Origin: Jatrophihabitans telluris
GTDB taxonomy: Bacteria > Actinomycetota > Actinomycetes > Mycobacteriales > Jatrophihabitantaceae
Assembly (NCBI RefSeq): GCF_023516435.1
Contig: NZ_CP097332.1
Coordinates: forward strand, 744,001-808,000
DNA: 64,000 bases
Direction: 5' to 3'
This document shows, one piece after another, positions 1-64,000 of the stretch (position 1 is the stretch's first letter; each line of letters opens with the position of its first letter). The notes beneath the pieces are model-generated. The model saw only the letters and a program-made list of their open reading frames with translations, made no database searches and was not told the DNA's origin. Both the position numbers and the translations under genes were made by a program.

Positions 1-150
1 GTGTGGACCCACTTCGCCTGCTCGGTCGACCCGGATCACGTCGGCTCCGAGGTCGGCCAGCAGCATGGCCGCGAACGGCGCCGGACCCAGGCCGGCCAGC
101 TCCACGATCCGGATCCCGGACAGCGGCCCGGACTGGTCCTGCTCAGGCAC
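1..150 (-). CDS. CaiB/BaiF family CoA-transferase, N-terminal part (cut by window edge)
   Basis: Reading the minus strand from a GTG at 150 gives 50 codons beginning [19 protein letters not shown] and continuing [20 protein letters not shown]. This is the characteristic N-terminus of class III CoA-transferases (CaiB/BaiF, alpha-methylacyl-CoA racemase family), which move CoA between carboxylic acids or epimerise 2-methylacyl-CoA. A GAAGGAG ribosome site lies a few bases before the GTG. The rest of the gene, including the catalytic Asp, lies outside the window, so transferase and racemase cannot be told apart. Confidence 0.85.
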
Positions 151-234
151 CTGGGTCTCCTTCGCCACGACTTGGTTCCGCTGCGGTCCTCGATGATCCT
201 GCCGCATTCGCCGGCACCTGGCACAGTGAGAGCC

Positions 235-735
235 ATGGCCGACATCACCGCATTGATCATGGATGACCACGAATGGTTCCGAAGGCAGTTCGCGCGCCTG
301 GACGACGCGAACGGGGTGGCGGAGCTGACCGCGATCTGGCAGCCGCTGGCCCAGCGCCTGGATACGCATGCCGAGGCGGAGGAGACGATCTTCTACCCGA
401 GCCTGCTGCGCAAGGGCGATGACGCGCAGGAGGAGACCGACGACGCCGTCCGCGACCACAACAAGATCCGGGACGCCGTTGCCGAGGCCGGGAAGCATCC
501 GGTCGGCAGCGATGCCTGGTTCGAGGCGGTAGGTCACGCCCGCACCGAGAACACCGACCATCTGGGTGAGGAAGAGGACGAGGGACTGCCCGATTTTCGC
601 AAGCACGCCAGTGCGCAACTGCGCGACGAGCTCGCCCATCGCTGGCTGGCCTTCTACGCCGAACACCCCGCCGGACGCGGCATTTCCGGCGACGATGTCG
701 ATCCCGAGAAGTACTTGGAGGACAGCAGCCCCTGA
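235..735 (+). CDS. Hemerythrin HHE cation-binding domain protein
   Basis: A 166-residue soluble protein. The ATG at 235 is chosen because the four-helix hemerythrin domain starts right there ([12 protein letters not shown]). Candidate di-iron ligands lie in the expected order: His12, His45 and Glu49 in DTHAEAEE, His75 in VRDHNKIRD, and His109 with Glu113 in [11 protein letters not shown] proteins bind a non-heme di-iron centre and in actinobacteria are linked to oxygen, NO or peroxide sensing and stress. It is transcribed divergently from the CoA-transferase gene. The exact ligand of this protein is not known. Confidence 0.85.
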
Positions 736-904
736 GACGGGCGCACTCGTCGGACGACGGCAACCTCGCAGCGATTCCGCCCTGTTGCCCGTCCTCGATG
801 ATCGCTAGGTTGAAGTGGCTAGATTCGGAGTGGGCAAGCAGAGGCCCCCCTTTTTCCCGCTGGACGGATCCGTCCGCGGGTGACTTTCGGCGAAGGAGTT
901 GCAG

Positions 905-1255
905 ATGAGCGACGACGAAGTACAGGTCGGCGGCACCGAGGGCCCAGCTGACGGTGGCGCGGACGGCGTCCCCGGTACCAGCGATGGCGGTGCCGACGGC
1001 GGCGCTGACGGTGGTGCCGATGGTGGTGCTGACAGCGGCGCCGCCAGCGGCTCCGGTGGTGGTTCCGACCACGGCGCCGAAGGTCCCGCCGACGGCGGCG
1101 CCGACGGTGGTGCCGATACCGGTGCCAACACCCACGACGGCGGTGCCGACGGCTCGGCCGACAGTGGTGCTGAAGGTCCCGCTGACGGCGGCGCTGACGG
1201 TGGTGCCGACTCCGGTGCCAACACCCACGACGGCGGGGCCGACGGCGGCGCCTGA
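905..1255 (+). CDS. Gly-Ala-Asp repeat peptide, possible substrate of the adjacent JmjC oxygenase
   Basis: A 116-residue protein of extreme composition, starting MSDDEVQVGGTEGPADGGAD. Ten residues in, it becomes repeats of GGAD/SGAD with longer units: EGPADGGADG occurs three times, and GANTHDGGADG occurs twice near the C-terminus. It lacks a signal peptide and hydrophobic segments. The start is firm because GGAG lies six bases before ATG 905. It is followed after 36 bases by the JmjC gene, in the same direction. I do not recognise a named family. The regular Asp, Asn and His residues beside a family known to hydroxylate Asn, His and Asp suggest a modified peptide or protein substrate (inference). 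Antisense open frames here are a by-product of the GC-rich repeats. Confidence 0.7.
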   Translation: MSDDEVQVGGTEGPADGGADGVPGTSDGGADGGADGGADGGADSGAASGSGGGSDHGAEGPADGGADGGADTGANTHDGGADGSADSGAEGPADGGADGGADSGANTHDGGADGGA

Positions 1256-1291
1256 GCGCTCGATGACCCGAACTGCTGCCAGGACTGCGCA

Positions 1292-2575
1292 GTGAACAAC
1301 GAAACCGGGGCTCCGGCCCGGCTCACCCAGCCGGGCCGGAGCTCTGCGCTGCGGCGTTGCATCGCCATCGGCACGGACGAGTTCGCTCACGAATACTGGG
1401 GTAAACGCCCGCTGCTCACCCGCGCCCGCGAGCTCGATTCGGGATCGCGAACGGCGCCCGAGGACCTGCTGTCCATCGCTGCGGTCGATGAGCTGATCTC
1501 TCGTCGCGGCCTGCGGACCCCCTTTGCCCGTATGGCCAAACAGGGCACCGTCCTGCCGGCGGCACGTTTCACGCGCGCCGGTGGCTCCGGCGCGAGCATC
1601 GCCGACCAGCTCGCCGACGACAAGGTGCTCGCCCAACTGGCCGACGGTTCCACGCTGGTACTTCAGGCCTTGCACCGGACGTGGCCCCCGCTGATCGAGT
1701 TCGGCAGCGAACTGGCCGCTGAGCTGGGGCATCCGATCCAGATCAACTCCTACATCACCCCGCCGCAGAACCAGGGTTTTGCGGCTCACTACGACACCCA
1801 CGACGTGTTCGTCCTGCAAGTGAGTGGACGCAAGCGCTGGATCATCCACGAGCCGGTGCTGCGCAATCCCCTACCCGAGCAGACCTGGGAGCAACGCAAG
1901 GACGAGGTCGCCGCGCGCGCGAAGCAAGCCCCCACCCTCGACGTCGTCCTCGAGCCCGGCGACGTGCTCTACCTTCCGCGTGGGTACTTGCACGCGGCCA
2001 GCGCTCTCGGCGAGCTGTCGATCCACCTCACGGTCGGCATCCACACCCTCAACCGGTACACCCTGATCCGGGAACTGCTGGCCTCGGCCGCGTCCGATCC
2101 TGCGTTGCGTGATTCCCTGCCGATGGGCGTGGATCTGTCGGACGAGTCCGTGCTGGCGCCCCTGCTGGCCGACGCCGCCCGCGCGCTGGCCGAGATCGCC
2201 GACCGCCCGGACGAGGCCCGGGTGGCGGCCGTGGCGGACCGGGTCGGAACGGAACTCTCGCGCAGCACCCGCCCCGCCCCGATCGCACCACTGGCCCAGG
2301 CGGCCGCCCTGGCCACGCTGACGGCAGACACCAGTGTCCGCCTGAGACCCTTCCTACGCGTGTCGGTCCGTGCGAGCTCCGGGCAGGTGAACCTACGGAT
2401 GCTCGACACCAGGCTGAGCCTGCCCGCCGAGCAGGAACCCGCCCTGAAACTCGCCTTGTCCGGCGCGGTTTTCACCCCTGCGGATCTGCCTGAGCTCGAT
2501 CCGGTCGCCCAGGTAGAACTCGTCCGCCGGTTGCTCACTCATGCGGTGGTCGTACCGGCCGACCCCGGTGACTGA
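1292..2575 (+). CDS. JmjC/cupin-domain Fe(II)/2-oxoglutarate oxygenase, ROX (ribosomal oxygenase)-like
   Basis: A 427-residue protein from a GTG start. The N-terminal half carries the JmjC barrel seen in the ROX group (YcfD, MINA53, NO66): FAHEYWGKRPLL near 31-42, then the metal triad His166-x-Asp168 in AAHYDTHDVFVLQ and distal His234 in YLPRGYLHAA. GRKRWIIHEP follows the HxD as in YcfD. The C-terminal half is helical and winged-helix-like, as in ROX proteins. Relatives hydroxylate Arg or His of ribosomal proteins, and FIH-type relatives hydroxylate Asn, Asp or His of repeat proteins. It sits between a Gly-Ala-Asp repeat peptide and a ferredoxin-like gene, which suggests a dedicated substrate and redox partner rather than ribosome modification (inference). 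Confidence 0.85.
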   Translation: MNNETGAPARLTQPGRSSALRRCIAIGTDEFAHEYWGKRPLLTRARELDSGSRTAPEDLLSIAAVDELISRRGLRTPFARMAKQGTVLPAARFTRAGGSGASIADQLADDKVLAQLADGSTLVLQALHRTWPPLIEFGSELAAELGHPIQINSYITPPQNQGFAAHYDTHDVFVLQVSGRKRWIIHEPVLRNPLPEQTWEQRKDEVAARAKQAPTLDVVLEPGDVLYLPRGYLHAASALGELSIHLTVGIHTLNRYTLIRELLASAASDPALRDSLPMGVDLSDESVLAPLLADAARALAEIADRPDEARVAAVADRVGTELSRSTRPAPIAPLAQAAALATLTADTSVRLRPFLRVSVRASSGQVNLRMLDTRLSLPAEQEPALKLALSGAVFTPADLPELDPVAQVELVRRLLTHAVVVPADPGD

Positions 2576-3632
2576 CGCGCCGCTACCCGACGAGGCGGCC
2601 GGGGTCTGCGAGCCCGCCCGGCCCGGCCCTACGCCCAGCTCCGGCTCTGGCCCCGCTTCCCTCACTGGTTCCGGTCGCGGTTCTGGTCGCGGCCTCGACC
2701 GCTGCGGACTGCGCGCCCGAGTGCGGGGCGACGACATGCTGGGAACGGCTTTCCCGGCGGCCAGGGTGCTGCTGATCGAACAGCCCGGTGGATGGGGCCC
2801 CGACGGTTTGGTGGATTCCGGTTTCGATCTCGCCATCGCCAAGCGTTTGATTTCCGGCCTGTCCCGTATAGGCATTCGGGTCCAGACGATCCGCCGTCCG
2901 GGTCGAGCGCCGAGCGCCGCGGCCGACCGAGGTGGGCGGCGGTGGGCGTTCGTGGACGTGCGGCCGGGTCATGCCGGGATGGTCTGGGGGGAGTACCGAT
3001 CCGATTCCGACCTGCTGACCCTCGATCCTGACGAGGCACTGCGCACCGCGGTCGGCGCGGGCACCGATGAGCGCGGCAGCCACTTCTTCGTATGCGCCCA
3101 CGGACGTCATGACGTGTGTTGTGCGATCGAGGGCCGCCCGGTCGCCGCCGCACTGCAGGACATCCGACCAGGGAAGGTCTGGGAGTGCAGCCATCTGGGC
3201 GGCGATCGGTTCGCCGCCAACGTTCTGGTTCTCCCGCTGGGCGTCGTCTACGGCCTCGTGCCCGCGTCCGGAGTCGAGGATCTCGCCGCGGCCAGTGATC
3301 GGTCCGAGCTCCTGCTGCCCTGGCTGCGGGGACGGATCGGCACGGTATCCGTGGCACAGGCCGCGCTCGCGATGGCGCACCGCGAGCTGGGTTATCGCAG
3401 CGTGCACGACCTGCGGGTGCTCGACCACTTCCGCCTGGACAGTGAGAAGGACGGTGCCCGTACCGCTCTGGGCGGCTCGGATCCGATGTTCGGTGTCCGG
3501 ATCGCGACCCCGGAGGGCGACGTCCTGGTCACCGTGCAGGTCAGCACCGCGCCCGCCGAGGTGCTCACCTGTCGAGCCGTCCGACCGAGCCGGGCGGCCC
3601 TGTTGCGGCCCCGGCGTCTGGAGCGTCTGTAG
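2568..3632 (+). CDS. Sucrase/ferredoxin-like family protein (thioredoxin-fold 2Fe-2S)
   Basis: A 354-residue protein of the Suc_Fer-like family (PF06999). The family hallmarks are visible: RCGLRARVRGDDMLGTAFPA then ARVLLIEQPGGWG near the N-terminus, the cysteine-rich FFVCAHGRHDVCCAIEGRP, and VWECSHLGGDRFAANVLVLP. The Cys set is the presumed thioredoxin-like [2Fe-2S] site. GTG 2568 overlaps the JmjC stop by eight bases and preserves the family N-terminus; an ATG at 2541 in the same frame is possible, and ATG 2736 would delete conserved residues. Close coupling to the JmjC gene suggests it supplies electrons or keeps the iron centre reduced (inference). Confidence 0.8.
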   Translation: MTDAPLPDEAAGVCEPARPGPTPSSGSGPASLTGSGRGSGRGLDRCGLRARVRGDDMLGTAFPAARVLLIEQPGGWGPDGLVDSGFDLAIAKRLISGLSRIGIRVQTIRRPGRAPSAAADRGGRRWAFVDVRPGHAGMVWGEYRSDSDLLTLDPDEALRTAVGAGTDERGSHFFVCAHGRHDVCCAIEGRPVAAALQDIRPGKVWECSHLGGDRFAANVLVLPLGVVYGLVPASGVEDLAAASDRSELLLPWLRGRIGTVSVAQAALAMAHRELGYRSVHDLRVLDHFRLDSEKDGARTALGGSDPMFGVRIATPEGDVLVTVQVSTAPAEVLTCRAVRPSRAALLRPRRLERL

Positions 3633-3713
3633 GCGGGTACGTTCGTAGGCAAGCCGTGCACCGGGCAGAATCCCCGCCCGAGGTGCTGGCGCACGCAGTG
3701 AAGGACGCCAACC

Positions 3714-4160
3714 ATGACCCAGTCGGACCTCCCCGACCGATCCGCAGGGACCTACGAGCCCGCCGGGACCTACGACCCCGCCGGGGCCTACGAGCCGAGC
3801 ATGCCGCCGGCGCCCGTCGAGGGCACCGAACCGCAGGACCCGGAGGCTTTTCGCCCGGCTCGTCCGGCGCCGGGATTCAACGACAAGGGACACGTCAAGC
3901 GGACCAGGATCAGCGGCGTCTGGATCGGCCTGATCGGAACCGCGCTGTTCCTCATCCTGCTGCTCATCTTCATCGCCCAGAACTCGCGGTCGGTGCCGGT
4001 GCATTTCCTCGGCTGGCAAGGGCATTTCTCACTTGCGCTGGCCATCATCGCCTCAGCCGTGATCGGGATCCTGCTCGTGGCCATCCCCGGCTCGATCCGG
4101 ATCGTGCAGTTGCGCCGCGCCCTGCGCAAGAACGTCCCGGACGGAAGGGTGTCCGGCTAG
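3714..4160 (+). CDS. LapA-domain (DUF1049) membrane protein
   Basis: A 148-residue protein with a disordered N-terminus that contains a short internal repeat (TYEPAGTYDPAGAYEP, about residues 14-28). It is followed by two membrane spans at about 66-88 and 105-127. QNSRSVPVHFLGWQG between them is the LapA/DUF1049 signature. The C-terminal tail is basic (RRALRKN). GAAGGA lies well placed before ATG 3714. LapA-like proteins are linked to envelope assembly; the role in actinobacteria is unknown. Confidence 0.8.
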   Translation: MTQSDLPDRSAGTYEPAGTYDPAGAYEPSMPPAPVEGTEPQDPEAFRPARPAPGFNDKGHVKRTRISGVWIGLIGTALFLILLLIFIAQNSRSVPVHFLGWQGHFSLALAIIASAVIGILLVAIPGSIRIVQLRRALRKNVPDGRVSG

Positions 4161-4202
4161 CGGGTTGTCGCCGGTTCACGGCGGCACGTTAGGGTCCGCG
4201 GT

Positions 4203-4952
4203 GTGCCGTTTATGCCGGACTTTCCGTTGCTCGTACTCGCGGGCATCGGCGGCGGACTCACCGGCAGCATCGCGGGATTGGCGTCCCTCGTCAGCTATCC
4301 GGCGCTTCTCGCCGCCGGCTTGTCGCCGGTGGCGGCCAACGTCACCAATACGGTTGCCCTGATCTTCAACACCGTGGGTTCGGTGTCTGCCTCCCGGCCG
4401 GAGTTGACCGGCCAGCGGCCGCGCCTGCTGCGGCTCGGGGTGTCCGCGGTCCTCGGCGGTGCGGTGGGGGCGGTTCTGCTGCTGGTGACCCCGGCCGGCT
4501 CGTTCGAGCGGGTGGTGCCCGTCCTGATCCTGTTCGCATCGGCCGCCGTGCTGATTCCTCGCCCGGCGGCGCATCCGGACCGGCTGCGAACCGACCCGAT
4601 CTGGTTGGCTCCGGTCGTGTTCGCCGTCGGCATCTACGGTGGCTACTTCGGTGCGGCGGCCGGGGTGTTGCTGCTCGCCAGCCTGCTGCTGGCCACCCCC
4701 GAATCCCTCCCGCAGGCCAACGCCATGAAGTCGGCACTGCTCGGCACCGCCAACGCCGTCGCCGCGGTCGGCTTCGTCTTCTTCGGCCACGTCGTGTGGA
4801 GTGCCGCGTTACCGCTGGCGATCGGGCTGTTCATAGGGGGCAGCCTCGGACCGCGGATCGTACGTCGCAGCCCGCCGACGCCGTTGCGGCTGGTGATCTC
4901 GTTCGCCGGTGTCGGATTGGCTGTGAAGCTCGGACTGAACGCCTATACCTGA
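4203..4952 (+). CDS. TauE/SafE family sulfite or anion exporter-like permease
   Basis: A 249-residue integral membrane protein with about seven or eight hydrophobic spans. It has the TauE/SafE pattern: GGLTGSIAGLASLVSYPALL at the N-terminus and GIYGGYFGAAAGVLLLASLL near the middle, both halves of the internal duplication. The family moves sulfite, sulfonates or other anions. Start may be GTG 4203 or ATG 4212; no strong ribosome site separates them. It converges with the acyl-CoA synthetase downstream. The substrate cannot be read from the sequence. Confidence 0.85.
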   Translation: MPFMPDFPLLVLAGIGGGLTGSIAGLASLVSYPALLAAGLSPVAANVTNTVALIFNTVGSVSASRPELTGQRPRLLRLGVSAVLGGAVGAVLLLVTPAGSFERVVPVLILFASAAVLIPRPAAHPDRLRTDPIWLAPVVFAVGIYGGYFGAAAGVLLLASLLLATPESLPQANAMKSALLGTANAVAAVGFVFFGHVVWSAALPLAIGLFIGGSLGPRIVRRSPPTPLRLVISFAGVGLAVKLGLNAYT

Positions 4953-4973
4953 TCAGGCGAGCCCCTGTTCGGT

Positions 4974-6506
4974 TCAGTTGACCTGGCGGGAGAACCCCTC
5001 CCAATAAGGCTGACGGATCTTGAACTTCTGCAACTTGCCGGTCGCCGTGCGGGGCAGCGCCTCCACGAATTCCACCTTCTTCGGGCACTTGTAACCGGCC
5101 AGTCGGGTCCGGCAATGCGCGATGAGGTCGGCCTCGGTGAGATCGCTGCCGTCGGTGACGATGACCGCGGTGACCAGCTCGCCCCACTTCTCGTCCGGAA
5201 TGCCGATGACGGCCGCTTCCTTCACCGCCGGGTGGTCGTTGAGGGCGTCCTCGACCTCGATGGACGATACGTTCTCACCGCCGCTGATGATCACGTCCTT
5301 CTTGCGGTCGGCGATCGACACATAGCCCTCGGTGAACGTCCCGCCGTCGCCGGTGTGGAACCAGTTGCCTGCCTGCGCATCGGCAGTGGCTTCCGGGTTG
5401 TCCCAGTACGCGTCGAGGTTGTGGTTGGACTGCGCCAGAACCTCCCCGGACTCGTCGATCGCGATGCGCACACCGAGCGTGGGGGCGCCGGCCCGGCCGA
5501 GATTGCGGGCCTGCTCATGGGCGTCCAGCTCGTCCCATTCGGAGCGCATCCGGCTCATCGTCAACAACGGCGAGGTCTCGGTGAGCCCGTAGATCTGGAC
5601 GAACTCCCAGCCCAGATCGGCCCGCACCCGTTCGATGGTCCTCGTGGGCGGGGGTGCCCCGGCCACGATGACGCGCACCCGGTCCCGTCCGGGGATCTCA
5701 CCCGTCCAGTTCGGGGCAGCGTCCAGGACTGCGTTGACCACGGCCGGAGCGGCGCACAACACGGTCACGCCGTGCTGGGCGATCCGGCGCAGAATCTCGG
5801 TCCCGTCGATCTGGCGGATCACGATCTGAGTGATGCCGAGTCCGGTCGCGGTGAACGGCCAGCCCCAGCCGTTGGCGTGGAACATCGGCAGCGTGTGCAG
5901 ATAGGTGTCGCGGTCACCGGCGCCCGCGTGCAGGCCGAACGTCGTCGCGTTGAGCCACAGATTGCGGTGGGTCAGCTGCACACCCTTCGGACGCGCCGTG
6001 GTTCCGGAGGTGTAGTTGAGGGTGGCGGTCGCCGACTCATGGGCGTCCCAGCCGCGTGGCGTGGTGGTGGCGCCGGTGAACAGCTGCTCGTCGGTGTCGG
6101 CCCCGAGCACGAAGGTGTGCTTGGCCTCCAGCTGGTCCAGCAGGGGTGCGAGGTCCGGGTCGACCATCAGCACCTCCGCGCCGGAGTGCTCGAGGATGTA
6201 GCCGATCTCCGCGGCGGAGAGCCGGAAGTTGATCGGCACGAGCACACGTCCGAAACCCGAAACCCCGAAGAACGACGTCAGCAACCGGGCGGAGTTGTGG
6301 GACACGATCGCCACCCGACCTCCGACGGGAACACCGAGCGCGTCGAGGCCGGCCGCCTGTCCGCGGGCACGTTCAGCCAACTGGCGATAGCTGAGCCGCC
6401 CCCAGGATTCGGCTGGCTGGTTGGGCTCGTCGACGACAGCGACCCGGTCCGGGTACACCGTCTCGGCCCGGTCGAGGAAGTCGGCCACGGTCAAGGGGTA
6501 GAACAT
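4974..6506 (-). CDS. AMP-dependent acyl-CoA synthetase (fatty-acid-CoA ligase type)
   Basis: A 510-residue ANL-superfamily enzyme. It has the AMP-binding P-loop LNYTSGTTARPKGVQLTHRN, an IYGLTETSP core motif, the WFHTGDGG hinge region, DRKKDVIISGGENVSS and the C-terminal catalytic-lysine segment PRTATGKLQKFKIR. It activates a carboxylate to acyl-AMP and then acyl-CoA in the cytoplasm. The second Gly of the usual SGTTGRPKG is Ala here. The sequence MFYPLTVADFLDRAETVYPD fits the family start. Chain-length preference is not evident. Its upstream region is filled by the first inverted repeat array. Confidence 0.9.
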   Translation of the reverse strand: MFYPLTVADFLDRAETVYPDRVAVVDEPNQPAESWGRLSYRQLAERARGQAAGLDALGVPVGGRVAIVSHNSARLLTSFFGVSGFGRVLVPINFRLSAAEIGYILEHSGAEVLMVDPDLAPLLDQLEAKHTFVLGADTDEQLFTGATTTPRGWDAHESATATLNYTSGTTARPKGVQLTHRNLWLNATTFGLHAGAGDRDTYLHTLPMFHANGWGWPFTATGLGITQIVIRQIDGTEILRRIAQHGVTVLCAAPAVVNAVLDAAPNWTGEIPGRDRVRVIVAGAPPPTRTIERVRADLGWEFVQIYGLTETSPLLTMSRMRSEWDELDAHEQARNLGRAGAPTLGVRIAIDESGEVLAQSNHNLDAYWDNPEATADAQAGNWFHTGDGGTFTEGYVSIADRKKDVIISGGENVSSIEVEDALNDHPAVKEAAVIGIPDEKWGELVTAVIVTDGSDLTEADLIAHCRTRLAGYKCPKKVEFVEALPRTATGKLQKFKIRQPYWEGFSRQVN

Positions 6507-6583
6507 CGGCGATCCTCCACGTGCGCGTCGGCGGACAGTGCGGTGAGGCCATTCTGCTCCAGAAGATCACGCTCGGCACCCGC

Positions 6584-6907
6584 CCGTTGAGGTTGCCCTT
6601 GTTGTGGGGTGTGTTGCGTTGAGGTTGCCCTTGTTGTGGGGTGTGGTGCGTTGAGGTTGCCCTTGTTGTGGGGTGTGGTGCGTTGAGGTTGCCCTTGTTG
6701 TGGATCGCTGTTCGCCAGATGTGGCGAATTCGACCCGGACAAGGTTCCGGATGCGCGCAACGAGGGCAACCTCAACGGGATGGTGCGCGCAAGGAGGGCA
6801 ACCTCAACGGGATGATGCGCGCAAGGAGGGCAACCTCAACGGGATGGTGCGCGCAACGAGGGCAACCTCAACGGGCCGGATGCGCGCAACGAGGGCAACC
6901 TCAACGG
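6584..6907. repeat. Inverted repeat array 1 of an interspersed 32-bp intergenic repeat family (9 copies)
   Basis: Four copies in orientation A (core CGTTGAGGTTGCCCTTGTTG) start at 6585, 6617, 6649 and 6681, exactly 32 bases apart. After a 57-base centre, five copies in orientation B (core AACGAGGGCAACCTCAACG, some with AAGG) start at about 6758, 6790, 6822, 6854 and 6887, 32-33 apart. The linkers are nearly identical within a block (GTGGGGTGTG in A; GGATGGTGCGCG in B) but differ between arrays. Every core contains GAGG-GCAA-CCTC, a small stem with a GNRA-type loop in RNA, and A plus B can pair as a long hairpin. The last B copy contains the stop codon of the MFS gene. Confidence 0.95.
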
Positions 6908-8220
6908 GGGAGTTGGGAGTCGACCGGCCGGCCCGCTGCGGCGGCCAGTCCACCGACGCCCGACACGATCAGCGCCGCCAACAGGATCACGAATACGTAG
7001 TCCCAGTTCTGGTGGAACCGGTCGAGCAGGAAGCCGACGAGCAACGGCCCCGTGCCGGCGACGACGTAGCCCACCGTCTGCACGAAGGCCGACAGCGCGG
7101 CCGTGACCGGGACCGCCCGGGACCGCAGCCCGATGAACGTCAGCGTGAGCGGGAACATCCCGCTGCCGATTCCGGCCAGGCACATCCACAACCACGAACC
7201 GCCCAGGGGCGCCAGCCAGAGGCCGATGTACGCCACCGCCGAACAGGTGACCATGCCGAGCACAGCCGATCGCGCGTCCCGGACCGCCCACGCCGGAATG
7301 ATCACCGAGATCGGTATCGACAGTGCCGCGTAGAACGCCACCAGCCAACCGGCATGCGCGGGGCTCAACCCCTCGTGCTTGAAGAACGCCGCGAACCATC
7401 CGATCGACACGTAGGCCTGCATCGACTGAAAGGCGAACATGATCGTCAGCGCCCACGCCGTCGAGCTTCGCGCGAGCCGGGGCAGCGGAATCCGAATCGC
7501 GTCGGCGTCTCGATCGGGTCGGTCGCCCCGCACCGTCGGCAGCCAGGGCACCAGTGCGGCCGCAGCGAAGATGGTCCAGAACCCGAGGCCGAAACGCCAG
7601 CTACCGGCGGCGTTCGCCAGCGGGACGGACAGCCCGGCCGCGGCCGTCATGCCGATCGCGAGAGCGGTCGTGTAGGCGGCGGTCATTCGCCCGACCTCGT
7701 CGGGGAAGTGCTGTTTCACCAACGACGGCATAAGCACGTTGGCCATCGCGGCGCCGGCGAGCGCGAGCACGCTCAACAGCAGGAACGGCACGTAGCCGGG
7801 CGCGATCGCTCGGCTGGCCATCCCGAGGGTCGCGATCGCGAGCGCCGCCACGACGAGCCGATGCGTACCGAAGCGATGGGCCCAGCGCGGTGCCCACGAC
7901 CCCAGCACCGCAAAGCAGAGCACCGGCAGGGTCGTGATCACGCCGGCTCGACCGGAGGAGATCGACAGGCCGTCCTGGATCCCGGTCAGCAGCGATCCGA
8001 CACTGCTGACCGCTGACCGCATGGTGAAACCGGTCAGCACGAATGCGGCAATGAGCAGTAACCGCTGGTGATTCGGCCCGGCGGGGACGGGACCAACCGA
8101 AACGCGCCCCGCGGAGACGGGACCAGCCGAAACGCGCCCGGCGGGGACGGGACCAGCCGAGACAGCCGAGACAGCCGAACCGGCGCCCGGCGCTGCGTTG
8201 CGGTTGGTGGCACGCACCAT
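6901..8220 (-). CDS. MFS transporter, CynX/NimT-like
   Basis: A 439-residue, 12-span major facilitator protein (RLLLIAAFVLTGFTMRSAVSSVG starts the first span). ATG 8220 is preferred because it overlaps the stop of the upstream aldo/keto reductase by one base (TGATG), indicating translational coupling. A longer frame extends into that gene but is only its shadow. Residues 15-48 are a low-complexity SAGPVPAGRV-type repeat encoded by near-identical 20-30 base units. The stop codon at 6901-6903 lies inside a copy of the intergenic repeat. The family exports cyanate, nitroimidazole or other small molecules; the substrate here is unknown. Confidence 0.85.
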   Translation of the reverse strand: MVRATNRNAAPGAGSAVSAVSAGPVPAGRVSAGPVSAGRVSVGPVPAGPNHQRLLLIAAFVLTGFTMRSAVSSVGSLLTGIQDGLSISSGRAGVITTLPVLCFAVLGSWAPRWAHRFGTHRLVVAALAIATLGMASRAIAPGYVPFLLLSVLALAGAAMANVLMPSLVKQHFPDEVGRMTAAYTTALAIGMTAAAGLSVPLANAAGSWRFGLGFWTIFAAAALVPWLPTVRGDRPDRDADAIRIPLPRLARSSTAWALTIMFAFQSMQAYVSIGWFAAFFKHEGLSPAHAGWLVAFYAALSIPISVIIPAWAVRDARSAVLGMVTCSAVAYIGLWLAPLGGSWLWMCLAGIGSGMFPLTLTFIGLRSRAVPVTAALSAFVQTVGYVVAGTGPLLVGFLLDRFHQNWDYVFVILLAALIVSGVGGLAAAAGRPVDSQLPR

Positions 8221-9245
8221 CAGGACGTCGCCACGCCTCGCCAGAGGTCGATGCCACCCTCGACGGCGTGGCGGTCGATGTCGTCCAGTTCCTCGGCGGA
8301 GAAGTCCGGGTGGTCCAGGGCGGCGATGTTCTGCTCGAGCTGACGAACCGAGGATGCGCCGATGAGCACTGAGGAAACGCGTTCGTCGCGGGCAACCCAC
8401 GCGAGCGCGAGCTGGGCCAGGGACTGCCCGCGCCGGGAGGCTATCGCGTCGAGGGCGCGGATGCGGTTGAGGTTGTCCTCGGTGAGAAAGTCTTTGGACA
8501 GCGAGGAATCCTCGGCCATCCGTGAATCCTCAGGCACACCGTTGAGGTACTTGTCCGTGAGCATCCCTTGCGCCAAAGGCGAAAACGCGATCGCGCCGAC
8601 GCCGATCTCGTCCAGGGTGTCGAGCAGTTCGTCCTCGACCCATCGGTTGAGCATCGAGTAGGACGGCTGGTGGATGAACAGCGGCGTTCCGAGCTCGCGC
8701 AGGATGTGTTCGGCCTGACGGGTGCGTTCGGCGGAGTAGGAGGAGATGCCGGCGTAGAGCGCCTTGCCCGATCGCACCGCTGTATCGAGGGCGCCCATGG
8801 TTTCCTCCAGGGGCGTGTCCGGGTCGAAGCGGTGAGAGTAGAAGACGTCGACGTAGTCCACCCCCATGCGCTTGAGGGACTGGTCGAGGCTGGCCAGCAG
8901 ATACTTGCGGGAGCCGAACTCGCCGTAGGGGCCTGGCCACATGTCCCAACCAGCCTTGGTGGACAGGAAGAGCTCGTCCCGGTACGGCTGGAAGTCCTGC
9001 CGCAGGATCTCGCCGAAGTTGGACTCGGCTGATCCGTAGGGCGGTCCGTAGTTGTTGGCCAGGTCGAAATGGCATACACCGAGGTCGAAGGCGCGCCGCA
9101 GGATCGCGCGTTGCGTCTCCAACGGGCGGTCGCCACCGAAGTTGTGCCAGAGGCCGAGCGAGATGAGCGGCAGCTTGATTCCGCTCCGCCCCACCCGGCG
9201 GTAGGTCATCGAGTCATAACGGTCGTCTGCGGCCAAGTAGCTCAT
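8220..9245 (-). CDS. Aldo/keto reductase, L-glyceraldehyde-3-phosphate reductase (YghZ) type
   Basis: A 341-residue NADPH-dependent reductase. The catalytic tetrad segments are present: HFDLANNYGPPYGSAE (Asp and Tyr), FLSTKAGWDMWPGPYGEFGS (Lys) and VDVFYSHRFDPDTPLEETM (His). The GPYG insert marks the YghZ/Kv-beta-like branch, which reduces L-glyceraldehyde 3-phosphate and methylglyoxal. It starts MSYLAADDRYDSMTYRRVG, typical of the branch. It is translationally coupled to the downstream MFS gene, so reductase and exporter may handle related compounds (inference). Confidence 0.9.
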   Translation of the reverse strand: MSYLAADDRYDSMTYRRVGRSGIKLPLISLGLWHNFGGDRPLETQRAILRRAFDLGVCHFDLANNYGPPYGSAESNFGEILRQDFQPYRDELFLSTKAGWDMWPGPYGEFGSRKYLLASLDQSLKRMGVDYVDVFYSHRFDPDTPLEETMGALDTAVRSGKALYAGISSYSAERTRQAEHILRELGTPLFIHQPSYSMLNRWVEDELLDTLDEIGVGAIAFSPLAQGMLTDKYLNGVPEDSRMAEDSSLSKDFLTEDNLNRIRALDAIASRRGQSLAQLALAWVARDERVSSVLIGASSVRQLEQNIAALDHPDFSAEELDDIDRHAVEGGIDLWRGVATS

Positions 9246-9288
9246 ACTGCCAGTCTGGCAGATCGATATCTTAGCGGTGAAACAGTGC

Positions 9289-9978
9289 TCAGTTCTGGCC
9301 CGTGCCGGCGACCACGGGGTCGATGATCATGGTGCAGCCGCGAAAGCGCAGCGGGAGCACGGTCTTGCCGGTCTGGTTCGGGACGATCACCTGGACGGAG
9401 TCGGAATTGTCGGCGTTGCAGGTCGAGTTGTTGGTCAGCAGAGCGCTTGCAACGGCGTTCGCGGGCAGGTCGACCCGGTTGATTGGCTTGCCCGACCGAG
9501 CTGCCGGTTTGGCCAGCGGAGCGCCGCCCTTGAGCAGTTCCACCCCGGGGTAACCGGTGAGCGAGCAGGTGGTGGCGGAGACGTTGGTGAAGTCGAGGTA
9601 GGCGAACTGGTGACCGGCGGCGCCCGATCCGCGCAACACCGCCAGCTTCAACTGACTCGTCGTGCACGCGGCCGGACCGACGGGTGCGCTGCTCGTGGTG
9701 TGAGTCGAGGTCCGGGTCGGGGTGGGCGTGGTGCTGGCCGGACTGGTCGACGACGAGGCAGTCGTGATGGGCGTGCTCGTGTCTGAGGACGTTGCCGGGC
9801 TCGTGGCCGAGGAGTTCCCGACCGCTACCGGGCTGGGCGGCGGGCTGGGGTTCGGCGCCTTCGTGCACGCGGCGAGCGCGACAGCGGCGAGACCGAGGGT
9901 CGCGGGGAGCAGGAGAGCCGAACGGAGACCGACGCGCAGCCGACGATGGGGCAGGGGGAGCACAACGGCGAGAGGCAC
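9289..9978 (-). CDS. DUF4232 domain lipoprotein
   Basis: A 229-residue predicted lipoprotein from a GTG start. It has a signal peptide with lipobox LAAC near residue 38, a Ser/Thr/Pro-rich linker of about 60 residues, then a DUF4232 beta domain (TSQLKLAVLRGSGAAGHQ, FTNVSATTCSLTGYPGVELL, LRFRGCTMIIDP) with paired cysteines. DUF4232 proteins are surface proteins of unknown function. It lies nine bases downstream of the large secreted protein, so the two are probably one transcript. Confidence 0.85.
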   Translation of the reverse strand: MPLAVVLPLPHRRLRVGLRSALLLPATLGLAAVALAACTKAPNPSPPPSPVAVGNSSATSPATSSDTSTPITTASSSTSPASTTPTPTRTSTHTTSSAPVGPAACTTSQLKLAVLRGSGAAGHQFAYLDFTNVSATTCSLTGYPGVELLKGGAPLAKPAARSGKPINRVDLPANAVASALLTNNSTCNADNSDSVQVIVPNQTGKTVLPLRFRGCTMIIDPVVAGTGQN

Positions 9979-9987
9979 GCTAGGAAC

Positions 9988-12231
9988 CTAGTTGATTCGC
10001 AGATCGGTGCCGTGCGGCATGGTCGACTGGCGGGTAGCGGCGCTGGAGGACAAGGCGCTCCACAGCCGTTGCCAGGCGACGGTGTTCGCCAGGCTCCCGC
10101 AGGACCCGACCTGGTCGCAGGCCGTCACCTCGGTCAGCGGTCCGCCGAAGTACAGCTTGGACTTGCCCGCCTTCACCCCGGTGTAGGAGATGTACTTCCA
10201 CTGCAACGGCATGGCCGTGTTGTAGATCTGCGGCAGGTTGATCGTGCGGCTCGGGGCCGCGCCGCCACCGAGCCACTGCAGTGCACTCATCGACCAGCCG
10301 TTGTTGCACCTGCTGTTGTACGTAATCGTGGAGCAGCCGTCCGCCGAGCCGTTGAAGACGAACGATGCCGAGGTGTTGGCCAGGTACCCACTGAGCCAGG
10401 ACTTCGACTCCGCGGCGGTCGCCGAGAAGCCAGGCTCGATGTCGTTGGCGCCCCCGACGCTGATCCCGGGGAACCGCGCGGCGTAGGACCGGACGGGGTT
10501 GACGACCCGGTTGGCCCACACCGCGCCGGCGCTGCTGCTGACGTCGACGTCGTTGTTGGTGCCGATCGCCAGCAGCATCGGCGCGTACGCCTTCTGCTTG
10601 CTGGCGTAGCCGGCCAGGTAGGCGTTCATCGCGTTGACGACCGCGGCGTTGGTCACGAACTTCGACGTGGCCGACAGCAGCACACCGCCCCGGCTCATGT
10701 CCTGGCCGCCGATCTGGAGCAGGACCACGTACCGGTGCCCGGACGGGTTGTAGCCCGCGTCCTTCGCGCCCATGGCCTTCATCAGCGCGGCGTCGTTGGA
10801 GAGGTTGCCGGTGAGGTTGCGCAGATAGTGGCTGGTGGACACCGGTGCCGGCGTCACCTGGGGCGGGATCGGCGTCGGAGCGACCGCGGCGCTCGTGCGC
10901 ACAGCTCCGGTCCCGGCCAGGTTTACCGCGCTGACCGAGAAGGTGTAGTTCGTACCGTTCTTCAGCCCGGAGATGGTCGTCTGGGTCGCGCTGCCGGCCA
11001 GCGTGACGGTCTTGGTGGCGGGGGTGGAGGTGACGACGTAGCCGGTGACCGGCGCGCCACCGTCGAGCGTGGGAGCCGTCCAGCTCACGGCGACCGTGGT
11101 GTTGCCGGGCCAGACGGACACGGTGGCGGGCTGGGCCGGCGCGACGGGATGCGCCGCGTACAGCACGGTGCAGCCGAGGGTGCTGTTCTGCCCGGCCGTA
11201 TTGGCGTAGTTGACCCCGATCGCGCACACGGTGTGCTCGCCGCCGTCGACGGCCAGGGTCTTGGTGAAACCGTGGCCGTTCGCGGCGTACTGCGGGTAGG
11301 CCGTGGTGGCGACGGCCGATGCCGCGGCCGCCGGGAACGGGCTGCCGAGGGCGACACCGTCGACGGTGATCTGGACGGTGGACGAGCGGGCGGTGTCCGG
11401 GTCCAGCGCCCAACCGGAGACGCTCATCGCGGTGTCGGACGTCCTGGTCACCGACGCCAGCGAGCCGGCGGGATCGGCGGAAATCGTCACGGTCTGGCAG
11501 AAGGCGGTCGGTCCGGATCCCGCGCCGAGGTTGGCCGCGCTCATGCAGACCTGCCGGGTGCCGGCAGCGCTGGCCATGCCGGCGAGGAAGCCGTGGGCCT
11601 TTCCGTAGAAGGGCAGGTAGCTGCTGGGTACGGCGACTGACGGCGTGGCCGCACTGAGCGTCTTCTGCACGCTGTCGACGTTGAGGGTGACGTCCACCGG
11701 TCCGGTGGCGTTGGGGTCGACCGCCCAGCCCCCGACCAGCAGGCCGCCGGGTATCCGGGTGACCGTGGTCAGCCCGATGCGGGGGTTGTTGTCGACGGTG
11801 AAGTACCGGCAGCCCAGGGCGAGGCTGCGGCCCGGCCCGCGGTTGCTGAAGGTGGCGCAGATCGGGAACGTGCCGTTGTTGCGTTGCTGGACGAAGTCGA
11901 AACCGCGGTTCGGTCCCAGGGCGGGGTACGCCTTGCCGACATCGGCCCTCGGCTGGTTCGCCAGGACGACGATGTCCTTGCCGTTGACCTTGAGGTGGAC
12001 GTAGACGGAGTGGGTGGAGTCCCGGTCCTCGGCCCAGCCTTTGATGTGCAGCGCTCCGTTGCGGTACTCGACGACGTCGACGTGGCCGAACGGGTCGTGG
12101 ATGGATGCGGCAGACGCAGACGGGCCGACCGCAGCGATTGCGCCGACGACGGCGAGCGTGCTCGCGAGCACCGCCAGCACCGGGCGGGTGCCCAGATAAC
12201 GCAGCGGGTTGGGGATTGAACGTCGACGCAT
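9988..12231 (-). CDS. Large secreted protein: three GW-type repeats, FN3 domain, unassigned C-terminal domain
   Basis: A 747-residue secreted protein. Residues 1-41 form a signal peptide ending SASA. Three beta repeats of about 105 residues follow, each opening with a GWA-x-D signature (GWAEDRD near 65, GWAVDPN near 168, GWALDPD near 273) and closing with a Cys-bearing strand. A fibronectin type III domain spans about 368-455. The last 280 residues (GHRYVVLLQIGGQDMSRGG, LLAIGTNNDV, GGANDIEPGFS, LPQIYNTAMPLQWKYIS) alternate strands and helices like a TIM barrel with a NDIEPG motif, possibly a glycoside-hydrolase-like fold. I could not assign a family. The role is likely cell surface or extracellular carbohydrate binding (inference). 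Confidence 0.8.
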   Translation of the reverse strand: MRRRSIPNPLRYLGTRPVLAVLASTLAVVGAIAAVGPSASAASIHDPFGHVDVVEYRNGALHIKGWAEDRDSTHSVYVHLKVNGKDIVVLANQPRADVGKAYPALGPNRGFDFVQQRNNGTFPICATFSNRGPGRSLALGCRYFTVDNNPRIGLTTVTRIPGGLLVGGWAVDPNATGPVDVTLNVDSVQKTLSAATPSVAVPSSYLPFYGKAHGFLAGMASAAGTRQVCMSAANLGAGSGPTAFCQTVTISADPAGSLASVTRTSDTAMSVSGWALDPDTARSSTVQITVDGVALGSPFPAAAASAVATTAYPQYAANGHGFTKTLAVDGGEHTVCAIGVNYANTAGQNSTLGCTVLYAAHPVAPAQPATVSVWPGNTTVAVSWTAPTLDGGAPVTGYVVTSTPATKTVTLAGSATQTTISGLKNGTNYTFSVSAVNLAGTGAVRTSAAVAPTPIPPQVTPAPVSTSHYLRNLTGNLSNDAALMKAMGAKDAGYNPSGHRYVVLLQIGGQDMSRGGVLLSATSKFVTNAAVVNAMNAYLAGYASKQKAYAPMLLAIGTNNDVDVSSSAGAVWANRVVNPVRSYAARFPGISVGGANDIEPGFSATAAESKSWLSGYLANTSASFVFNGSADGCSTITYNSRCNNGWSMSALQWLGGGAAPSRTINLPQIYNTAMPLQWKYISYTGVKAGKSKLYFGGPLTEVTACDQVGSCGSLANTVAWQRLWSALSSSAATRQSTMPHGTDLRIN

Positions 12232-12523
12232 CGGCTGCTTCCTGGTTCGTCCGGCTGGTCGCCGTCGGGCGGACCCCGCGCTTGGTACACGCGGTCCAAA
12301 TGACCACTGGTCACTCGAGTCACATCTGTCACACGGAGAGTAGTGCGCGACACGCCTTTGCTAACAATCCGTGAGCAAAATGTGACCTTGAGTGCCTGCT
12401 GTGGCGGACCGGATTCGCAGCGAGATGTAGGCGTCGCGATACCGTTCCGACCTGATTCCGATCGGCAGCCACACCGACACCTGAAGGCCGGTCGACGACG
12501 AGTTGATGGCGGCCGAGCGGTGC
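12232..12523. other. Intergenic region upstream of the secreted repeat protein
   Basis: This 292-base gap separates the start of the secreted protein from the stop of the acyl-CoA ligase; both genes are on the minus strand. It must hold the promoter of the secreted-protein/DUF4232 transcript. Base composition drops locally near 12290-12390, as expected for a promoter, but I could not pick -35/-10 boxes with confidence. No open frame with coding character is visible. Confidence 0.4.
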
Positions 12524-14140
12524 TCAGCCCAGCTGGCGGTCGGCGAAGCGCTCCCGCAGCGTCTTCTTCGAGAACTTGCCGACGCTGGTTTTGGGGATCT
12601 CTGCGATGAACTCGACGTCGTCGGGCATGCCCCACCGGTCGACGCGCTCGGACAGGTAGGCGAGCAGGCCGTCCTTGTCGAGCGTCGAGCCGGGCTTGAG
12701 GACGACGCACGCGAAGGGCCGTTCCATCCACTTGGGGTGGGCAAGAGCGATCACGGCAGCCTCGGCGACCTCGGGGTGGCCCATGATCGTGTTCTCCAGG
12801 TCCACCGAGGAGATCCACTCGCCGCCGGACTTGATGAGGTCCTTGGTGCGGTCGACCAACCGCAGGTAACCGAAGCGGGAGATCGCGGCCACGTCGCCGG
12901 TCTTCAGCCAGCCGTCAGCGGAGAACTGCTCGCCCGGCTCGTCGGTGCGGTAGTACTGGCGGGCGATCCAGGGGCCGCGGCATTCCAGTTCTCCGGTGGC
13001 CGTGTCGTCCCAGGGGAGTTCGGCTCGGGTCTCAGCGTCGACGATCCGCATCTCGACGCCGATCGGTGCGAAACCAGCCGTCGCTCGGATATCGGCCTTC
13101 TGTTCCTCGGGTAGGTCGGCGAATTCCGAACGCAACGAGGCGACCGAGCCCATCGGGGACAGCTCGGTCATGCCCCAGGCCTGCAGGATCGGCACCCCGA
13201 TCGCTTCGCGCCAGCCCTCGGACAACGATCGTGGCACCGCTGACCCGCCGCAGATGACGGTGCGCAGATGGGACAGGTCGCGGCCGGCGAGCAGGGGCAG
13301 CACGGCCATCCAGATCGTGGGCACACCCGCGGTTATGGTGACTCGCTCGGATTCGAGAAGCTCCAGCAGGCTCGCCGGGCTCAGATCGGGTCCGGGCATG
13401 ACCAGGTTGGCTCCGGCCATCGTTGCCGCGTAGGGCAGCCCCCATGACATCGCGTGAAACATCGGAACCACCGGCATGACGATGTCGCCCTCGGTCAGTC
13501 CGAACGCCGTCGGGACCTGTGAGGCGAAGGCGTGCAGCCAAGTCGAGCGGTGGGAGTAGAGCACCCCCTTGGGGTTACCCGTGGTGCCCGTGGTGTAACA
13601 GATCGCCGCCGCGGTGTTCTCGTCGGTGACCCGTCCGCGGAACTCGGCTTCCTCCCCGGCGGCGTCGTCGAACAACAGCACGCGCGGGTCGTCCGGCAGT
13701 TCGGTGTTCGCCCCGTCGTCGAAGACGATGATCGCCCGTACCGTCTGCAACTGCGGCAGGTACTTGGCGAACAGCCCGAGCAGTGAACGGTCGACGAAGA
13801 TCGCTTCGTCCTCGGCGTGGTTGACGGTGTAGACCAGCTGCTCGGGAAACAGCCTGATGTTGAGGGTGTGCAGGATGCGGCCGGTCGCCGGCACACCGAA
13901 GTAGAGCGCCATGTGGTTGGCCGTGTTCCAGCCGAAACTGCCCACCCGTCCTCCGGCGGAAACGCCGACCCGGTCGAGGATGCCGGCTATCACCCGGGCC
14001 CGCTGGCCGAGCTGACGCATGGTGATCCGCTCGGTCCCGCCCACCGTCCGGGTCAGGATCGTCTTGTCGCCGAAGTACTGCTCGCCCCGGTGCAGGATCG
14101 ATTCGACGGTGAGCGGAAAGTCCTGCATCAGTCCCAACAT
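12524..14140 (-). CDS. Long- or medium-chain fatty-acid-CoA ligase
   Basis: A 538-residue ANL enzyme. Motifs are [19 protein letters not shown] (P-loop), [46 protein letters not shown] and the catalytic Lys in [37 protein letters not shown] is typical of the medium/long-chain FadD branch. It forms acyl-CoA for beta-oxidation or lipid synthesis. The start is uncertain: [12 protein letters not shown] (14140) or the second Met (14128); neither has a convincing ribosome site. It is the second acyl-CoA ligase within 10 kb, but the two proteins belong to different branches. Confidence 0.9.
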
Positions 14141-14236
14141 GTCGTGATCTTGCGGGAGCGAATCGCGTGCGGCAATACCCGGGCCGCAAACTGCACGTAT
14201 TCATCGGCGGGCGGTTCAGGTTCATCGGTGAGCGGT

Positions 14237-15568
14237 TCATGGCTGTCGCCGGATCGTGTAGACGTCTGTGCGAACGCTGTCGCCGTCCAGGAAGGACGCC
14301 GCGGACCCGATCCACTCGCGGATCGACGGATCAGAGCTGTGGTCGATCTCCGGAATGCCCGGAAGGTAGCCCTCGCTGAGGCTGTGCCGCGCCATCGCGG
14401 TCGGCCGACCATGGTCGATGCCGACCGTGATCCAGTTCGACCGAACGGGATTGTCCGACGCGTCCAGTCGGGGCACCACATCCCCCTTGTTCTCGATGCT
14501 GAGCACCTGGACGTGGCGGGGCATCTCGACGTTGCCGATGGGCGATCCGGCGGTGACGACATGGGTGACGTTGAGACCGTGCACTCGGGCGTCGACCGCC
14601 AACCGAGCCGCGACCATGCCGCCCTGGCTGTGCCCGACCAGCATGACGGGCGTGTGCGCGTCGACACCGCTGGCCCGGATGGCTTGCACCACCCCACGTT
14701 CGTAGCTGCTCATTCGATTGCCGAGCGCGGCGAGGTTCGTCGTCGTGTCCGCCACGTGGCTGTTGGCCCGATTGAGCACGTTCCAGTCCCGGGTGCCGGT
14801 GATGTCGACGATTGCGGAGGTGTGCTCGACGCCAAGCAGGTCGCGGTGCCGGACGATGCGCACGTCGACCGCGCCCGATTTCTGCTCGAGGTTGCGCTCG
14901 GCCATGCCGTCCCACACGTCGGTCATCGAACGCGGTGCCCGGTCTGACACCTTTGCCCCGGGGTCGCGCTCGACCACCGGTGTCCCGTCGTCGTACAGGG
15001 CGCTCAACGTCCGGGCGCCGATCACGATGGGTGCGCGCTCGCGCCCGGGAACGATGAGCGAGCCCGGGCCCATCTTGAGCACCGCGAAGCCGTCGAACAG
15101 TAGGGCCGGCAGTTCCGGGTCACGATCAAGCACGCCCCGCGCGCCCCGCGCAACCCGGTCCGGATGGATGACGTCCAAGAGGTCCGGTTGGGTCGACAGG
15201 AGCGCGCCGGGCAGGTCGCGCACCGCGCGAAGGATCGGCGCCGCTCGATCGCTCAGCGTGTCGCACTCGCGATAGGCCTCGACACCGGCCCGAACCGCCG
15301 CAGCCAAGGACTCGCAGAGCAGACCGGCCTCGCCGCACACGGCGGCCAGCAGAGCCGCTCGAGACTCGATCGCGAGCGTGCCGGCAGGATCGAGCACGGC
15401 CACGCCTGCACCGGCCACGGACCGGATCGGGTCGAGGCCACACGTCGCGGCCGCTCTGCTCAGATCGAGCAACGCCCGGCCGAGGCCGGCGATCGCCTCG
15501 GCGAACCACAGCAGGCGGTCGAACTCGGCATCGATGGAGTAGGCGCCGCCGGAGACGGTGATGCTCAT
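14237..15568 (-). CDS. DUF1023-type alpha/beta hydrolase
   Basis: A 443-residue protein with a helical N-terminal half (about 1-145) resembling the WXG/PPE-like coiled regions fused to DUF1023 hydrolases. The C-terminal hydrolase domain has nucleophile elbow VMLVGHSQGGMVA (Ser314), and VVTAGSPIG follows as in this family. A candidate acid is in IENKGDVVPRLD and a candidate catalytic His in MARHSLSEGY. ATG 15568 overlaps the upstream small gene by four bases (ATGA), so both are co-translated. DUF1023 proteins are thought to be esterases or lipases, often found with type VII secretion substrates. No signal peptide is seen. Confidence 0.8.
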   Translation of the reverse strand: MSITVSGGAYSIDAEFDRLLWFAEAIAGLGRALLDLSRAAATCGLDPIRSVAGAGVAVLDPAGTLAIESRAALLAAVCGEAGLLCESLAAAVRAGVEAYRECDTLSDRAAPILRAVRDLPGALLSTQPDLLDVIHPDRVARGARGVLDRDPELPALLFDGFAVLKMGPGSLIVPGRERAPIVIGARTLSALYDDGTPVVERDPGAKVSDRAPRSMTDVWDGMAERNLEQKSGAVDVRIVRHRDLLGVEHTSAIVDITGTRDWNVLNRANSHVADTTTNLAALGNRMSSYERGVVQAIRASGVDAHTPVMLVGHSQGGMVAARLAVDARVHGLNVTHVVTAGSPIGNVEMPRHVQVLSIENKGDVVPRLDASDNPVRSNWITVGIDHGRPTAMARHSLSEGYLPGIPEIDHSSDPSIREWIGSAASFLDGDSVRTDVYTIRRQP

Positions 15569-15921
15569 GCCAGGTGCCGGGCGAGATCGAGCGAGATCCC
15601 CGCCACGGGTGCAAGCAGGTGAAGTGCGGCCTCGGCCTCTCGGCGCAAGGTCTGGGCGCGGGCGAGCACGGTGTCGTGGTGATGTCGGAGCGCAGCGCCG
15701 AGCCCGTCCGCCTCGTCGGCTGCGCGCCGCGCGGCGCTCAAACCGTGCTCGAGTGAACTCATCAGGGCCTGCCCGGCCGGGGAGCGCCACGGAGTGTCGT
15801 GGGCATGAGCCAACACCTGATGGATCTGACGGCGTAGCGCCGCGGCCCTCATTTCGACGTCGTGGGCATGAGTGATCAGGGGGCGGCACGACATTTCCAG
15901 CAGGCCAGGATCGATCGACAT
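15565..15921 (-). CDS. WXG100-like small helical protein
   Basis: A 118-residue all-helical protein. The ATG at 15921 is chosen over an upstream in-frame extension of low-quality coding. It carries TPWRSPAGQALMSSLEHG at about residues 45-62, matching the Trp-x-Ser/Gly turn of WXG100/ESAT-6-like proteins flanked by two amphipathic helices. Its stop overlaps the start of the alpha/beta hydrolase. This pairing suggests a type VII (ESX) secretion partner or a chaperone for the hydrolase (inference); no ESX core genes are in the window. Confidence 0.65.
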   Translation of the reverse strand: MSIDPGLLEMSCRPLITHAHDVEMRAAALRRQIHQVLAHAHDTPWRSPAGQALMSSLEHGLSAARRAADEADGLGAALRHHHDTVLARAQTLRREAEAALHLLAPVAGISLDLARHLA

Positions 15922-16170
15922 GGCACGACTCTCGTTCGGTGGCCGCACGCGCACCCGCCGATCGGACAATCTGTGGACAACCTCGTCCGCTGTGGACAGC
16001 CGCACCGGCCGCGGTCGGGCTCACCGTTGTCCGCGGGCCGTGCCGCCGATTGCCGGGACGCGCTGATCCCACCCGCTCGCGAATAGCCGCGGGCTCTATA
16101 GCCGTGATTGAATGGGGCCGAATTACACCGGTGGCATTCGGTATTTCGCCGTACGGCACAGTGACCACGG

Positions 16171-16190
16171 TGATTCACAGTGATTCACAG
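16171..16190. repeat. Tandem 10-bp duplication in the divergent region before DUF3263
   Basis: TGATTCACAG occurs twice in immediate succession, about 65 bases before the DUF3263 start, inside the 335-base divergent gap 15922-16256 between the WXG100-like gene and DUF3263. A related GTGA-CC lies just before it. The 10-base spacing equals one helical turn, so it could be a protein-binding site, but this is only inference. The rest of the gap is AT-richer near 16080-16180 and shows no coding frame I would support. Confidence 0.5.
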
Positions 16191-16256
16191 CTCAGGAACG
16201 GTACAGACCAGATCCTCGCCGACGGGCGAGGCATCATCAGCGTCAACGGAGGCGAC

Positions 16257-16592
16257 ATGGATCTCGCGTCGAACGCGGCCAGCACGGCAGCTCACGGCCC
16301 GCAGGACGTCGGTTCCGCAGCGAATCCGGTCGGTCCGGCCGATCAGCTCGAGCGCCGCGACCGAGAGATCCTGGCCTTCGAGCGGCAGTGGTGGAAGTAC
16401 GCCGGTGCCAAGGAGCAGGCCATCCGCGAGCTGTTCGATATGTCCGCCACGCGTTACTACCAGGTCCTCAACGCGCTGATCGACTCACCGGAGGCACTGG
16501 CCGCTGACCCTATGCTGGTCAAGCGGCTCCGGCGCCTTCGAGCCAGCCGCCAACGGCAGCGCTCGGCTCGCCGTCTGGGCATCGAGGTCTGA
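16257..16592 (+). CDS. DUF3263 protein
   Basis: A 111-residue protein. GGAGG sits four bases before ATG 16257, which decides the start; a longer upstream frame is shadow. The core is LERRDREILAFERQWWKYAG, then AIRELFDMSATRYYQVLNAL, then a basic tail RRLRASRQRQRSARRLG, matching DUF3263. The Arg-rich helical end and the SATRYYQ helix resemble a small DNA-binding helix-turn-helix protein. It is 10 bases ahead of the LytR_C gene, the same pair found in mycobacteria (from memory). The function is unknown. Confidence 0.85.
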   Translation: MDLASNAASTAAHGPQDVGSAANPVGPADQLERRDREILAFERQWWKYAGAKEQAIRELFDMSATRYYQVLNALIDSPEALAADPMLVKRLRRLRASRQRQRSARRLGIEV

Positions 16593-16602
16593 CAACCACT
16601 AC

Positions 16603-17163
16603 ATGTCGCATACCGCTCCACCCTCGCCCCGGCGGCGGAAGATCGAGTTGGCCATAGGCGTGTTCGCGCTGTTGGTCGCCGTTCCGCTGGCCGTGCTCGC
16701 CTTTGTCGCCCTCGGCCATCCGAAAGGTCGGTCGGCGGTTCGTGCAAGCACGGTCCCCACGAACTCGGCTACCGGTGAGAACACCCGCAGCCCGTCGTCG
16801 AGTTCGTCGGCCTCGGTCAGCCCGTCGGTGAGCAGGTCCGTGACCCCGAAACCGTCGACCTCGCCCACGAAGACCGGGCCGACCCGGCCAGCGGTGCTCG
16901 TCCTGGACAACACCAGCACGACCGCGTTGACCGACACGGCGGTGTCGCGGTTGAAGTCGGCCGGCTGGACCGCCACCAACGGCGGCGCCTTTCAGGGGGA
17001 CATCCTCTCGACCGCCGTGTACTACGACCCGAACGTCACCGGCGCGCAGCAGGCGGCGATCGCGCTGCAGGCGCAGTTCCCGGCGATCAAACGGGTCAAG
17101 CAGAAGTTCAGCGGCCTACCCCAGGGCGCGCTCGTTCTCGTTTTGACCAGCGACTACAGTTAG
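16603..17163 (+). CDS. LytR_C domain membrane-anchored envelope protein (VirR-like)
   Basis: A 186-residue protein: a basic cytoplasmic start (SPRRRKIELAIG), one membrane span at about 13-37, a Ser/Thr/Pro linker rich in SSSSSASVSPSVS, then an extracellular LytR_C domain (PAVLVLDNTSTTALTDTAV ... AGWTATNGG ... ALVLVLTSDYS). LytR_C proteins act in cell wall and envelope integrity; the mycobacterial homolog next to DUF3263 is VirR, linked to vesicle release. It forms a two-gene unit with DUF3263. Confidence 0.85.
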   Translation: MSHTAPPSPRRRKIELAIGVFALLVAVPLAVLAFVALGHPKGRSAVRASTVPTNSATGENTRSPSSSSSASVSPSVSRSVTPKPSTSPTKTGPTRPAVLVLDNTSTTALTDTAVSRLKSAGWTATNGGAFQGDILSTAVYYDPNVTGAQQAAIALQAQFPAIKRVKQKFSGLPQGALVLVLTSDYS

Positions 17164-17205
17164 ACCCGAACCACAACGTCGGCAGGCAGTGCGTCGACCA
17201 CATAT

Positions 17206-17346
17206 TCCTTCATCCAGAGGGGCAGAGGGACCGGCCCGTTGAAGCCCCGGCAACCACCGTGATCACCGCCAGCAGCATGGCGTCACGAGGTAGGTGCCAA
17301 CTCCGGCCTGTTTCGTCTATCGGACGAGACGGGAAAGATGAGGAGA
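17206..17346 (+). ncRNA. SAM-I (S-box) riboswitch controlling threonine synthase
   Basis: The S-box consensus is nearly intact: CATCCAGAGG opens P1/P2, then GAGGGACCGGCCC, TTGAAGCCCCGGCAACC, a variable P3 arm, AGGTAGGTGCCAACTCC, a P4 arm (GTCTATCGGAC), and AAAGATGAGG closing P1 against CCTTCATC. These match the SAM-binding core of SAM-I rather than SAM-II or SAM-IV. Only about 13 bases separate P1 from ATG 17359, and GAGAGG of the ribosome site directly abuts the 3' strand of P1. Control is therefore probably translational. Confidence 0.9.
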
Positions 17347-17358
17347 GAGGCCTCTTTC

Positions 17359-18636
17359 ATGACTGCTGTAATCGACCGTGCCGCCGGTGCATCCGCGCAA
17401 TCCCCCGCCTCCGGGCTCGTCTGCCGAAACTGTGGGGCCACCTATCCGCTCGGGGCGCAACACGCGTGCTTCGAATGCTTCGGCCCGCTCGAGGTGGGCT
17501 ATGACCCGCAGCGGTTGGCTGCGGTCACGCGCGCCCAGATCGAAGCGGGCCCGTATTCGCTCTGGCGCTACGCCGGACTGCTTCCAGCCGGCCACGATCC
17601 TGCCACTCGCGTTGACTCCGGCACCGGAATGACGCCGCTCATCCGCGCCGACCGGCTGGCCGACCGGCTCGGTTTCACCGCTCCGGTGTGGGTCAAGGAC
17701 GATTCGGCCAACCCGACCCACTCGTTCAAGGACCGCGTCGTCTCGGTCGCGATCACCGCCGCGCGCGAGCTGGGATTCACCCGGATCGCCTGCGCGTCGA
17801 CCGGAAATCTGGCCAACTCGGTCGCGGCCCACGCGGCCCGCATCGGCATGGAATCGATCGTGTTCATTCCGTCGGACCTCGAATCGGCCAAGGTCACCCA
17901 GACCGCCGTCTACGCCGGCACTCTGGTAGCGGTCGAGGGCTCCTACGACGACGTCAACCGGCTGTGCAGTGAGCTGTCCGAGACCGACGAGTTCGAGTCC
18001 ACGGCGTTCGTCAACGTCAACGTGCGCCCGTACTACGCCGAGGGTTCCAAGACCCTGGGGTTCGAGGTCGCCGAGCAGTTGGGCTGGCGGCTGCCCGAGC
18101 AGATCGTGGCCCCGATGGCCTCGGGTTCGCTGCTCACGAAGGTGCACAAGGCCTTCAAGGAACTCATCACCACCGGCCTGGTGGACCCGGCCGACTACCG
18201 GGTCTACGGGGCGCAGTCCGCGGGCTGCTCGCCGATCGCCACGGCCTTCGCCGCCGGCTCGGACACCGTGATCCCGGTCAAGCCGACCGGCATCGCGAAG
18301 TCGCTCAACATCGGAAACCCGGCCGACGGCCCGTATGCCCTGGACGCGGTGCGCTCCACCGGCGGCGCTATGGCCCACGTCGACGACGACGAGATCCGCG
18401 ACGGCATCCAGTTGTTGGCCGAAACCTGCGGAGTGTTCGCCGAGACGGCCGGCGGCGTGACGACCGCCGTGCTGAAGAAGCTCGCCGAGTCCGGGCAGCT
18501 CGACACCAGCCGCGAAACTGTCATCTACAACACCGGCGACGGCCTCAAGACGCTGGACGCGGTTTCCGGACGGGTCGGGCCTACCGCGGTGATTCCGCCC
18601 ACCCTGAAAGGGATGCGCGGCGCCGGGTTGCTCTAG
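17359..18636 (+). CDS. thrC: Threonine synthase
   Basis: A 425-residue PLP enzyme converting O-phosphohomoserine to threonine. The N-terminus has a zinc-ribbon pair (Cys22-x2-Cys25 and Cys37-x2-Cys40), followed by the PLP lysine Lys124 in PTHSFKDRVVSVA, ASTGNLANSVAAHAA (phosphate/substrate loop), and IYNTGDGLKTLDA at the end. ATG 17359 is chosen because an upstream in-frame ATG (17338) belongs to the riboswitch P1 stem. Placing it under a SAM riboswitch links the threonine branch of the aspartate pathway to the SAM level. Confidence 0.95.
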   Translation: MTAVIDRAAGASAQSPASGLVCRNCGATYPLGAQHACFECFGPLEVGYDPQRLAAVTRAQIEAGPYSLWRYAGLLPAGHDPATRVDSGTGMTPLIRADRLADRLGFTAPVWVKDDSANPTHSFKDRVVSVAITAARELGFTRIACASTGNLANSVAAHAARIGMESIVFIPSDLESAKVTQTAVYAGTLVAVEGSYDDVNRLCSELSETDEFESTAFVNVNVRPYYAEGSKTLGFEVAEQLGWRLPEQIVAPMASGSLLTKVHKAFKELITTGLVDPADYRVYGAQSAGCSPIATAFAAGSDTVIPVKPTGIAKSLNIGNPADGPYALDAVRSTGGAMAHVDDDEIRDGIQLLAETCGVFAETAGGVTTAVLKKLAESGQLDTSRETVIYNTGDGLKTLDAVSGRVGPTAVIPPTLKGMRGAGLL

Positions 18637-18649
18637 GCGGCGCCGGGCA

Positions 18650-18710
18650 AGCCGGGCTGCGGCCGGGCTGCGGCCGAGCTCGGCCGAGCTCGCTCCGGCG
18701 CCGGGCTAAA
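18650..18710. repeat. GC-rich short direct repeats after thrC
   Basis: Between thrC and the lipoprotein gene, CCGGGCTGCGG and GGCCGAGCTC are each tandemly duplicated. These can fold into strong stems (GAGCTC-containing) and may help terminate thrC transcription, but there is no following T-run. No coding is seen in the 145-base gap. Confidence 0.45.
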
Positions 18711-18781
18711 CTGGGTGCCGTTTTGCCGCCCGGTCACCTCGGGTGTGCTCCCCGGACCCGCCGATGAAAGGTTCCCTATCG

Positions 18782-19414
18782 ATGCGCCGCGCTCTCAGCT
18801 ACACCGCCGCCGGAGTAGCCATGATCGCCTCGCTGGCCGCATGCGATTCCGGCAAGAAGGGATCGTCGTCCTCCTCGACCCCGCCGTCCGGTGCGGGAAC
18901 GTCCGGTAGTTCGGGTGTCAGCGGCAAGGGAGCGGGTACGGCGATTCTCAAGGTCGGCTCGACCTCGACCAACTTCGCCGTCACCTGCACGCAGACGCAG
19001 TTGGCGACGCAGGCGACCGGCAACGAGGGCGCAGACGCCGTCACCCTGACCGTGAAGGGCACTCCGATCTCGGCGGTGCTGGTAACGCACGGAAAAGACG
19101 GCACCACGACCATCTTCCAGGCGATCGCCAATTTGCGGGACGACAACGGCAAGGCGCTGGGCAAGATCAACGTCTCGGTAGCGGGGGACAAATACTCCGG
19201 CACCGGCACTTTCGTCCTCACCAAGATCGACTCGAAGGGCAAGCGGGTCAAGCTGACCGACCACACGTCGCAGACCGGCAGCTTCACGCTCACCTGCGCA
19301 AGCGGATACGCCCCGGTGCCGACGGCGTCGAGCAGGCCGTCCAGCTCGTCGGCGAAGCCGTCCTCGACCGCTACGAAGTCGAAGGCAAAACCCGCTGGTA
19401 CGAAATCGTCCTGA
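18782..19414 (+). CDS. LpqH-like (19 kDa antigen family) lipoprotein
   Basis: A 210-residue predicted lipoprotein with signal peptide and lipobox SLAAC (Cys at about residue 21). A Ser/Gly-rich linker follows, then a beta domain of LpqH type: two Cys (NFAVTCTQ and FTLTCASGY) bracketing the domain, and YSGTGTFVLTKIDSKG in place of the mycobacterial YKITGTATG segment. The C-terminal tail is low-complexity Ser/Lys/Pro. In-frame ATG 18764 is an alternative start. Assignment to the 19 kDa family rests on motif order, not on a database search. Confidence 0.65.
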   Translation: MRRALSYTAAGVAMIASLAACDSGKKGSSSSSTPPSGAGTSGSSGVSGKGAGTAILKVGSTSTNFAVTCTQTQLATQATGNEGADAVTLTVKGTPISAVLVTHGKDGTTTIFQAIANLRDDNGKALGKINVSVAGDKYSGTGTFVLTKIDSKGKRVKLTDHTSQTGSFTLTCASGYAPVPTASSRPSSSSAKPSSTATKSKAKPAGTKSS

Positions 19415-19717
19415 TCGCCAGGATCTGGCGTGATTTAGGCGTCATAAGGGTGCCCGCTTTCGGGACTTGAGGGCAGAAATGACCCGTGTGAATTGACAGT
19501 CACGGGCATATCACGAAGTCTTTTCGGACCGTAGCCAGCCGATCTTGTGCCGTGTACTTTCTGCCTTGGTCGTAGTACGAGCGTTTCGCAGAACGAATGG
19601 CCACTCCTGCCCCGCGGCCGGCGTGCACTTCAGTTTGATCGGGACCGAAGGACGAAGACCCCGGCCTCACGAAGTGTGAGCGCTGGACGGCCCTCTGGGG
19701 ACTAGCAAGGAGTGCAC
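19415..19717 (+). promoter_or_regulatory. Long leader upstream of the cold-shock gene
   Basis: About 300 bases without a supported gene. TTGACA at 19493-19498 is a good -35 candidate for the cold-shock gene, which would give a leader of nearly 200 bases. Long structured leaders are usual for csp genes and respond to temperature. No -10 box at ideal spacing was convincing. The final bases carry the strong ribosome site AAGGAG (19707-19712). Confidence 0.4.
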
Positions 19718-19921
19718 GTGGCACAGGGCACCGTGAAGTGGTTCAACAACGAAAAGGGCTACGGCTTTATCGCCGTGGACGGCGGCCAGGACGTATTCGT
19801 CCACTATTCCGCCATCCAGTCCGACGGCTACCGCTCGCTCGATGAAGGTCAGCGCGTGGAGTTCGAGGTCGCCCAGGGGCCCAAGGGCCCGCAGGCAGAT
19901 GGCGTACGCGTCGTCAGCTGA
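19718..19921 (+). CDS. Cold-shock protein, CspA family
   Basis: A 67-residue single cold-shock domain from GTG 19718, decided by AAGGAG five bases upstream. It has RNP1-type KGYGFIAV and RNP2-type VFVHYSAI, preceded by [11 protein letters not shown]. It binds single-stranded RNA or DNA and prevents misfolding of mRNA. It is the short type, unlike the second CSD protein at 31436. A strong hairpin follows the stop. Confidence 0.95.
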
Positions 19922-19941
19922 CTCGTGACCGACGTCAGCCG

Positions 19942-19972
19942 CAACGGCCGGGCCCCTCGGGTCCGGCCGTTG
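19942..19972 (+). terminator. Hairpin terminator after the cold-shock gene
   Basis: CAACGGCCGG pairs with CCGGCCGTTG across a short GC-rich loop (CCTCGG), giving a near-perfect stem 20 bases after the csp stop. There is no poly-T, which is usual in actinobacteria. Confidence 0.7.
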
Positions 19973-20069
19973 TGCTTGGCTACGGAATAGCACCCGGCCC
20001 ACCCGCCGTTGTCGTTGACAGAATGGGCGGCCCGCGAAGGCACGCCCGGCTACGAGCGCCGGAGACATT

Positions 20070-20423
20070 GTGGACGACCCCAACAACACCAGTGCGGCGA
20101 CAGGATCCTTCGGTGCCATCCTCCAGCTGACCGCCAAGCAGGGACGCCGGCAGGAACTGCTGCAGATTCTGACCAACTACGCGGCCACGCTGGACGGTGA
20201 GCCGGGGACCCTGCTGTTCGCCGCCGCGGCCGACCCGAACGACGAGGACGTCGTCTTCCTCTGGGAAGAGTTCGCCGACGGCGCGGCGGTGCAGGCGCAT
20301 TTCGAACACGACTTCTTCCGGGCGCTGCAGCTGGAGCTGGCCGAGCTCCTCACCGAGCCGGCTGCTGCCCGCCCGCTGGTGCCCGTCGTCCGCCGCACGA
20401 ACCCCGGCGTTGCCGCGGAGTAG
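20070..20423 (+). CDS. Antibiotic biosynthesis monooxygenase (ABM)-fold protein
   Basis: A 117-residue dimeric alpha-beta-barrel-like protein from GTG, with GGAG five bases before it. Features are GSFGAILQLTAKQGRRQELL (first strand and helix), GEPGTLLFAAAADPNDEDVVFLWEEFADGAAVQAHFEHD and PVVRRTNPG at the end. ABM-fold proteins include quinol monooxygenases and heme-degrading or detoxification enzymes. The exact reaction is unknown. Confidence 0.75.
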   Translation: MDDPNNTSAATGSFGAILQLTAKQGRRQELLQILTNYAATLDGEPGTLLFAAAADPNDEDVVFLWEEFADGAAVQAHFEHDFFRALQLELAELLTEPAAARPLVPVVRRTNPGVAAE

Positions 20424-20514
20424 CACTCGCCCGCCCCGGTCCGAAGGCGCTTACGCCTGGCCGCGGGCGCTGCGGGCCCCCCGCGCAACCGTCGCGTATG
20501 GCGTCGGCTCCGTC

Positions 20515-20574
20515 TTGCACTCGTCAGGGTCGAGTGCTAGACCTGAGCTAGCACTCGGGTACCCTGAGTGCTAG
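20515..20574 (+). promoter_or_regulatory. Two tandem CIRCE operators for HrcA upstream of groEL
   Basis: The first element is TTGCACTC-N9-GAGTGCTA at 20515-20539. The second is TAGCACTC-N9-GAGTGCTA at 20549-20573, with perfect arms (CTAGCACTC/GAGTGCTAG) and the standard nine-base spacer. CIRCE is the operator of the heat-shock repressor HrcA. The two copies are 34 bases apart, about 100-160 bases before the groEL start. Confidence 0.95.
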
Positions 20575-20600
20575 CCGACCAACATGAGGTGCCCACCTGA

Positions 20601-22298
<1,698 letters not shown>

Positions 22299-22333
22299 TC
22301 CGCCTGCTCAGGTCTAGCTGAGCGTGCACCAAC

Positions 22334-22369
22334 AAAGGGCGGTCTCGACTTCGGTCGGGACCGCCCTTT
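22334..22369 (+). terminator. Intrinsic terminator of groEL
   Basis: AAAGGGCGGTC pairs with GACCGCCCTTT around a TCGACTTCGGTCGG loop that itself can form a small stem. A short T-containing tail follows. It lies 36 bases after the groEL stop. Confidence 0.9.
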
Positions 22370-22484
22370 GCCTTGCCGCCCAAGGTGGGCAGTCCTGGCC
22401 CACGCATCACTGGCGTTGGTGGGGCAGGGACGTCGGTCACTCGGCTGCGCCCGATGGCGCGGGTAGCTGTGGGCGATGCGCCGC

Positions 22485-23066
22485 TCAGCCGTCGACGTCG
22501 TGCAGGTGATGGACGATGTCGTGCAGAAAGTACTGGCTCAACGTTTCGACCGTGAACTGCGAGCCGTTGGACCGCATCCCGCGGCGCGACCTCTGGTCGG
22601 CCCTCACGCCGGAGAAGGCGCGCGCTGTCGTTTCGGCCGTGTCGGCAAGTTGCCGGGCCACCGTCACCGGGTCCTGCTCCCAGTACCGCTCGGCGACCGC
22701 GGTTTCGTCCTGGTCCCAATTGGGAAAAGTGGGCTCGTCCTCGTCGAGCATCAACGCCAGCCGTCCGGTCATCCTGATCATCACGTCGCGTGTGTGGCAC
22801 CCGTATTCGAGCGCGGACCACACGGTGGGAGCAGGCCGGACCCGGACGTCGGAACGAGCCAGCACCGATTGCCAGCGCTCCGCCGCCTTCAGAACTACGG
22901 CGCCGACGGTGGCTCCGGTGACACCCGCGGCGCTGTAGCCACAGTCGGGACAGCGACGGTGCAGCGTCCACGTCCAATCCTTGTCGTCCGGGGGGATATC
23001 GGCGGGACTGGGTTCGCCTGCCATCGAGCGCGGCTTGCTGGAACCTTCTCCGGAGACGGGATTCAT
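22485..23066 (-). CDS. DinB-superfamily (mycothiol-dependent enzyme-like) protein
   Basis: A 193-residue protein with a CPDCGYSA N-terminal motif, then a helical DinB fold: VWSALEYGCHTRDVMIRMTGRL supplies one His, and the C-terminal FLHDIVHHLHDV the cluster that would complete a metal site. DinB/mycothiol-type enzymes are common in actinobacteria, but this branch lacks a known reaction. The start may be Met 23066 (chosen) or 23024; an extension further upstream overlaps the divergent neighbour. Confidence 0.7.
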   Translation of the reverse strand: MNPVSGEGSSKPRSMAGEPSPADIPPDDKDWTWTLHRRCPDCGYSAAGVTGATVGAVVLKAAERWQSVLARSDVRVRPAPTVWSALEYGCHTRDVMIRMTGRLALMLDEDEPTFPNWDQDETAVAERYWEQDPVTVARQLADTAETTARAFSGVRADQRSRRGMRSNGSQFTVETLSQYFLHDIVHHLHDVDG

Positions 23067-23197
23067 ACCGGCGACGTTATCGCTCAGCGTGGCCCAGCCC
23101 TCGCCTGGAGGCTGAACGGCGATGTCGGGACGTGCCACGTTCGACACGCGGGGGAGGCCGGCGCGCACCGGGACGGTCGATGCGACATGATTCCGGG

Positions 23198-23689
23198 ATG
23201 AAGCTGAGTGAGACGACGACGTCCGACGTGACGGTGGAGCAGGCCTTTTCCGCGCACACCGAGCAGAGCGTGCGCGAGCAGGCGTGCAAGGAATCTGGTG
23301 CGCTGTCCTGGGAGGTCACCATCGCTCCCGTCGGGGACGTCACCCGGATCCAGGTCGATCGGGTCATGCCGCCGGCGGTGCCGGACTTCGTGAAGAAGTT
23401 TCTCGGGGAGACGATCAGCGTTCGACAGGTCGAGGAGTGGAGTGCCCCGGCCAGCGACGGAGGCCGGACGGCGACGGTCAAGGTGACGATTCAGGGACAG
23501 CCGGCGTCGATGGTCGGGACCGCCGTGCTCAAACCCCAGGGAACCGGCTCGGTCGAGATCGTCGAGGGGGACGTCAAGGTCGCGGTGCCGTTCCTGGGCA
23601 AGAAAATCGAACCCGAGATCGTGAAGGTCATTGCCGCGGCGCTGAAGATAGAGCAGCGGGTCGGCGTCGAATGGATCAAATCCCAGTAG
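23198..23689 (+). CDS. DUF2505 protein
   Basis: A 163-residue protein, start ATG 23198 (KLSETTTSDVTVEQAFSAHT). It has the alternating beta-strand pattern of DUF2505: VTRIQVDRVMPPAVPDFVKKF, TATVKVTIQGQPASMVG, VAVPFLGKKIEPEIVKVIA. The overall shape resembles START/SRPBCC lipid-binding folds. The family is actinobacterial and of unknown function. It is convergent with galT. Confidence 0.8.
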   Translation: MKLSETTTSDVTVEQAFSAHTEQSVREQACKESGALSWEVTIAPVGDVTRIQVDRVMPPAVPDFVKKFLGETISVRQVEEWSAPASDGGRTATVKVTIQGQPASMVGTAVLKPQGTGSVEIVEGDVKVAVPFLGKKIEPEIVKVIAAALKIEQRVGVEWIKSQ

Positions 23690-23772
23690 CCGTCCCGGGA
23701 GCGATCCTCGGTCGTCCCTGTAGCCGCGCCCGTTAGCCGCGCGGGTAGTCGGCCGGCGGGAGCAGGACCGAA

Positions 23773-24861
23773 TCAGACCGGTTCGCCGCGAAGCCGGGCA
23801 GCTGCGATCTCCGGCGAGACGTCGTTGATCCACACGGCGGCACCGGACTCCGAGCCGGCCAGGTACTTCAGCTTTCCCGGCGCCCGGCGGATGGTGAAGA
23901 TTTCCGCGCCCAGGTGCCAGGAATCGCGGAACTCGCGGATGGGCGCCTGGTGCCAGCCGGCGATGTAGGGCGCCGGCGTGTCGAACAGGCCGTCGAAGCG
24001 ACGCAAGACGTCGAGATAGATCTCGGCCAGATCGTCGCGCTCCGCGTCGTTGAGCGCGGGCAGGTCGGGGACGTGCCGGTTGGCGATGATTCTTACTTCA
24101 TAGGGCCAACGGGCCGCGAAGGGCACCAGCGCGGTCCAGTGCTCGGTGCGCACCACGATCCGTTCGGCGACGTCGATCTCGCGCTGGAGCAGTTCGCACC
24201 GAAGGCAGGCGCCATGGTCGCGCTCGTAGGCGGCCGCGGTTTCGGCGGCATTGCGCATCCGCGGGGGGACAAAGGGGTAGCCATAGATCTGGCCGTGCGG
24301 ATGCGAGAGCGTCACCCCGATCTCCTCGCCGCGGTTCTCGAAACAGAACACATAGGCGATGGACTCGATCGTGGACAGCTCGGCCGTGCGATCGGCCAGC
24401 GCGTCGAAGACCGTGCGGGCATGGGCGGAATCGAGCTGGGCGAAGGACGTGTCGTGGTCGCTGGTGAAACAGACCACCTCGCAGCGTCCGGCGCCGGGCC
24501 CGGACCGGAAGGGAAATTCGTGAATGTCCGGGAAGGACGCCGCGGCGTCGGTGGTCAGTGACGGGAACCGGTTCTCGAAGACAACCACGTCGTAGTCCGG
24601 GGCCGGGATCTCGGTCGGGTTGTTGGCGTCTCGGGTGGGGTCCAGCGGGCAGAGCTCGGCCGGCGGCTTGTAGGTACGCGACTGCCGGTGTCCCGCGACG
24701 ACCGCCCACTCGCTGAACAGCGGATCCCAACGAATCTGCGAAGACGTCGCCGTCTCGGGCAGTTCGCGGGTATCGGGCGCCGACCGGTCCTGGCCGGGCT
24801 TGAGGTCGAAGTAGAAGATGTCTCGGCCGTCGGCGAGCGTGAAGTGCTGACGGGTGGTCAT
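23773..24861 (-). CDS. galT: Galactose-1-phosphate uridylyltransferase
   Basis: A 362-residue Leloir pathway enzyme swapping UMP between UDP-glucose and galactose-1-phosphate. The active-site HPHGQIYGYPFVP is intact, with ENRFPSLT and NRHVPDLPALND in their usual positions, and the final RRAPGKLKYLAGSE. Its ATG overlaps the stop of the DeoR regulator, so regulator and enzyme are one operon. No galK or galE is adjacent in this window. Confidence 0.95.
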   Translation of the reverse strand: MTTRQHFTLADGRDIFYFDLKPGQDRSAPDTRELPETATSSQIRWDPLFSEWAVVAGHRQSRTYKPPAELCPLDPTRDANNPTEIPAPDYDVVVFENRFPSLTTDAAASFPDIHEFPFRSGPGAGRCEVVCFTSDHDTSFAQLDSAHARTVFDALADRTAELSTIESIAYVFCFENRGEEIGVTLSHPHGQIYGYPFVPPRMRNAAETAAAYERDHGACLRCELLQREIDVAERIVVRTEHWTALVPFAARWPYEVRIIANRHVPDLPALNDAERDDLAEIYLDVLRRFDGLFDTPAPYIAGWHQAPIREFRDSWHLGAEIFTIRRAPGKLKYLAGSESGAAVWINDVSPEIAAARLRGEPV

Positions 24862-25646
24862 CAGGCCGATTCTTCGCGGGCGTAGGAAACGATGATCAGT
24901 TCTCCGACGAGTTCAGACACAGCTGCCCTTGCATCGTTGGGTAGGCCGTCGTCGGTGATGAGGATGTCGGCCACCGACAGGGCACCGAAGTCGGCGAGGC
25001 CGACCGTGCCCCACTTGGACGAGTCGGCGACCACGATCACCTCACGGGCGCGGGAGATCAACGCCCGGTTCGTCTCGGCTTCGGCCAGGTTCGGGGTCGT
25101 GAATCCGGCACGGGCGTCCATGCCGTGAACACCGAGGAAGAGCTGGTCGACGTGCAGGGAACGGATGGTCGCGTCCGCTACCGGACCGACCAGAGCGGCG
25201 CTGGGGGTGCGCACGCCACCGGTCAGAATCACCGTCTGTTTCGTCTCGCCGGTGCTGATGGTGTCGGCGACGGTGGTGGAATTCGTGACCACGGTCAGAC
25301 CAGGGATCTCGGCCACGAACCGACCCAGGCCCCACGTCGTGGTGCCGGCCGACACCGCGACGGCGGTTCCCGGGGAGATGAGCTGGGCGGCCCGGGTCGC
25401 AATGGCCAGCTTGGCCGGCTGTGCCAGTGCGCTCTTGGCTTCGAACCCGGGTTCTTCGGTCACGTTGTGGCCGAGCACGGCGCCCCCGTGCACCTTCTGG
25501 ATGCTGCCTTCGGTGGCCAACTGATCCAGGTCACGGCGGATGGTCATGTCCGAGACGCCGAGCAGCGCGGTCAGCTCCGACACCCGGACGCCGCCCGCGC
25601 GGCGCACCTCGTCGAGGATGCGTGCCTGACGCTGGCGAGCGAGCAT
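24861..25646 (-). CDS. DeoR-family transcriptional repressor
   Basis: A 261-residue regulator with an N-terminal helix-turn-helix (VSELTALLGVSDMTIRRDLD, about residues 19-38, and QKVHGGAV) and a DeoR sugar-phosphate sensor domain (AVSAGTTTWGLGRFV, VDQLFLGVHGMDARAG, VVADSSKWG). It is coupled to galT, so it probably represses galactose use and senses a phosphorylated sugar (inference). Upstream, TTGACTTTTGTT at about 25720-25735 on the minus strand contains TTGTT half-sites that may be its own operator. Confidence 0.9.
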   Translation of the reverse strand: MLARQRQARILDEVRRAGGVRVSELTALLGVSDMTIRRDLDQLATEGSIQKVHGGAVLGHNVTEEPGFEAKSALAQPAKLAIATRAAQLISPGTAVAVSAGTTTWGLGRFVAEIPGLTVVTNSTTVADTISTGETKQTVILTGGVRTPSAALVGPVADATIRSLHVDQLFLGVHGMDARAGFTTPNLAEAETNRALISRAREVIVVADSSKWGTVGLADFGALSVADILITDDGLPNDARAAVSELVGELIIVSYAREESA

Positions 25647-25780
25647 GGAACCTGTCCCGTCTTCGATGACGACTGCCCCCGGTTAAGCTTCGGAGGCAGA
25701 TTCAGCGTTCATCATGCTCTAACAAAAGTCAACAACATCGCCCAAAGTTTCCCACAGAATTGCTCTCGCGCCGACCCCTC

Positions 25781-25922
25781 CGTTGAGGTTGCCCTTGTTG
25801 CACGCAACGAGGGCAACCTCAACGGGTCAGACGCAGCAACGAGGGCAACCTCAACGGGTCGGACGCACGCAACGAGGGCAACCTCAACGGGTCGGACGCA
25901 GCAACGAGGGCAACCTCAACGG
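25781..25922. repeat. Inverted repeat array 2 of the 32-bp intergenic family (5 copies)
   Basis: One A-orientation core (25781-25800, CGTTGAGGTTGCCCTTGTTG) faces four B-orientation cores (starting 25805, 25837, 25870 and 25902) with period 32-33. The first A and B pair forms a 44-base hairpin with a CACG centre. Linkers read GGTCGGACGCAG and do not match array 1. The array ends two bases before the stop codon (TCA at 25924) of the XPB helicase gene, in the same arrangement as arrays 1 and 3. Confidence 0.95.
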
Positions 25923-25923
25923 A

Positions 25924-27573
25924 TCAGAGCGGGCGCAGCAGATCGTCGGCGTCGAGGATGGTGTACGCGTAACCCTGCTCGGCCAGGAACCGCTGACGGT
26001 GGGCGGCGTACTCCGCGTCCAGGGTGTCCCGACTGACCACGGTGTAGAAGTGAGCCTGCCGTCCGTCGTGTTTTGGCCTGAGCACACGTCCCAGTCGCTG
26101 CGCCTCCTCCTGGCGGGAACCGAACGTTCCCGAGATCTGGATGGCGACGGCGGCTTCCGGAAGGTCGATCGAGAAGTTGGCCACCTTCGAGACCACCAGC
26201 ACCCGGGTCTCCCCGGTGCGGAAGCTGTCGAACAACCGTTCCCGCTCCTTGTTCGGCGTCGAGCCCTGGATGATCGGGACGTCACCGAGGTGGGCGGCCA
26301 CATCGTCGAGCTGGTCCAGGTAGGCGCCGATGACCAGGATCTGGTCGTCCGGGTGCTTGGCCACGATCGCCTCGATGACCGGCAGCTTGGTCCTCGCCGT
26401 CGCGGCCAGCTTGTACCGGTCCTCGGGCTCGGCCGTGGCGTAGCTCATTCGCTCCGCATCGGTCAGCGTGACCCGGACCTCGGAGCAGTCGGCCGGGGCG
26501 ATCCACCCCTGTGACTCGATGTCCTTCCACGGCGCGTCGTAACGCTTGGGGCCGATGAGGGAGAAAACATCAGCCTCGCGGCCGTCCTCGCGCACGAGGG
26601 TCGCCGTCAGGCCCAGCCGTCGGCGGGACTGCAGGTCGGCTGTCAGCCGAAAGATCGGCGCCGGCAGCAGGTGCACCTCGTCGTAGACGACCAGGCCCCA
26701 GTCGCGGGAGTCGAACAGCTCCAGGTGGCGGTACTCGCCCTTGCGCCGCGTGGTCATGACCTGGTACGTGGCGATCGTGACCGGGCGGATCTCCTTCTTC
26801 TCACCCGAATACTCCCCGATCTCCTCTTCGGTCAGCGAGGTGCGCGCGATCAGCTCGCGCTTCCACTGACGGCCGGAGACGGTGTTGGTGACGAGGATCA
26901 ACGTGGTTGCCGAGGCCTGCGCCATCGCGGCCGCCCCGACCAGCGTCTTTCCGGCTCCGCACGGCAGTACCACGACCCCCGAACCGCCGGCCCAGAACGA
27001 ATCGACCGCGAGTTGCTGGTAGGGACGCAGCGCCCAGCCGTCGGTGTGCAGCGAGATCGGGTGGGCTTCGCCGTCGACGTAGCCGGCCAGGTCCTCCGCC
27101 GGCCAGCCGACCTTCAGCAGCGCCTGCTTGAGCCGGCCACGCTCGGAGGCGTGCACCACGACTGTGTCGTCGTCCAGCCGTTCGCCGAGCATCGGCGCGA
27201 TCTTCTTCTGACGCAGGATCTCCTCGAGCACGGCACGATCGAGGGAGATCAGGACGAGGCCGTGGGTCGGGTGCTTCATCAGCTGCAAGCGGCCGTAACG
27301 ATCCATCGTGTCGGCGACGTCGACGAGCAGCGCGTGCGGCACCGCATAGCGGCTGTACCGAACCAGCGCGTCGACCACCTGCTCGGCATCATGGCCGGCG
27401 GCGCGGGCGTTCCACAGCCCCAACGGCGTGAGGCGGTAGGTGTGGACATGTTCGGGGGAGCGCTCGAGTTCGGCGAACGGGGCAATGGCGGCCCGGGCCT
27501 CGCCGGAGAGTTCGTGGTCGACCTCGAGGAGCAAGGTCTTGTCGGATTGGACGATGAGCGGTCCGTCGGTCAC
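25924..27573 (-). CDS. XPB-type DNA repair helicase
   Basis: A 549-residue SF2 helicase. GTG 27573 is preferred because AGGGAG sits five bases upstream. It has an N-terminal XPB domain, then Walker A VVLPCGAGKTLVGAAAM, Walker B VVYDEVHLLPAP (DEVH), RRLGLTATLVREDGRE, the C-terminal motif VVSKVANFSIDLPEA and QRLGRVLRPK. XPB unwinds DNA 3' to 5' in nucleotide excision repair and related processes. The Helicase_C_3 gene is just upstream in the same direction; the two are commonly neighbours in actinobacteria (from memory). Its 3' end abuts repeat array 2. Confidence 0.92.
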   Translation of the reverse strand: MTDGPLIVQSDKTLLLEVDHELSGEARAAIAPFAELERSPEHVHTYRLTPLGLWNARAAGHDAEQVVDALVRYSRYAVPHALLVDVADTMDRYGRLQLMKHPTHGLVLISLDRAVLEEILRQKKIAPMLGERLDDDTVVVHASERGRLKQALLKVGWPAEDLAGYVDGEAHPISLHTDGWALRPYQQLAVDSFWAGGSGVVVLPCGAGKTLVGAAAMAQASATTLILVTNTVSGRQWKRELIARTSLTEEEIGEYSGEKKEIRPVTIATYQVMTTRRKGEYRHLELFDSRDWGLVVYDEVHLLPAPIFRLTADLQSRRRLGLTATLVREDGREADVFSLIGPKRYDAPWKDIESQGWIAPADCSEVRVTLTDAERMSYATAEPEDRYKLAATARTKLPVIEAIVAKHPDDQILVIGAYLDQLDDVAAHLGDVPIIQGSTPNKERERLFDSFRTGETRVLVVSKVANFSIDLPEAAVAIQISGTFGSRQEEAQRLGRVLRPKHDGRQAHFYTVVSRDTLDAEYAAHRQRFLAEQGYAYTILDADDLLRPL

Positions 27574-27745
27574 ACGCGCTCCCTGTTGGCAATGGCGGAC
27601 CGAACTGCGTGGCCCCGAATGATCCATTGTGCCAAGGAACTGGACCGCCCGCTTCCTCGCCGCTCGGACCGCCCGCGGGGCGCTCATCCGGCCGCCGGAT
27701 CGCCGCTCAGGACGAGACTGTCACGACCGCGTCGACGGCCCACGG

Positions 27746-30160
27746 TCAGTCCGACAGTTCCTCGGGTTCCTCCAGCAGGCTCACCGTGGTGATGCGTTGC
27801 AACGGGTAACTCAGCAGCCGGCTGTTGTCCGGTTCGTGCCCGCGGACTACGCCCCCGCCCAGCGAGATCGGCATGAGGGTGCGCTGCGAAGGCCGGCCGG
27901 CGTCGTCGACGTAGCCGAGCGCGATCGTTTGTTCGCTGCGAATGGCCGCGCGCAGCAACTCCAGGATCGAGGCCGAGGTGACGCCGGGGACTTCCTGGGA
28001 CACCCGGTTCGTCGAGCGCGTGATGGCGTGGGCAAGCTTCTCGCTGGCGCGCAGCCGGGAGACCACCTCGAGCAGTTGGGATTCCGGCACGGACGTCGCG
28101 CGGACCCGAGCCAGCCGCGAGGTGGGCCGGGCCGGCACTCGCGGAGCGTCGGCGCTGAGATTGACGATCGCGCCGTCGGCGGATTCGGCCGCCGGAGCGA
28201 AGCCGGCCGCCCGCAACCGTTCGAGCACCAGTGAGATTCCGGCCGGCGAGATGATCACGGTGGGTGCGATCCGCTGCAGGCCGAGGGCGTCCAGACCAGG
28301 CTGGGCCAGCACGCGGTCCAGCATTGCCTCGTCGTCACAGCGCAGGTAGCTGGTGGCCGTCCCCGCGCGCAGGCGACCATGCTGGGTGGCGACGTCGTTG
28401 ATCAGGTACTGCAGGGCCTGCGGTACCGGAGTGCGGGAGTTGTCGGTGAAGAACCGCGTGACGTCGCTGCCCGAGCGGCCGGCGTCCAGCGCGCGCCGCA
28501 GGCTGGCCGGGCCGATCCGGTAGACCGATGCCCCACCGGTGGACTCCAGGTCGGCCACGAGCCCCAGTTCCCGCTGCAGGTCGGCCGTCGGCGGTCCCGG
28601 CACGACCGCGGTGAGGTCGGGCTGCAACAGGAATTCATCGACGGTGTCCGGCAGTGCCGCGGCCAGCAGGGCGGTCGCGTTGGCCTCGGCGAAGGCGGCG
28701 CCGGACTCCGCACCGTCGAGGAGCGCGCGGCTGTATCCGGTCAGCGCGCCGTATCCGGTGATGCCCAGCAGGGTGGCCTCACCGAGCATGGCCGCGGCCA
28801 GGACGCGGTTGGTGCTGGCGCGGCGCGGCGACTGCCAGGCCAGCCGATCGAGGACCTCGGGTTCGGACAACGGCGCCAACCCGGGGGGCACCTGGGCGAG
28901 AATGCCCATGATCTGCAGACGCAGTCCGGCCGCGCTGTGTCGCTCGACGTCGGCCGAGAGCGCGGCAATCGTCTTGTCCCGCTCGTCGCGCTCGCCGACC
29001 AGGCTCGGCATTCGAGTCATCGCCAACCAGGCACTGGCCAGCACGACCCAGCGCTGAGCCGTCGTGCGGTTGCGCCACTGGTCGAACTCGGTGGTGGGGA
29101 GATAGCTCGGTTCGATGGCGTGCGTGGCGGCGAACAGCCCGGCCTCGAAACTGACCTCGAGCAGGAGCGCAAGCTGGCTTTCGGGGATGTCGAGCGAGCG
29201 GGCAAGTCGACGCAGGTCCCGCACTCCGACTCCGCCGGCGCGCAGCTGCCCGGCAGGCTCGTCGCTCATCGTCTGCAGCAGCAGTTCCACGAGCCGGACG
29301 ATCTCCAGCACCTCGGTCGCGCCGCCGGAGTCGATGACTGACGGGCCCCGGTCGGAGGTGGCGATCTGGCTGGGCTCGGGATCGACCTCGCCCGCCGCGA
29401 CCGCCCGGATCCGAAGGCCCACTTCACGCGGGAGCTCGACGGTGTCTCGGTCGATCGGGACGAGCAGCCCGCGTTCGAGCAATGCGCGGGCCGGACTCGG
29501 TGCTTCCGCCGGGGAACGCTGCAGGGTCGCGCCGCGCAGCGCCCCGATCGGTGGCCCGTCGGCCAGCCGGTTGAGGATGTCACGCTGCGGCCCGTCGCAT
29601 CCCTCCAGCAGGACATCGAGGTTGCCCAGCACTGCCTCGGTGATCTGCTGCCCGGACGTCGGCTGGCTGGCCGGCTCCAGGCCGAGCCTGCGCGCCAGCG
29701 GAATGAGCGCGAGGTCGTTGACGGCGGCGTACAGATCACGGGCGCTGCGGCCGAGCCCGGCCGGGTAGTGACCGATCACCTCCCGGACACTGCCGACCGC
29801 GTGCAGGTCGGCCGAGCCCCAGACGAGCAGCCACTCGCGTAGGCGGTCCAGCGCGCGGGCGACCGCGGGGGCGTGCTCGGCCGGGAACCAGGCAGCGACC
29901 GCGGCGACCGTCACGGGAGGCTCGACCACCGTGCTGACTTCGAGCACTCGCAGGGTGAAGGCGTCGAGCGAGTCGAGGGCGCGGGCGACCGACGAGCGGA
30001 CGCTCGCTCGGCTGGACAGGGTCGCAAGGTCGACCGGCGCGGGCAAGGCGAGGTCGGGACGGCGACGTAGCAGCGCCAGCAATTCGGCGTCCGAACATCG
30101 CCGCAGCCAGTCGATCAGGGTCTGCGGCGTCGCGGGCTCAATGTCGGGCGAGGGCGAAAT
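27746..30160 (-). CDS. Helicase_C_3 / XPB-Ssl2 N-terminal-like large protein, start unclear
   Basis: About 800 residues. The conserved start region TLIDWLRRCSDAELLALLRR is intact at about 30100, and the C-terminal part (PTVIISPAGISLVLERLRAAG) matches the XPB/Ssl2 N-terminal-like Helicase_C_3 domain. Between the preceding small gene (stop 30211) and the conserved N-terminus there is no in-frame ATG, GTG or TTG. The only methionine further upstream (30484) would run across the whole small gene in another frame. The end coordinate marks an ATT as a possible rare start. It lies upstream of XPB and probably works with it (inference). Confidence 0.8.
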   Translation of the reverse strand: MSPSPDIEPATPQTLIDWLRRCSDAELLALLRRRPDLALPAPVDLATLSSRASVRSSVARALDSLDAFTLRVLEVSTVVEPPVTVAAVAAWFPAEHAPAVARALDRLREWLLVWGSADLHAVGSVREVIGHYPAGLGRSARDLYAAVNDLALIPLARRLGLEPASQPTSGQQITEAVLGNLDVLLEGCDGPQRDILNRLADGPPIGALRGATLQRSPAEAPSPARALLERGLLVPIDRDTVELPREVGLRIRAVAAGEVDPEPSQIATSDRGPSVIDSGGATEVLEIVRLVELLLQTMSDEPAGQLRAGGVGVRDLRRLARSLDIPESQLALLLEVSFEAGLFAATHAIEPSYLPTTEFDQWRNRTTAQRWVVLASAWLAMTRMPSLVGERDERDKTIAALSADVERHSAAGLRLQIMGILAQVPPGLAPLSEPEVLDRLAWQSPRRASTNRVLAAAMLGEATLLGITGYGALTGYSRALLDGAESGAAFAEANATALLAAALPDTVDEFLLQPDLTAVVPGPPTADLQRELGLVADLESTGGASVYRIGPASLRRALDAGRSGSDVTRFFTDNSRTPVPQALQYLINDVATQHGRLRAGTATSYLRCDDEAMLDRVLAQPGLDALGLQRIAPTVIISPAGISLVLERLRAAGFAPAAESADGAIVNLSADAPRVPARPTSRLARVRATSVPESQLLEVVSRLRASEKLAHAITRSTNRVSQEVPGVTSASILELLRAAIRSEQTIALGYVDDAGRPSQRTLMPISLGGGVVRGHEPDNSRLLSYPLQRITTVSLLEEPEELSD

Positions 30161-30210
30161 GACGGGGCTTCGAGATCGGTCGGTGGTGACTGGACGGCTC
30201 GGTCGGCGGC

Positions 30211-30426
30211 TCAGTCGCCGGCGAGGTGGGGACGGTTGGCGGCCGTGGGGTGGTCGTAGAAGAGCTTGTCCACCGGCAGCGGGAAGGTGATGTCGTCGCC
30301 GAACGGGCTCTGTGCCCCCGGATTCTGGGCGAGCAGCTCGTTGACGGGGTGTTCGGGGTAGGTCTCTTCCCAGTTGAGCTGCGGCCCGTCGATCGGCTCG
30401 CCACTCGGGGAAATCGTTCCTGCCAT
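30211..30426 (-). CDS. Small conserved acidic protein
   Basis: 71 residues from ATG 30426 (MAGTISPSGEPIDG), or 80 from ATG 30453. Codon use is strongly third-position G/C, and residues such as ETYPEHPVNELLAQNPGAQS and PLPVDKLFYDHPTAAN look like a defined peptide, so it is a real gene rather than part of the helicase. It is encoded next to an XPB-linked helicase. I do not recognise a family. Confidence 0.65.
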   Translation of the reverse strand: MAGTISPSGEPIDGPQLNWEETYPEHPVNELLAQNPGAQSPFGDDITFPLPVDKLFYDHPTAANRPHLAGD

Positions 30427-30501
30427 GCTGCCGCCTTCGATCGAGATCTTCACGTGGAGCGATGTCGACTATCCAGTGTGCCATGTCGATAACCTGGGGC
30501 C

Positions 30502-31239
30502 ATGAGCGCTCCGCTGCCTTACCCGGTGCCGTCCCCGGCGCCGTGCCCGGTGCCATCCCATGAGCCCGAGGGGCCCTGCGTCGTGAGCGTGAACCTCGCG
30601 GTCGTGCGCGATGACGTGTACACCCGCAGCCGCAGCGCGCGGGGCAGCAAGCCGCGCAAGACGGGGATCGACAAGCGTCCGGCGCCCGGCCCGGTACGTC
30701 TGGAGCCGTTGGGCGTCGTCGGGGACACCATCTGCGACACCAAGCATCACGGCGGTCCCGACCAGGCGGTCTACGCCTACGCGCTCGAGGACCTGGACTG
30801 GTGGCGCGCGGAACTGGGTGGGGAGATTTCCGTCCCCGTCGGCCCCGGGTCGGTGGGGGAGAATCTGACGACGCTCGGGGTGGATGTCACCGGCGCCGTG
30901 ATCGGCGAACGGTGGCGCGTCGGCAAGGCCGAGCTGGAGGTTTCGGTGCCACGGATCCCGTGCCGGACGTTTCAGGCCTATTGGGGCGTCGAACGACTGA
31001 TGAAGCGGTTCACGGCTGCGGGGCGCCCGGGCGCGTACCTGAGGGTCCTGACTGCTGGCGACGTCGTTGCCGGCGACACCGTTCACGTCGTGCATCGGCC
31101 GGACCACGGGCTGACCATCGCCGAGACGTTCCGGGCGCTGACCGGCGACCGTGACCTCGCGGCCAAGCTGCTGAGCGCGCCGGAGCTGCCGCGGGACGTC
31201 CACCAGGACGCCCGTACCTGGTTGGCCGGTGTTCGCTGA
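30502..31239 (+). CDS. MOSC domain protein (YiiM type)
   Basis: A 245-residue protein with a Pro-rich start, then the MOSC barrel: KRPAPGPVRLEPLGVVGDT, HHGGPDQAVYAYALEDLDWW, GSVGENLTTLGVDV, and the conserved cysteine in VSVPRIPCRTFQAYW, followed by a YiiM three-helix tail. MOSC proteins transfer sulfur or bind molybdenum cofactor; YiiM-type proteins detoxify N-hydroxylated bases. It is divergent from the small acidic gene. Confidence 0.9.
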   Translation: MSAPLPYPVPSPAPCPVPSHEPEGPCVVSVNLAVVRDDVYTRSRSARGSKPRKTGIDKRPAPGPVRLEPLGVVGDTICDTKHHGGPDQAVYAYALEDLDWWRAELGGEISVPVGPGSVGENLTTLGVDVTGAVIGERWRVGKAELEVSVPRIPCRTFQAYWGVERLMKRFTAAGRPGAYLRVLTAGDVVAGDTVHVVHRPDHGLTIAETFRALTGDRDLAAKLLSAPELPRDVHQDARTWLAGVR

Positions 31240-31435
31240 AACCGAACTCAGATGCGAGCGTTCGGTCGCGCAGAGTAAACTAGGTGGTTCAGCCTGCGAG
31301 TCGGTCGTCGCCTGGTCGGCTGAGCGGCACCACCGAGCCCGCCCGCCCTGTGCGAGCGGGCCGCGTTGTGTTGGAAACATTGTGATGACCGTTCCGGAGC
31401 GCCGGTGCGGATGATGCGAGTAGGGGTGTTCAGCC

Positions 31436-31819
31436 ATGCCTTCCGGCAAGGTGAAATGGTTCGACGGGGAAAAGGGCTTCGGCTTCCTCGCCGATGACGC
31501 TGGTGCCGAAGTGTTCGTCCACAAGGACGCGCTGCCCGCCGGTGTGGCTGAGCTCAAGCCCGGCCAGCGGGTCGAGTTCGGCATCGTCCAGGGTCGCAAG
31601 GGCAACCAGGCACTTCAGGTGCGCCTCATCGACCCGATGCCTTCGGTCGTGAAGGCCACGCGGCGCCCGGCCGAGGAGATGACGCCGATCGTCGAGGACC
31701 TGATCAAGCTGCTCGACAAGGTCGGCAACTCCCTGCGCCGGGGTCATTACCCCGATCGCGCCGAAGGGAAGAAGGTGGCCACCCTGTTGCGGGCGGTCGC
31801 CGACAACCTGGAGTCCTAG
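31436..31819 (+). CDS. Cold-shock protein with C-terminal extension (CspB-like)
   Basis: A 127-residue protein. An N-terminal cold-shock domain (GKVKWFDGEKGFGFLADDAG, VFVHKDAL, about residues 1-66) is followed by a helical extension of 60 residues (TPIVEDLIKLLDKVGNSLRR). Mycobacterial CspB of about 135 residues has the same layout. It is found between MOSC and MFS genes, with a leader of nearly 200 bases (31240-31435). A strong hairpin ends the gene. Confidence 0.92.
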   Translation: MPSGKVKWFDGEKGFGFLADDAGAEVFVHKDALPAGVAELKPGQRVEFGIVQGRKGNQALQVRLIDPMPSVVKATRRPAEEMTPIVEDLIKLLDKVGNSLRRGHYPDRAEGKKVATLLRAVADNLES

Positions 31820-31841
31820 CCTTCACCCGTCCGTACGACCA

Positions 31842-31881
31842 CAGGCCCCGGCATGATCCATCCCGATCATGCGGGGGCCTG
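31842..31881 (+). terminator. Bipartite hairpin terminator after the CspB-like gene
   Basis: AGGCCCC pairs with GGGGCCT, and inside it GCATGATC pairs with GATCATGC around CATCCC, giving an interrupted 15-pair stem 22 bases after the stop. It argues against any MFS start at 31853, which would lie inside it. Confidence 0.85.
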
Positions 31882-31981
31882 TTGCATCCGCGGTCCGGTG
31901 TCGGTCGTCGAGCCGGTACTGCCGTCCTACCTGTTGGGACTATCTTCCTATATTACGGGACGTCGGCGTACCGTGCCCGTC

Positions 31982-33271
31982 ATGAGCGGTCTCGTTGCGA
32001 GCACCGTCGCCTCACCGCGACGCTGGCTGACTCTTGCCGTCGGACTGCTTGCGCAGGCCGCGACCTGCGCGTTCCTCTACGGGCTTCCGATGCTCGTCCC
32101 GCAGCTGCGCAGCGAATTGGGTCTGTCGCTCTCGAGCGCCGGAGCGGTGGTCGCGGCTCCCGGACTCGGCCTGCTGCTCACTCTCATCGCCTGGGGTGCG
32201 GTGGCGGATCGCTTCGGTGAACGTTGGGTGATAGTCGCCGGGATGGGTGCTGCCGGCGCGCTGCTGGTGTGGGCAGGCCGGCTCGATTCCGTGGCGGCAT
32301 TGTGCGCTGTGCTGGCTGCCGCGGGAGCGGGGGCGGCCTCGGTCAACGCCGCCAGCGGCCGTCTCGTGCTCGGCTGGTTCGCTCCGCACGAACGCGGCTT
32401 GGCGATGGGGATCCGGCAGACCGGTCAGCCGCTCGGCGTGGCGTACGCCGCCCTCGTCCTGCCGCCCGTGGCTCACCACGGCGGGCTGCACGCCGCCTTC
32501 GAGGTGGCGGCGGCAACCTGCCTGCTGTTCGCGGTGCTCGTCGGGGTGCTGGCCCAGGATCCGCCCCGGGGCGCGCGCGGCAGCCGGCCGCCTGACCGCC
32601 ACCCGTATCGGGTGCCGACCTTGTGGCGCCTGCACGCCGCGTCGACGATGCTGGTCGTCCCGCAGTTCGCCGTCTCCGGCTTCTCGATGATCTACCTGGT
32701 CTCGGTCCGCCATTGGGATCCCACGGCCGCCGGCCGCCTGCTGTTCTGCGCGCAGCTGCTGGGCGCCGCCGGAAGGATCGGCAGTGGCGTCTGGTCGGAT
32801 CGGGTCCACAGCCGGTTACGTCCGATGCGTCAACTTGCCGTGGCGGCGACGCTGATCATGGCCGCTGCCGCGCTTGGGGATCGCTTCGATGCAGGCTGGG
32901 TGATCGCCGCCCTCGTCCTGGGAGCGGTGATCACCGTCGCCGACAACGGCCTGGCTTTCACCGCCGTCGCCGAGATCGCCGGGCCGGCCTGGGCAGGACG
33001 GGCGTTGGGCGCCCAGAACACGGCGCAGAACATCGCCGCGACTCTGACACCGCCCCTGCTGGCAGGTGTGATCGCCTCACACGGCTACTCCGTCGGCTTC
33101 GCGGTAGCGGCGGCCTTCCCTATCCTGGCCATCGCCCTCACACCGGTCGCGGCCGAGCGCACGGGCCGTACTGCGCCGCAGGACACCAGCGCCAGCACCG
33201 TCAGCAGTAGCAGTTCTCCCCGCCACGAATCCGCCGTAGCGCCGGCGGAAAGCCATGGGCCCAACCCTTGA
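31982..33271 (+). CDS. MFS transporter
   Basis: A 429-residue, 12-span protein (WLTLAVGLLAQAATCAFLYG starts the first span). The motif-A loop between spans 2 and 3 reads GAVADRFGERWV, and MGIRQTGQPLGVAYAALVLP and QNTAQNIAATLTPPLLAGV are MFS helices. ATG 31982 is chosen over the in-frame ATG 31853, since the latter lies inside the preceding hairpin. The C-terminal tail is Ser-rich (STVSSSSS). It is convergent with mqnD. The substrate is unknown. Confidence 0.85.
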   Translation: MSGLVASTVASPRRWLTLAVGLLAQAATCAFLYGLPMLVPQLRSELGLSLSSAGAVVAAPGLGLLLTLIAWGAVADRFGERWVIVAGMGAAGALLVWAGRLDSVAALCAVLAAAGAGAASVNAASGRLVLGWFAPHERGLAMGIRQTGQPLGVAYAALVLPPVAHHGGLHAAFEVAAATCLLFAVLVGVLAQDPPRGARGSRPPDRHPYRVPTLWRLHAASTMLVVPQFAVSGFSMIYLVSVRHWDPTAAGRLLFCAQLLGAAGRIGSGVWSDRVHSRLRPMRQLAVAATLIMAAAALGDRFDAGWVIAALVLGAVITVADNGLAFTAVAEIAGPAWAGRALGAQNTAQNIAATLTPPLLAGVIASHGYSVGFAVAAAFPILAIALTPVAAERTGRTAPQDTSASTVSSSSSPRHESAVAPAESHGPNP

Positions 33272-33369
33272 GCTGCTCGTAGCTCGACAGCTGCAGATAG
33301 CGCAGCCGCGGTCGCGCTTGCGGAGAAGTGCGAACAAGCCACGGATGGCACCGGTCCGCGCACCGATGA

Positions 33370-34200
33370 TCAGTCGCGGATCGAATCGACCCGCGGAACG
33401 AGACCGGCGTCGGCGGCGCGGCCGAGCAGCTCCTCGACCGCGGCGTAGCCCTGCTCGCCGAGGTCGCGCGTGAAGCTGTTGACGTACAGGTCGATGTGCT
33501 GTTGCTGGACGGACGGATCCATCTCGTCCGCATGCTTGGCGACGAACTCAGCCGAATCCTGCGGGTGAGCCCAGGCGTGGTCTACCGAGGCGCGGATGGT
33601 ACTGATCAACAATTCGGGATCAAGCTCGGCACGACCGGCGTCGCGACGGGCGAGGATCGCCCCTAGCGGAATGGCGTTTCCCGTGCTGGATTCCCACCAC
33701 TCCCCGAGGTCGGCCAAGGCGGTCAGTCCGTAGTTGTGGTAGGTGAACCGCGCTTCGTGGATGACCAACCCGGCATCGAAACGTCCGTCCCGCACGCCGG
33801 GCATGATCTCGGCGAACGGGACCACCTCGACCGATGCCGGTTTCTGGCCCGCTGACCACAGGCGCATCAAAAGGTAGGCCGTGGTTCGATCACCCGGCAC
33901 GGCGACCCGCGCTCCGTCGAGATCGGTGCGCGTGCTGTTGATGAGTACCAACGGCCCACAGCCTCGTCCGAGCGCACCGCCGCACGGCAGGAGTCGATAG
34001 TCCTTGAGCAACCAGGGCAAAGCGGCGTAGGAGACCTTCACGATGTCGAACTCACCGCGCTCGGCGGCGTGGTTGGTGACGTCGACGTCGGCGAAGGTGA
34101 CGGCCGTGTCGGGGGCTCCGGGGATCAAGCCGTGCGTCCAGGCGTGGAAGACGAATGTGTCGTTCGGACAGGGGGAAAACGCCACCGACAAGGCACTCAT
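33370..34200 (-). CDS. mqnD: 1,4-dihydroxy-6-naphthoate synthase MqnD (futalosine pathway)
   Basis: A 276-residue periplasmic-binding-protein-fold enzyme catalysing the last step before prenylation in the futalosine route of menaquinone biosynthesis. Visible signatures are SVAFSPCPNDTFVFHAWTHG at the start, VKVSYAALPWLLKDYRLLP, RVAVPGDRTTAYLLMRL and GLVIHEARFTYHNYGL. ATG 34200 overlaps the stop of mqnB by four bases (ATGA). Confidence 0.95.
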   Translation of the reverse strand: MSALSVAFSPCPNDTFVFHAWTHGLIPGAPDTAVTFADVDVTNHAAERGEFDIVKVSYAALPWLLKDYRLLPCGGALGRGCGPLVLINSTRTDLDGARVAVPGDRTTAYLLMRLWSAGQKPASVEVVPFAEIMPGVRDGRFDAGLVIHEARFTYHNYGLTALADLGEWWESSTGNAIPLGAILARRDAGRAELDPELLISTIRASVDHAWAHPQDSAEFVAKHADEMDPSVQQQHIDLYVNSFTRDLGEQGYAAVEELLGRAADAGLVPRVDSIRD

Positions 34201-34898
34201 GATTGGGTAACTCCTCGAGATTGCAGGACGAGCGGAGCGGCCAGCACGGCGTCGAAGGCCGCGGTCAAGGCAGTGAGCGCGTCGGCCATCCGCCACCGGT
34301 CGCGGTCACGGGGGCCGACCGGATTGGAGATGGCGCGTAATTCCGCGAACGGCAGTTCGGCGCGTGCGGCGGCCAGGTACACCCCGATGCCCTCCATCGC
34401 CTCGGCTACCGCGGCCGGATGGCTCGTCAGCAGTTCGGCCGCGCGTTCGGCCGAACCAGTAACGGTGGACACCGTGAGGATCTCTCCGATGCGAGCGCCA
34501 CTGCGGTCGGACAACTGCTCCACGAGCAGGGTGTCGAGCCGATGGCGGACCGGTCCCCAACCGAGCTCGGCCATCGACTGGAATGCCGCCGGAGTCCGGA
34601 CGCCCAGGTCCGCGTGCACGACCGCTTCGGCGACAGCGGTCGAACCCACCGGTGCGGCAGGGAATCCACCGGCGATACCGGCCGAGAACACCAGGTCGTA
34701 ATCGTTGCGCAGGGCGCAACCGGTGGCGACGGCGGCAGCGGGGGCGCCGACGCCCGCGGCGAGCACGTCGATCATGCCCGCGCCCGTGATCGCCCGATGG
34801 ATCTCCAGCCCGTCGATCATGCCGATGGCGGCCTGGCGCCCGTCGACCACCGCGTCCCGCTCGGCCGCGACCGCGGTCACGATCAAGATCCTGGTCAT
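34197..34898 (-). CDS. mqnB: Futalosine hydrolase MqnB
   Basis: A 233-residue nucleosidase of the MTA/SAH family that removes the base from futalosine. It has RILIVTAVAAERDAV at the start, GVGAPAAAVATG, DLVFSAGIAGGFPAAPVGS, and the catalytic segment VAEAMEGIGVYLAAARAEL near the C-terminus. Alternative GTG start 34904 overlaps the preceding stop. With mqnD it forms part of an operon headed by the MFS and DUF2771 genes. It indicates menaquinone made by the futalosine route rather than the classic Men pathway. Confidence 0.92.
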   Translation of the reverse strand: MTRILIVTAVAAERDAVVDGRQAAIGMIDGLEIHRAITGAGMIDVLAAGVGAPAAAVATGCALRNDYDLVFSAGIAGGFPAAPVGSTAVAEAVVHADLGVRTPAAFQSMAELGWGPVRHRLDTLLVEQLSDRSGARIGEILTVSTVTGSAERAAELLTSHPAAVAEAMEGIGVYLAAARAELPFAELRAISNPVGPRDRDRWRMADALTALTAAFDAVLAAPLVLQSRGVTQS

Positions 34899-34900
34899 GC

Positions 34901-35356
34901 TCACGAGCCGATCGTGACCCGAACCACCCATGTGGTCAGGCGATTGCTCGGCTTGAGGGAGGTGAACTGCAGGAAGTAGCCGCCCTTGGACGCCGGTACG
35001 GCCAGGCGGGTCGCGAGGTTGTTGGACACGCCGGTGGTGCCGGCTCCAGGAATCGCGGTGTTCGTCTTGCCGGTCTGGGTGTAGGCCGCGGCGACCCAGC
35101 CGGCATCGGCGAGGTCCTTGGTTACCCCGACCAGAATGGTGGTCCCCGCCTTCGCGGTCAGATCGGCGACCTTGGCCTGTTCGAGCTCGCATGACCCGGC
35201 GACGACGCACACGTTCTGCGCCTTGATCACGGCAGAACTGTTTCCGTCGGAGACGTTGATCGTGGCCGCGGGCTGGTGCTTGGCGCAGCCGGCGAGGGCC
35301 AGGGCCGTCGTGACCGTTGCCGCGAACAGGACACGACGAGGCCGACGGGTTGTCAC
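34901..35356 (-). CDS. DUF2771-like lipoprotein
   Basis: A 151-residue predicted lipoprotein from GTG 35356: signal peptide, lipobox LALAGC (Cys about 25), then a beta-rich domain with a Cys pair (NVCVVAGSCELEQ), VGVTKDLADAGWVAAAYT and a C-terminal FLQFTSLKPSNRLTTWVVRV. The order and size fit DUF2771, a family often found next to the following MFS gene in actinobacteria (from memory). Its stop overlaps the region just before mqnB. Confidence 0.7.
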   Translation of the reverse strand: MTTRRPRRVLFAATVTTALALAGCAKHQPAATINVSDGNSSAVIKAQNVCVVAGSCELEQAKVADLTAKAGTTILVGVTKDLADAGWVAAAYTQTGKTNTAIPGAGTTGVSNNLATRLAVPASKGGYFLQFTSLKPSNRLTTWVVRVTIGS

Positions 35357-35366
35357 CCGAACGAGG

Positions 35367-36932
35367 TTACCGGGGCGATGTCTGGGGAGACGTCCGGACC
35401 CGGCGGTCGGCCCGGACGGCCCGCTCGCGCAAGGCCATGAAGGTCGCCACGACAATGGTGAGCCCGGCGGCCACGCCGAAGCCCAGCGGCCCGTTCTTGG
35501 CGGGCAGCAGGATCGCCACCGTCGCCCCCAGCACCCAGGACAGCTGCAGGAACGTCTCCGAGCGGCCGAAGGCCGACGAGCGCAGCGACTCGGGTACGTC
35601 ACGCTGTACGAGCGCGTCGAGGGACAACTTGGCCAGAGCGTTCGAGATCGCCGACACCAGCGTCGCCCCGATCGCGACCGGCAGCGAGAACAGCAGGGCA
35701 GCCGCCAGACAGGCGACGGCGGCGACGGCGTTGCACACCAGGATGATGAGGTCCGGCCGCCCGAGCTTGAGCCGGGTGCCGATGCCGGTGCCGATGAAGT
35801 TACCCGCGCCGGTGGCTACGCCCATCGCGCCCAGACTGGCGACCGCGTGCCAGCCGTGCGAGATCGCCTCGATGTGAAAGGCGAGAAACAGGGTCAGGAA
35901 CCCCGACAGCCACCGCAGGGTCGACTCCCCCTGTAGCGCCAGCACGACCGGCGGGGTGAAACCACGTCCGGCCCACCCGAGCAGCCGGGTCGTGAACGTG
36001 TGCTTGCCCGGGCGCGACTCGATGACCTGAGGCGGCGAGGGCAGTGGGGGAATCGTGCGGTTCTGCTTGGCGGCCACGTCGGCCGGAAGGGTGTCGATGA
36101 TCCGGGGAAGCCGAAAGGCGTAGAACGCCGTGGCCGCGAACGCGACCGCGGTGATCCAGAGACCGAACGGGTAGGACCCCGTGGTCTTGATGGCCACCCC
36201 TACCAGGCCACCGCCCACCAATGCGGCGGCCAGGCCGAAGATGCTGAGCCGGCCGTTGGCCTCGACCAGGGTCAGATCCGTGGGTACCAGCCGCGGGGTG
36301 GCCGCGGCCCGGATAACCGCGTAGGCCTTCGACAGCACCAGCGATCCCAGGGCAGCTGGGAAGAGCACGTACAGATCGGTGAAGTTCATCGCCATCACGA
36401 CGGCCAGCACGGCCCGGCCGAGGGCGGTCGCCGCCATGACGATGCGGCGACCGTGCTGGACGCGGTCCAGTGCCGGGCCGATCACCGGTGCCACCACCGC
36501 GAACGGGGCCATGGTCATCAGCAGGTACAGCAGCACATTGCCGCGTTGGGCCTCGCTCGGTGCGGAGAAGAACACGGTGCCGGCCAGCGCGACGGTGATC
36601 ATCGCGTCCGCTCCGTAGGACATCACCTGGTTCCAGATCATCGCCGTCAGCCCGGACTCCCGGGCGCCGTCGGCTTGGCTGGCCGAGATGACCTTGTGCG
36701 CCAGCAGCTTGGACAGGTAGCGGCTGCGAGCGACCACCGCGCGGGTGACCGTGACGTCGCCGGTCGGCTCGGGCCGTACCGACGGCGGCCTGGGCTCCCG
36801 ATCGGGCCGGTCGGTTCCGAAGCGACCCGCGGGCCGGGCGTGCTCGTCCGGATCGGCTTGTCCCGGATGCAGGCGGTGGTAGGTCGGCGGGGAAAAGCCG
36901 TCCCCCGAGTCGTCCCACCCGTTATCGCTCAC
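35367..36932 (-). CDS. MFS transporter with long charged N-terminus
   Basis: A 521-residue membrane protein. GTG 36932 is preceded by an AAGG ribosome site. The first 60 residues are hydrophilic and Pro/Asp-rich (DNGWDDSGDGFSPPTYHRLH), then about 12 spans follow (RSRYLSKLLAHKVISASQ leads into the first). ALVQRDVPESLRSSAFGRSE lies between spans in the second half. It lies upstream of DUF2771-mqnB-mqnD in the same direction. Export or uptake of a menaquinone-related compound is only a guess. Divergent from DUF3027 across 112 bases. Confidence 0.85.
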   Translation of the reverse strand: MSDNGWDDSGDGFSPPTYHRLHPGQADPDEHARPAGRFGTDRPDREPRPPSVRPEPTGDVTVTRAVVARSRYLSKLLAHKVISASQADGARESGLTAMIWNQVMSYGADAMITVALAGTVFFSAPSEAQRGNVLLYLLMTMAPFAVVAPVIGPALDRVQHGRRIVMAATALGRAVLAVVMAMNFTDLYVLFPAALGSLVLSKAYAVIRAAATPRLVPTDLTLVEANGRLSIFGLAAALVGGGLVGVAIKTTGSYPFGLWITAVAFAATAFYAFRLPRIIDTLPADVAAKQNRTIPPLPSPPQVIESRPGKHTFTTRLLGWAGRGFTPPVVLALQGESTLRWLSGFLTLFLAFHIEAISHGWHAVASLGAMGVATGAGNFIGTGIGTRLKLGRPDLIILVCNAVAAVACLAAALLFSLPVAIGATLVSAISNALAKLSLDALVQRDVPESLRSSAFGRSETFLQLSWVLGATVAILLPAKNGPLGFGVAAGLTIVVATFMALRERAVRADRRVRTSPQTSPR

Positions 36933-37044
36933 CACGGCCACCTTCCCGGTCCGTTGCCTGTGCGCGGCTGCCCGCCCCGGTCCATCCTGCCGTAATCCTC
37001 TGACGGATGCGGGTTCACGGCGCCACGAGTGACACAATGTCGGA

Positions 37045-38136
<1,092 letters not shown>

Positions 38137-40108
38137 CACCGGGAGCAGTCCGGTACTGCTCAGGCTGAGGACGAGGCGAGCATCGCGGAGCTCGTCCAGA
38201 GCGAGGTCCCCGAACTCGATGCGCCACCCGAGATCTCCGGCGACATCGAGCAACCGCAGACGCGTGATTCCGGGCAGTATCCGTTCCGAGGCCACCGGCG
38301 TGCGCAACGTCCAGTTCGGGTAGCCCTTGGCCGCGTCCGGCCCGCCGGTCACCGCGGCGAGGTTGCTCCGGCTCGTTTCCAGCAGCGCGTTGTCGGCGTT
38401 GAGGAAGGCCGGCCAGCTCGGAGCGCACTGTCGTTCGAGCGCGGCGAGGTAGCGGCGGTCGTTCCACTTGTGCCGCCAGGCGCCGCTCCGGCCGGTGATC
38501 AGCCGGAGCCGGACTTCATCCGGAGGCGGCGCGGCCGGCGTGAGGGTGATCGAGGGCTCGGCGACATCGGCCCGCACCGACAACCGGATCCGCTGGCGGC
38601 CGGTGGTCGCGGCCGCTGCCCGCCGAACCCGGTCGGCGGTTTCGCTGGGCAGTCGTCGCCCGAACACCTCCTCGGACGATTCCGCCAGTCGCGCAAGGTG
38701 ATCGGCCGCGGCCATCGGAACACCGTCCACCGCGAGCAGGGTGTCGAAGACGCCCTCATCGGGGTTTACGCCGGCCGGGATCTCGCTCGTCGGAACGTCC
38801 AGGCGATAGCCCCCGAGCGCGAGCAACGGCGCGGCCTTGACCAGGCACTCGCGCCATTCCAGGGTCGGCACGGAGCTTGCCGTGATTCCGCCCCCGACGC
38901 CGAGGGCGAAGCGACCCCCGCCCGGTGAGGCGAATTCGAAGGTCCGGATCGCGACGTTGAGGGCAGTACCTGCCTCGATCCCCAGGTAACCGAGGGCACC
39001 CGTGAAGGCGCCGCGCTCGCGGTCCTCCAGCTGGTCAATCAGGCGTACAGCTGCGGATTTCGGTGCCCCGGTCACCGAGCCGGGCGGGAACGCGGCCCCG
39101 ATCAGGTCGGCGTCGGTCACCCCGGCGTCCAGTTCGGCCCGCACTTCGCTGACCAGGTGCCACACGCCCGGAGCGGGACGGAGCTCCAGCAGGGTGGGGA
39201 CCGTCACCGAACCCGCCCGGGCCACGCGGGAGAGATCGTTTCGGACCAGATCGGTGATCATGATGTTCTCGGCCCGGTCCTTGTCGGAGGCCAGCAGTTC
39301 CTGCGCCGCCGGCTCGGTCGGGTCCATCGTGTCGCCGCGTCGACGCGTGCCCTTGATCGGGCCGCTGACCACGACGTCGACCGAGCTGGTGTGATCGCGG
39401 GCCAGGAACAGCTCCGGGGACAGGCTGACCACGCTGCCCCCTTCCGTCTGCAGGAAGCAGGCGTAGTCGGGGTCGAGGGTCGTGACACCGGCGGCGAACA
39501 GGTCGAACGGGCTGCCGGCGAGTTCGCCGAACAGCCGGGTGCAGATGTTCACCTGGTAAAGCGAGCCGGCGCGGATGGCCCGGATCGCGTGCTCGACCGC
39601 GGCCAGGTGTGCGTACTCCGCGCCGCCCTCCACCGCGGTGATCCGGACCTCGGACGCACTCGGCCCGACCTGCCCGTCCGCCGCTTGCTCGGCCAGCGCG
39701 CCGACAAGCCGGCCGACCGCGTCGGCATCTGCCGGATTGCGAGTCCAGAGCGTCAGTGCTTCGGGCGCGCGTTGCCCTGCTCCTGGTCGGCCGCCCGCCC
39801 GGACGGAGGTCGCGGGGCCGAGTCGAAGGATCCGATCGAAGCGGGTGAAGCCCGATGGGCCGCGATCCTCGGGCACTGCGCCTTGGCTGTATCGGTGGAC
39901 CCCGATCCATCCGGGTCCACGGGCGGCGGCCGGGTCGGCGACGTGCCCGCTCGGGTGCCAGGCCAGTATCGCGCGCCCGGCCGGCCACCGGCCGGTGAGC
40001 AGCGCCAGTTCCGAGGTGTCGGCCTGCGTCGATGCGCTCAGGGCCTTGGCGAGCCCGAGCACCTGCGCGAGCCCGGCGCTCAGCGCGGGCCCACTCGCGC
40101 CGCGTTCG

Positions 40109-40447
40109 TCAGCCAAGCCGGCCTTCGGAGGAATGCTTGCGGATGAGGACCAGACCGACGAGTCCGAGGACGGCGCCCGACAACGCGGTCCACAGCCAGA
40201 CTCGGTGATCGTGGTGGCCCAACCACGCCCAGAAGGGCAACAAGCCGACCAGGACGAGTGTGAAGGCGAGGGTGCCGATCAGGACGACCGTGCGCGCGTC
40301 CACCACCAGCATCTGCGCGGCCGGCGGCAGGTCACGAGTGCTCGGGGGAGTCCCGGCGAGTGACCCGCTCGGCTCGGCGGCGGGTGCGGTCGGACCGGGC
40401 TCGCCGTTCGCGCTCGACTCGCGCGCTGGGTGCTCGCTCACGGCCAC
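40109..40447 (-). CDS. DUF2530 membrane protein
   Basis: A 112-residue protein with a disordered Pro/Ser-rich N-terminus and two membrane spans (VVLIGTLAFTLVLVGLLPFW about 53-72 and LWTALSGAVLGLVGLVLIR about 84-103). GTG 40447 or the second in-frame GTG (40441) may start it. Its 3' end overlaps the pabB start. Function unknown. Confidence 0.8.
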   Translation of the reverse strand: MAVSEHPARESSANGEPGPTAPAAEPSGSLAGTPPSTRDLPPAAQMLVVDARTVVLIGTLAFTLVLVGLLPFWAWLGHHDHRVWLWTALSGAVLGLVGLVLIRKHSSEGRLG

Positions 40448-40497
40448 GAGGCTACCGGGCTCGAGTCGTGCGGAACGGCTGGCGTGTGAGGCATTCG

Positions 40498-40510
40498 TTA
40501 GCTAGACTAA
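40498..40510 (+). promoter_or_regulatory. Palindrome and -10-like box directly before marR
   Basis: TTAGCTAGACTAA forms a small inverted repeat (TTAG/CTAA) ending four bases before GTG 40515. TAGACT within it is a good -10 box about 6 bases from the start, which would give a leaderless mRNA, common in actinobacteria. Such a palindrome on the promoter fits MarR self-repression. Confidence 0.45.
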
Positions 40511-40514
40511 GCAT

Positions 40515-40952
40515 GTGACTGCTCCCAGTCGGGTTGCCGACGCCGCGCTGGCCTCGACCATTCGGTTGTCCATTCTGCGCGTCGCGCGCCGGCTGCGCTC
40601 ACAGCGCGCCGACACGGCCGTCACCCTGTCGCAGCTGTCCGCCCTGGCCACGGTCAACAAGAACGGCCCGCTGAGCGCAGGGGAGGTCGCGGCGATCGAG
40701 CAGGTGCAGCCTCCGTCGATGACCAAGATCCTGGCGGCCCTCGAAGGCGCCGGCCTCATCGAGCGCGCCGCCCACCCGGACGACCGGCGCCAGTCCATCA
40801 TCTCCATCTCCGAGGCCGGGCAGAACCTGCTCGCCGACGAGATCCGGCTCCGCGACGAGTGGCTGGCTCGCCGGCTGGCCGAGTTGTCCGCCGCGGACCG
40901 GGAGAAGCTGTTGCAGGCCGCCGAGGTATTGGATCGGCTGGCCTCGGAGTGA
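40515..40952 (+). CDS. MarR-family transcriptional regulator
   Basis: A 145-residue winged-helix regulator: LSAGEVAAIEQVQPPSMTKILA helix-turn-helix, then the wing LIERAAHPDDRRQSIISI, and a C-terminal dimer helix REKLLQAAEVLDRLASE. MarR proteins typically repress a neighbouring efflux gene and release it on ligand binding. The neighbouring MFS gene is decayed. Confidence 0.92.
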   Translation: MTAPSRVADAALASTIRLSILRVARRLRSQRADTAVTLSQLSALATVNKNGPLSAGEVAAIEQVQPPSMTKILAALEGAGLIERAAHPDDRRQSIISISEAGQNLLADEIRLRDEWLARRLAELSAADREKLLQAAEVLDRLASE

Positions 40953-41291
40953 CCCAGTCCTCCACTCGACCCTCACCCAATCCCCCCAGTTCTTTTCGCG
41001 GCCCAAGCCGTTCCAGTCGCTGCGCGTACGCAACTATCGCCTCTACTTCTTCGGGCAACTGATCTCGCTGACCGGCGTGGGCCCAACGCGTCGCCCACGC
41101 TTACTGCTGACGGCACGCCTGCCCGTATGCGTGGCATCCGGTCGGGAGCGGTCTTCTGGCCGCGGTGGGGAATGCTCGGCGGCGGCGTGATCTGCCTGGT
41201 CTTCTCGGTGGTGCTCGGCGTGGCCTTGTCCCACCGGCAGCGGGTCGGGCTGCCCGGGCTGCGGCATCGTTTCGATATCGTGCGGGCGTGA
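40949..41291 (+). pseudogene. Remnant of an MFS transporter gene
   Basis: A GTG overlapping the marR stop (GTGA) would start the gene. In one reading frame KPFQSLRVRNYRLYFFGQLI is a clear MFS first-span start; another frame near 41150-41288 reads FWPRWGMLGGGVICLVFSVV then GLRHRFDIVRA, a clear last-span end. About 300 residues between are missing and frames do not match, so this is a gene decayed by internal deletion and frameshift. It stands where MarR-regulated efflux genes usually stand. Confidence 0.75.
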
Positions 41292-42121
41292 GCACGCCAC
41301 GGCCCATCGTCACGATCGACGATCCGGACGACCCGCGGCTGGCCGATTTCCGCGCCCTGATCGACGCCGACGTACGTCCGGACCGGCGCGGCATCGTCAT
41401 CGCCGAGGGCGTGAACGTCGTGGACCGGTTGCTCAGGTCCCCCTATCGTGCAAGGGCGATCCTCGGCGTGCCGGGAAAGCTCGCAGCGCTGGCGCCGACC
41501 CTGACAGCCGCGCCGGATGTCGCGGTGTACGAGGTGGACAAGTGGTTGCTCTCGGACGTGGTGGGGTTCCGGGTGACCCGCGGCGTGCTGGCCTCGGCTG
41601 ATCGGCCGGCTCCGGTCTCGCCCGCGTCCGTGGTCGGCGGCGGGGGCCGGTTCGTGGTGCTGGAGGGTCTCAACGATTTCGAGAACCTCGGCTCGCTCTT
41701 TCGCAATGCCGCCGCCTTCGGGCTGAACGGGGTGTTGCTGGACCGTCGTTGCGCCGATCCGCTGTACCGGCGCAGTGTCCGGGTGTCCATGGGTCACGTC
41801 TTCTCGATGCCCTTTGCCGTACTGGACGATCCGTGGCCGCAGTCGATGTCCGTGTTCGCCGAGGCGGACGTCCCGGTGCTGGCGATGACGCCTCGCGCGG
41901 CGGCCGGATCGGTGTTCGAGGCCGACGTACGCGCGAGCTGGGCTGTGCTGTTGGGGGCGGAGGGACCCGGCTTGTCCGAGCAGGCGCTGGCGGCCGCCAG
42001 CGAATGGCGCCGGATCCCCATGTCCGACGGGGTGGACTCCCTCAACGTCGCCACCGCCGGCGCGGTCGCCTTCGCCGCACTGTCGGTAGGCAGAGTCTTC
42101 GGTGAGCCCAACGCTGGCTGA
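41288..42121 (+). CDS. TrmH-family (SpoU) RNA 2'-O-methyltransferase
   Basis: A 277-residue SPOUT methyltransferase from GTG 41288. Motifs 1-3 are LEGLNDFENLGSLFRNAAAF, LLGAEGPGLSEQAL and RIPMSDGVDSLNVATAGAVA. The N-terminal RNA-binding part has IAEGVNVVDRLLRS. The knot fold methylates ribose of rRNA or tRNA using SAM. The start shares bases with the MFS remnant end (GTGA), which supports the two having once been one unit. Confidence 0.92.
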   Translation: MSTPRPIVTIDDPDDPRLADFRALIDADVRPDRRGIVIAEGVNVVDRLLRSPYRARAILGVPGKLAALAPTLTAAPDVAVYEVDKWLLSDVVGFRVTRGVLASADRPAPVSPASVVGGGGRFVVLEGLNDFENLGSLFRNAAAFGLNGVLLDRRCADPLYRRSVRVSMGHVFSMPFAVLDDPWPQSMSVFAEADVPVLAMTPRAAAGSVFEADVRASWAVLLGAEGPGLSEQALAAASEWRRIPMSDGVDSLNVATAGAVAFAALSVGRVFGEPNAG

Positions 42122-42177
42122 CGCTGACCGGTGCTGACTGATGCAGCACTTTCGCCGGACCGGGCCGCGGCGGGGGG

Positions 42178-42831
42178 TCAGACGAACGTGCCGTCGGCCA
42201 GGCCCAGCTCGCGTTCGGCGCCACGCAGCACCATGGGCCTGACGTCGTCGTAATCGATGGTGGTACGCACGGCCGCCTGGACGCTGAACCCGTCGACCAT
42301 CGCCATGATGCGAAGCGCGGACCGGCTCGGCGAACGCGTGTGAAACTGCCCGTCCGACACGCCCGCCTCGATCAAAGCCGCGAGGCGACCGGTGTCCAGT
42401 TCCATCTGGCGACTCACCTCAGCGAGCAGGGCAGGCCGCCTGCGGCTGGCCTGCCAGGCATCGAGCCATAGCAGGCTGAGGGCGTCGCGATCGGGAGCCA
42501 GCCATTGCGCGAGCAGCCGACGCATCCGGCTTTTGGCGGTCAATCCTCGCTCGGCGCGCGCGAACAGCTCGTCCCGTTCCTGCGCCGCGGCATGGCCGAA
42601 CGCCGCCGCCACCAGGTCGTCCGCGGTGCCGAAGTAGTGGCTGACGAGACCGGGGAACACCCCCAGGGTGTCGGCCACTCGGCGCGCGGTCACTCGGTCC
42701 AGACCCTCGGACAGCGCCAGGGCGGACGCGGCGGTGATCATCTCAGCGCGTCGAGCCTCCGGCGGTTTACGCCGGGCGGTCGGTGTCGGATCGGCCCCAA
42801 CGGCAGCGGGTCTTGACGGCATGCGTCCCAT
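42178..42831 (-). CDS. TetR-family repressor
   Basis: A 217-residue regulator from ATG 42831. The HTH is LDRVTARRVADTLGVFPGLV, followed by SHYFGTADDLVAAAFG, the standard TetR wing helix. The C-terminal sensor domain has a TetR_C pattern (LLAQWLAPDRDALSLLWLDAW). Divergently placed with the NCS1 permease across about 57 bases containing paired half-sites; probably represses the permease (inference). Confidence 0.92.
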   Translation of the reverse strand: MGRMPSRPAAVGADPTPTARRKPPEARRAEMITAASALALSEGLDRVTARRVADTLGVFPGLVSHYFGTADDLVAAAFGHAAAQERDELFARAERGLTAKSRMRRLLAQWLAPDRDALSLLWLDAWQASRRRPALLAEVSRQMELDTGRLAALIEAGVSDGQFHTRSPSRSALRIMAMVDGFSVQAAVRTTIDYDDVRPMVLRGAERELGLADGTFV

Positions 42832-42846
42832 GGTATTGACTTTCGG

Positions 42847-42875
42847 ACCAACAAGCAATTGGTTCACAGACCAAT
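42847..42875. promoter_or_regulatory. TetR operator candidate between tetR and the NCS1 permease
   Basis: ATTGGT-TCACAG-ACCAAT (42858-42875) is a perfect 18-base palindrome. A further ACCAA half-site at 42847-42851 pairs with the same TTGGT, giving three half-sites in alternating orientation. TTGACT (42836-42841) lies next to it as a possible -35. Confidence 0.65.
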
Positions 42876-42888
42876 AAGGCGGGCAGGC

Positions 42889-44394
42889 ATGACCCTCAAC
42901 GAACCGGCAGGCGACCGGACCGGAAGAATCGAAGCGCACGGTATCGACGTGATTCCCGAGTCCGAGCGGCACGGTCGGGCCCGGGAACTGCTCGTCCTGT
43001 GGGCCGCTTCCAACATCACCTACCTCTACATCGTGCTGGGCGGCACCTTGGTGCTGCTCGGGCTCGGCGTCGTCCAGGCCATGGCCGTGGTTCTGGTCGG
43101 GAACCTCTTCTGGCTGCTCGTCGGGTGGTTGTCCGTCAGCGGGCCGAGTGCTGGCACCCCGAGCGAGGTGATCACCCGGGCGATGTTCGGCGTGCGCGGC
43201 AACCGGCTCTACAACCTCGTCCTCGGCTGGGGTGTCGGCGTGGCCTACGAGGCCATCAACCTCTCCGTCGGTGCCCTGGCGGGGTTCGCCCTCGTCGAGC
43301 AATGGGGCGGGTCGGCCACCGGCACCGTCAAGGCGATCGTCATCGCGATCACGGCCCTGGTTACCTTCACGATCAGCGTCTACGGCCATGCCACGATCGT
43401 CCGGCTCAGCGGGATGTTCAGTGCGGTGCTGCTGATCAGCCTTGTCCTACTGGGCTACTTCGTGCTGCGGCACGCCGACTTCGGGTATCGACCTCCCGTC
43501 GACTCGGCCGTGCACGGTCCGGCGCTGTGGGCCGCGGCCGCGGCCGGGTTCACGATCATCGCCTCCTCGCCGCTGTCCTGGGGGACCGGAGCCGACTACG
43601 CCCGCTACCTGCCCGCCAGCACCTCACGCCGGGCGATCGTCGGCTGGACCGCCGTCGGTGGTTACCTGCCCGCGGTCGCACTCGGTGGCATCGGGGTGCT
43701 GGCCGGAACCGTGGTCGACATGACCGATCCGCAGACGTCGCTGTCCGCGGTGCTCCCGGGGTGGTTCTACCCGATCTTCCTGACCGTCATCGTGCTCGGA
43801 TCGATCACCAACAACGTACTGACCGCGTACAGCACGGGATTGGCGCTGCAAGCGATGGGAATCGGCTGGACGCGGGCGATCACCGTCATCTTCGACGCGA
43901 TCGTGGCGGTAGGAATAACGTCCTACGCATTGTTCGTCAACGACTTCCTCGACACCCTCAACAATCTGCTGGCGTTGACCGTGGCCTTCCTCGGTCCCGC
44001 ACTGGCGATCTACGGTGTGGACATCGTGCTGCGCCGCAATCGGTACGACGGGTCGGCCCTGCACGACGAGACGCCGGCCGGCCAGTTCTGGTTTCGGAGC
44101 GGGGTGAACCCGGCCGGTGCGATCGCGTTGAGTGCGGGCATCGCGGCCGCCCTGCTGTGCGCCCGTACCGCCGTCTTCACCGGCCCCATTGCGGCCGCTC
44201 TCGACGGTGCGGATCTGTCGGCGCTGGTGGGGCCGCTGATCGGCGGCGGTCTGTACTGGGTGTTGGCGCCACGACACGGGGGCGCGTACGCCACGGCTCA
44301 GCGGCCGACGCAGTCGATGCAGCGACGGGTCAGGGGCAGAGCCTCGAGCCGATCGGCGGAGATCTCCTCGCCGCAGTACTCGCACCAGCCGTAG
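42889..44394 (+). CDS. NCS1-family nucleobase/cation symporter
   Basis: A 501-residue permease with about 12 spans. It starts ATG 42889 after AAGG. NCS1/purine-cytosine permease features are VIPESERHGRARELLVLWAA near the N-terminus, SSPLSWGTGADYARYLPAST and VLGSITNNVLTAYSTGL. The family takes up nucleobases, hydantoins, thiamine or related vitamins. The last 97 bases overlap the DksA-like gene on the other strand, so its C-terminal tail (QSMQRRVRGRASSRSAEISS) is an antisense reading of that gene. Confidence 0.88.
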   Translation: MTLNEPAGDRTGRIEAHGIDVIPESERHGRARELLVLWAASNITYLYIVLGGTLVLLGLGVVQAMAVVLVGNLFWLLVGWLSVSGPSAGTPSEVITRAMFGVRGNRLYNLVLGWGVGVAYEAINLSVGALAGFALVEQWGGSATGTVKAIVIAITALVTFTISVYGHATIVRLSGMFSAVLLISLVLLGYFVLRHADFGYRPPVDSAVHGPALWAAAAAGFTIIASSPLSWGTGADYARYLPASTSRRAIVGWTAVGGYLPAVALGGIGVLAGTVVDMTDPQTSLSAVLPGWFYPIFLTVIVLGSITNNVLTAYSTGLALQAMGIGWTRAITVIFDAIVAVGITSYALFVNDFLDTLNNLLALTVAFLGPALAIYGVDIVLRRNRYDGSALHDETPAGQFWFRSGVNPAGAIALSAGIAAALLCARTAVFTGPIAAALDGADLSALVGPLIGGGLYWVLAPRHGGAYATAQRPTQSMQRRVRGRASSRSAEISSPQYSHQP

Positions 44395-44642
44395 CGACCC
44401 TCGTGTACATCGCGGCGAGCGCGCTCGGCCTCCGCGACCTGCGCCTTGGCTCGCTGCCGGCTCGCGTCGAGCTGCGCCCGTTCGAAGGCGATGGTGGTGC
44501 CCTCCGGGTCGTGCTCGTCATCGACGTTGCTGTCAGCGGCAGCCGCCTGCAGCGCATGGAACTCGGCGTCCAGCGCGGCCAGCTGGTCCACCGCGGCCTC
44601 ACGGAGCTCGCGAAGTCGCACCAGTGACAGGTGGGCATCCAT
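44298..44642 (-). CDS. TraR/DksA-type zinc finger protein
   Basis: A 114-residue protein: a helical coiled-coil half (LREAAVDQLAALDAEFHALQ) and a C4 zinc finger, GWCEYCGEEIS then TRRCIDCVGR. DksA-type proteins bind RNA polymerase secondary channel and modulate ppGpp-linked transcription. It overlaps the C-terminus of the NCS1 permease gene by 97 bases on the opposite strand. Confidence 0.92.
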   Translation of the reverse strand: MDAHLSLVRLRELREAAVDQLAALDAEFHALQAAAADSNVDDEHDPEGTTIAFERAQLDASRQRAKAQVAEAERARRDVHEGRYGWCEYCGEEISADRLEALPLTRRCIDCVGR

Positions 44643-44900
44643 GATTCATTCGTACTCCGCCCGGCGTTCGGGCGCAGTAGGCCCGCGGGCGGCCGTCGAA
44701 CTGTGCACGCCCGCCCGAGCGCGTATGGTCTGACTCAGCGCTATCAGTGGCGGGCAGGTCCGGTGACCACCGGCAGTATTGCTTGCCCACCAGACGCACC
44801 CGGCCGAATCCGTGCCGGCTCCCCGCCGACCTGCTCAGCCGCGGCCGACGATCGATCGGCCGCCGCTCTGCCGGTTCGGCAGCCCCTTCGGAGGTAAGCC

Positions 44901-45731
44901 ATGCAGATCGACGATCGCCAGGTAAGGCGTCGCGCACGAGGCCGGATTGCTCGACGCCGTGGTGCGCTCAGCGGTTTCCTGCTGATCGTGCTCGGAGCGT
45001 GGGCGGCCCTGGTGCCGTTCATCGGGCCGTGGTTCAACCTGGCCTACACCCCTGATTCCAGTTGGCAGTGGACCGCCGCCCGGGGCTGGCACGAAGTGCT
45101 TCCCGGCGCCGTGGCCGTGGCCGCCGGACTGCTGGTTCTGTTCAGCGCTCGCCGCAGTACTGCCGTCCTCGCGTGCTGGTTGGCCGTGGCTGCCGGTGCT
45201 TGGCTGGTCGTCGGGCCCGCCCTGGCCCCGGTGCTGCACACCGGTTCGCTCGGATCGCCGACGGGGACGGGCAACTCCCGGCAGGCGGCCGAACAACTGT
45301 TGTTCTTCTACGCCATCGGCGCAGCGATCGTGTTCGTCGCGGCTGCGGCCTTCGGCCGACTCTCCGTACGCTCACCGGCCGATATCCGTTATGCGGAAAG
45401 GTCGATCGAGGCTGAGCGGCGGGCCGAGGACGAGCGTCTGGAAGCCGCCCGTCGCCGTGATGAGGAGCAGCGCCTCGCGAAGGAACGATCCGAGCGCGAA
45501 CGGCTCGACCGTGAGCGTGCCGGCAATGAGCCTGCCGCGTCCGATCGCCCCCTTTCCGATCGTCCTGTCACCGATCGTCCTGTTTCTGGCAGTCCTGTTT
45601 CTGGCAGCCCTGCCTCCGATGCCCCGGCTTCGGGTGGTTCGGCTCCGGGTAGTTCGGCTTCGGGTGCTCCGGCTTCCGGTGATCAAGCGGCGGGACGGCA
45701 CGGTTACGAGCCGATGCCGCCGCCGCACTAG
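44901..45731 (+). CDS. SPW-repeat membrane protein with charged coiled-coil and low-complexity tail
   Basis: A 276-residue protein with about four membrane spans in the N-terminal half (ALSGFLLIVLGAWAALVPFI then SWQWTAARGWHEVLPGAVAV). The SPW-like signature is WQWTAARGWHEVLPG. A charged coiled coil follows (AERRAEDERLEAARRRDEEQ), and then Ser/Pro/Asp repeats (SDRPVTDRPVSGSPVSGSP, GSAPGSSASG) to the end. The function is unknown. A gap of about 260 bases separates it from the DksA-like gene. Confidence 0.75.
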   Translation: MQIDDRQVRRRARGRIARRRGALSGFLLIVLGAWAALVPFIGPWFNLAYTPDSSWQWTAARGWHEVLPGAVAVAAGLLVLFSARRSTAVLACWLAVAAGAWLVVGPALAPVLHTGSLGSPTGTGNSRQAAEQLLFFYAIGAAIVFVAAAAFGRLSVRSPADIRYAERSIEAERRAEDERLEAARRRDEEQRLAKERSERERLDRERAGNEPAASDRPLSDRPVTDRPVSGSPVSGSPASDAPASGGSAPGSSASGAPASGDQAAGRHGYEPMPPPH

Positions 45732-45774
45732 CCGGTCGGCGACTCCGACTCACACGCTCGAAGCTGCTGGGACG

Positions 45775-47160
45775 TTACGGCGCGGTTGCCGCAACCGCGC
45801 GGGCTATCGCCTGTACGGACATCTCGATGTCGCGGGCGTCGGTGCTCCAGTTGCTGACCGACACCCTGATGATGGCTCGGCCACCCCACCGTGATCCCGA
45901 CATCCAGGCCACGCCTTCGGCGAGCAGCGCGGCGATCACCGCACGGGTGCGCTCATCGTCGCCGACGGCCAGGCACACCTGGGTGTAGACGACATCGTTG
46001 AGGACCTCGACCTCGTCGATCTCGTTCACCGCTCGGGCGAACTCCTGCGCGTGATGGGCCAAATCGTCGACCAGGGCGGCGACGCCGGAGCGGCCCAGCG
46101 AGCGCAGGGCCGCCCAGACGGGGACGCCGCGGGCGCGCCGGGACATCTCCGGGACGAGATCGAGGGGGTCCCCGGCGGCGTCTGGGATCAGGTAACTGGC
46201 GTGGATCCCCATCGCCGAGCGCAGCGCCGACCGGTCGGCGACGATCGTGATGCCGCAGTCGTAAGGGACGTTCAGCGTCTTGTGAGCGTCGGTCGTCCAC
46301 GAATCGGCCGCCTCGTAGCCGGTGACGAGCTGCCGATGCCCGACGCTCGCGCCGGCCCACAACCCGAACGCGCCGTCGATGTGCACCCACGCACCGTGCT
46401 GGTGAGCCACCTCGATGGCCTCGGCGATCGGATCGAACGCCCCGGAATGTACGTTGCCCGCCTGTAGACAGACGATCGTCGGGCCGGACTGCGCGCTCTC
46501 GAGCGCCGAGTTCAGCGAAGCGACGACCAGGCGCCCCTGACGGTCGGCTGCCACGGCCTGCGGCGCGCCCAGACCGAGGTATCGCAACGCCACGTCCACG
46601 GATTCGTGGCGCTGCTCGCCGACGATGACCCGGACCGCCGGCGAGCCGGTGAGGCCCTTCTCGGCCACGTCCCATCCGGCCTGGGCGAGGACGCGGTCAC
46701 GGGCGGCCGCCAAGCCGGTGAAGTTGGCCATCGTCGCTCCGGTGACGAAACCGACCGCGGCGGTGGAGGGCAGGCCCAGCACATCGAGCAGCCAGCGGCC
46801 GGCCGCATCCTCTGCGGCCACGACGCCCGGGGTGGCCGCGTGCAACCCAGCGTTCTGGTCCCAGGCACTCACGAGCCAGTCGGCGCCGAGCGCCGCGGGC
46901 AGTGTTCCGCCCATCACCCAGCCGAAGAACCGGCCCGAGGCGATGGCCATCAGGCCGGGCTCGACGAGTGCGTTGAGCTGCGACACGACCTCGGCGGGAT
47001 CGGTCGGACCGTCCGGCAGCCGATGGTCGAACGCCGCTCGGAGTTGCTGCGCCGTGTTGCGCGGTGGCACCGGGCGGTCCGGAATGGAGTGCAGGTACTG
47101 CTCGGCAGCGGTCTTGGCCGCGTCCAGTGTGGTCTTGTACAGCTCCGGTCGTGCGGTCAT
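45775..47160 (-). CDS. Group II pyridoxal-dependent decarboxylase family protein
   Basis: A 461-residue PLP enzyme, ATG 47160 with GAGGA upstream. It has LVEPGLMAIASGRFFGWVMGG, FVTGATMANFTGLAAARDRV, WVHIDGAFGLWAGASV and the PLP lysine in SWTTDAHKTLNVPYDCG, as in aromatic-L-amino-acid and related decarboxylases. The fold is AAT type I; substrate unknown. No tyrosine catalytic loop could be confirmed, so it may act on non-aromatic substrates. Confidence 0.88.
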   Translation of the reverse strand: MTARPELYKTTLDAAKTAAEQYLHSIPDRPVPPRNTAQQLRAAFDHRLPDGPTDPAEVVSQLNALVEPGLMAIASGRFFGWVMGGTLPAALGADWLVSAWDQNAGLHAATPGVVAAEDAAGRWLLDVLGLPSTAAVGFVTGATMANFTGLAAARDRVLAQAGWDVAEKGLTGSPAVRVIVGEQRHESVDVALRYLGLGAPQAVAADRQGRLVVASLNSALESAQSGPTIVCLQAGNVHSGAFDPIAEAIEVAHQHGAWVHIDGAFGLWAGASVGHRQLVTGYEAADSWTTDAHKTLNVPYDCGITIVADRSALRSAMGIHASYLIPDAAGDPLDLVPEMSRRARGVPVWAALRSLGRSGVAALVDDLAHHAQEFARAVNEIDEVEVLNDVVYTQVCLAVGDDERTRAVIAALLAEGVAWMSGSRWGGRAIIRVSVSNWSTDARDIEMSVQAIARAVAATAP

Positions 47161-47305
47161 CGGTCCTCCCCGAAAGCGGCCCACCCGATGTCGCCTGCAG
47201 CTCGACGTGGCCGGCGATGCGGCGGGCCGTCCGTACCAGGATGCTCCGGGGGCCGACGCTGATACAGCCCGGCGGCCGGAAAGGTGGATGGACCCCGCAG
47301 CTCCG

Positions 47306-49177
47306 CTACACCAGCGAATCCCGCCAAGCGGTGTGCAGTGCGGCGAAGCGGCCACCCTCGGCGGATACATCACCGGCAAGGACCTCAGGGGTCCCATCCT
47401 CGACCACGCGGCCCTCGTCCAGGACCAGCACGCGGTCGGCGATCTCCACCGTCGACAGCCGATGCGCGATGATCAACGCCGTCCGGCCGTGCAGCACCGT
47501 GCGCAGAGCGCGCTGGACGGCGCGTTCGGTGGGGATGTCCAGGCTGGAGGTCGCCTCGTCGAGGATCAGCACGGCAGGGTCGGCGAGGAACGCTCGCGCG
47601 AAAGCGACCAGTTGGCGTTGCCCGGCCGACAGGCGTCCACCACGCTTGCGGACATCGGTGTCGTACCCGGCGGGCAGCCGCCGGATGAACTCGTCGGCCC
47701 CCACCTCGCGGGCGGCCGCCTCGATCTCGTCCCGGCTCGCTCCCGGCCGGCCGAAGGCGATGTTGTCGGCCACCGAGCCGGAGAACAGGAAACCGTCCTG
47801 GGTGATCATGACCACCGAGCTACGCAGATCGTCCTCGGACAGGTCGGTCAGCGATATGCCGTCGAGCCGAACAGCGCCCTTCGTCGGGTCGTAGAACCGG
47901 CTGATGAGCTTGGCGATGGTCGTCTTGCCGGCACCGGTGGCGCCGACCAGCGCGACCGTCTGCCCCGGAAGGATGTTGAGGTCGAGCTCAGGAAGGATCA
48001 CCCGCGGGCGCTCCGCGCGCGGCTCGTAGGAGAACTCGACCCCGTCGAAGGCGATCTCGCCGCGGACCGGCAGGGCCAGCACAGCGGGATGCTCCGGCTC
48101 AGGTACCGAAGGCTTCTCGGCCAGCACCCTGGCCAGCTTCTCCAGCGCGGCCGTCGCCGACTGCAGCGAGTTGAAGAAGATCGCGACATCCTCCATCGGC
48201 CCGTAGAACTGGCGCAGGTAGAGCAGGAACGCGGTGAGCACCCCCAGGGCCAAGCCCCCGTTGGCGACCCGCATCCCGCCGGCGAACAACACGACGACGG
48301 TCGCGACGTTGCCGATCAGGGTGACGCCGGGGATGAACACCATGTGGAGCCGGAAGACCTGTGCGTTCGCGTCCTGATAGTCGAGGTTGAGGCTGTCGAA
48401 GATGGCGTCGTTGCGCTTCTCCCGGCGGAAGGCCTGCACCGCCCGGATGCCGTTGAACGTCTCCACGAATTGGACGATGAGCAGAGCGATGCTCTCCCGC
48501 GTGCGCCGGAACGCCACCGTCGATCGGGCCGAGAACCAGCGGAAGAGGAAGAACAACGGGATCACGGCGGCCAGTGCGATCAGCGCCAGCCAGGGGTCCA
48601 GCACCAGCATCAGGACCGAGATGACCGTGATGTTGAGGACGGCGAGCAGCAGTCCGTCGAGGCTCGCGTCGAGCAGCTCGCGCAAGGTGTCGACGTCGGA
48701 GGTGAGCCGGCTGATCACCCGGCCAGAGGTGAAGGACTCGTGCCAGGACACGCTCAGCCGCTGGGCATGATCGAAGACCCGTCGTCGCAGGTCGAACAGG
48801 ATCGCCTGCCCGATGGTGCCCGACCGGCGCAGGAAGGCCCACTGCAGCACCCCCGAAACGGCCGCCGCCACGACCAGCGCTCCGACGATTTGGGTCAACG
48901 TGCGGTAGTGGCCCGCGATCGCCTCGGGCATGCCGTGGTCGATGGCCAGCCCGATCAGCCAGGGCGCGACCATGGTCGCGATCACCTGACCGACGACGAG
49001 GGCGAACACCCCGGCGATCTGCCGACGGTAGGGCTTGATCAGCTCCGCGAGCAGGACGCGGGCTTCCCGGTCCAGTTTCGGCCGCAGCGGGGATTCGCCT
49101 TCATCGGCGGTCAGAACCTCGTCGTCCTTGGCCGGATCGTCGTCGAGCTGGCCACGCCAGTCGGCCTCGGTGCTCAT
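47306..49177 (-). CDS. ABC exporter half-transporter, subunit 2 (canonical ATPase site)
   Basis: A 623-residue membrane-ATPase fusion. After about 40 hydrophilic residues come six membrane spans, then an ATPase domain with Walker A LVGATGAGKTTIAKLI, signature LSAGQRQL (Ala instead of the second Gly), Walker B VLILDEATSSLD with catalytic Glu, and switch His IIAHRLST. ATG 49177 overlaps the stop of the partner gene by four bases. With the partner it forms a heterodimer. Substrate unknown. Confidence 0.92.
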   Translation of the reverse strand: MSTEADWRGQLDDDPAKDDEVLTADEGESPLRPKLDREARVLLAELIKPYRRQIAGVFALVVGQVIATMVAPWLIGLAIDHGMPEAIAGHYRTLTQIVGALVVAAAVSGVLQWAFLRRSGTIGQAILFDLRRRVFDHAQRLSVSWHESFTSGRVISRLTSDVDTLRELLDASLDGLLLAVLNITVISVLMLVLDPWLALIALAAVIPLFFLFRWFSARSTVAFRRTRESIALLIVQFVETFNGIRAVQAFRREKRNDAIFDSLNLDYQDANAQVFRLHMVFIPGVTLIGNVATVVVLFAGGMRVANGGLALGVLTAFLLYLRQFYGPMEDVAIFFNSLQSATAALEKLARVLAEKPSVPEPEHPAVLALPVRGEIAFDGVEFSYEPRAERPRVILPELDLNILPGQTVALVGATGAGKTTIAKLISRFYDPTKGAVRLDGISLTDLSEDDLRSSVVMITQDGFLFSGSVADNIAFGRPGASRDEIEAAAREVGADEFIRRLPAGYDTDVRKRGGRLSAGQRQLVAFARAFLADPAVLILDEATSSLDIPTERAVQRALRTVLHGRTALIIAHRLSTVEIADRVLVLDEGRVVEDGTPEVLAGDVSAEGGRFAALHTAWRDSLV

Positions 49178-50946
49178 GCGCTCACCTCCGCCTTCTGCGA
49201 CAGCAGGTTGCGGTATCGCTCGTTTCCGGCCATCAGCTCGCTGTGCGTGCCGACGGCGGTGATGGCGCCGTCTTCGAGCAGGGCCACCCGGTCGGCCAGC
49301 AACACCGTCGAGGCGCGATGGGCGACGACCAGTGCGGTGGTGTCCGCCAGCACCCGGCGAAGGGCCTTCTCGACCAGGGCTTCGGTGTGGACGTCCAGTG
49401 CCGACAGCGGATCGTCGAGCACCAGCACCCGGGGACGACCCAGCACGGCGCGGGCCAGAGCCAGCCGCTGACGCTGGCCCCCCGACAACGACAGTCCTTG
49501 CTCGCCGACGCGGGTGTCGAGCCCGTACGGAAGTTCGTGGACGAAGCCGGCCTGGGCGATGTCCACGGCCTCGGTGACCTCGGCGTCGGTTGCGTCCGGG
49601 CGTCCCAGGGTGATGTTCTCGCGCACGCTGGCCGAGAACAGGGTGGGCTCCTCGAAGGCCGTACTCACCGTGCTGCGCAGCTCGTCCAGGGTGATCTGAT
49701 CGATCGCGACCCCGTCGATGCGGATCGCCCCTGAGCTCACGTCGTGCAGCCGGGGGACGAGCGCGGTGAGGATCGTCTTGCCCGAACCGGTCGGACCGAC
49801 GAGCGCCATCGTCTCGCCGGCGTGGATGTCCAGCTGGACATGGCTCAGCGCGTCGGACTCGGCCCCCGGGAAGCGGAAGCTGACATCGTCGAAGCTCAAC
49901 CGGGCCGGACGGTCGGTATGGGGAAGGGACGCGGGGCGGTCGGGTTCGGTCAGGTCGGTGCTCGAATCCATCACCTCGAAGATTCGCGCGGTGGCCGCCA
50001 CCGCCTCCTCCGTGCCGGCGATCAACCACCCGAGCGCCATCAGGGGCCAGTTCAACCGCAGCTGCAGCGTTATGAAAGCCACGAGCTCACCGGTGCTCAG
50101 GCGTCCGTGAGCGACGGCGATGACGCCGAACAGGGTGACACCGGCGAGCACCAGTTGCGGGTACGTGCCGATGACGGTCCACAGGTTGGCCAGCGTCCGG
50201 TTCTTCTGCAGCTCGGCCGCGCGCAGCCGACCGGCGTCCTCGGTGAAGTCGTCGAGCAACTGCCGCCGCCGACCGAACGACTTGATCACCCGGATGCCGA
50301 GTACCGACTCCTCGACGCTGGTCGCCAGATCACCGGTGAGGTCCTGAGCCCGGCGAGCTTCGAGGTTGTACCGATGCTCGTAGTAGCGGGTGGCCGCGCC
50401 GAGCGGCAGCATGACGACGCAGACCGCCAGCCCCAGCGGTGGGTCGAGCTTGATCAGCAGGACCAGGATGACCACGATGACGGCCAGGTTGGCGAAGAAG
50501 AACACCGCGATGAAGCCGACGAACCGGCGCAGCGTCGACAGGTCGCTGGTCACCCGGGACAGCAGCTGGCCCGAGGGCCACCGGTCGTGGAATCTCACCG
50601 GCAATCGCTGCAGATGCTGGTAGAAGTCTCGGCGCAGGTCGGTCTCGATGGCCAGCGCCGACGTCGTCATCGCTCGGCGCCGAATGCCGAACAGCACCGC
50701 CTCGGCCAGGCCGAACAGCAGGGCGAGACCGATGAGGGGATACATACCGCCGACGTCGTGCCGGGCAATCGGGCCATCGATGAGGGCAGCGGTCACCAGC
50801 GGGAGGATGGACTGCACGACCATGGCCAGAGTGGCGATGACGAGCATGAAGATCAGGTAGCCGCGATAGGGCCTCAGCCATGGCCACAGCCGCTTCAGGT
50901 CGGACAGGGAGCCCTCGTCGGTTGTCTGAATGGCCCCGTCTGTCAC
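49174..50946 (-). CDS. ABC exporter half-transporter, subunit 1 (degenerate ATPase site)
   Basis: A 590-residue membrane-ATPase fusion from GTG. Six spans begin at LIFMLVIATLAMVVQSILP. ATPase motifs: Walker A LVGPTGSGKTILTAL, signature LSLSGGQRQRLALARAVLG, Walker B VLVLDDPLSALD. The catalytic Glu after Walker B is Asp, marking the non-hydrolysing site of asymmetric heterodimeric exporters of the TM287/288 and BmrCD kind. It is translationally coupled to subunit 2. Confidence 0.92.
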   Translation of the reverse strand: MTDGAIQTTDEGSLSDLKRLWPWLRPYRGYLIFMLVIATLAMVVQSILPLVTAALIDGPIARHDVGGMYPLIGLALLFGLAEAVLFGIRRRAMTTSALAIETDLRRDFYQHLQRLPVRFHDRWPSGQLLSRVTSDLSTLRRFVGFIAVFFFANLAVIVVILVLLIKLDPPLGLAVCVVMLPLGAATRYYEHRYNLEARRAQDLTGDLATSVEESVLGIRVIKSFGRRRQLLDDFTEDAGRLRAAELQKNRTLANLWTVIGTYPQLVLAGVTLFGVIAVAHGRLSTGELVAFITLQLRLNWPLMALGWLIAGTEEAVAATARIFEVMDSSTDLTEPDRPASLPHTDRPARLSFDDVSFRFPGAESDALSHVQLDIHAGETMALVGPTGSGKTILTALVPRLHDVSSGAIRIDGVAIDQITLDELRSTVSTAFEEPTLFSASVRENITLGRPDATDAEVTEAVDIAQAGFVHELPYGLDTRVGEQGLSLSGGQRQRLALARAVLGRPRVLVLDDPLSALDVHTEALVEKALRRVLADTTALVVAHRASTVLLADRVALLEDGAITAVGTHSELMAGNERYRNLLSQKAEVSA

Positions 50947-51012
50947 GGTGACTCAATCTACGACGAGGCACCGACAACGGTCGAACGGTTTATGCCAGAG
51001 GTGACCGGTCCG

Positions 51013-52416
51013 TCAGTCGTTCTTGCGTCGTACACCGAGCAGGATGTCGTCCCAGGACGGCATCTTCGGCTTCTCCGATCCGCGGCCACCTCTGCGGTGG
51101 GTGATCTCGGCGGCCGCTGGCTCGGCGGCTGCGTCCTGGCTCGGGGCAGGCGACGGGGCCGCCGGTCGTACCGCCCCGTCCGGTGCCGGTGTGCGTGCCG
51201 GTGGGGCAGCGGAGACCGGGAAGCCGGTTTGCGGATGCGGGGTCGTCGGATAGGCGATCTGACCGTACGGCACCGGTTGAGCCGCGGCCGGGGCCGCGGC
51301 CGTCTGCGAGTCCTGCTCTGACGAGTCGCCCTGGTCGGACGGTTCATCCCGCGGGTCAGGCTCGGTCCGCGATTGGCCGAGCGCTGGGGACGTGCCGGCA
51401 TCGGCCTGCTCGACTCGCTCGGCCGGCTCGGTCACCTGAGCCGCCTGAGCCGCCTGAGCCGCCTGAGCCGGCTGCGCTGCCTGGGCCGGCTCGCCGAACT
51501 CGAGCGGAAGCGGGGGCTCGTGCCACAGGCCGCCCGAGGGATTGTCGAGCATCTCCTGGTCGAACAGGTCGGCGAACATTTCTTCGTCCGCCGGGACCGG
51601 AACCGGATGCGTGTGTGCCTTCTGCCGTCGGGACGGGAGTCGGAGGTGCGAGCGTCGCTCCGGGGCCGACTCGGCCACCGCCGCGAGCCGGGGCGGGCTG
51701 TCCGGGTCGACGGACATGCGCGACCACTCCTGCTCGGGCGGCGAAGCCACCGGCGCGGTTGGCGGGGCGGCGATCGGCGGGGCCGGCGGAGCTGGGGGAG
51801 CTGGGCGCTCCAGGGCGCTGATCGGGTTTCCGGTCAGCAGGTCGGCCGCGACATCGTTGAGCGCCGAGACCGTGCGGTTGTTCAGGGCGAAGGAAAAGCG
51901 CGCCGCCAACTCGATCTGAGCCTCGTCGTAACGCGCGGCGGTGAAGGTCGAGCTGACCGTCCAGCCACCGTCGGGGCGTCGGAAGGAGTCCCAGTTGACC
52001 GTTCCGGGTTCGGTGCCGAGCGAAGCAACCCGGCTGTCGAAGAGGTCCCCGAAAACCACGGTCGACCCGTCCGAGCCACGACGCGCACGCCCGCGACGGG
52101 CCTCGTCGATGATCCGCACCCGCTCCTGCAGGACCGGGTAGGCGAAGCGCATGACCTTGTCCAACGGCACGCGTGCCGCCTCGGCCAGGGTTTGCGGATC
52201 CTCCCCGGCCCGTACCCGCATCTGGATCTCGCGTGGTCGAAGCTCGGTCATCGGTTCCTCCCCGCTCGCCGGCCGCTGCTCGGACTCGTCGATGTCCGGC
52301 TGCAGGGCGGCGATCAGCCGTTCGTCGATCGGAAGCCGGTACTGCTTACCGCTTGCGACCGACTCCAGAATGACGACGCGGTCGTCTCCGGGTCCGACGA
52401 AGCGCAGTTCCCGCAT
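51013..52416 (-). CDS. sepH: SepH, cell-division regulator (DUF3071)
   Basis: A 467-residue protein. The N-terminal DUF3071 (MRELRFVGPGDDRVVILESV; LRPREIQMRVRAGEDPQTLA; RFAYPVLQERVRIIDEARR) is that of SepH, which binds FtsZ and promotes septum assembly in actinobacteria. The C-terminal half is disordered with an Ala-Gln repeat (AQPAQAAQAAQAAQAAQ) encoded by 9-base units, then ends KPKMPSWDDILLGVRRKND, the conserved tail. It lies just upstream of the ABC pair with about 65 bases gap. Confidence 0.93.
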   Translation of the reverse strand: MRELRFVGPGDDRVVILESVASGKQYRLPIDERLIAALQPDIDESEQRPASGEEPMTELRPREIQMRVRAGEDPQTLAEAARVPLDKVMRFAYPVLQERVRIIDEARRGRARRGSDGSTVVFGDLFDSRVASLGTEPGTVNWDSFRRPDGGWTVSSTFTAARYDEAQIELAARFSFALNNRTVSALNDVAADLLTGNPISALERPAPPAPPAPPIAAPPTAPVASPPEQEWSRMSVDPDSPPRLAAVAESAPERRSHLRLPSRRQKAHTHPVPVPADEEMFADLFDQEMLDNPSGGLWHEPPLPLEFGEPAQAAQPAQAAQAAQAAQVTEPAERVEQADAGTSPALGQSRTEPDPRDEPSDQGDSSEQDSQTAAAPAAAQPVPYGQIAYPTTPHPQTGFPVSAAPPARTPAPDGAVRPAAPSPAPSQDAAAEPAAAEITHRRGGRGSEKPKMPSWDDILLGVRRKND

Positions 52417-52484
52417 AGTGCAGCACCTTACGTTCCGACCGGGTGCTGTGGTCAGAGGCGCGTGGGGTCACCGCTGCCTGGTGG

Positions 52485-53863
<1,379 letters not shown>

Positions 53864-53879
53864 CTCTGGTGTGATGGCT

Positions 53880-54530
53880 TCAGGAGCCTGCAGGCTGCTC
53901 TGCGCCCTTTTCGAGCAGAGCCAGCAACGTGTGGGTCGGTTGCGCACCCTGGACGGCGATCCGGCGATCTACGACAAACGTCGGCACCGCCTGAATGCCC
54001 AGCTGGGCGGCCTCGACGAGGCTGTCCTCCACCGCTGCGGCCACCGCCGGCTCGCTGAGGGCTTGTTCCAGCACGTGGCTGGGCAGACCGGCTCGGTCGG
54101 CGACCGCGCCGAGCACCCCCGGATCGGCGATGTCCTCACCCCGGGCAAAGTGGCTCGCGAACAGTTCGTCCGCCGCGCGCCGCTGCGCCGGATAACCACC
54201 GCTCACCCACGCGGCCTCGATGAGCTGGTGCGCCGGTCGGGTGCTGGCCGCGATGGCTGTGTCGAAATTCAGGTCAAGCCCGACCTCGGCCCCGGCCCGC
54301 GAGACGCTGTCGGTCATCGCCGCAGCCTGAGGGCCGAACTTCTCCGTCAGGTACTCCAGCTCCGGACGGGACGGACCCGTCATGTCCGGTTGCAAGAGGA
54401 AGGGCCGGTAGCGAAGCTCGACCTGTTCCTCCGGGTGGGCCGCTGCGTACGCGTCCAGAGCCGGCTCCAGCTTGGTCTTGCCGATGTAGCACCAGGGGCA
54501 GGCGACATCGGAGAAGATCTCGAGTTTCAC
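53880..54530 (-). CDS. DsbA-family oxidoreductase (FrnE type)
   Basis: A 216-residue thioredoxin-fold protein starting KLEIFSDVACPWCYIGKTKL. CPWC is the redox site near residue 12. The cis-Pro in IQAVPTFVVDRRIAVQGAQP and the helical insert are typical of FrnE. It lacks a signal peptide, so it acts in the cytoplasm. Reported roles include disulfide exchange and oxidative stress resistance. Its 3' end carries repeat array 3. Confidence 0.9.
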   Translation of the reverse strand: MKLEIFSDVACPWCYIGKTKLEPALDAYAAAHPEEQVELRYRPFLLQPDMTGPSRPELEYLTEKFGPQAAAMTDSVSRAGAEVGLDLNFDTAIAASTRPAHQLIEAAWVSGGYPAQRRAADELFASHFARGEDIADPGVLGAVADRAGLPSHVLEQALSEPAVAAAVEDSLVEAAQLGIQAVPTFVVDRRIAVQGAQPTHTLLALLEKGAEQPAGS

Positions 54531-54537
54531 GCCGGCC

Positions 54538-55467
54538 TCAGGAAGCGGCCTTGCGCAGCAGACCGAGTTCGTCCTCGCTCAGCACCAGCCCCTTGAGTGA
54601 GGCGAGGTCGGCGAACTGCTCGGCCGTGCGGGCCGAGGCGATCGGCGCCAGGACGGTCGGTTGCTGGTTCAGCCACGCCAGGGCCACCGCCGACACCGTC
54701 ACATCGTGGTCGGTGGCGACCGACTCCAGAGCGTCGATCACGCCGAAGCCGCGGTCATCGAAATACTTCTTCGCGCCCTCGGCGCGGGCCGAGTCCACCG
54801 TGACGCCGGGCCGGTACTTGCCGGTCAGGAAGCCTGCGGCGAGGCCGTAGTAAGGAACGGTGGCCAGCCGGTGCTCGGCCGCGACCCGTCCGACGCCGTC
54901 CTCGTACTCGGCATGCTCGAGCAGGTTGTACAGCGGCTGCACGGCCTCGTAGCGCGCCCCACCCGAGGATGCGGTGATCGCGAGGGACGAGCGCAGGCGC
55001 TCGGCCGAGAAGTTGGATGCCCCGAGGTAACGGACCTTGCCGGCGCGCACGAGGGAGTCGAACGCCGCCAGGGTCTCTTCCTGCGGGGTGTCGGCATCGT
55101 CACGGTGGGCCCAGTACAGATCGATGTAATCGGTGTTCAGGCGTCGCAGCGAATCCTCGACCGCGGCGGCGATGCTGTCGGGACGCAGGTTGTCGTGCGG
55201 TGCGAGGGCGCCGACTTTGGTCGCGATGAACAGCGCGTCGCGATTGCCGCGGCTGGTCAGCCATTCGCCGATGATGGCCTCGGAGTCGCCTCCGGAGTTG
55301 CCGGGCACCCATAGCGAATACACGTCTGCGGTGTCGATGTGCTTGCCGCCCGCCGCGACGAAGGCATCCAGCACGGCGAAGGACGCGTCGCGGTCGGCGG
55401 TCCAGCCGAAGACGTTTCCGCCGAGGACGAGAGGAAGATCGGAGATCGCATCGCTGGTGAAGGTCAT
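54538..55467 (-). CDS. Aldo/keto reductase
   Basis: A 309-residue (beta/alpha)8 reductase. Catalytic residues: Asp and Tyr in GGKHIDTADVYSLWVPG, Lys in ALFIATKVG and His in YIDLYWAHRDDADTPQEETL. ATG 55467 gives the proper family N-terminus; an upstream ATG is only a longer frame. Substrates are unknown. It is seven bases from the downstream DsbA-like gene, so they are probably an operon. Confidence 0.88.
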   Translation of the reverse strand: MTFTSDAISDLPLVLGGNVFGWTADRDASFAVLDAFVAAGGKHIDTADVYSLWVPGNSGGDSEAIIGEWLTSRGNRDALFIATKVGALAPHDNLRPDSIAAAVEDSLRRLNTDYIDLYWAHRDDADTPQEETLAAFDSLVRAGKVRYLGASNFSAERLRSSLAITASSGGARYEAVQPLYNLLEHAEYEDGVGRVAAEHRLATVPYYGLAAGFLTGKYRPGVTVDSARAEGAKKYFDDRGFGVIDALESVATDHDVTVSAVALAWLNQQPTVLAPIASARTAEQFADLASLKGLVLSEDELGLLRKAAS

Positions 55468-55569
55468 ATCCGGCCCAACACCAGGGCAGCCAGGATGCTT
55501 CCGTGGCCGCCCCCGACAGAGGCGATTCACAGCTCGGCTCGCCGATCCAGGCCCGCTGCGGGCCCGGGA

Positions 55570-56892
55570 TCAGCTGCCGAGCACCCGCCGGAGATAGTCG
55601 TTGCCGAACCGGCGGCCGGGATCCAGTGACTGCCGGACGGCCAGGAAGCGATCGAATTCGGGGTACTGCGGTGCCAGGTCCTCGGCGGTCCGGAAGTGGA
55701 GCTTGCCCCAGTGCGGGCGACCGCCGACCGACCGGACGATTCGCTCGACGGCGAGGAAATAACGCTCGAAAGGGCGCCGGTGGTATTGATGCACGGCGAT
55801 GTAACAGGTCTCGCGACCGTAGGCCGTCGACAGCGGGATGTCGTCGGCGGCGGCGAAGCGCACCTCCACCGGAAAGCCGACGCGCTCGTCCTGGCGCCTG
55901 AGCCAGAGGTCGATCTCGTCGATCACGTAGGACAGGGTCTTGCGCGGCAGCGCGTACTCCATCTCCCGGAAGCGCACTCGACGTGGAGAGGCGAACACCC
56001 GGTACGAGCGGTCGGTGTACTCCCGCGCCGACAGGGCACGTGCGGCGATCTTGTTGGCCGGCCCGATCAGGCTCGGGCGTCGGGTGGTGATCCGGTTGAT
56101 CCGTTCGAAGACCGTGTTGGACAGGAACTCGTCGTCGATCCAGCCGCGCACCCGCCCCACCGGCGCGAGCGGGTCCTGCGCCGAGACCCGGTTGTTCGCC
56201 TTGGTCAGGACGCGACGGGTGTGCGGGAACCAGTAGAACTCGAAGTGGTCGTTGTCGCTCACGTTGGCCCCGACGGTCTCCAGCAGCGCGTCGTAGCTCT
56301 CCGGTTTCTCCACCGCATGCAGGGCAAAGGCCGGTTCGCACTGGATGGTGACCGCGGTGATCACGCCCAGGGCGCCGAGTCCGATGCGGCCGACGGAGAA
56401 GATCTCCGGGTTCTCCTCTGCCGAGCAGTTCAGGACGTCACCGGCCGCGGTGACCAGCTGGAATCCGCGCACCTGGGTTGCGAGTCCACCGAAGCGGCGC
56501 CCGGTGCCGTGCGTCCCGGTCGAGATCGCACCGGTGATGGTCTGGGAATCGATGTCGCCGAGATTGGTCATGGACAACCCCAGGGACCAGAGCGCGCCGT
56601 TCAGTTCGTGCAGGGTCGTACCGCCCGCGACGGTGACGAGCCCGGTTTCCGCGTCGGCGGTCAGGATGCCGGTCAGCCGGTCGGGGAGCATCAGCACGCC
56701 TCGGGTGGCCGCGATGTCGGTGAAGCTGTGCCCGGCGCCCACGGCCTTCACCGACAGATCCTGCCGGCCGGCCGCGACGATCAGTTCGGCGACCTCCTCG
56801 GTGCTGGCCGGATGCGCGACGGTGCGCGGGCTCACCGTGTAGGTGGCGGCCCAGTTCGTCCAGGAATTGCGCGCCTGATCTGCCTCATTCAT
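55570..56892 (-). CDS. D-arabinono-1,4-lactone/L-gulonolactone oxidase family FAD enzyme
   Basis: A 440-residue VAO-type flavoenzyme from ATG 56892. FAD-binding segments are VKAVGAGHSFTDIAATRG (with the His that holds flavin in related oxidases), LHELNGALWSLGLSMTNLG and ISTGTHGTGRRFGGLATQV. The C-terminal ALO domain ends HFRTAEDLAPQYPEFDRFL then LDPGRRFGNDYLRRVLG. It oxidises an aldonolactone (ascorbate-type or sugar acid pathways). It is divergent from an MFS gene across a phased repeat region. Confidence 0.9.
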   Translation of the reverse strand: MNEADQARNSWTNWAATYTVSPRTVAHPASTEEVAELIVAAGRQDLSVKAVGAGHSFTDIAATRGVLMLPDRLTGILTADAETGLVTVAGGTTLHELNGALWSLGLSMTNLGDIDSQTITGAISTGTHGTGRRFGGLATQVRGFQLVTAAGDVLNCSAEENPEIFSVGRIGLGALGVITAVTIQCEPAFALHAVEKPESYDALLETVGANVSDNDHFEFYWFPHTRRVLTKANNRVSAQDPLAPVGRVRGWIDDEFLSNTVFERINRITTRRPSLIGPANKIAARALSAREYTDRSYRVFASPRRVRFREMEYALPRKTLSYVIDEIDLWLRRQDERVGFPVEVRFAAADDIPLSTAYGRETCYIAVHQYHRRPFERYFLAVERIVRSVGGRPHWGKLHFRTAEDLAPQYPEFDRFLAVRQSLDPGRRFGNDYLRRVLGS

Positions 56893-56940
56893 CGTGCTGC
56901 GACTATAGGGCGACGCCCGGCGCGTCCGCAGCGCAGGCCA

Positions 56941-57050
56941 GGGCCGAGCCAGGGTCCGGGCCAAGGTCGAGCCAAGGTCGAGCCAGGGTCGGGCCAGGGT
57001 CGGGCCAGGGTCGGGCCAGGGTCGGGCCAGGGTCCGGCCAGGGTCCGGCC
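56941..57050. repeat. 11-bp tandem repeats in the divergent promoter region
   Basis: About nine or ten copies of GGGCCAGGGTC, with GAGCCAAGGTC and CGGCCAGGGTC variants, follow one another between the lactone oxidase gene (minus) and the MFS gene (plus). The unit length is close to one DNA turn, so successive copies face the same side of the helix. They occupy most of the 189-base divergent gap. Confidence 0.9.
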
Positions 57051-57081
57051 CCGCGCCGGCGACCTGCCCTAGAGTGCGAGC

Positions 57082-58266
57082 GTGGTGTCCTCCCAAACCG
57101 AGTGGATCGCTCGCGCCCACCGTGAGTTGCGGCGCAATCGCCTCGGAGCGAGCGTGGCCTTTGCCGCGCAGGGCCTGATGTTCGCCGTGCTGCTCACCCA
57201 CGTCCCGCAGTTCAAGCATCGCTTCGCCATGGACGACAACGGGATCGCGCTGGTCATCCTGACCGTGTCGTTGCTGGCCGGAGCGGGAAGTCTGAGTGCC
57301 GAGTCGCTGGCGCGGCGATTCTCCTCACGGTTCACGCTGCAGATCGCCCTGGTCTGGATCGGGCTGGCGGCGCTGGGCATCGCTCTGGCGGGCTCGCGCC
57401 CGACTTTCCTGCTGGCCTTCGGCATCTACGGATTCGGGCTCGGCGCCGTCGACGCCGGCACGAACATGCAGGCGGTCGCCGTCCAAGGTCGCTACGGCCG
57501 GGTGATTCTGACCTCGTTCCACGCCTGGTGGTCGGCGGGCGGCATCGTCGGCGCGCTCTACGTCGCCGGCACCGAACGACTCGGTCTCGGACTCGGCTGG
57601 TCGGTCGCGCTGGCGGCCCTGCTCGTCACCGGCTACGGCCTGGTGAGCTCGACCGTGCTGTTGCGGGCCGACCGCGGGCTGGGCACCGGCCCGATCGAAC
57701 ACCGGATCCCGTGGCGGCCGGTGCTGTTGCTCGGGGCCGCGATGGTGTGTTTCTACGTCGTGGACGCCGGCGCCGGCTCGTGGGCGACCACCTATGCCCA
57801 CGACAGCCTGCACGCATCGTCGTCCCTCGCGCCGGTCGCTTACGCGGCCTATCAGGCGACGGCCTTGCTGTCGCGGGTGTTCGGCGACCTGGCCGTCCGC
57901 CGGTTCGGTGTGCAGCCGACGGTGCGGGTGGCCGCGGCGATGGGGGTGACCGGGCTGATCGTGGCGATTGCGGCGCCGAATCCGTGGGTGGTCATCGCGG
58001 GTTTCGGCATCACCGGCATCGGACTGCCGGTGGTGGCGCCGCTCTGCTTCTCCGCCTGCGGAACCCTGGCGCCCGGCCACGCCGACCAGGTGGTGGCTCG
58101 GGTCAACATCTTCAACTACCTCGGCTCGATCATCGGCGGGGTTTCGGTCGGCGCCATCGGGGGAATCGGTTCGTTGCGCTGGGGATTCGTGGTCCCGGCG
58201 GTGCTGGCGGCCGGCCTGCTGTGGCTCGCTCCGGCGTTCGAGCCCGATCCGGTGGAGGCGACATGA
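57082..58266 (+). CDS. MFS transporter
   Basis: A 394-residue, 12-span protein from GTG. The N-terminus is RAHRELRRNRLGASVAFAAQ, then GAGSLSAESLARRFSSRFTL and VGALYVAGTERLGLGLGWSV. It ends 28 bases before the alanine-racemase-fold gene in the same direction, which suggests one transcript. Its substrate is unknown; association with a lactone oxidase and an amino-acid-like PLP enzyme suggests sugar-acid or amino-acid export (inference). Confidence 0.85.
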   Translation: MVSSQTEWIARAHRELRRNRLGASVAFAAQGLMFAVLLTHVPQFKHRFAMDDNGIALVILTVSLLAGAGSLSAESLARRFSSRFTLQIALVWIGLAALGIALAGSRPTFLLAFGIYGFGLGAVDAGTNMQAVAVQGRYGRVILTSFHAWWSAGGIVGALYVAGTERLGLGLGWSVALAALLVTGYGLVSSTVLLRADRGLGTGPIEHRIPWRPVLLLGAAMVCFYVVDAGAGSWATTYAHDSLHASSSLAPVAYAAYQATALLSRVFGDLAVRRFGVQPTVRVAAAMGVTGLIVAIAAPNPWVVIAGFGITGIGLPVVAPLCFSACGTLAPGHADQVVARVNIFNYLGSIIGGVSVGAIGGIGSLRWGFVVPAVLAAGLLWLAPAFEPDPVEAT

Positions 58267-58293
58267 CGAGCACGGCGAAGGAAGGGCGGCAGG

Positions 58294-59484
58294 ATGGCTG
58301 AGTTCGGGACGACCGCGCATCGGCTGACCGCGGCGACCGAGTCCCTGGACCCGCCGCTGGCCGCGCTCGACCTGCCGGCGATGACCCGCAACGCCCACGA
58401 CCTGGTGCGTCGTGCCGGTGGCGTACCGATCCGGGTGGCCAGTAAGTCCGTGCGGTGTCGCGCGGTCCTCGAACGGGTCTTGGCGATGGACGGCTTCGCC
58501 GGGGTGATGGCGTACTCACTGGCGGAGGCGATCTGGCTCAGCCGGGGCGGCGTGTCCGACATCCTGGTCGGCTATCCCACGGCGCTGCGGGGCTCGCTGG
58601 TCGAGTTGGCCTCCGACGCCGGACTGGTCGGTGCGATCACGGTGATGATCGACGACGTGGCGCAACTGGAGTTCATCGCCGCCACGATTGCCGGTGCCAA
58701 GGCGCGTGCTGGTGCCGCGCTGCCCCCGATCCGGATCTGCCTGGATATCGATGCCTCCCTGCGGGTCGGCAAGGCGCACCTGGGCGTGCGCCGCTCGCCG
58801 ATCCGCACGCCGGACCAGGCCGCGGCGCTGGCCCGCGACGCTGTCCGGCTGGGATTCGTCGTGGTCGGCGTGATGTTCTACGAGGCGCAGATCGCGGGCC
58901 TGCCGGACAGCTCACCGGCGGTACGCGTGGTCAAGCGCAGGTCGGCCCAGGAGCTGGCCATCCGGCGCTCGGCCGTCGTCGCCGCGGTGCGAGCGACGGG
59001 AATCGAGCTGGAGTTCGTGAACAGCGGAGGGACCGGCAGTCTGGAGATCTCGGCCGAGGACCCCGCGGTCACCGAGGTCACCGCGGGCAGCGGGTTGTAC
59101 GCGTCCACGTTGTTCGACGGTTATGACGCCTTCAACCCGGATCCGGCGATGTTCTTCGCGCTACCGGTCGTACGCCGTCCGACGCGGGATATCGCCACGC
59201 TCTTCGGAGGCGGCTACATCGCCTCGGGACCGACCAAGAAGTCCCGGCAGCCGCTGCCGGTCGAGGACGGTTTCGCCTTGCTCGGCACCGAGGGCGCGGG
59301 GGAGGTCCAGACCCCGTTGCGCGGGCCGTCGGCGGAGCTGCTGCGCGTTGGTGACCGGGTCTGGCTGCGGCACGCCAAGGCGGGCGAGCTGCTGGAACGT
59401 TTCGACCGGGTCCACCTGGTGCAGGGATCGTCGGTCGTGCAGACGGTGCCGTCCTACCGTGGTGAAGGGCAGAACTTCGGCTGA
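58294..59484 (+). CDS. Alanine racemase N-terminal-fold PLP enzyme (amino acid deaminase/aldolase-like)
   Basis: A 396-residue fold-type III PLP enzyme. GAAGGAAGGGCGG immediately before ATG 58294 gives a strong start. The PLP lysine is in VPIRVASKSVRCRAV, and ICLDIDASLRVGKAHLGVR and VNSGGTGSLEIS line the barrel. The C-terminal domain reads FALLGTEGAGEVQTPL and VGDRVWLRHAKAGELLERFD, the D-threonine aldolase/D-serine dehydratase-like domain. Convergent with citrate synthase across 21 bases. Confidence 0.85.
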   Translation: MAEFGTTAHRLTAATESLDPPLAALDLPAMTRNAHDLVRRAGGVPIRVASKSVRCRAVLERVLAMDGFAGVMAYSLAEAIWLSRGGVSDILVGYPTALRGSLVELASDAGLVGAITVMIDDVAQLEFIAATIAGAKARAGAALPPIRICLDIDASLRVGKAHLGVRRSPIRTPDQAAALARDAVRLGFVVVGVMFYEAQIAGLPDSSPAVRVVKRRSAQELAIRRSAVVAAVRATGIELEFVNSGGTGSLEISAEDPAVTEVTAGSGLYASTLFDGYDAFNPDPAMFFALPVVRRPTRDIATLFGGGYIASGPTKKSRQPLPVEDGFALLGTEGAGEVQTPLRGPSAELLRVGDRVWLRHAKAGELLERFDRVHLVQGSSVVQTVPSYRGEGQNFG

Positions 59485-59505
59485 GCCGCGGCCCGCGAGG
59501 CCGGA

Positions 59506-60612
59506 TCAGCCGACGGAAATGGCGTCCCAGCCCTCGACGTCGGCAGGCTTACGCGGCGCCGGCCCGATGTAGCGCGCCGACGGACGAACGAGGCGACCGG
59601 TCCGCTTCTGCTCCAGGATGTGCGCGCACCAGCCCGCGGTCCGCGCACAGGTGAACATCGCCGGCATCATGTGCGGCGGGACCTCGGCGAAGTCCAGGAT
59701 GACGGCAGCCCAGAACTCGACGTTGGTCTCGATCGGACGGTCGGGGCGTCGCTCGCGCAGCTCGACCAGAGCCGCCTGCTCCAGCGCATTGGCGACCTCG
59801 TAACGCGGAGCGTTCAGCTCCTTGCAGGTGCGGCGCAGCACGCGCGCCCGTGGGTCCTCGGCTCGGTAGACCCGGTGGCCGAAGCCCATCAGCCGGTCCT
59901 TGCGGTCGAGGATGTCCGCGACGACCTTGCGGGCGTCACCGGTTCGTTCGACCTCCTCGATCATCGGCAGTACCCGCGCCGGTGCGCCGCCGTGCAACGG
60001 GCCCGACATCGCGCCGACCGCGCCGGAAATCGAGGCGGCCACGTCGGCGCCGGTGGAGGCGATGACGCGGGCGGTGAAGGTCGAGGCGTTCATGCCGTGC
60101 TCGGCGGCGGAGACGAAGTAGGCGTCGACAGCGCGGACGTGGTCCGGGTTCGGTTCCCCGCGCCAGCGCGTCATGAACCGTTCGATGATGGTTCGGGACT
60201 GGTCGATCCGGGACTGCGGAACCGCGGGGTTGCCGACTCCGCGAGCCGACTGGGCCACATACGACAGCGCCATCACCGAGGCGCGGGCCAGCTGCTCGCG
60301 GGCCTCGTCGTCGGAGATGTCGAGCAGCGGGCGGTAGCCCCAGATCGGCGAGAGCATGGCCAACGCCGCCTGGACGTCCACCCGGACGTCGCCGGTGTGC
60401 ACCGGGATCGGGAACGGCTCGGCCGGCGGCAGGCCCGGCCCGAACTTGCCGTCCACCAGCAAGGCCCAGACGTTGCCGAAGGTGACGTGACCGGCCAGAT
60501 CCTCGATGTCGACGCCGCGGTAGCGCAGCGCGCCGCCGTCCTTGTCGGGTTCGGCGATCTCGGTTTCGAAGGCGATGACACCCTCGAGTCCAGGGCTGAA
60601 GTCGTCGGACAT
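59506..60612 (-). CDS. citA: Citrate synthase 2 (CitA type)
   Basis: A 368-residue citrate synthase. ATG 60612 (MSDDFSPGLEGVIAFETEIA) with GGAG upstream. It has LRYRGVDIEDLAGHVTFGNV, active-site His region SGPLHGGAPARVLPMIEEV, KDRLMGFGHRVYRAEDPRAR (second His) and ILDFAEVPPHMMPAMFTCAR (Asp). This is the shorter, second isozyme seen in actinobacteria. It is alone on the minus strand between convergent and divergent neighbours. Confidence 0.94.
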   Translation of the reverse strand: MSDDFSPGLEGVIAFETEIAEPDKDGGALRYRGVDIEDLAGHVTFGNVWALLVDGKFGPGLPPAEPFPIPVHTGDVRVDVQAALAMLSPIWGYRPLLDISDDEAREQLARASVMALSYVAQSARGVGNPAVPQSRIDQSRTIIERFMTRWRGEPNPDHVRAVDAYFVSAAEHGMNASTFTARVIASTGADVAASISGAVGAMSGPLHGGAPARVLPMIEEVERTGDARKVVADILDRKDRLMGFGHRVYRAEDPRARVLRRTCKELNAPRYEVANALEQAALVELRERRPDRPIETNVEFWAAVILDFAEVPPHMMPAMFTCARTAGWCAHILEQKRTGRLVRPSARYIGPAPRKPADVEGWDAISVG

Positions 60613-60802
60613 TGGGTTGATCTCCGATCTGCGTTCGCGCGGCGAGTTCATACAGCGTCGTTAAGCGTCGTTCAGGCGACGTACCGCGACGCTTGCACGC
60701 CGCTCCCAACCCGTCATTCTTACTCATCTGCCTGAACGGGTTCACGCCGGTGGCGGGTGTCGCACCAGATGACCTCTTGGTGGCCCCGGCTGTGGCGGAA
60801 TC

Positions 60803-60864
60803 GGCCGGTATCGGGGCCTGGGCTACGCCGCCTGGCCGGTATGCGGGCCTGGGCTACGCCTGCT
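60803..60864. repeat. 31-bp direct repeat upstream of pdxH
   Basis: GGCCGGTATCGGGGCCTGGG starts at 60803 and recurs as GGCCGGTATGCGGGCCTGGG at 60834, with the following CTACGCC also shared, so a unit of 31 bases is duplicated in the divergent gap (60613-60919) between citA and pdxH. No other structure is clear in that 307-base gap, and it shows no coding. Confidence 0.6.
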
Positions 60865-60919
60865 GGCCCATGACCGCGCCGAGGTCAACCGTCCGGGAGC
60901 GGACTGGGAGAATGCATTC

Positions 60920-61591
60920 GTGACGAACCCGTCGGCGCCCGACCCCCTGGCCGAGCTCACCCGCTCCCGCCGCTCCTACCTCAGTGGCGAACTCACCGAG
61001 GACGGCTTGGCCGCTGGCTGGCTGGAGCAGCTGCGGCACTGGTACGCCGACGCCGCAGCCGATCCGCGCATCGGCGAGCCGAACGCGATGCAGCTGGCCA
61101 CCGCTGACGGCGCCGGCCGTCCCGACGTTCGTACCGTGCTGGCCCGGGGTTTCGACGAGGCCGGTGTGGTCTTCTACACCAACTACGGGTCGGCCAAAGG
61201 GGACCAGCTCACCGAGAACCCCGCGGCGGCGGTGGTTTTCGCCTGGTTGCCGCTGGAACGGCAGGTGCGCCTGCGCGGGTCGGTAGCGAAGGTGAGCCCA
61301 GCCGAGACCGCCGCCTACTTCGCCTCCCGCCCCCGCGGCGCCCAACTGGGCGCCTGGGCCTCGCCACAGTCACGGCGACTGGCCGACCGTGCCGAGCTCG
61401 AGGCCGCCCTGGCCGCGACCGAGCAGCGCTTCGGCGACGCCGAGATCGACCCACCACCGTTCTGGGGCGGATACCGGCTCACCCCGACCGAGGTCGAGTT
61501 CTGGCAGGGCCGTGAATTCCGGCTGCACGACCGCCTGCGGTTCCGGCGCCTGGCCAGCGGGGACTGGGTGACCGAGCGGCTCGCTCCGTGA
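60920..61591 (+). CDS. pdxH: Pyridoxamine 5'-phosphate oxidase
   Basis: A 223-residue FMN enzyme from GTG that makes pyridoxal 5'-phosphate. Visible features: AMQLATADGAGRPDVRTVLA, GVVFYTNYGSAKGDQLTENP, VVFAWLPLERQVRLRGSVAK (FMN-binding), RPRGAQLGAWASPQSR and VEFWQGREFRLHDRLRF at the end. The stop is overlapped by the MFS gene start (GTGA). Confidence 0.95.
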   Translation: MTNPSAPDPLAELTRSRRSYLSGELTEDGLAAGWLEQLRHWYADAAADPRIGEPNAMQLATADGAGRPDVRTVLARGFDEAGVVFYTNYGSAKGDQLTENPAAAVVFAWLPLERQVRLRGSVAKVSPAETAAYFASRPRGAQLGAWASPQSRRLADRAELEAALAATEQRFGDAEIDPPPFWGGYRLTPTEVEFWQGREFRLHDRLRFRRLASGDWVTERLAP

Positions 61592-62928
61592 CGGCATGGT
61601 CGGCGATCACCACCCGCTTCAAACACCATGCCGTGGACACCCGCCCGCTGCGCATCGCGTCCTTCCGGCGGCAGCTGGTGGGGCAGGGCACCTCTTTCGT
61701 CGGGGCGATGCTCACCCAGGTCGCGGTGCCCGTACAGGTGTACGACCTGTCGAACTCGTCCTTGCAGGTCGGACTGGTCGGGCTGGTCGGGCTGCTTCCG
61801 CTGGTGTTCTTCGGGCTCTACGGCGGGGCGATCGCCGATGTGATGGACAGAAGGACGCTCTACCTGATCTCCTCCCTCGGGGCTTGGGCGGTCACCTTGG
61901 GCCTGTTCGCCCAGACGGCCGCCGGGATCGGCAGCGTGCCGCTCATCCTGGCGCTGGTCGCCGTCCAGTCCGCGTTCTTCGCCATCGCCTCGGCCGCCCG
62001 GGGAGCGATCATCCCGCGCATCGTCGAGCCCGACCTGGTTCCGGCGGCCAACACGCTGTCGTTCACGGTGGGCAATCTCGGCCAGGTGCTCGGCCCCCTC
62101 ATCGCGGGTGTGCTGGTCACGCGTCACCACGGATTCGACTACGCCTATGCCGCTGACGCGCTGCTGTTCACCGTGGCCCTCTACGCCGCCCTTCGACTGC
62201 CCAGCATGCCGCCGGACGGCACGGCGCCCCGGGCGGGATTCCGCTCGGTCGTACAAGGCCTTTCCTTCATCGCCGGCGAGCCGGTCCTGCTCATGTCCTT
62301 CGCGGTCGACATCGTCGCGATGGTCTTCGCGATGCCGCGCGCGCTGTACCCGGAGGTGGCCGCCGAGCGCTGGCACGGGCAGGTGGGGCCGCTGTACGCC
62401 GCGATCGCCATCGGGGCCGTCGTCGCCGGCCTGTCCTCGGGCTGGATCGGCCGGATCCGGCGCCAGGGTGTCGCGCTGACGATCGCCATCAGCGGCTGGG
62501 GGCTGTGTGTGGCCGCCTCCGGGCTGGCCCACCAACTCTGGCTGGTCGTGATGCTGCTCGCCGTCGCCGGCGCTGCTGACCTGGTCAGTGCCGTGTACCG
62601 GCAGACCATCCTGCAGACGTACGCGCCGGACGCGATGCGTGGCCGCATGCAAGGCGTGTTCATCGTGGTCGTGGCCGGCGGTCCGCGCCTGGGCGACCTG
62701 CGTTCCGGTGCGACCGCCTCAGCGACGTCGGTGACCTTCTCCTGGGTGGCCGGCGGCCTGGTCTGCGTGATCGCGGTGGCGGTGGCGGCGCTGGTCGTAC
62801 GCCCCTTCTGGCGCTACGACGCGCAGGCAGCGATCGCCGGCAGCGACCTGCCGATCGCGCTGATGGTGGCCGAGGCCGAGCCGGGCCTGTCCGCAGAGCA
62901 GGCCACGATCGGCCGGAATCCGGGCTGA
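61588..62928 (+). CDS. MFS transporter, EntS-like
   Basis: A 446-residue, 12-span protein from GTG overlapping the pdxH stop. It has RIASFRRQLVGQGTSFVGAM at the first span, GLYGGAIADVMDRRTLYLIS (motif A) and VYRQTILQTYAPDAMRGRMQ, as in the enterobactin-exporter-like MFS_3 group. Coupling to pdxH might mean PLP vitamer export or simple housekeeping co-expression (inference). Confidence 0.88.
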   Translation: MTAWSAITTRFKHHAVDTRPLRIASFRRQLVGQGTSFVGAMLTQVAVPVQVYDLSNSSLQVGLVGLVGLLPLVFFGLYGGAIADVMDRRTLYLISSLGAWAVTLGLFAQTAAGIGSVPLILALVAVQSAFFAIASAARGAIIPRIVEPDLVPAANTLSFTVGNLGQVLGPLIAGVLVTRHHGFDYAYAADALLFTVALYAALRLPSMPPDGTAPRAGFRSVVQGLSFIAGEPVLLMSFAVDIVAMVFAMPRALYPEVAAERWHGQVGPLYAAIAIGAVVAGLSSGWIGRIRRQGVALTIAISGWGLCVAASGLAHQLWLVVMLLAVAGAADLVSAVYRQTILQTYAPDAMRGRMQGVFIVVVAGGPRLGDLRSGATASATSVTFSWVAGGLVCVIAVAVAALVVRPFWRYDAQAAIAGSDLPIALMVAEAEPGLSAEQATIGRNPG

Positions 62929-62991
62929 GCTCTCCGACCCGACCCGGGCCGGGAGTCCCGCGGGGCCGGCGGCTTCGATAGCGTTACCCGC

Positions 62992-63876
62992 ATGGCGATC
63001 TCCGGAACCTGGTTCGAGCTGGCCGCGGGCGACTACCGGGCTGTCGTGTCCGATGTCGGAGCCGGCCTGGTGGGCCTGCGTCGCGGCGAGCGAGTGATCA
63101 CCCCGGCCTGGGACGCCGCCGCCCTGCCGCCGATGTCGTCGGGAGCGGTGCTGCTGCCCTGGCCGAATCGGCTGCGCGGTGGTCACTACAGCTTCGCCGG
63201 GACCGAGCAACAACTCCCGCTGAGCGAGCCGAAGCAGCACAATGCCAGCCACGGACTGGTCCGGTGGGAGCGCTTCGCAATCGAGCAGGCCTCGGCAGCC
63301 GAACTCGTCGCCTCGCTGGACCTGGTTCCGCAGAGCGGGTACCCGTTCGAACTGGCGATCGAGATTCGGTATGCGCTGTCGGCCGAAACGGGACTGGCCG
63401 TGACCACGGTCGTGCACAACACGGGTGAGAGCGCGGCACCGTTCGGTCTGGGCTTTCACCCCTACTTCGACCTCGGCGGCCACGACCTGGACCATGCCCA
63501 GATCGACATCCCGGTCGGGGAGATGTTCCAGACCGACGAGCATCAGATCCCGACCGGGCGGGTCCCGGTGGCCGGCACGCCGTACCAGCTCAGCCCGCGG
63601 CGAGCGCTGGGAACGCTGCGACTGGACCACGGCTTCACCGCGCTGTCGGGATCGCGGGCGACGATCGAGGTGGCGGGGGCGGTCACGGAACTGTGGTGGA
63701 GTGAGCAGTTCGGCTATCTGCAGGTGTTCACGCCACCCCTCGAGCGGTTCAAGACCACCGCAATCGCGATCGAACCGATGACCTGTGCGGCGAATGCCTT
63801 CAATTCGGGGGACGGTTTGATCGAACTGGCGGCCGGGTCGACCTGGACGGCAGCGTGGGGTGTGTCCGCCCGCTGA
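62992..63876 (+). CDS. Aldose 1-epimerase family protein
   Basis: A 294-residue mutarotase-fold protein. It has VLLPWPNRLRGGHYSFAG, HNASHGLVRWERFAI (His pair), LGFHPYFDLGGHDLDHAQID (catalytic region), and YLQVFTPPLERFKTTAIAIE with PMTCAANAFNSGDGLI, the family end. It interconverts alpha and beta anomers of hexoses. It stands alone 63 bases after the MFS gene. Confidence 0.92.
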   Translation: MAISGTWFELAAGDYRAVVSDVGAGLVGLRRGERVITPAWDAAALPPMSSGAVLLPWPNRLRGGHYSFAGTEQQLPLSEPKQHNASHGLVRWERFAIEQASAAELVASLDLVPQSGYPFELAIEIRYALSAETGLAVTTVVHNTGESAAPFGLGFHPYFDLGGHDLDHAQIDIPVGEMFQTDEHQIPTGRVPVAGTPYQLSPRRALGTLRLDHGFTALSGSRATIEVAGAVTELWWSEQFGYLQVFTPPLERFKTTAIAIEPMTCAANAFNSGDGLIELAAGSTWTAAWGVSAR

Positions 63877-63945
63877 CGGCTCACCGTGCCGCGACACCGG
63901 TGTCCGCCGACGTGGCATGAGGGCCGCCTGGGCAGACCGTGGTGT

Positions 63946-64000
63946 TCAGCGGGACCGCTTGACTCGCTGGTAGTCGGCCAGCGCGGCGTCCCGCTCGGCG
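63946..64000 (-). CDS. C-terminal end of an unidentified protein (cut by window edge)
   Basis: The minus strand reads AERDAALADYQRVKRSR then stop at 63946. Only 17 codons are inside the window. The charged helical end has coding-like codon use but does not identify a family. Confidence 0.45.
   Translation of the reverse strand, partial: AERDAALADYQRVKRSR

Follow-up and report, generated by a model that had tools for sequence, protein, structure and literature searches.

Three genes, which all run in one direction as the preliminary description had stated, and on the forward strand, lie side by side in the 64,000-nt stretch of the Jatrophihabitans telluris genome analysed here (the window). 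They encode a repetitive Gly/Ala/Asp peptide, a JmjC-domain oxygenase and a Suc_Fer-type ferredoxin. Their coordinates, and those of the features within them, are collected in Table 1.

Table 1. Features of the peptide–JmjC–Suc_Fer locus (positions are those of the window)
Feature	Position	Strand	Basis
SD-like AAGGAG	893..898	+	Read from sequence; 6 nt ahead of peptide ATG
Precursor-like peptide, 116 aa, 21 Asp	905..1255	+	Kept upstream of JmjC in relatives
Putative leader MSDDEV, degenerate form of the family leader	905..922	+	Alignment of relatives' peptides
JmjC (PF08007) 2-oxoglutarate/Fe(II) oxygenase, NO66/ROX fold, 427 aa	1292..2575	+	Pfam, alignment, predicted structure
Iron ligands His166 and Asp168 (HYD)	1787..1795	+	Invariant in 41 aligned JmjC rows
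Lys181 (GRKRW)	1832..1834	+	Invariant in 41 aligned JmjC rows; aligns with NO66 GRKLW
Third iron ligand His234	1991..1993	+	Invariant in 41 aligned JmjC rows
JmjC C-terminal domain, residues ~358–416	2363..2539	+	AlphaFold model, mean pLDDT 91.3
Suc_Fer (PF06999) thioredoxin-like [2Fe-2S] ferredoxin	2568..3632	+	Pfam, alignment, predicted fold

The peptide ORF begins with the ATG at 905, ends with a stop codon at 1253–1255 and is composed of the units EGPADGGADG, DGGADGG and GANTHDGGADG. Reading of the sequence confirmed the length reported earlier, along with the three copies of the first unit and two of the last. Gly follows 14 of the 21 Asp residues. A degenerate DGGADG pattern produced 15 matches in the 4.19-Mb genome, 8 of them inside this ORF, and the reversed control produced one. 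The peptide matched no Pfam family at E values up to 1 and did not exceed the cut-off of any NCBIfam family, and the other family peptides tried against the two collections likewise gave nothing above cut-off; Asp-rich MSCRAMM repeats matched the window peptide at E values of only 0.049–0.65. An SD-like stretch precedes 86 of the 101 peptide starts that were chosen automatically. A scan of positions 700–4300 for promoters and terminators found nothing. Sites resembling a sigma-B/H consensus were present in 27 of 74 upstream regions, whereas shuffled sequences gave 0.5 and the reverse strand 5; most of these regions, 23, came from Micromonosporaceae, and none was seen upstream in the window locus.

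The JmjC gene starts with a GTG 36 nt downstream of the peptide stop. Its product scored 102.5 bits against PF08007 (cut-off 22) and 43.4 bits against Cupin_8 (cut-off 27.4), and the best 21 PDB structural matches of its model were NO66 chains, with TM scores of 0.67–0.71 by query length. The protein thus has a PF08007 catalytic domain with HxD...H in a full ROX fold, in agreement with the preliminary description, which had named a ROX-type JmjC protein with His166-x-Asp168...His234 intact. Lys181, by its alignment with NO66, is presumably the ligand of the 2-oxoglutarate C5-carboxylate. In the AlphaFold model the C-terminal domain consists of three strands, a helix, a helical turn of three residues and a further helix. 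This predicted topology is compatible with the β3-α3 order of an RRE, although the middle helix comprises only those three residues. A Pfam search with this domain from three JmjC members returned no match, and PqqD is absent from the Pfam families listed for 41 members.

The third gene product scored 56.5 bits against PF06999 (cut-off 34.9), and its best two Foldseek matches were Aquifex TLF structures (E 0.02–0.03, probability 1.00, TM 0.62–0.65 by target length), so that family and fold both identify a thioredoxin-like ferredoxin. The eight-base overlap with the JmjC gene noted previously holds for the GTG start at 2568, but not for the alternative ATG at 2541 given in the mechanical ORF list, from which the overlap is 35 nt. 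In the window protein CX8C is intact and the fourth ligand position is occupied by Asp rather than His. Among 27 aligned Suc_Fer rows, CX8C and the first His are invariant, and the last position is occupied by Asp in 23 rows and by Cys in the other 4. The Apd1/Aim32 thioredoxin-like ferredoxins have the pattern CX8CXnHX3H (PMC8482512); the rows share its CX8C and first His, but the substitution of the second His means that they do not show that bis-His pattern.

The preliminary description had proposed checking whether this neighbourhood is conserved in other genomes. A single-sequence query of genome contigs found no relatives; an alignment query did. The peptide lies directly upstream of JmjC in 30 of 30 loci, the window's own included, and in 79 of 80 loci from named genomes, the contig of the 80th ending too early. 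The genera concerned include Micromonospora, Salinispora, Actinoplanes, Geodermatophilus, Kribbella, Rhodococcus, Curtobacterium and others. Among 397 order-level genomes, 184 of the 185 peptide HMM matches fell within the 220 genomes that have a closely related JmjC (E≤1e-100), the single exception being situated at a contig edge, and none occurred in the 30 genomes with a weak JmjC (Fisher p 1e-74, with genomes counted without correction for relatedness). Of the 36 strong-JmjC genomes lacking an HMM match, 34 were inspected: 29 carry a GGAD-type peptide in another arrangement and 5 have a different Asp-repeat peptide in the same place, one of them visible as a tail only. In the phylum scan an Asp-rich repeat precursor was found at 19 of 20 loci, chosen by the author from the 62 genomes with a matching JmjC, and locus L238 has no Asp-repeat peptide. 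The pairing of peptide and JmjC is no chance event.

Within approximately 5 kb around the 80 loci, clustering of ORFs of at least 90 aa revealed only JmjC and Suc_Fer as broadly recurring families, and no broadly conserved protease or exporter. Leader proteases and exporters are common in RiPP clusters, though not universal; the lack of a conserved one here, which bears on maturation past the JmjC step, counts against the RiPP-like reading. Suc_Fer was found up to 1.2 kb downstream of JmjC in 44 of the 80 loci. It was not found in the other 36, 4 of which have less than 1.2 kb of sequence after JmjC, nor in any of the loci from genera that we take to be Micromonosporaceae. Suc_Fer is therefore accessory, not obligatory, and the trio originally described is better regarded not as a local arrangement but as a system of two genes that extends across the phylum and whose repeats differ between lineages.

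Selection on the peptide was evaluated in 11 ortholog pairs from other species. The pN/pS ratio was 0.10 or lower in 10 of these and 0.30 in the remaining pair; judged by these ratios, the codons are under purifying selection, the amino acids being kept despite many synonymous changes. Both the ratios and the co-occurrence with JmjC speak against a chance ORF and against a regulatory ORF, and these two readings were rejected. In a tree of the enzymes (66 of 73 loci, 7 having been dropped with a best segment below 200 aa; group labels are the author's own), all 29 GGAD-type enzymes form one clade with support of 100/100. JmjC proteins for which no Asp-repeat peptide was seen form two groups among, not outside, the Asp-repeat enzymes (deep forks are weak and some branches long), which suggests that in these groups the precursor has been lost or replaced, or was overlooked. 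Taken together, the conserved position of the peptide next to JmjC, their phyletic co-occurrence, the purifying selection on the peptide and the agreement of enzyme clade with repeat type strongly support what had been suggested from the window alone, namely that the repeat peptide would be the dedicated substrate of the JmjC protein; the absence of a conserved neighbourhood, named at the outset as a refutation, was not observed.

The peptides have the organization of a conserved leader and a variable core. The family leader, M-x-[LI]-[ND]-D-D-D-[IM]-x-[TS], was matched by 22 of 23 tabulated precursors, the sole miss being the window peptide. It was missed in its strict form by 24 of 101 GGAD-type entries, a set that includes duplicates (the same contigs in two collections) and in which some automatic starts are evidently misplaced in the upstream or the downstream direction, accounting for some of the misses. 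Distant JmjC orthologs are accompanied by a similar leader and quite different repeats, the lineage types including DGGADGG, DADAADAD, DGDATDGTD and DGTDQGVxGGTYGPRDA. Asp makes up 12.5–37.8 % of the 23 hand-picked precursors, and no other plausible target residue occurs in every one of them; Gly and Ala are likewise abundant in many cores.

With the peptide as substrate, the reaction could still be other than simple hydroxylation: desaturation, cross-linking, backbone cleavage, or a hydroxylation promoting succinimide or isoAsp formation at Asp-Gly. The frequency of Asp-Gly in the window peptide favours such outcomes, and α-KG enzymes of RiPP pathways are described as performing backbone cleavage (PMC12636437) and macrocyclization (a work cited in PMC12710340). 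However, the JmjC fold is closest to hydroxylases, and in several other lineages the residue after Asp is mostly Ala, Ser or Thr, so that such outcomes are considered unlikely. Slightly less probable again is modification of His and/or Asn in N-x-H-D-G-G by a peptide-dedicated enzyme of NO66/MINA- or FIH-like specificity. Many GGAD units do read x-H-D-G-G, and NO66 and MINA53 act as hydroxylases on His in Rpl8 and Rpl27a (PMC9994133). Against this, the last 60 residues of the 101 GGAD-type entries (not deduplicated) contain no His in 27 cases, no Asn in 61 and neither in 16, and among the 19 tabulated precursors with other types of repeat, 12 have a core without either residue. The L014 core is approximately 95 % Gly/Ala/Asp and is free of His, Asn, Pro, Lys and Arg. 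Because so many cores lack His and/or Asn, the target is likely to be Asp rather than these two residues, which had been among the options listed at first.

It is highly improbable that the enzyme is a ribosomal oxygenase preceded by a regulatory or unrelated gene. NO66, MINA53 and YcfD share with the window protein the whole-chain fold, PF08007 membership, HxD...H and the conserved Lys, but they modify ribosomal proteins, whereas the likely substrate here, on comparative grounds, is the genetically linked peptide; co-occurrence with that peptide, the GGAD clade, its retained amino acids and the patchy distribution of JmjC (250 of the 397 genomes at order level have a match at E 1e-3, and 62 of the 396 at phylum level have one at E 1e-20) all argue against a ribosomal role. 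In the plasmid collection, 166 records matched JmjC more weakly, and no match extended over 80 % of the query. Peptides rich in Asp are able to bind metals, but the equally improbable proposal that the peptide is an iron carrier or chaperone partner of JmjC fits poorly with a fixed leader and a changing repeat number and unit, which are typical of precursors and not of folded partners.

The combination of a JmjC enzyme and a RiPP precursor is not in itself new. FIH and other Asp/Asn β-hydroxylases apply 2-oxoglutarate/Fe chemistry to repeated protein motifs, but they are only distant fold matches of the window protein (TM 0.27–0.35 by query length). Closer in arrangement are the biphenomycin-type RiPPs, in which the JmjC/cupin Orn hydroxylases BipG, BpmG and PbsQ are encoded with the precursor and hydroxylate one core residue post-ribosomally (PMC12707348, PMC12257519). 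Those clusters include an MNIO, a B12 radical SAM enzyme, an arginase and a TldD protease, with an aromatic/Arg core; here, only JmjC, with Suc_Fer in some cases, is conserved beside an Asp-repeat core, and the MNIO, radical SAM, arginase and TldD set does not recur around the 80 loci. RRE-like folds are reported for PF08007 JmjC proteins in PMC12710340, with bacterial homologs (~30 % identity) in 'RiPP-like genomic contexts'. Family and context correspond to the present case, where the predicted C-terminal topology is compatible with an RRE; the relevant section of that paper devotes one sentence to bacterial homologs and does not mention an Asp-repeat precursor, a leader motif or a subfamily of enzymes. 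In the literature searched, where coverage of subscription journals was thin, no description of the Asp-repeat peptide/JmjC pair was found; the string DGGADGG retrieved no paper, and shorter strings only papers that were unrelated, judged by title.

These data are consistent with a RiPP-like two-gene system spread across the phylum, which we regard as the probable reading. The product of the small gene would be a precursor whose leader is very short and acidic and whose core consists of Asp-rich repeats. The JmjC protein would bind this leader, for which its C-terminal winged-helix/RRE-like domain may serve, and would hydroxylate the Asp residues of the repeats, most likely at Cβ, with the use of O2, 2-oxoglutarate and Fe(II). 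Where present, Suc_Fer may supply electrons, either keeping the iron ferrous or reloading the enzyme. The product would be a multiply hydroxylated, metal-chelating and probably intracellular peptide.

The pair occurs in many named actinobacteria, many of them cultured strains, and the proposal is therefore testable soon. If it is true, it would add a new substrate class for NO66-type JmjC enzymes, provide substrates that are repetitive by nature and can be modified at many sites in each molecule, and make the leader motif usable for genome mining. On chemical grounds repeated β-hydroxyaspartate would be a strong metal ligand, so that a role in metal handling is likewise testable. A more tentative extension, which we think possible but would not yet favour, is that these peptides form an unannotated ribosomal class throughout the phylum and, rewritten by lineage around a constant Asp and leader and served by one NO66-like JmjC, become poly-β-hydroxyaspartate peptides that buffer metals or redox stress inside the cell. 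In that case the JmjC 'ribosomal oxygenase' fold would be, in bacteria, a maker of peptide polymers.

In the window, the preliminary description had placed a repeat peptide, a JmjC protein and a Suc_Fer-type ferredoxin in one direction, and three such ORFs were found, the peptide containing the three EGPADGGADG and two GANTHDGGADG units reported for it. The eight-base JmjC/Suc_Fer overlap also claimed there holds for the GTG start of Suc_Fer and not for the ATG start. Pfam assigned JmjC_2/Cupin_8 to the JmjC protein, the one PF08007 match in this genome (4.19 Mb, single contig), and Suc_Fer-like to the ferredoxin; the peptide was assigned to no family in Pfam or NCBIfam. The flanking hemerythrin-domain protein was not recognisable in the widest gene clusters around relatives. 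The 32-bp arrays are a dispersed minisatellite family.

Features of the window around the peptide, JmjC and Suc_Fer genes
Feature	Position	Strand	Remarks
Hemerythrin-domain protein	235-732		5′ of peptide gene
Peptide gene	905-1255	+	AAGGAG 6 nt 5′ of ATG
JmjC gene	GTG 1292 to 2575	+	starts 36 nt 3′ of peptide
Suc_Fer gene	start GTG 2568 or ATG 2541, end 3632	+	overlaps JmjC end by 8 or 35 nt
LapA-domain membrane protein	3714-4157		YEPAGTYDPAG-type repeat at the N-terminus, encoded in part by an 18-bp tandem repeat (3742-3796)
32-bp tandem repeat (GCAACGAGGGCAACCTCAACGGG...)	6585-6703, 6752-6908, 25804-25922, 53681-53871		four arrays, one reversed in orientation

The JmjC protein was searched in its own genome and 60 relatives, and matches were found in 38 of these 61. 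It is apparent that the proposed neighbourhood recurs as far as the peptide is concerned. A DGGAD-type repeat ORF lies directly 5′ of JmjC, on the same strand, at 30 of 30 retrieved loci (own included; at L013 only the final 20 peptide residues precede the contig end). A repeat peptide was likewise present at 79 of 80 named-genome loci, which are biased to close relatives because the best 80 of 562 were taken, and which overlap in part with the first 30. Seventy-four of the 79 were seen at first pass; the others are L055, L064, L106, L083, where the sequence is partly masked, and L100, where the peptide is a 12-residue tail at the edge of a contig. At the remaining locus, L076, the contig stops 124 nt upstream. 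The median distance from peptide to JmjC match was 46 nt (101 GGAD-type entries, i.e. peptides with DGGADGG-like units; range -22 to 471, the latter at L070). In Actinoplanes locus L061, a second GGAD-type frame occurs at 2404-2652, approximately 2 kb upstream of the first.

The ferredoxin part of the neighbourhood stood less generally: Suc_Fer was found within 1.2 kb downstream of JmjC at 44 of the same best 80 loci, spanning 22 of 32 genus-level labels, and not at the other 36, four of which have too little sequence beyond JmjC. Clustering of ORFs of at least 90 aa around the 80 loci revealed no further broadly conserved gene family, the other wide clusters being, by position, frames antisense to or overlapping the same genes.

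Co-occurrence was also determined for 397 order-level genomes. A JmjC profile (E 1e-3) matched 250 of them and a separate peptide profile 185. When the JmjC matches were divided at E 1e-100 (220 strong genomes, 30 weak), 184 peptide-positive genomes had a strong match, none a weak one, and one (G402) no match; the G402 peptide lies 120 nt from a contig end, pointing off the contig. The association gave a Fisher p of 1e-74, uncorrected for kinship. Of the 36 strong genomes negative for the peptide profile, 34 were inspected (all except G391 and G395): 29 (7 + 22) carry a GGAD-type peptide, missed because its unit order escapes the profile, and in the other five, all of family f9, an Asp-repeat peptide of another kind occupies the same position (only its tail on the G084 contig). 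No DGGAD repeat was found at 18 distant JmjC loci, some of which have other short ORFs upstream. Short ORFs upstream of more distant PF08007 enzymes in family f14 (L213-L217, about 1150-1340 in the oriented locus; e.g. ...QDRxE...SDGxxGDGxDGQGH and ...GGGDGHGDQGGDGLNIPE) are perhaps another JmjC-linked precursor family.

Alignment of the GGAD-type peptides revealed a leader, M-x-[LI]-[ND]-D-D-D-[IM]-x-[TS], matched strictly in 77 of 101 entries, followed by a core of E-G-x-A-D-G-G-A ... D-G-G-A-D-G-x-A units. The core differs in distant orthologs: GGDADQSD/DPAGVDPAG repeats occur in family f9 and DADxxDAD-like repeats in genera g55/g83 (4/4 loci), in both cases after LRDEDI, LRDEDM or LRDDDM leaders. 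In a scan of the phylum (E 1e-20), JmjC matched in 62 of 396 genomes, and a repeat precursor rich in Asp was found at 19 of 20 loci fetched from these (GGAD-type at two of them; none at L238), with cores elsewhere in the phylum reading DGDATDGTDGDA, DADAADAD, DTTDTDTT or DGTDQGVxGGTYGPRDA. The leader motif was present in 22 of 23 precursors picked by hand, four of them GGAD-type and 19 of other types, the exception being the window's MSDDEV. Asp makes up 12.5-37.8% of each of these cores; the L014 core is nearly all Gly, Ala and Asp. Because Asp is present in every tabulated core, and His and Asn are both absent from 12 of the 19 non-GGAD-type ones, Asp is the predicted target; judged from these sequences, we infer that it would be the only good candidate if a single residue is targeted throughout. 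The four Kribbella peptides (L043, L062, L070, L111) are long and share the C-terminus NSGSW.

As to translation of the peptide, an SD-like stretch was found at 86 of 101 chosen peptide starts. In 11 equal-length ortholog pairs (two unequal-length pairs were skipped; pS 0.08-0.49), pN/pS was 0.00-0.10 in ten and 0.30 in one Actinoplanes pair, ratios that are only indicative because repeats may undergo gene conversion.

All 41 aligned JmjC sequences retain His166, Asp168, His234 and Lys181. The AlphaFold model (mean pLDDT 91.3) retrieved NO66 chains as its top 21 Foldseek matches (TM 0.67-0.71 by query length, ~20% identity), followed by MINA53, YcfD-like enzymes and YxbC. Its C-terminal domain is predicted to contain strands at 358-362, 365-369 and 374-378, preceded by one further short strand, then helices at 379-388 and 404-416 with a 3-residue helical turn at 396-398. 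This modelled order is consistent with the beta3-alpha3 arrangement given in PMC12710340 as a requirement for RREs; Pfam gave no support for an RRE in this domain. In a tree built from 66 of the 73 loci (arbitrary root, several deep forks weak), the 29 GGAD-type enzymes all group in a single clade (100/100), to which the f9 enzymes are sister (98/94), and the remaining Asp-repeat enzymes surround these without forming a single group. Nineteen enzymes for which no Asp-repeat peptide was seen fall in two groups among Asp-repeat enzymes and on a long stray branch; given that placement, their precursor was lost, replaced or missed.

The Aim32 cluster motif is CX8CXnHX3H (PMC8482512). All 27 aligned Suc_Fer sequences keep CX8C and the first His of this motif; at its fourth position, where Apd1/Aim32 proteins have the second cluster His, they have Asp (23/27) or Cys (4/27), which suggests an unusual [2Fe-2S] ligand set. 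The Suc_Fer model locally resembles the Aquifex thioredoxin-like ferredoxin, with weak E values (0.02-0.03).

In the proposed mechanism, the JmjC protein would bind the peptide leader and then repeatedly hydroxylate Asp along the core, using 2OG, Fe(II) and O2, to yield an acidic, flexible, metal-binding peptide. This product is probably intracellular, since no hydrophobic signal sequence was seen by eye and no conserved exporter or protease was found around the 80 loci (ORFs of at least 90 aa). A sigma-B/H-like site (GGTT-N-GGGTA) was found in 27 of 74 upstream regions (e.g. those of L041, L050 and L091), versus 0.5 in shuffled sequence and 5 on the reverse strand; the window has no match. 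In 23 of the 27 loci, those of Micromonosporaceae, the site lies 57-101 nt 5′ of the peptide and hints at stress control in that family.

JmjC hydroxylases are known in RiPPs, where BipG, and likewise PbsQ and BpmG, hydroxylate Orn (PMC12707348 and PMC12257519), and bacterial PF08007 proteins are noted in RiPP-like contexts in PMC12710340. No description of Asp-repeat precursors was found in the literature searched, outside which most subscription papers fall. The Asp-repeat peptide and its JmjC enzyme look like a RiPP system, of which they would be a putative member, and they may function as one.
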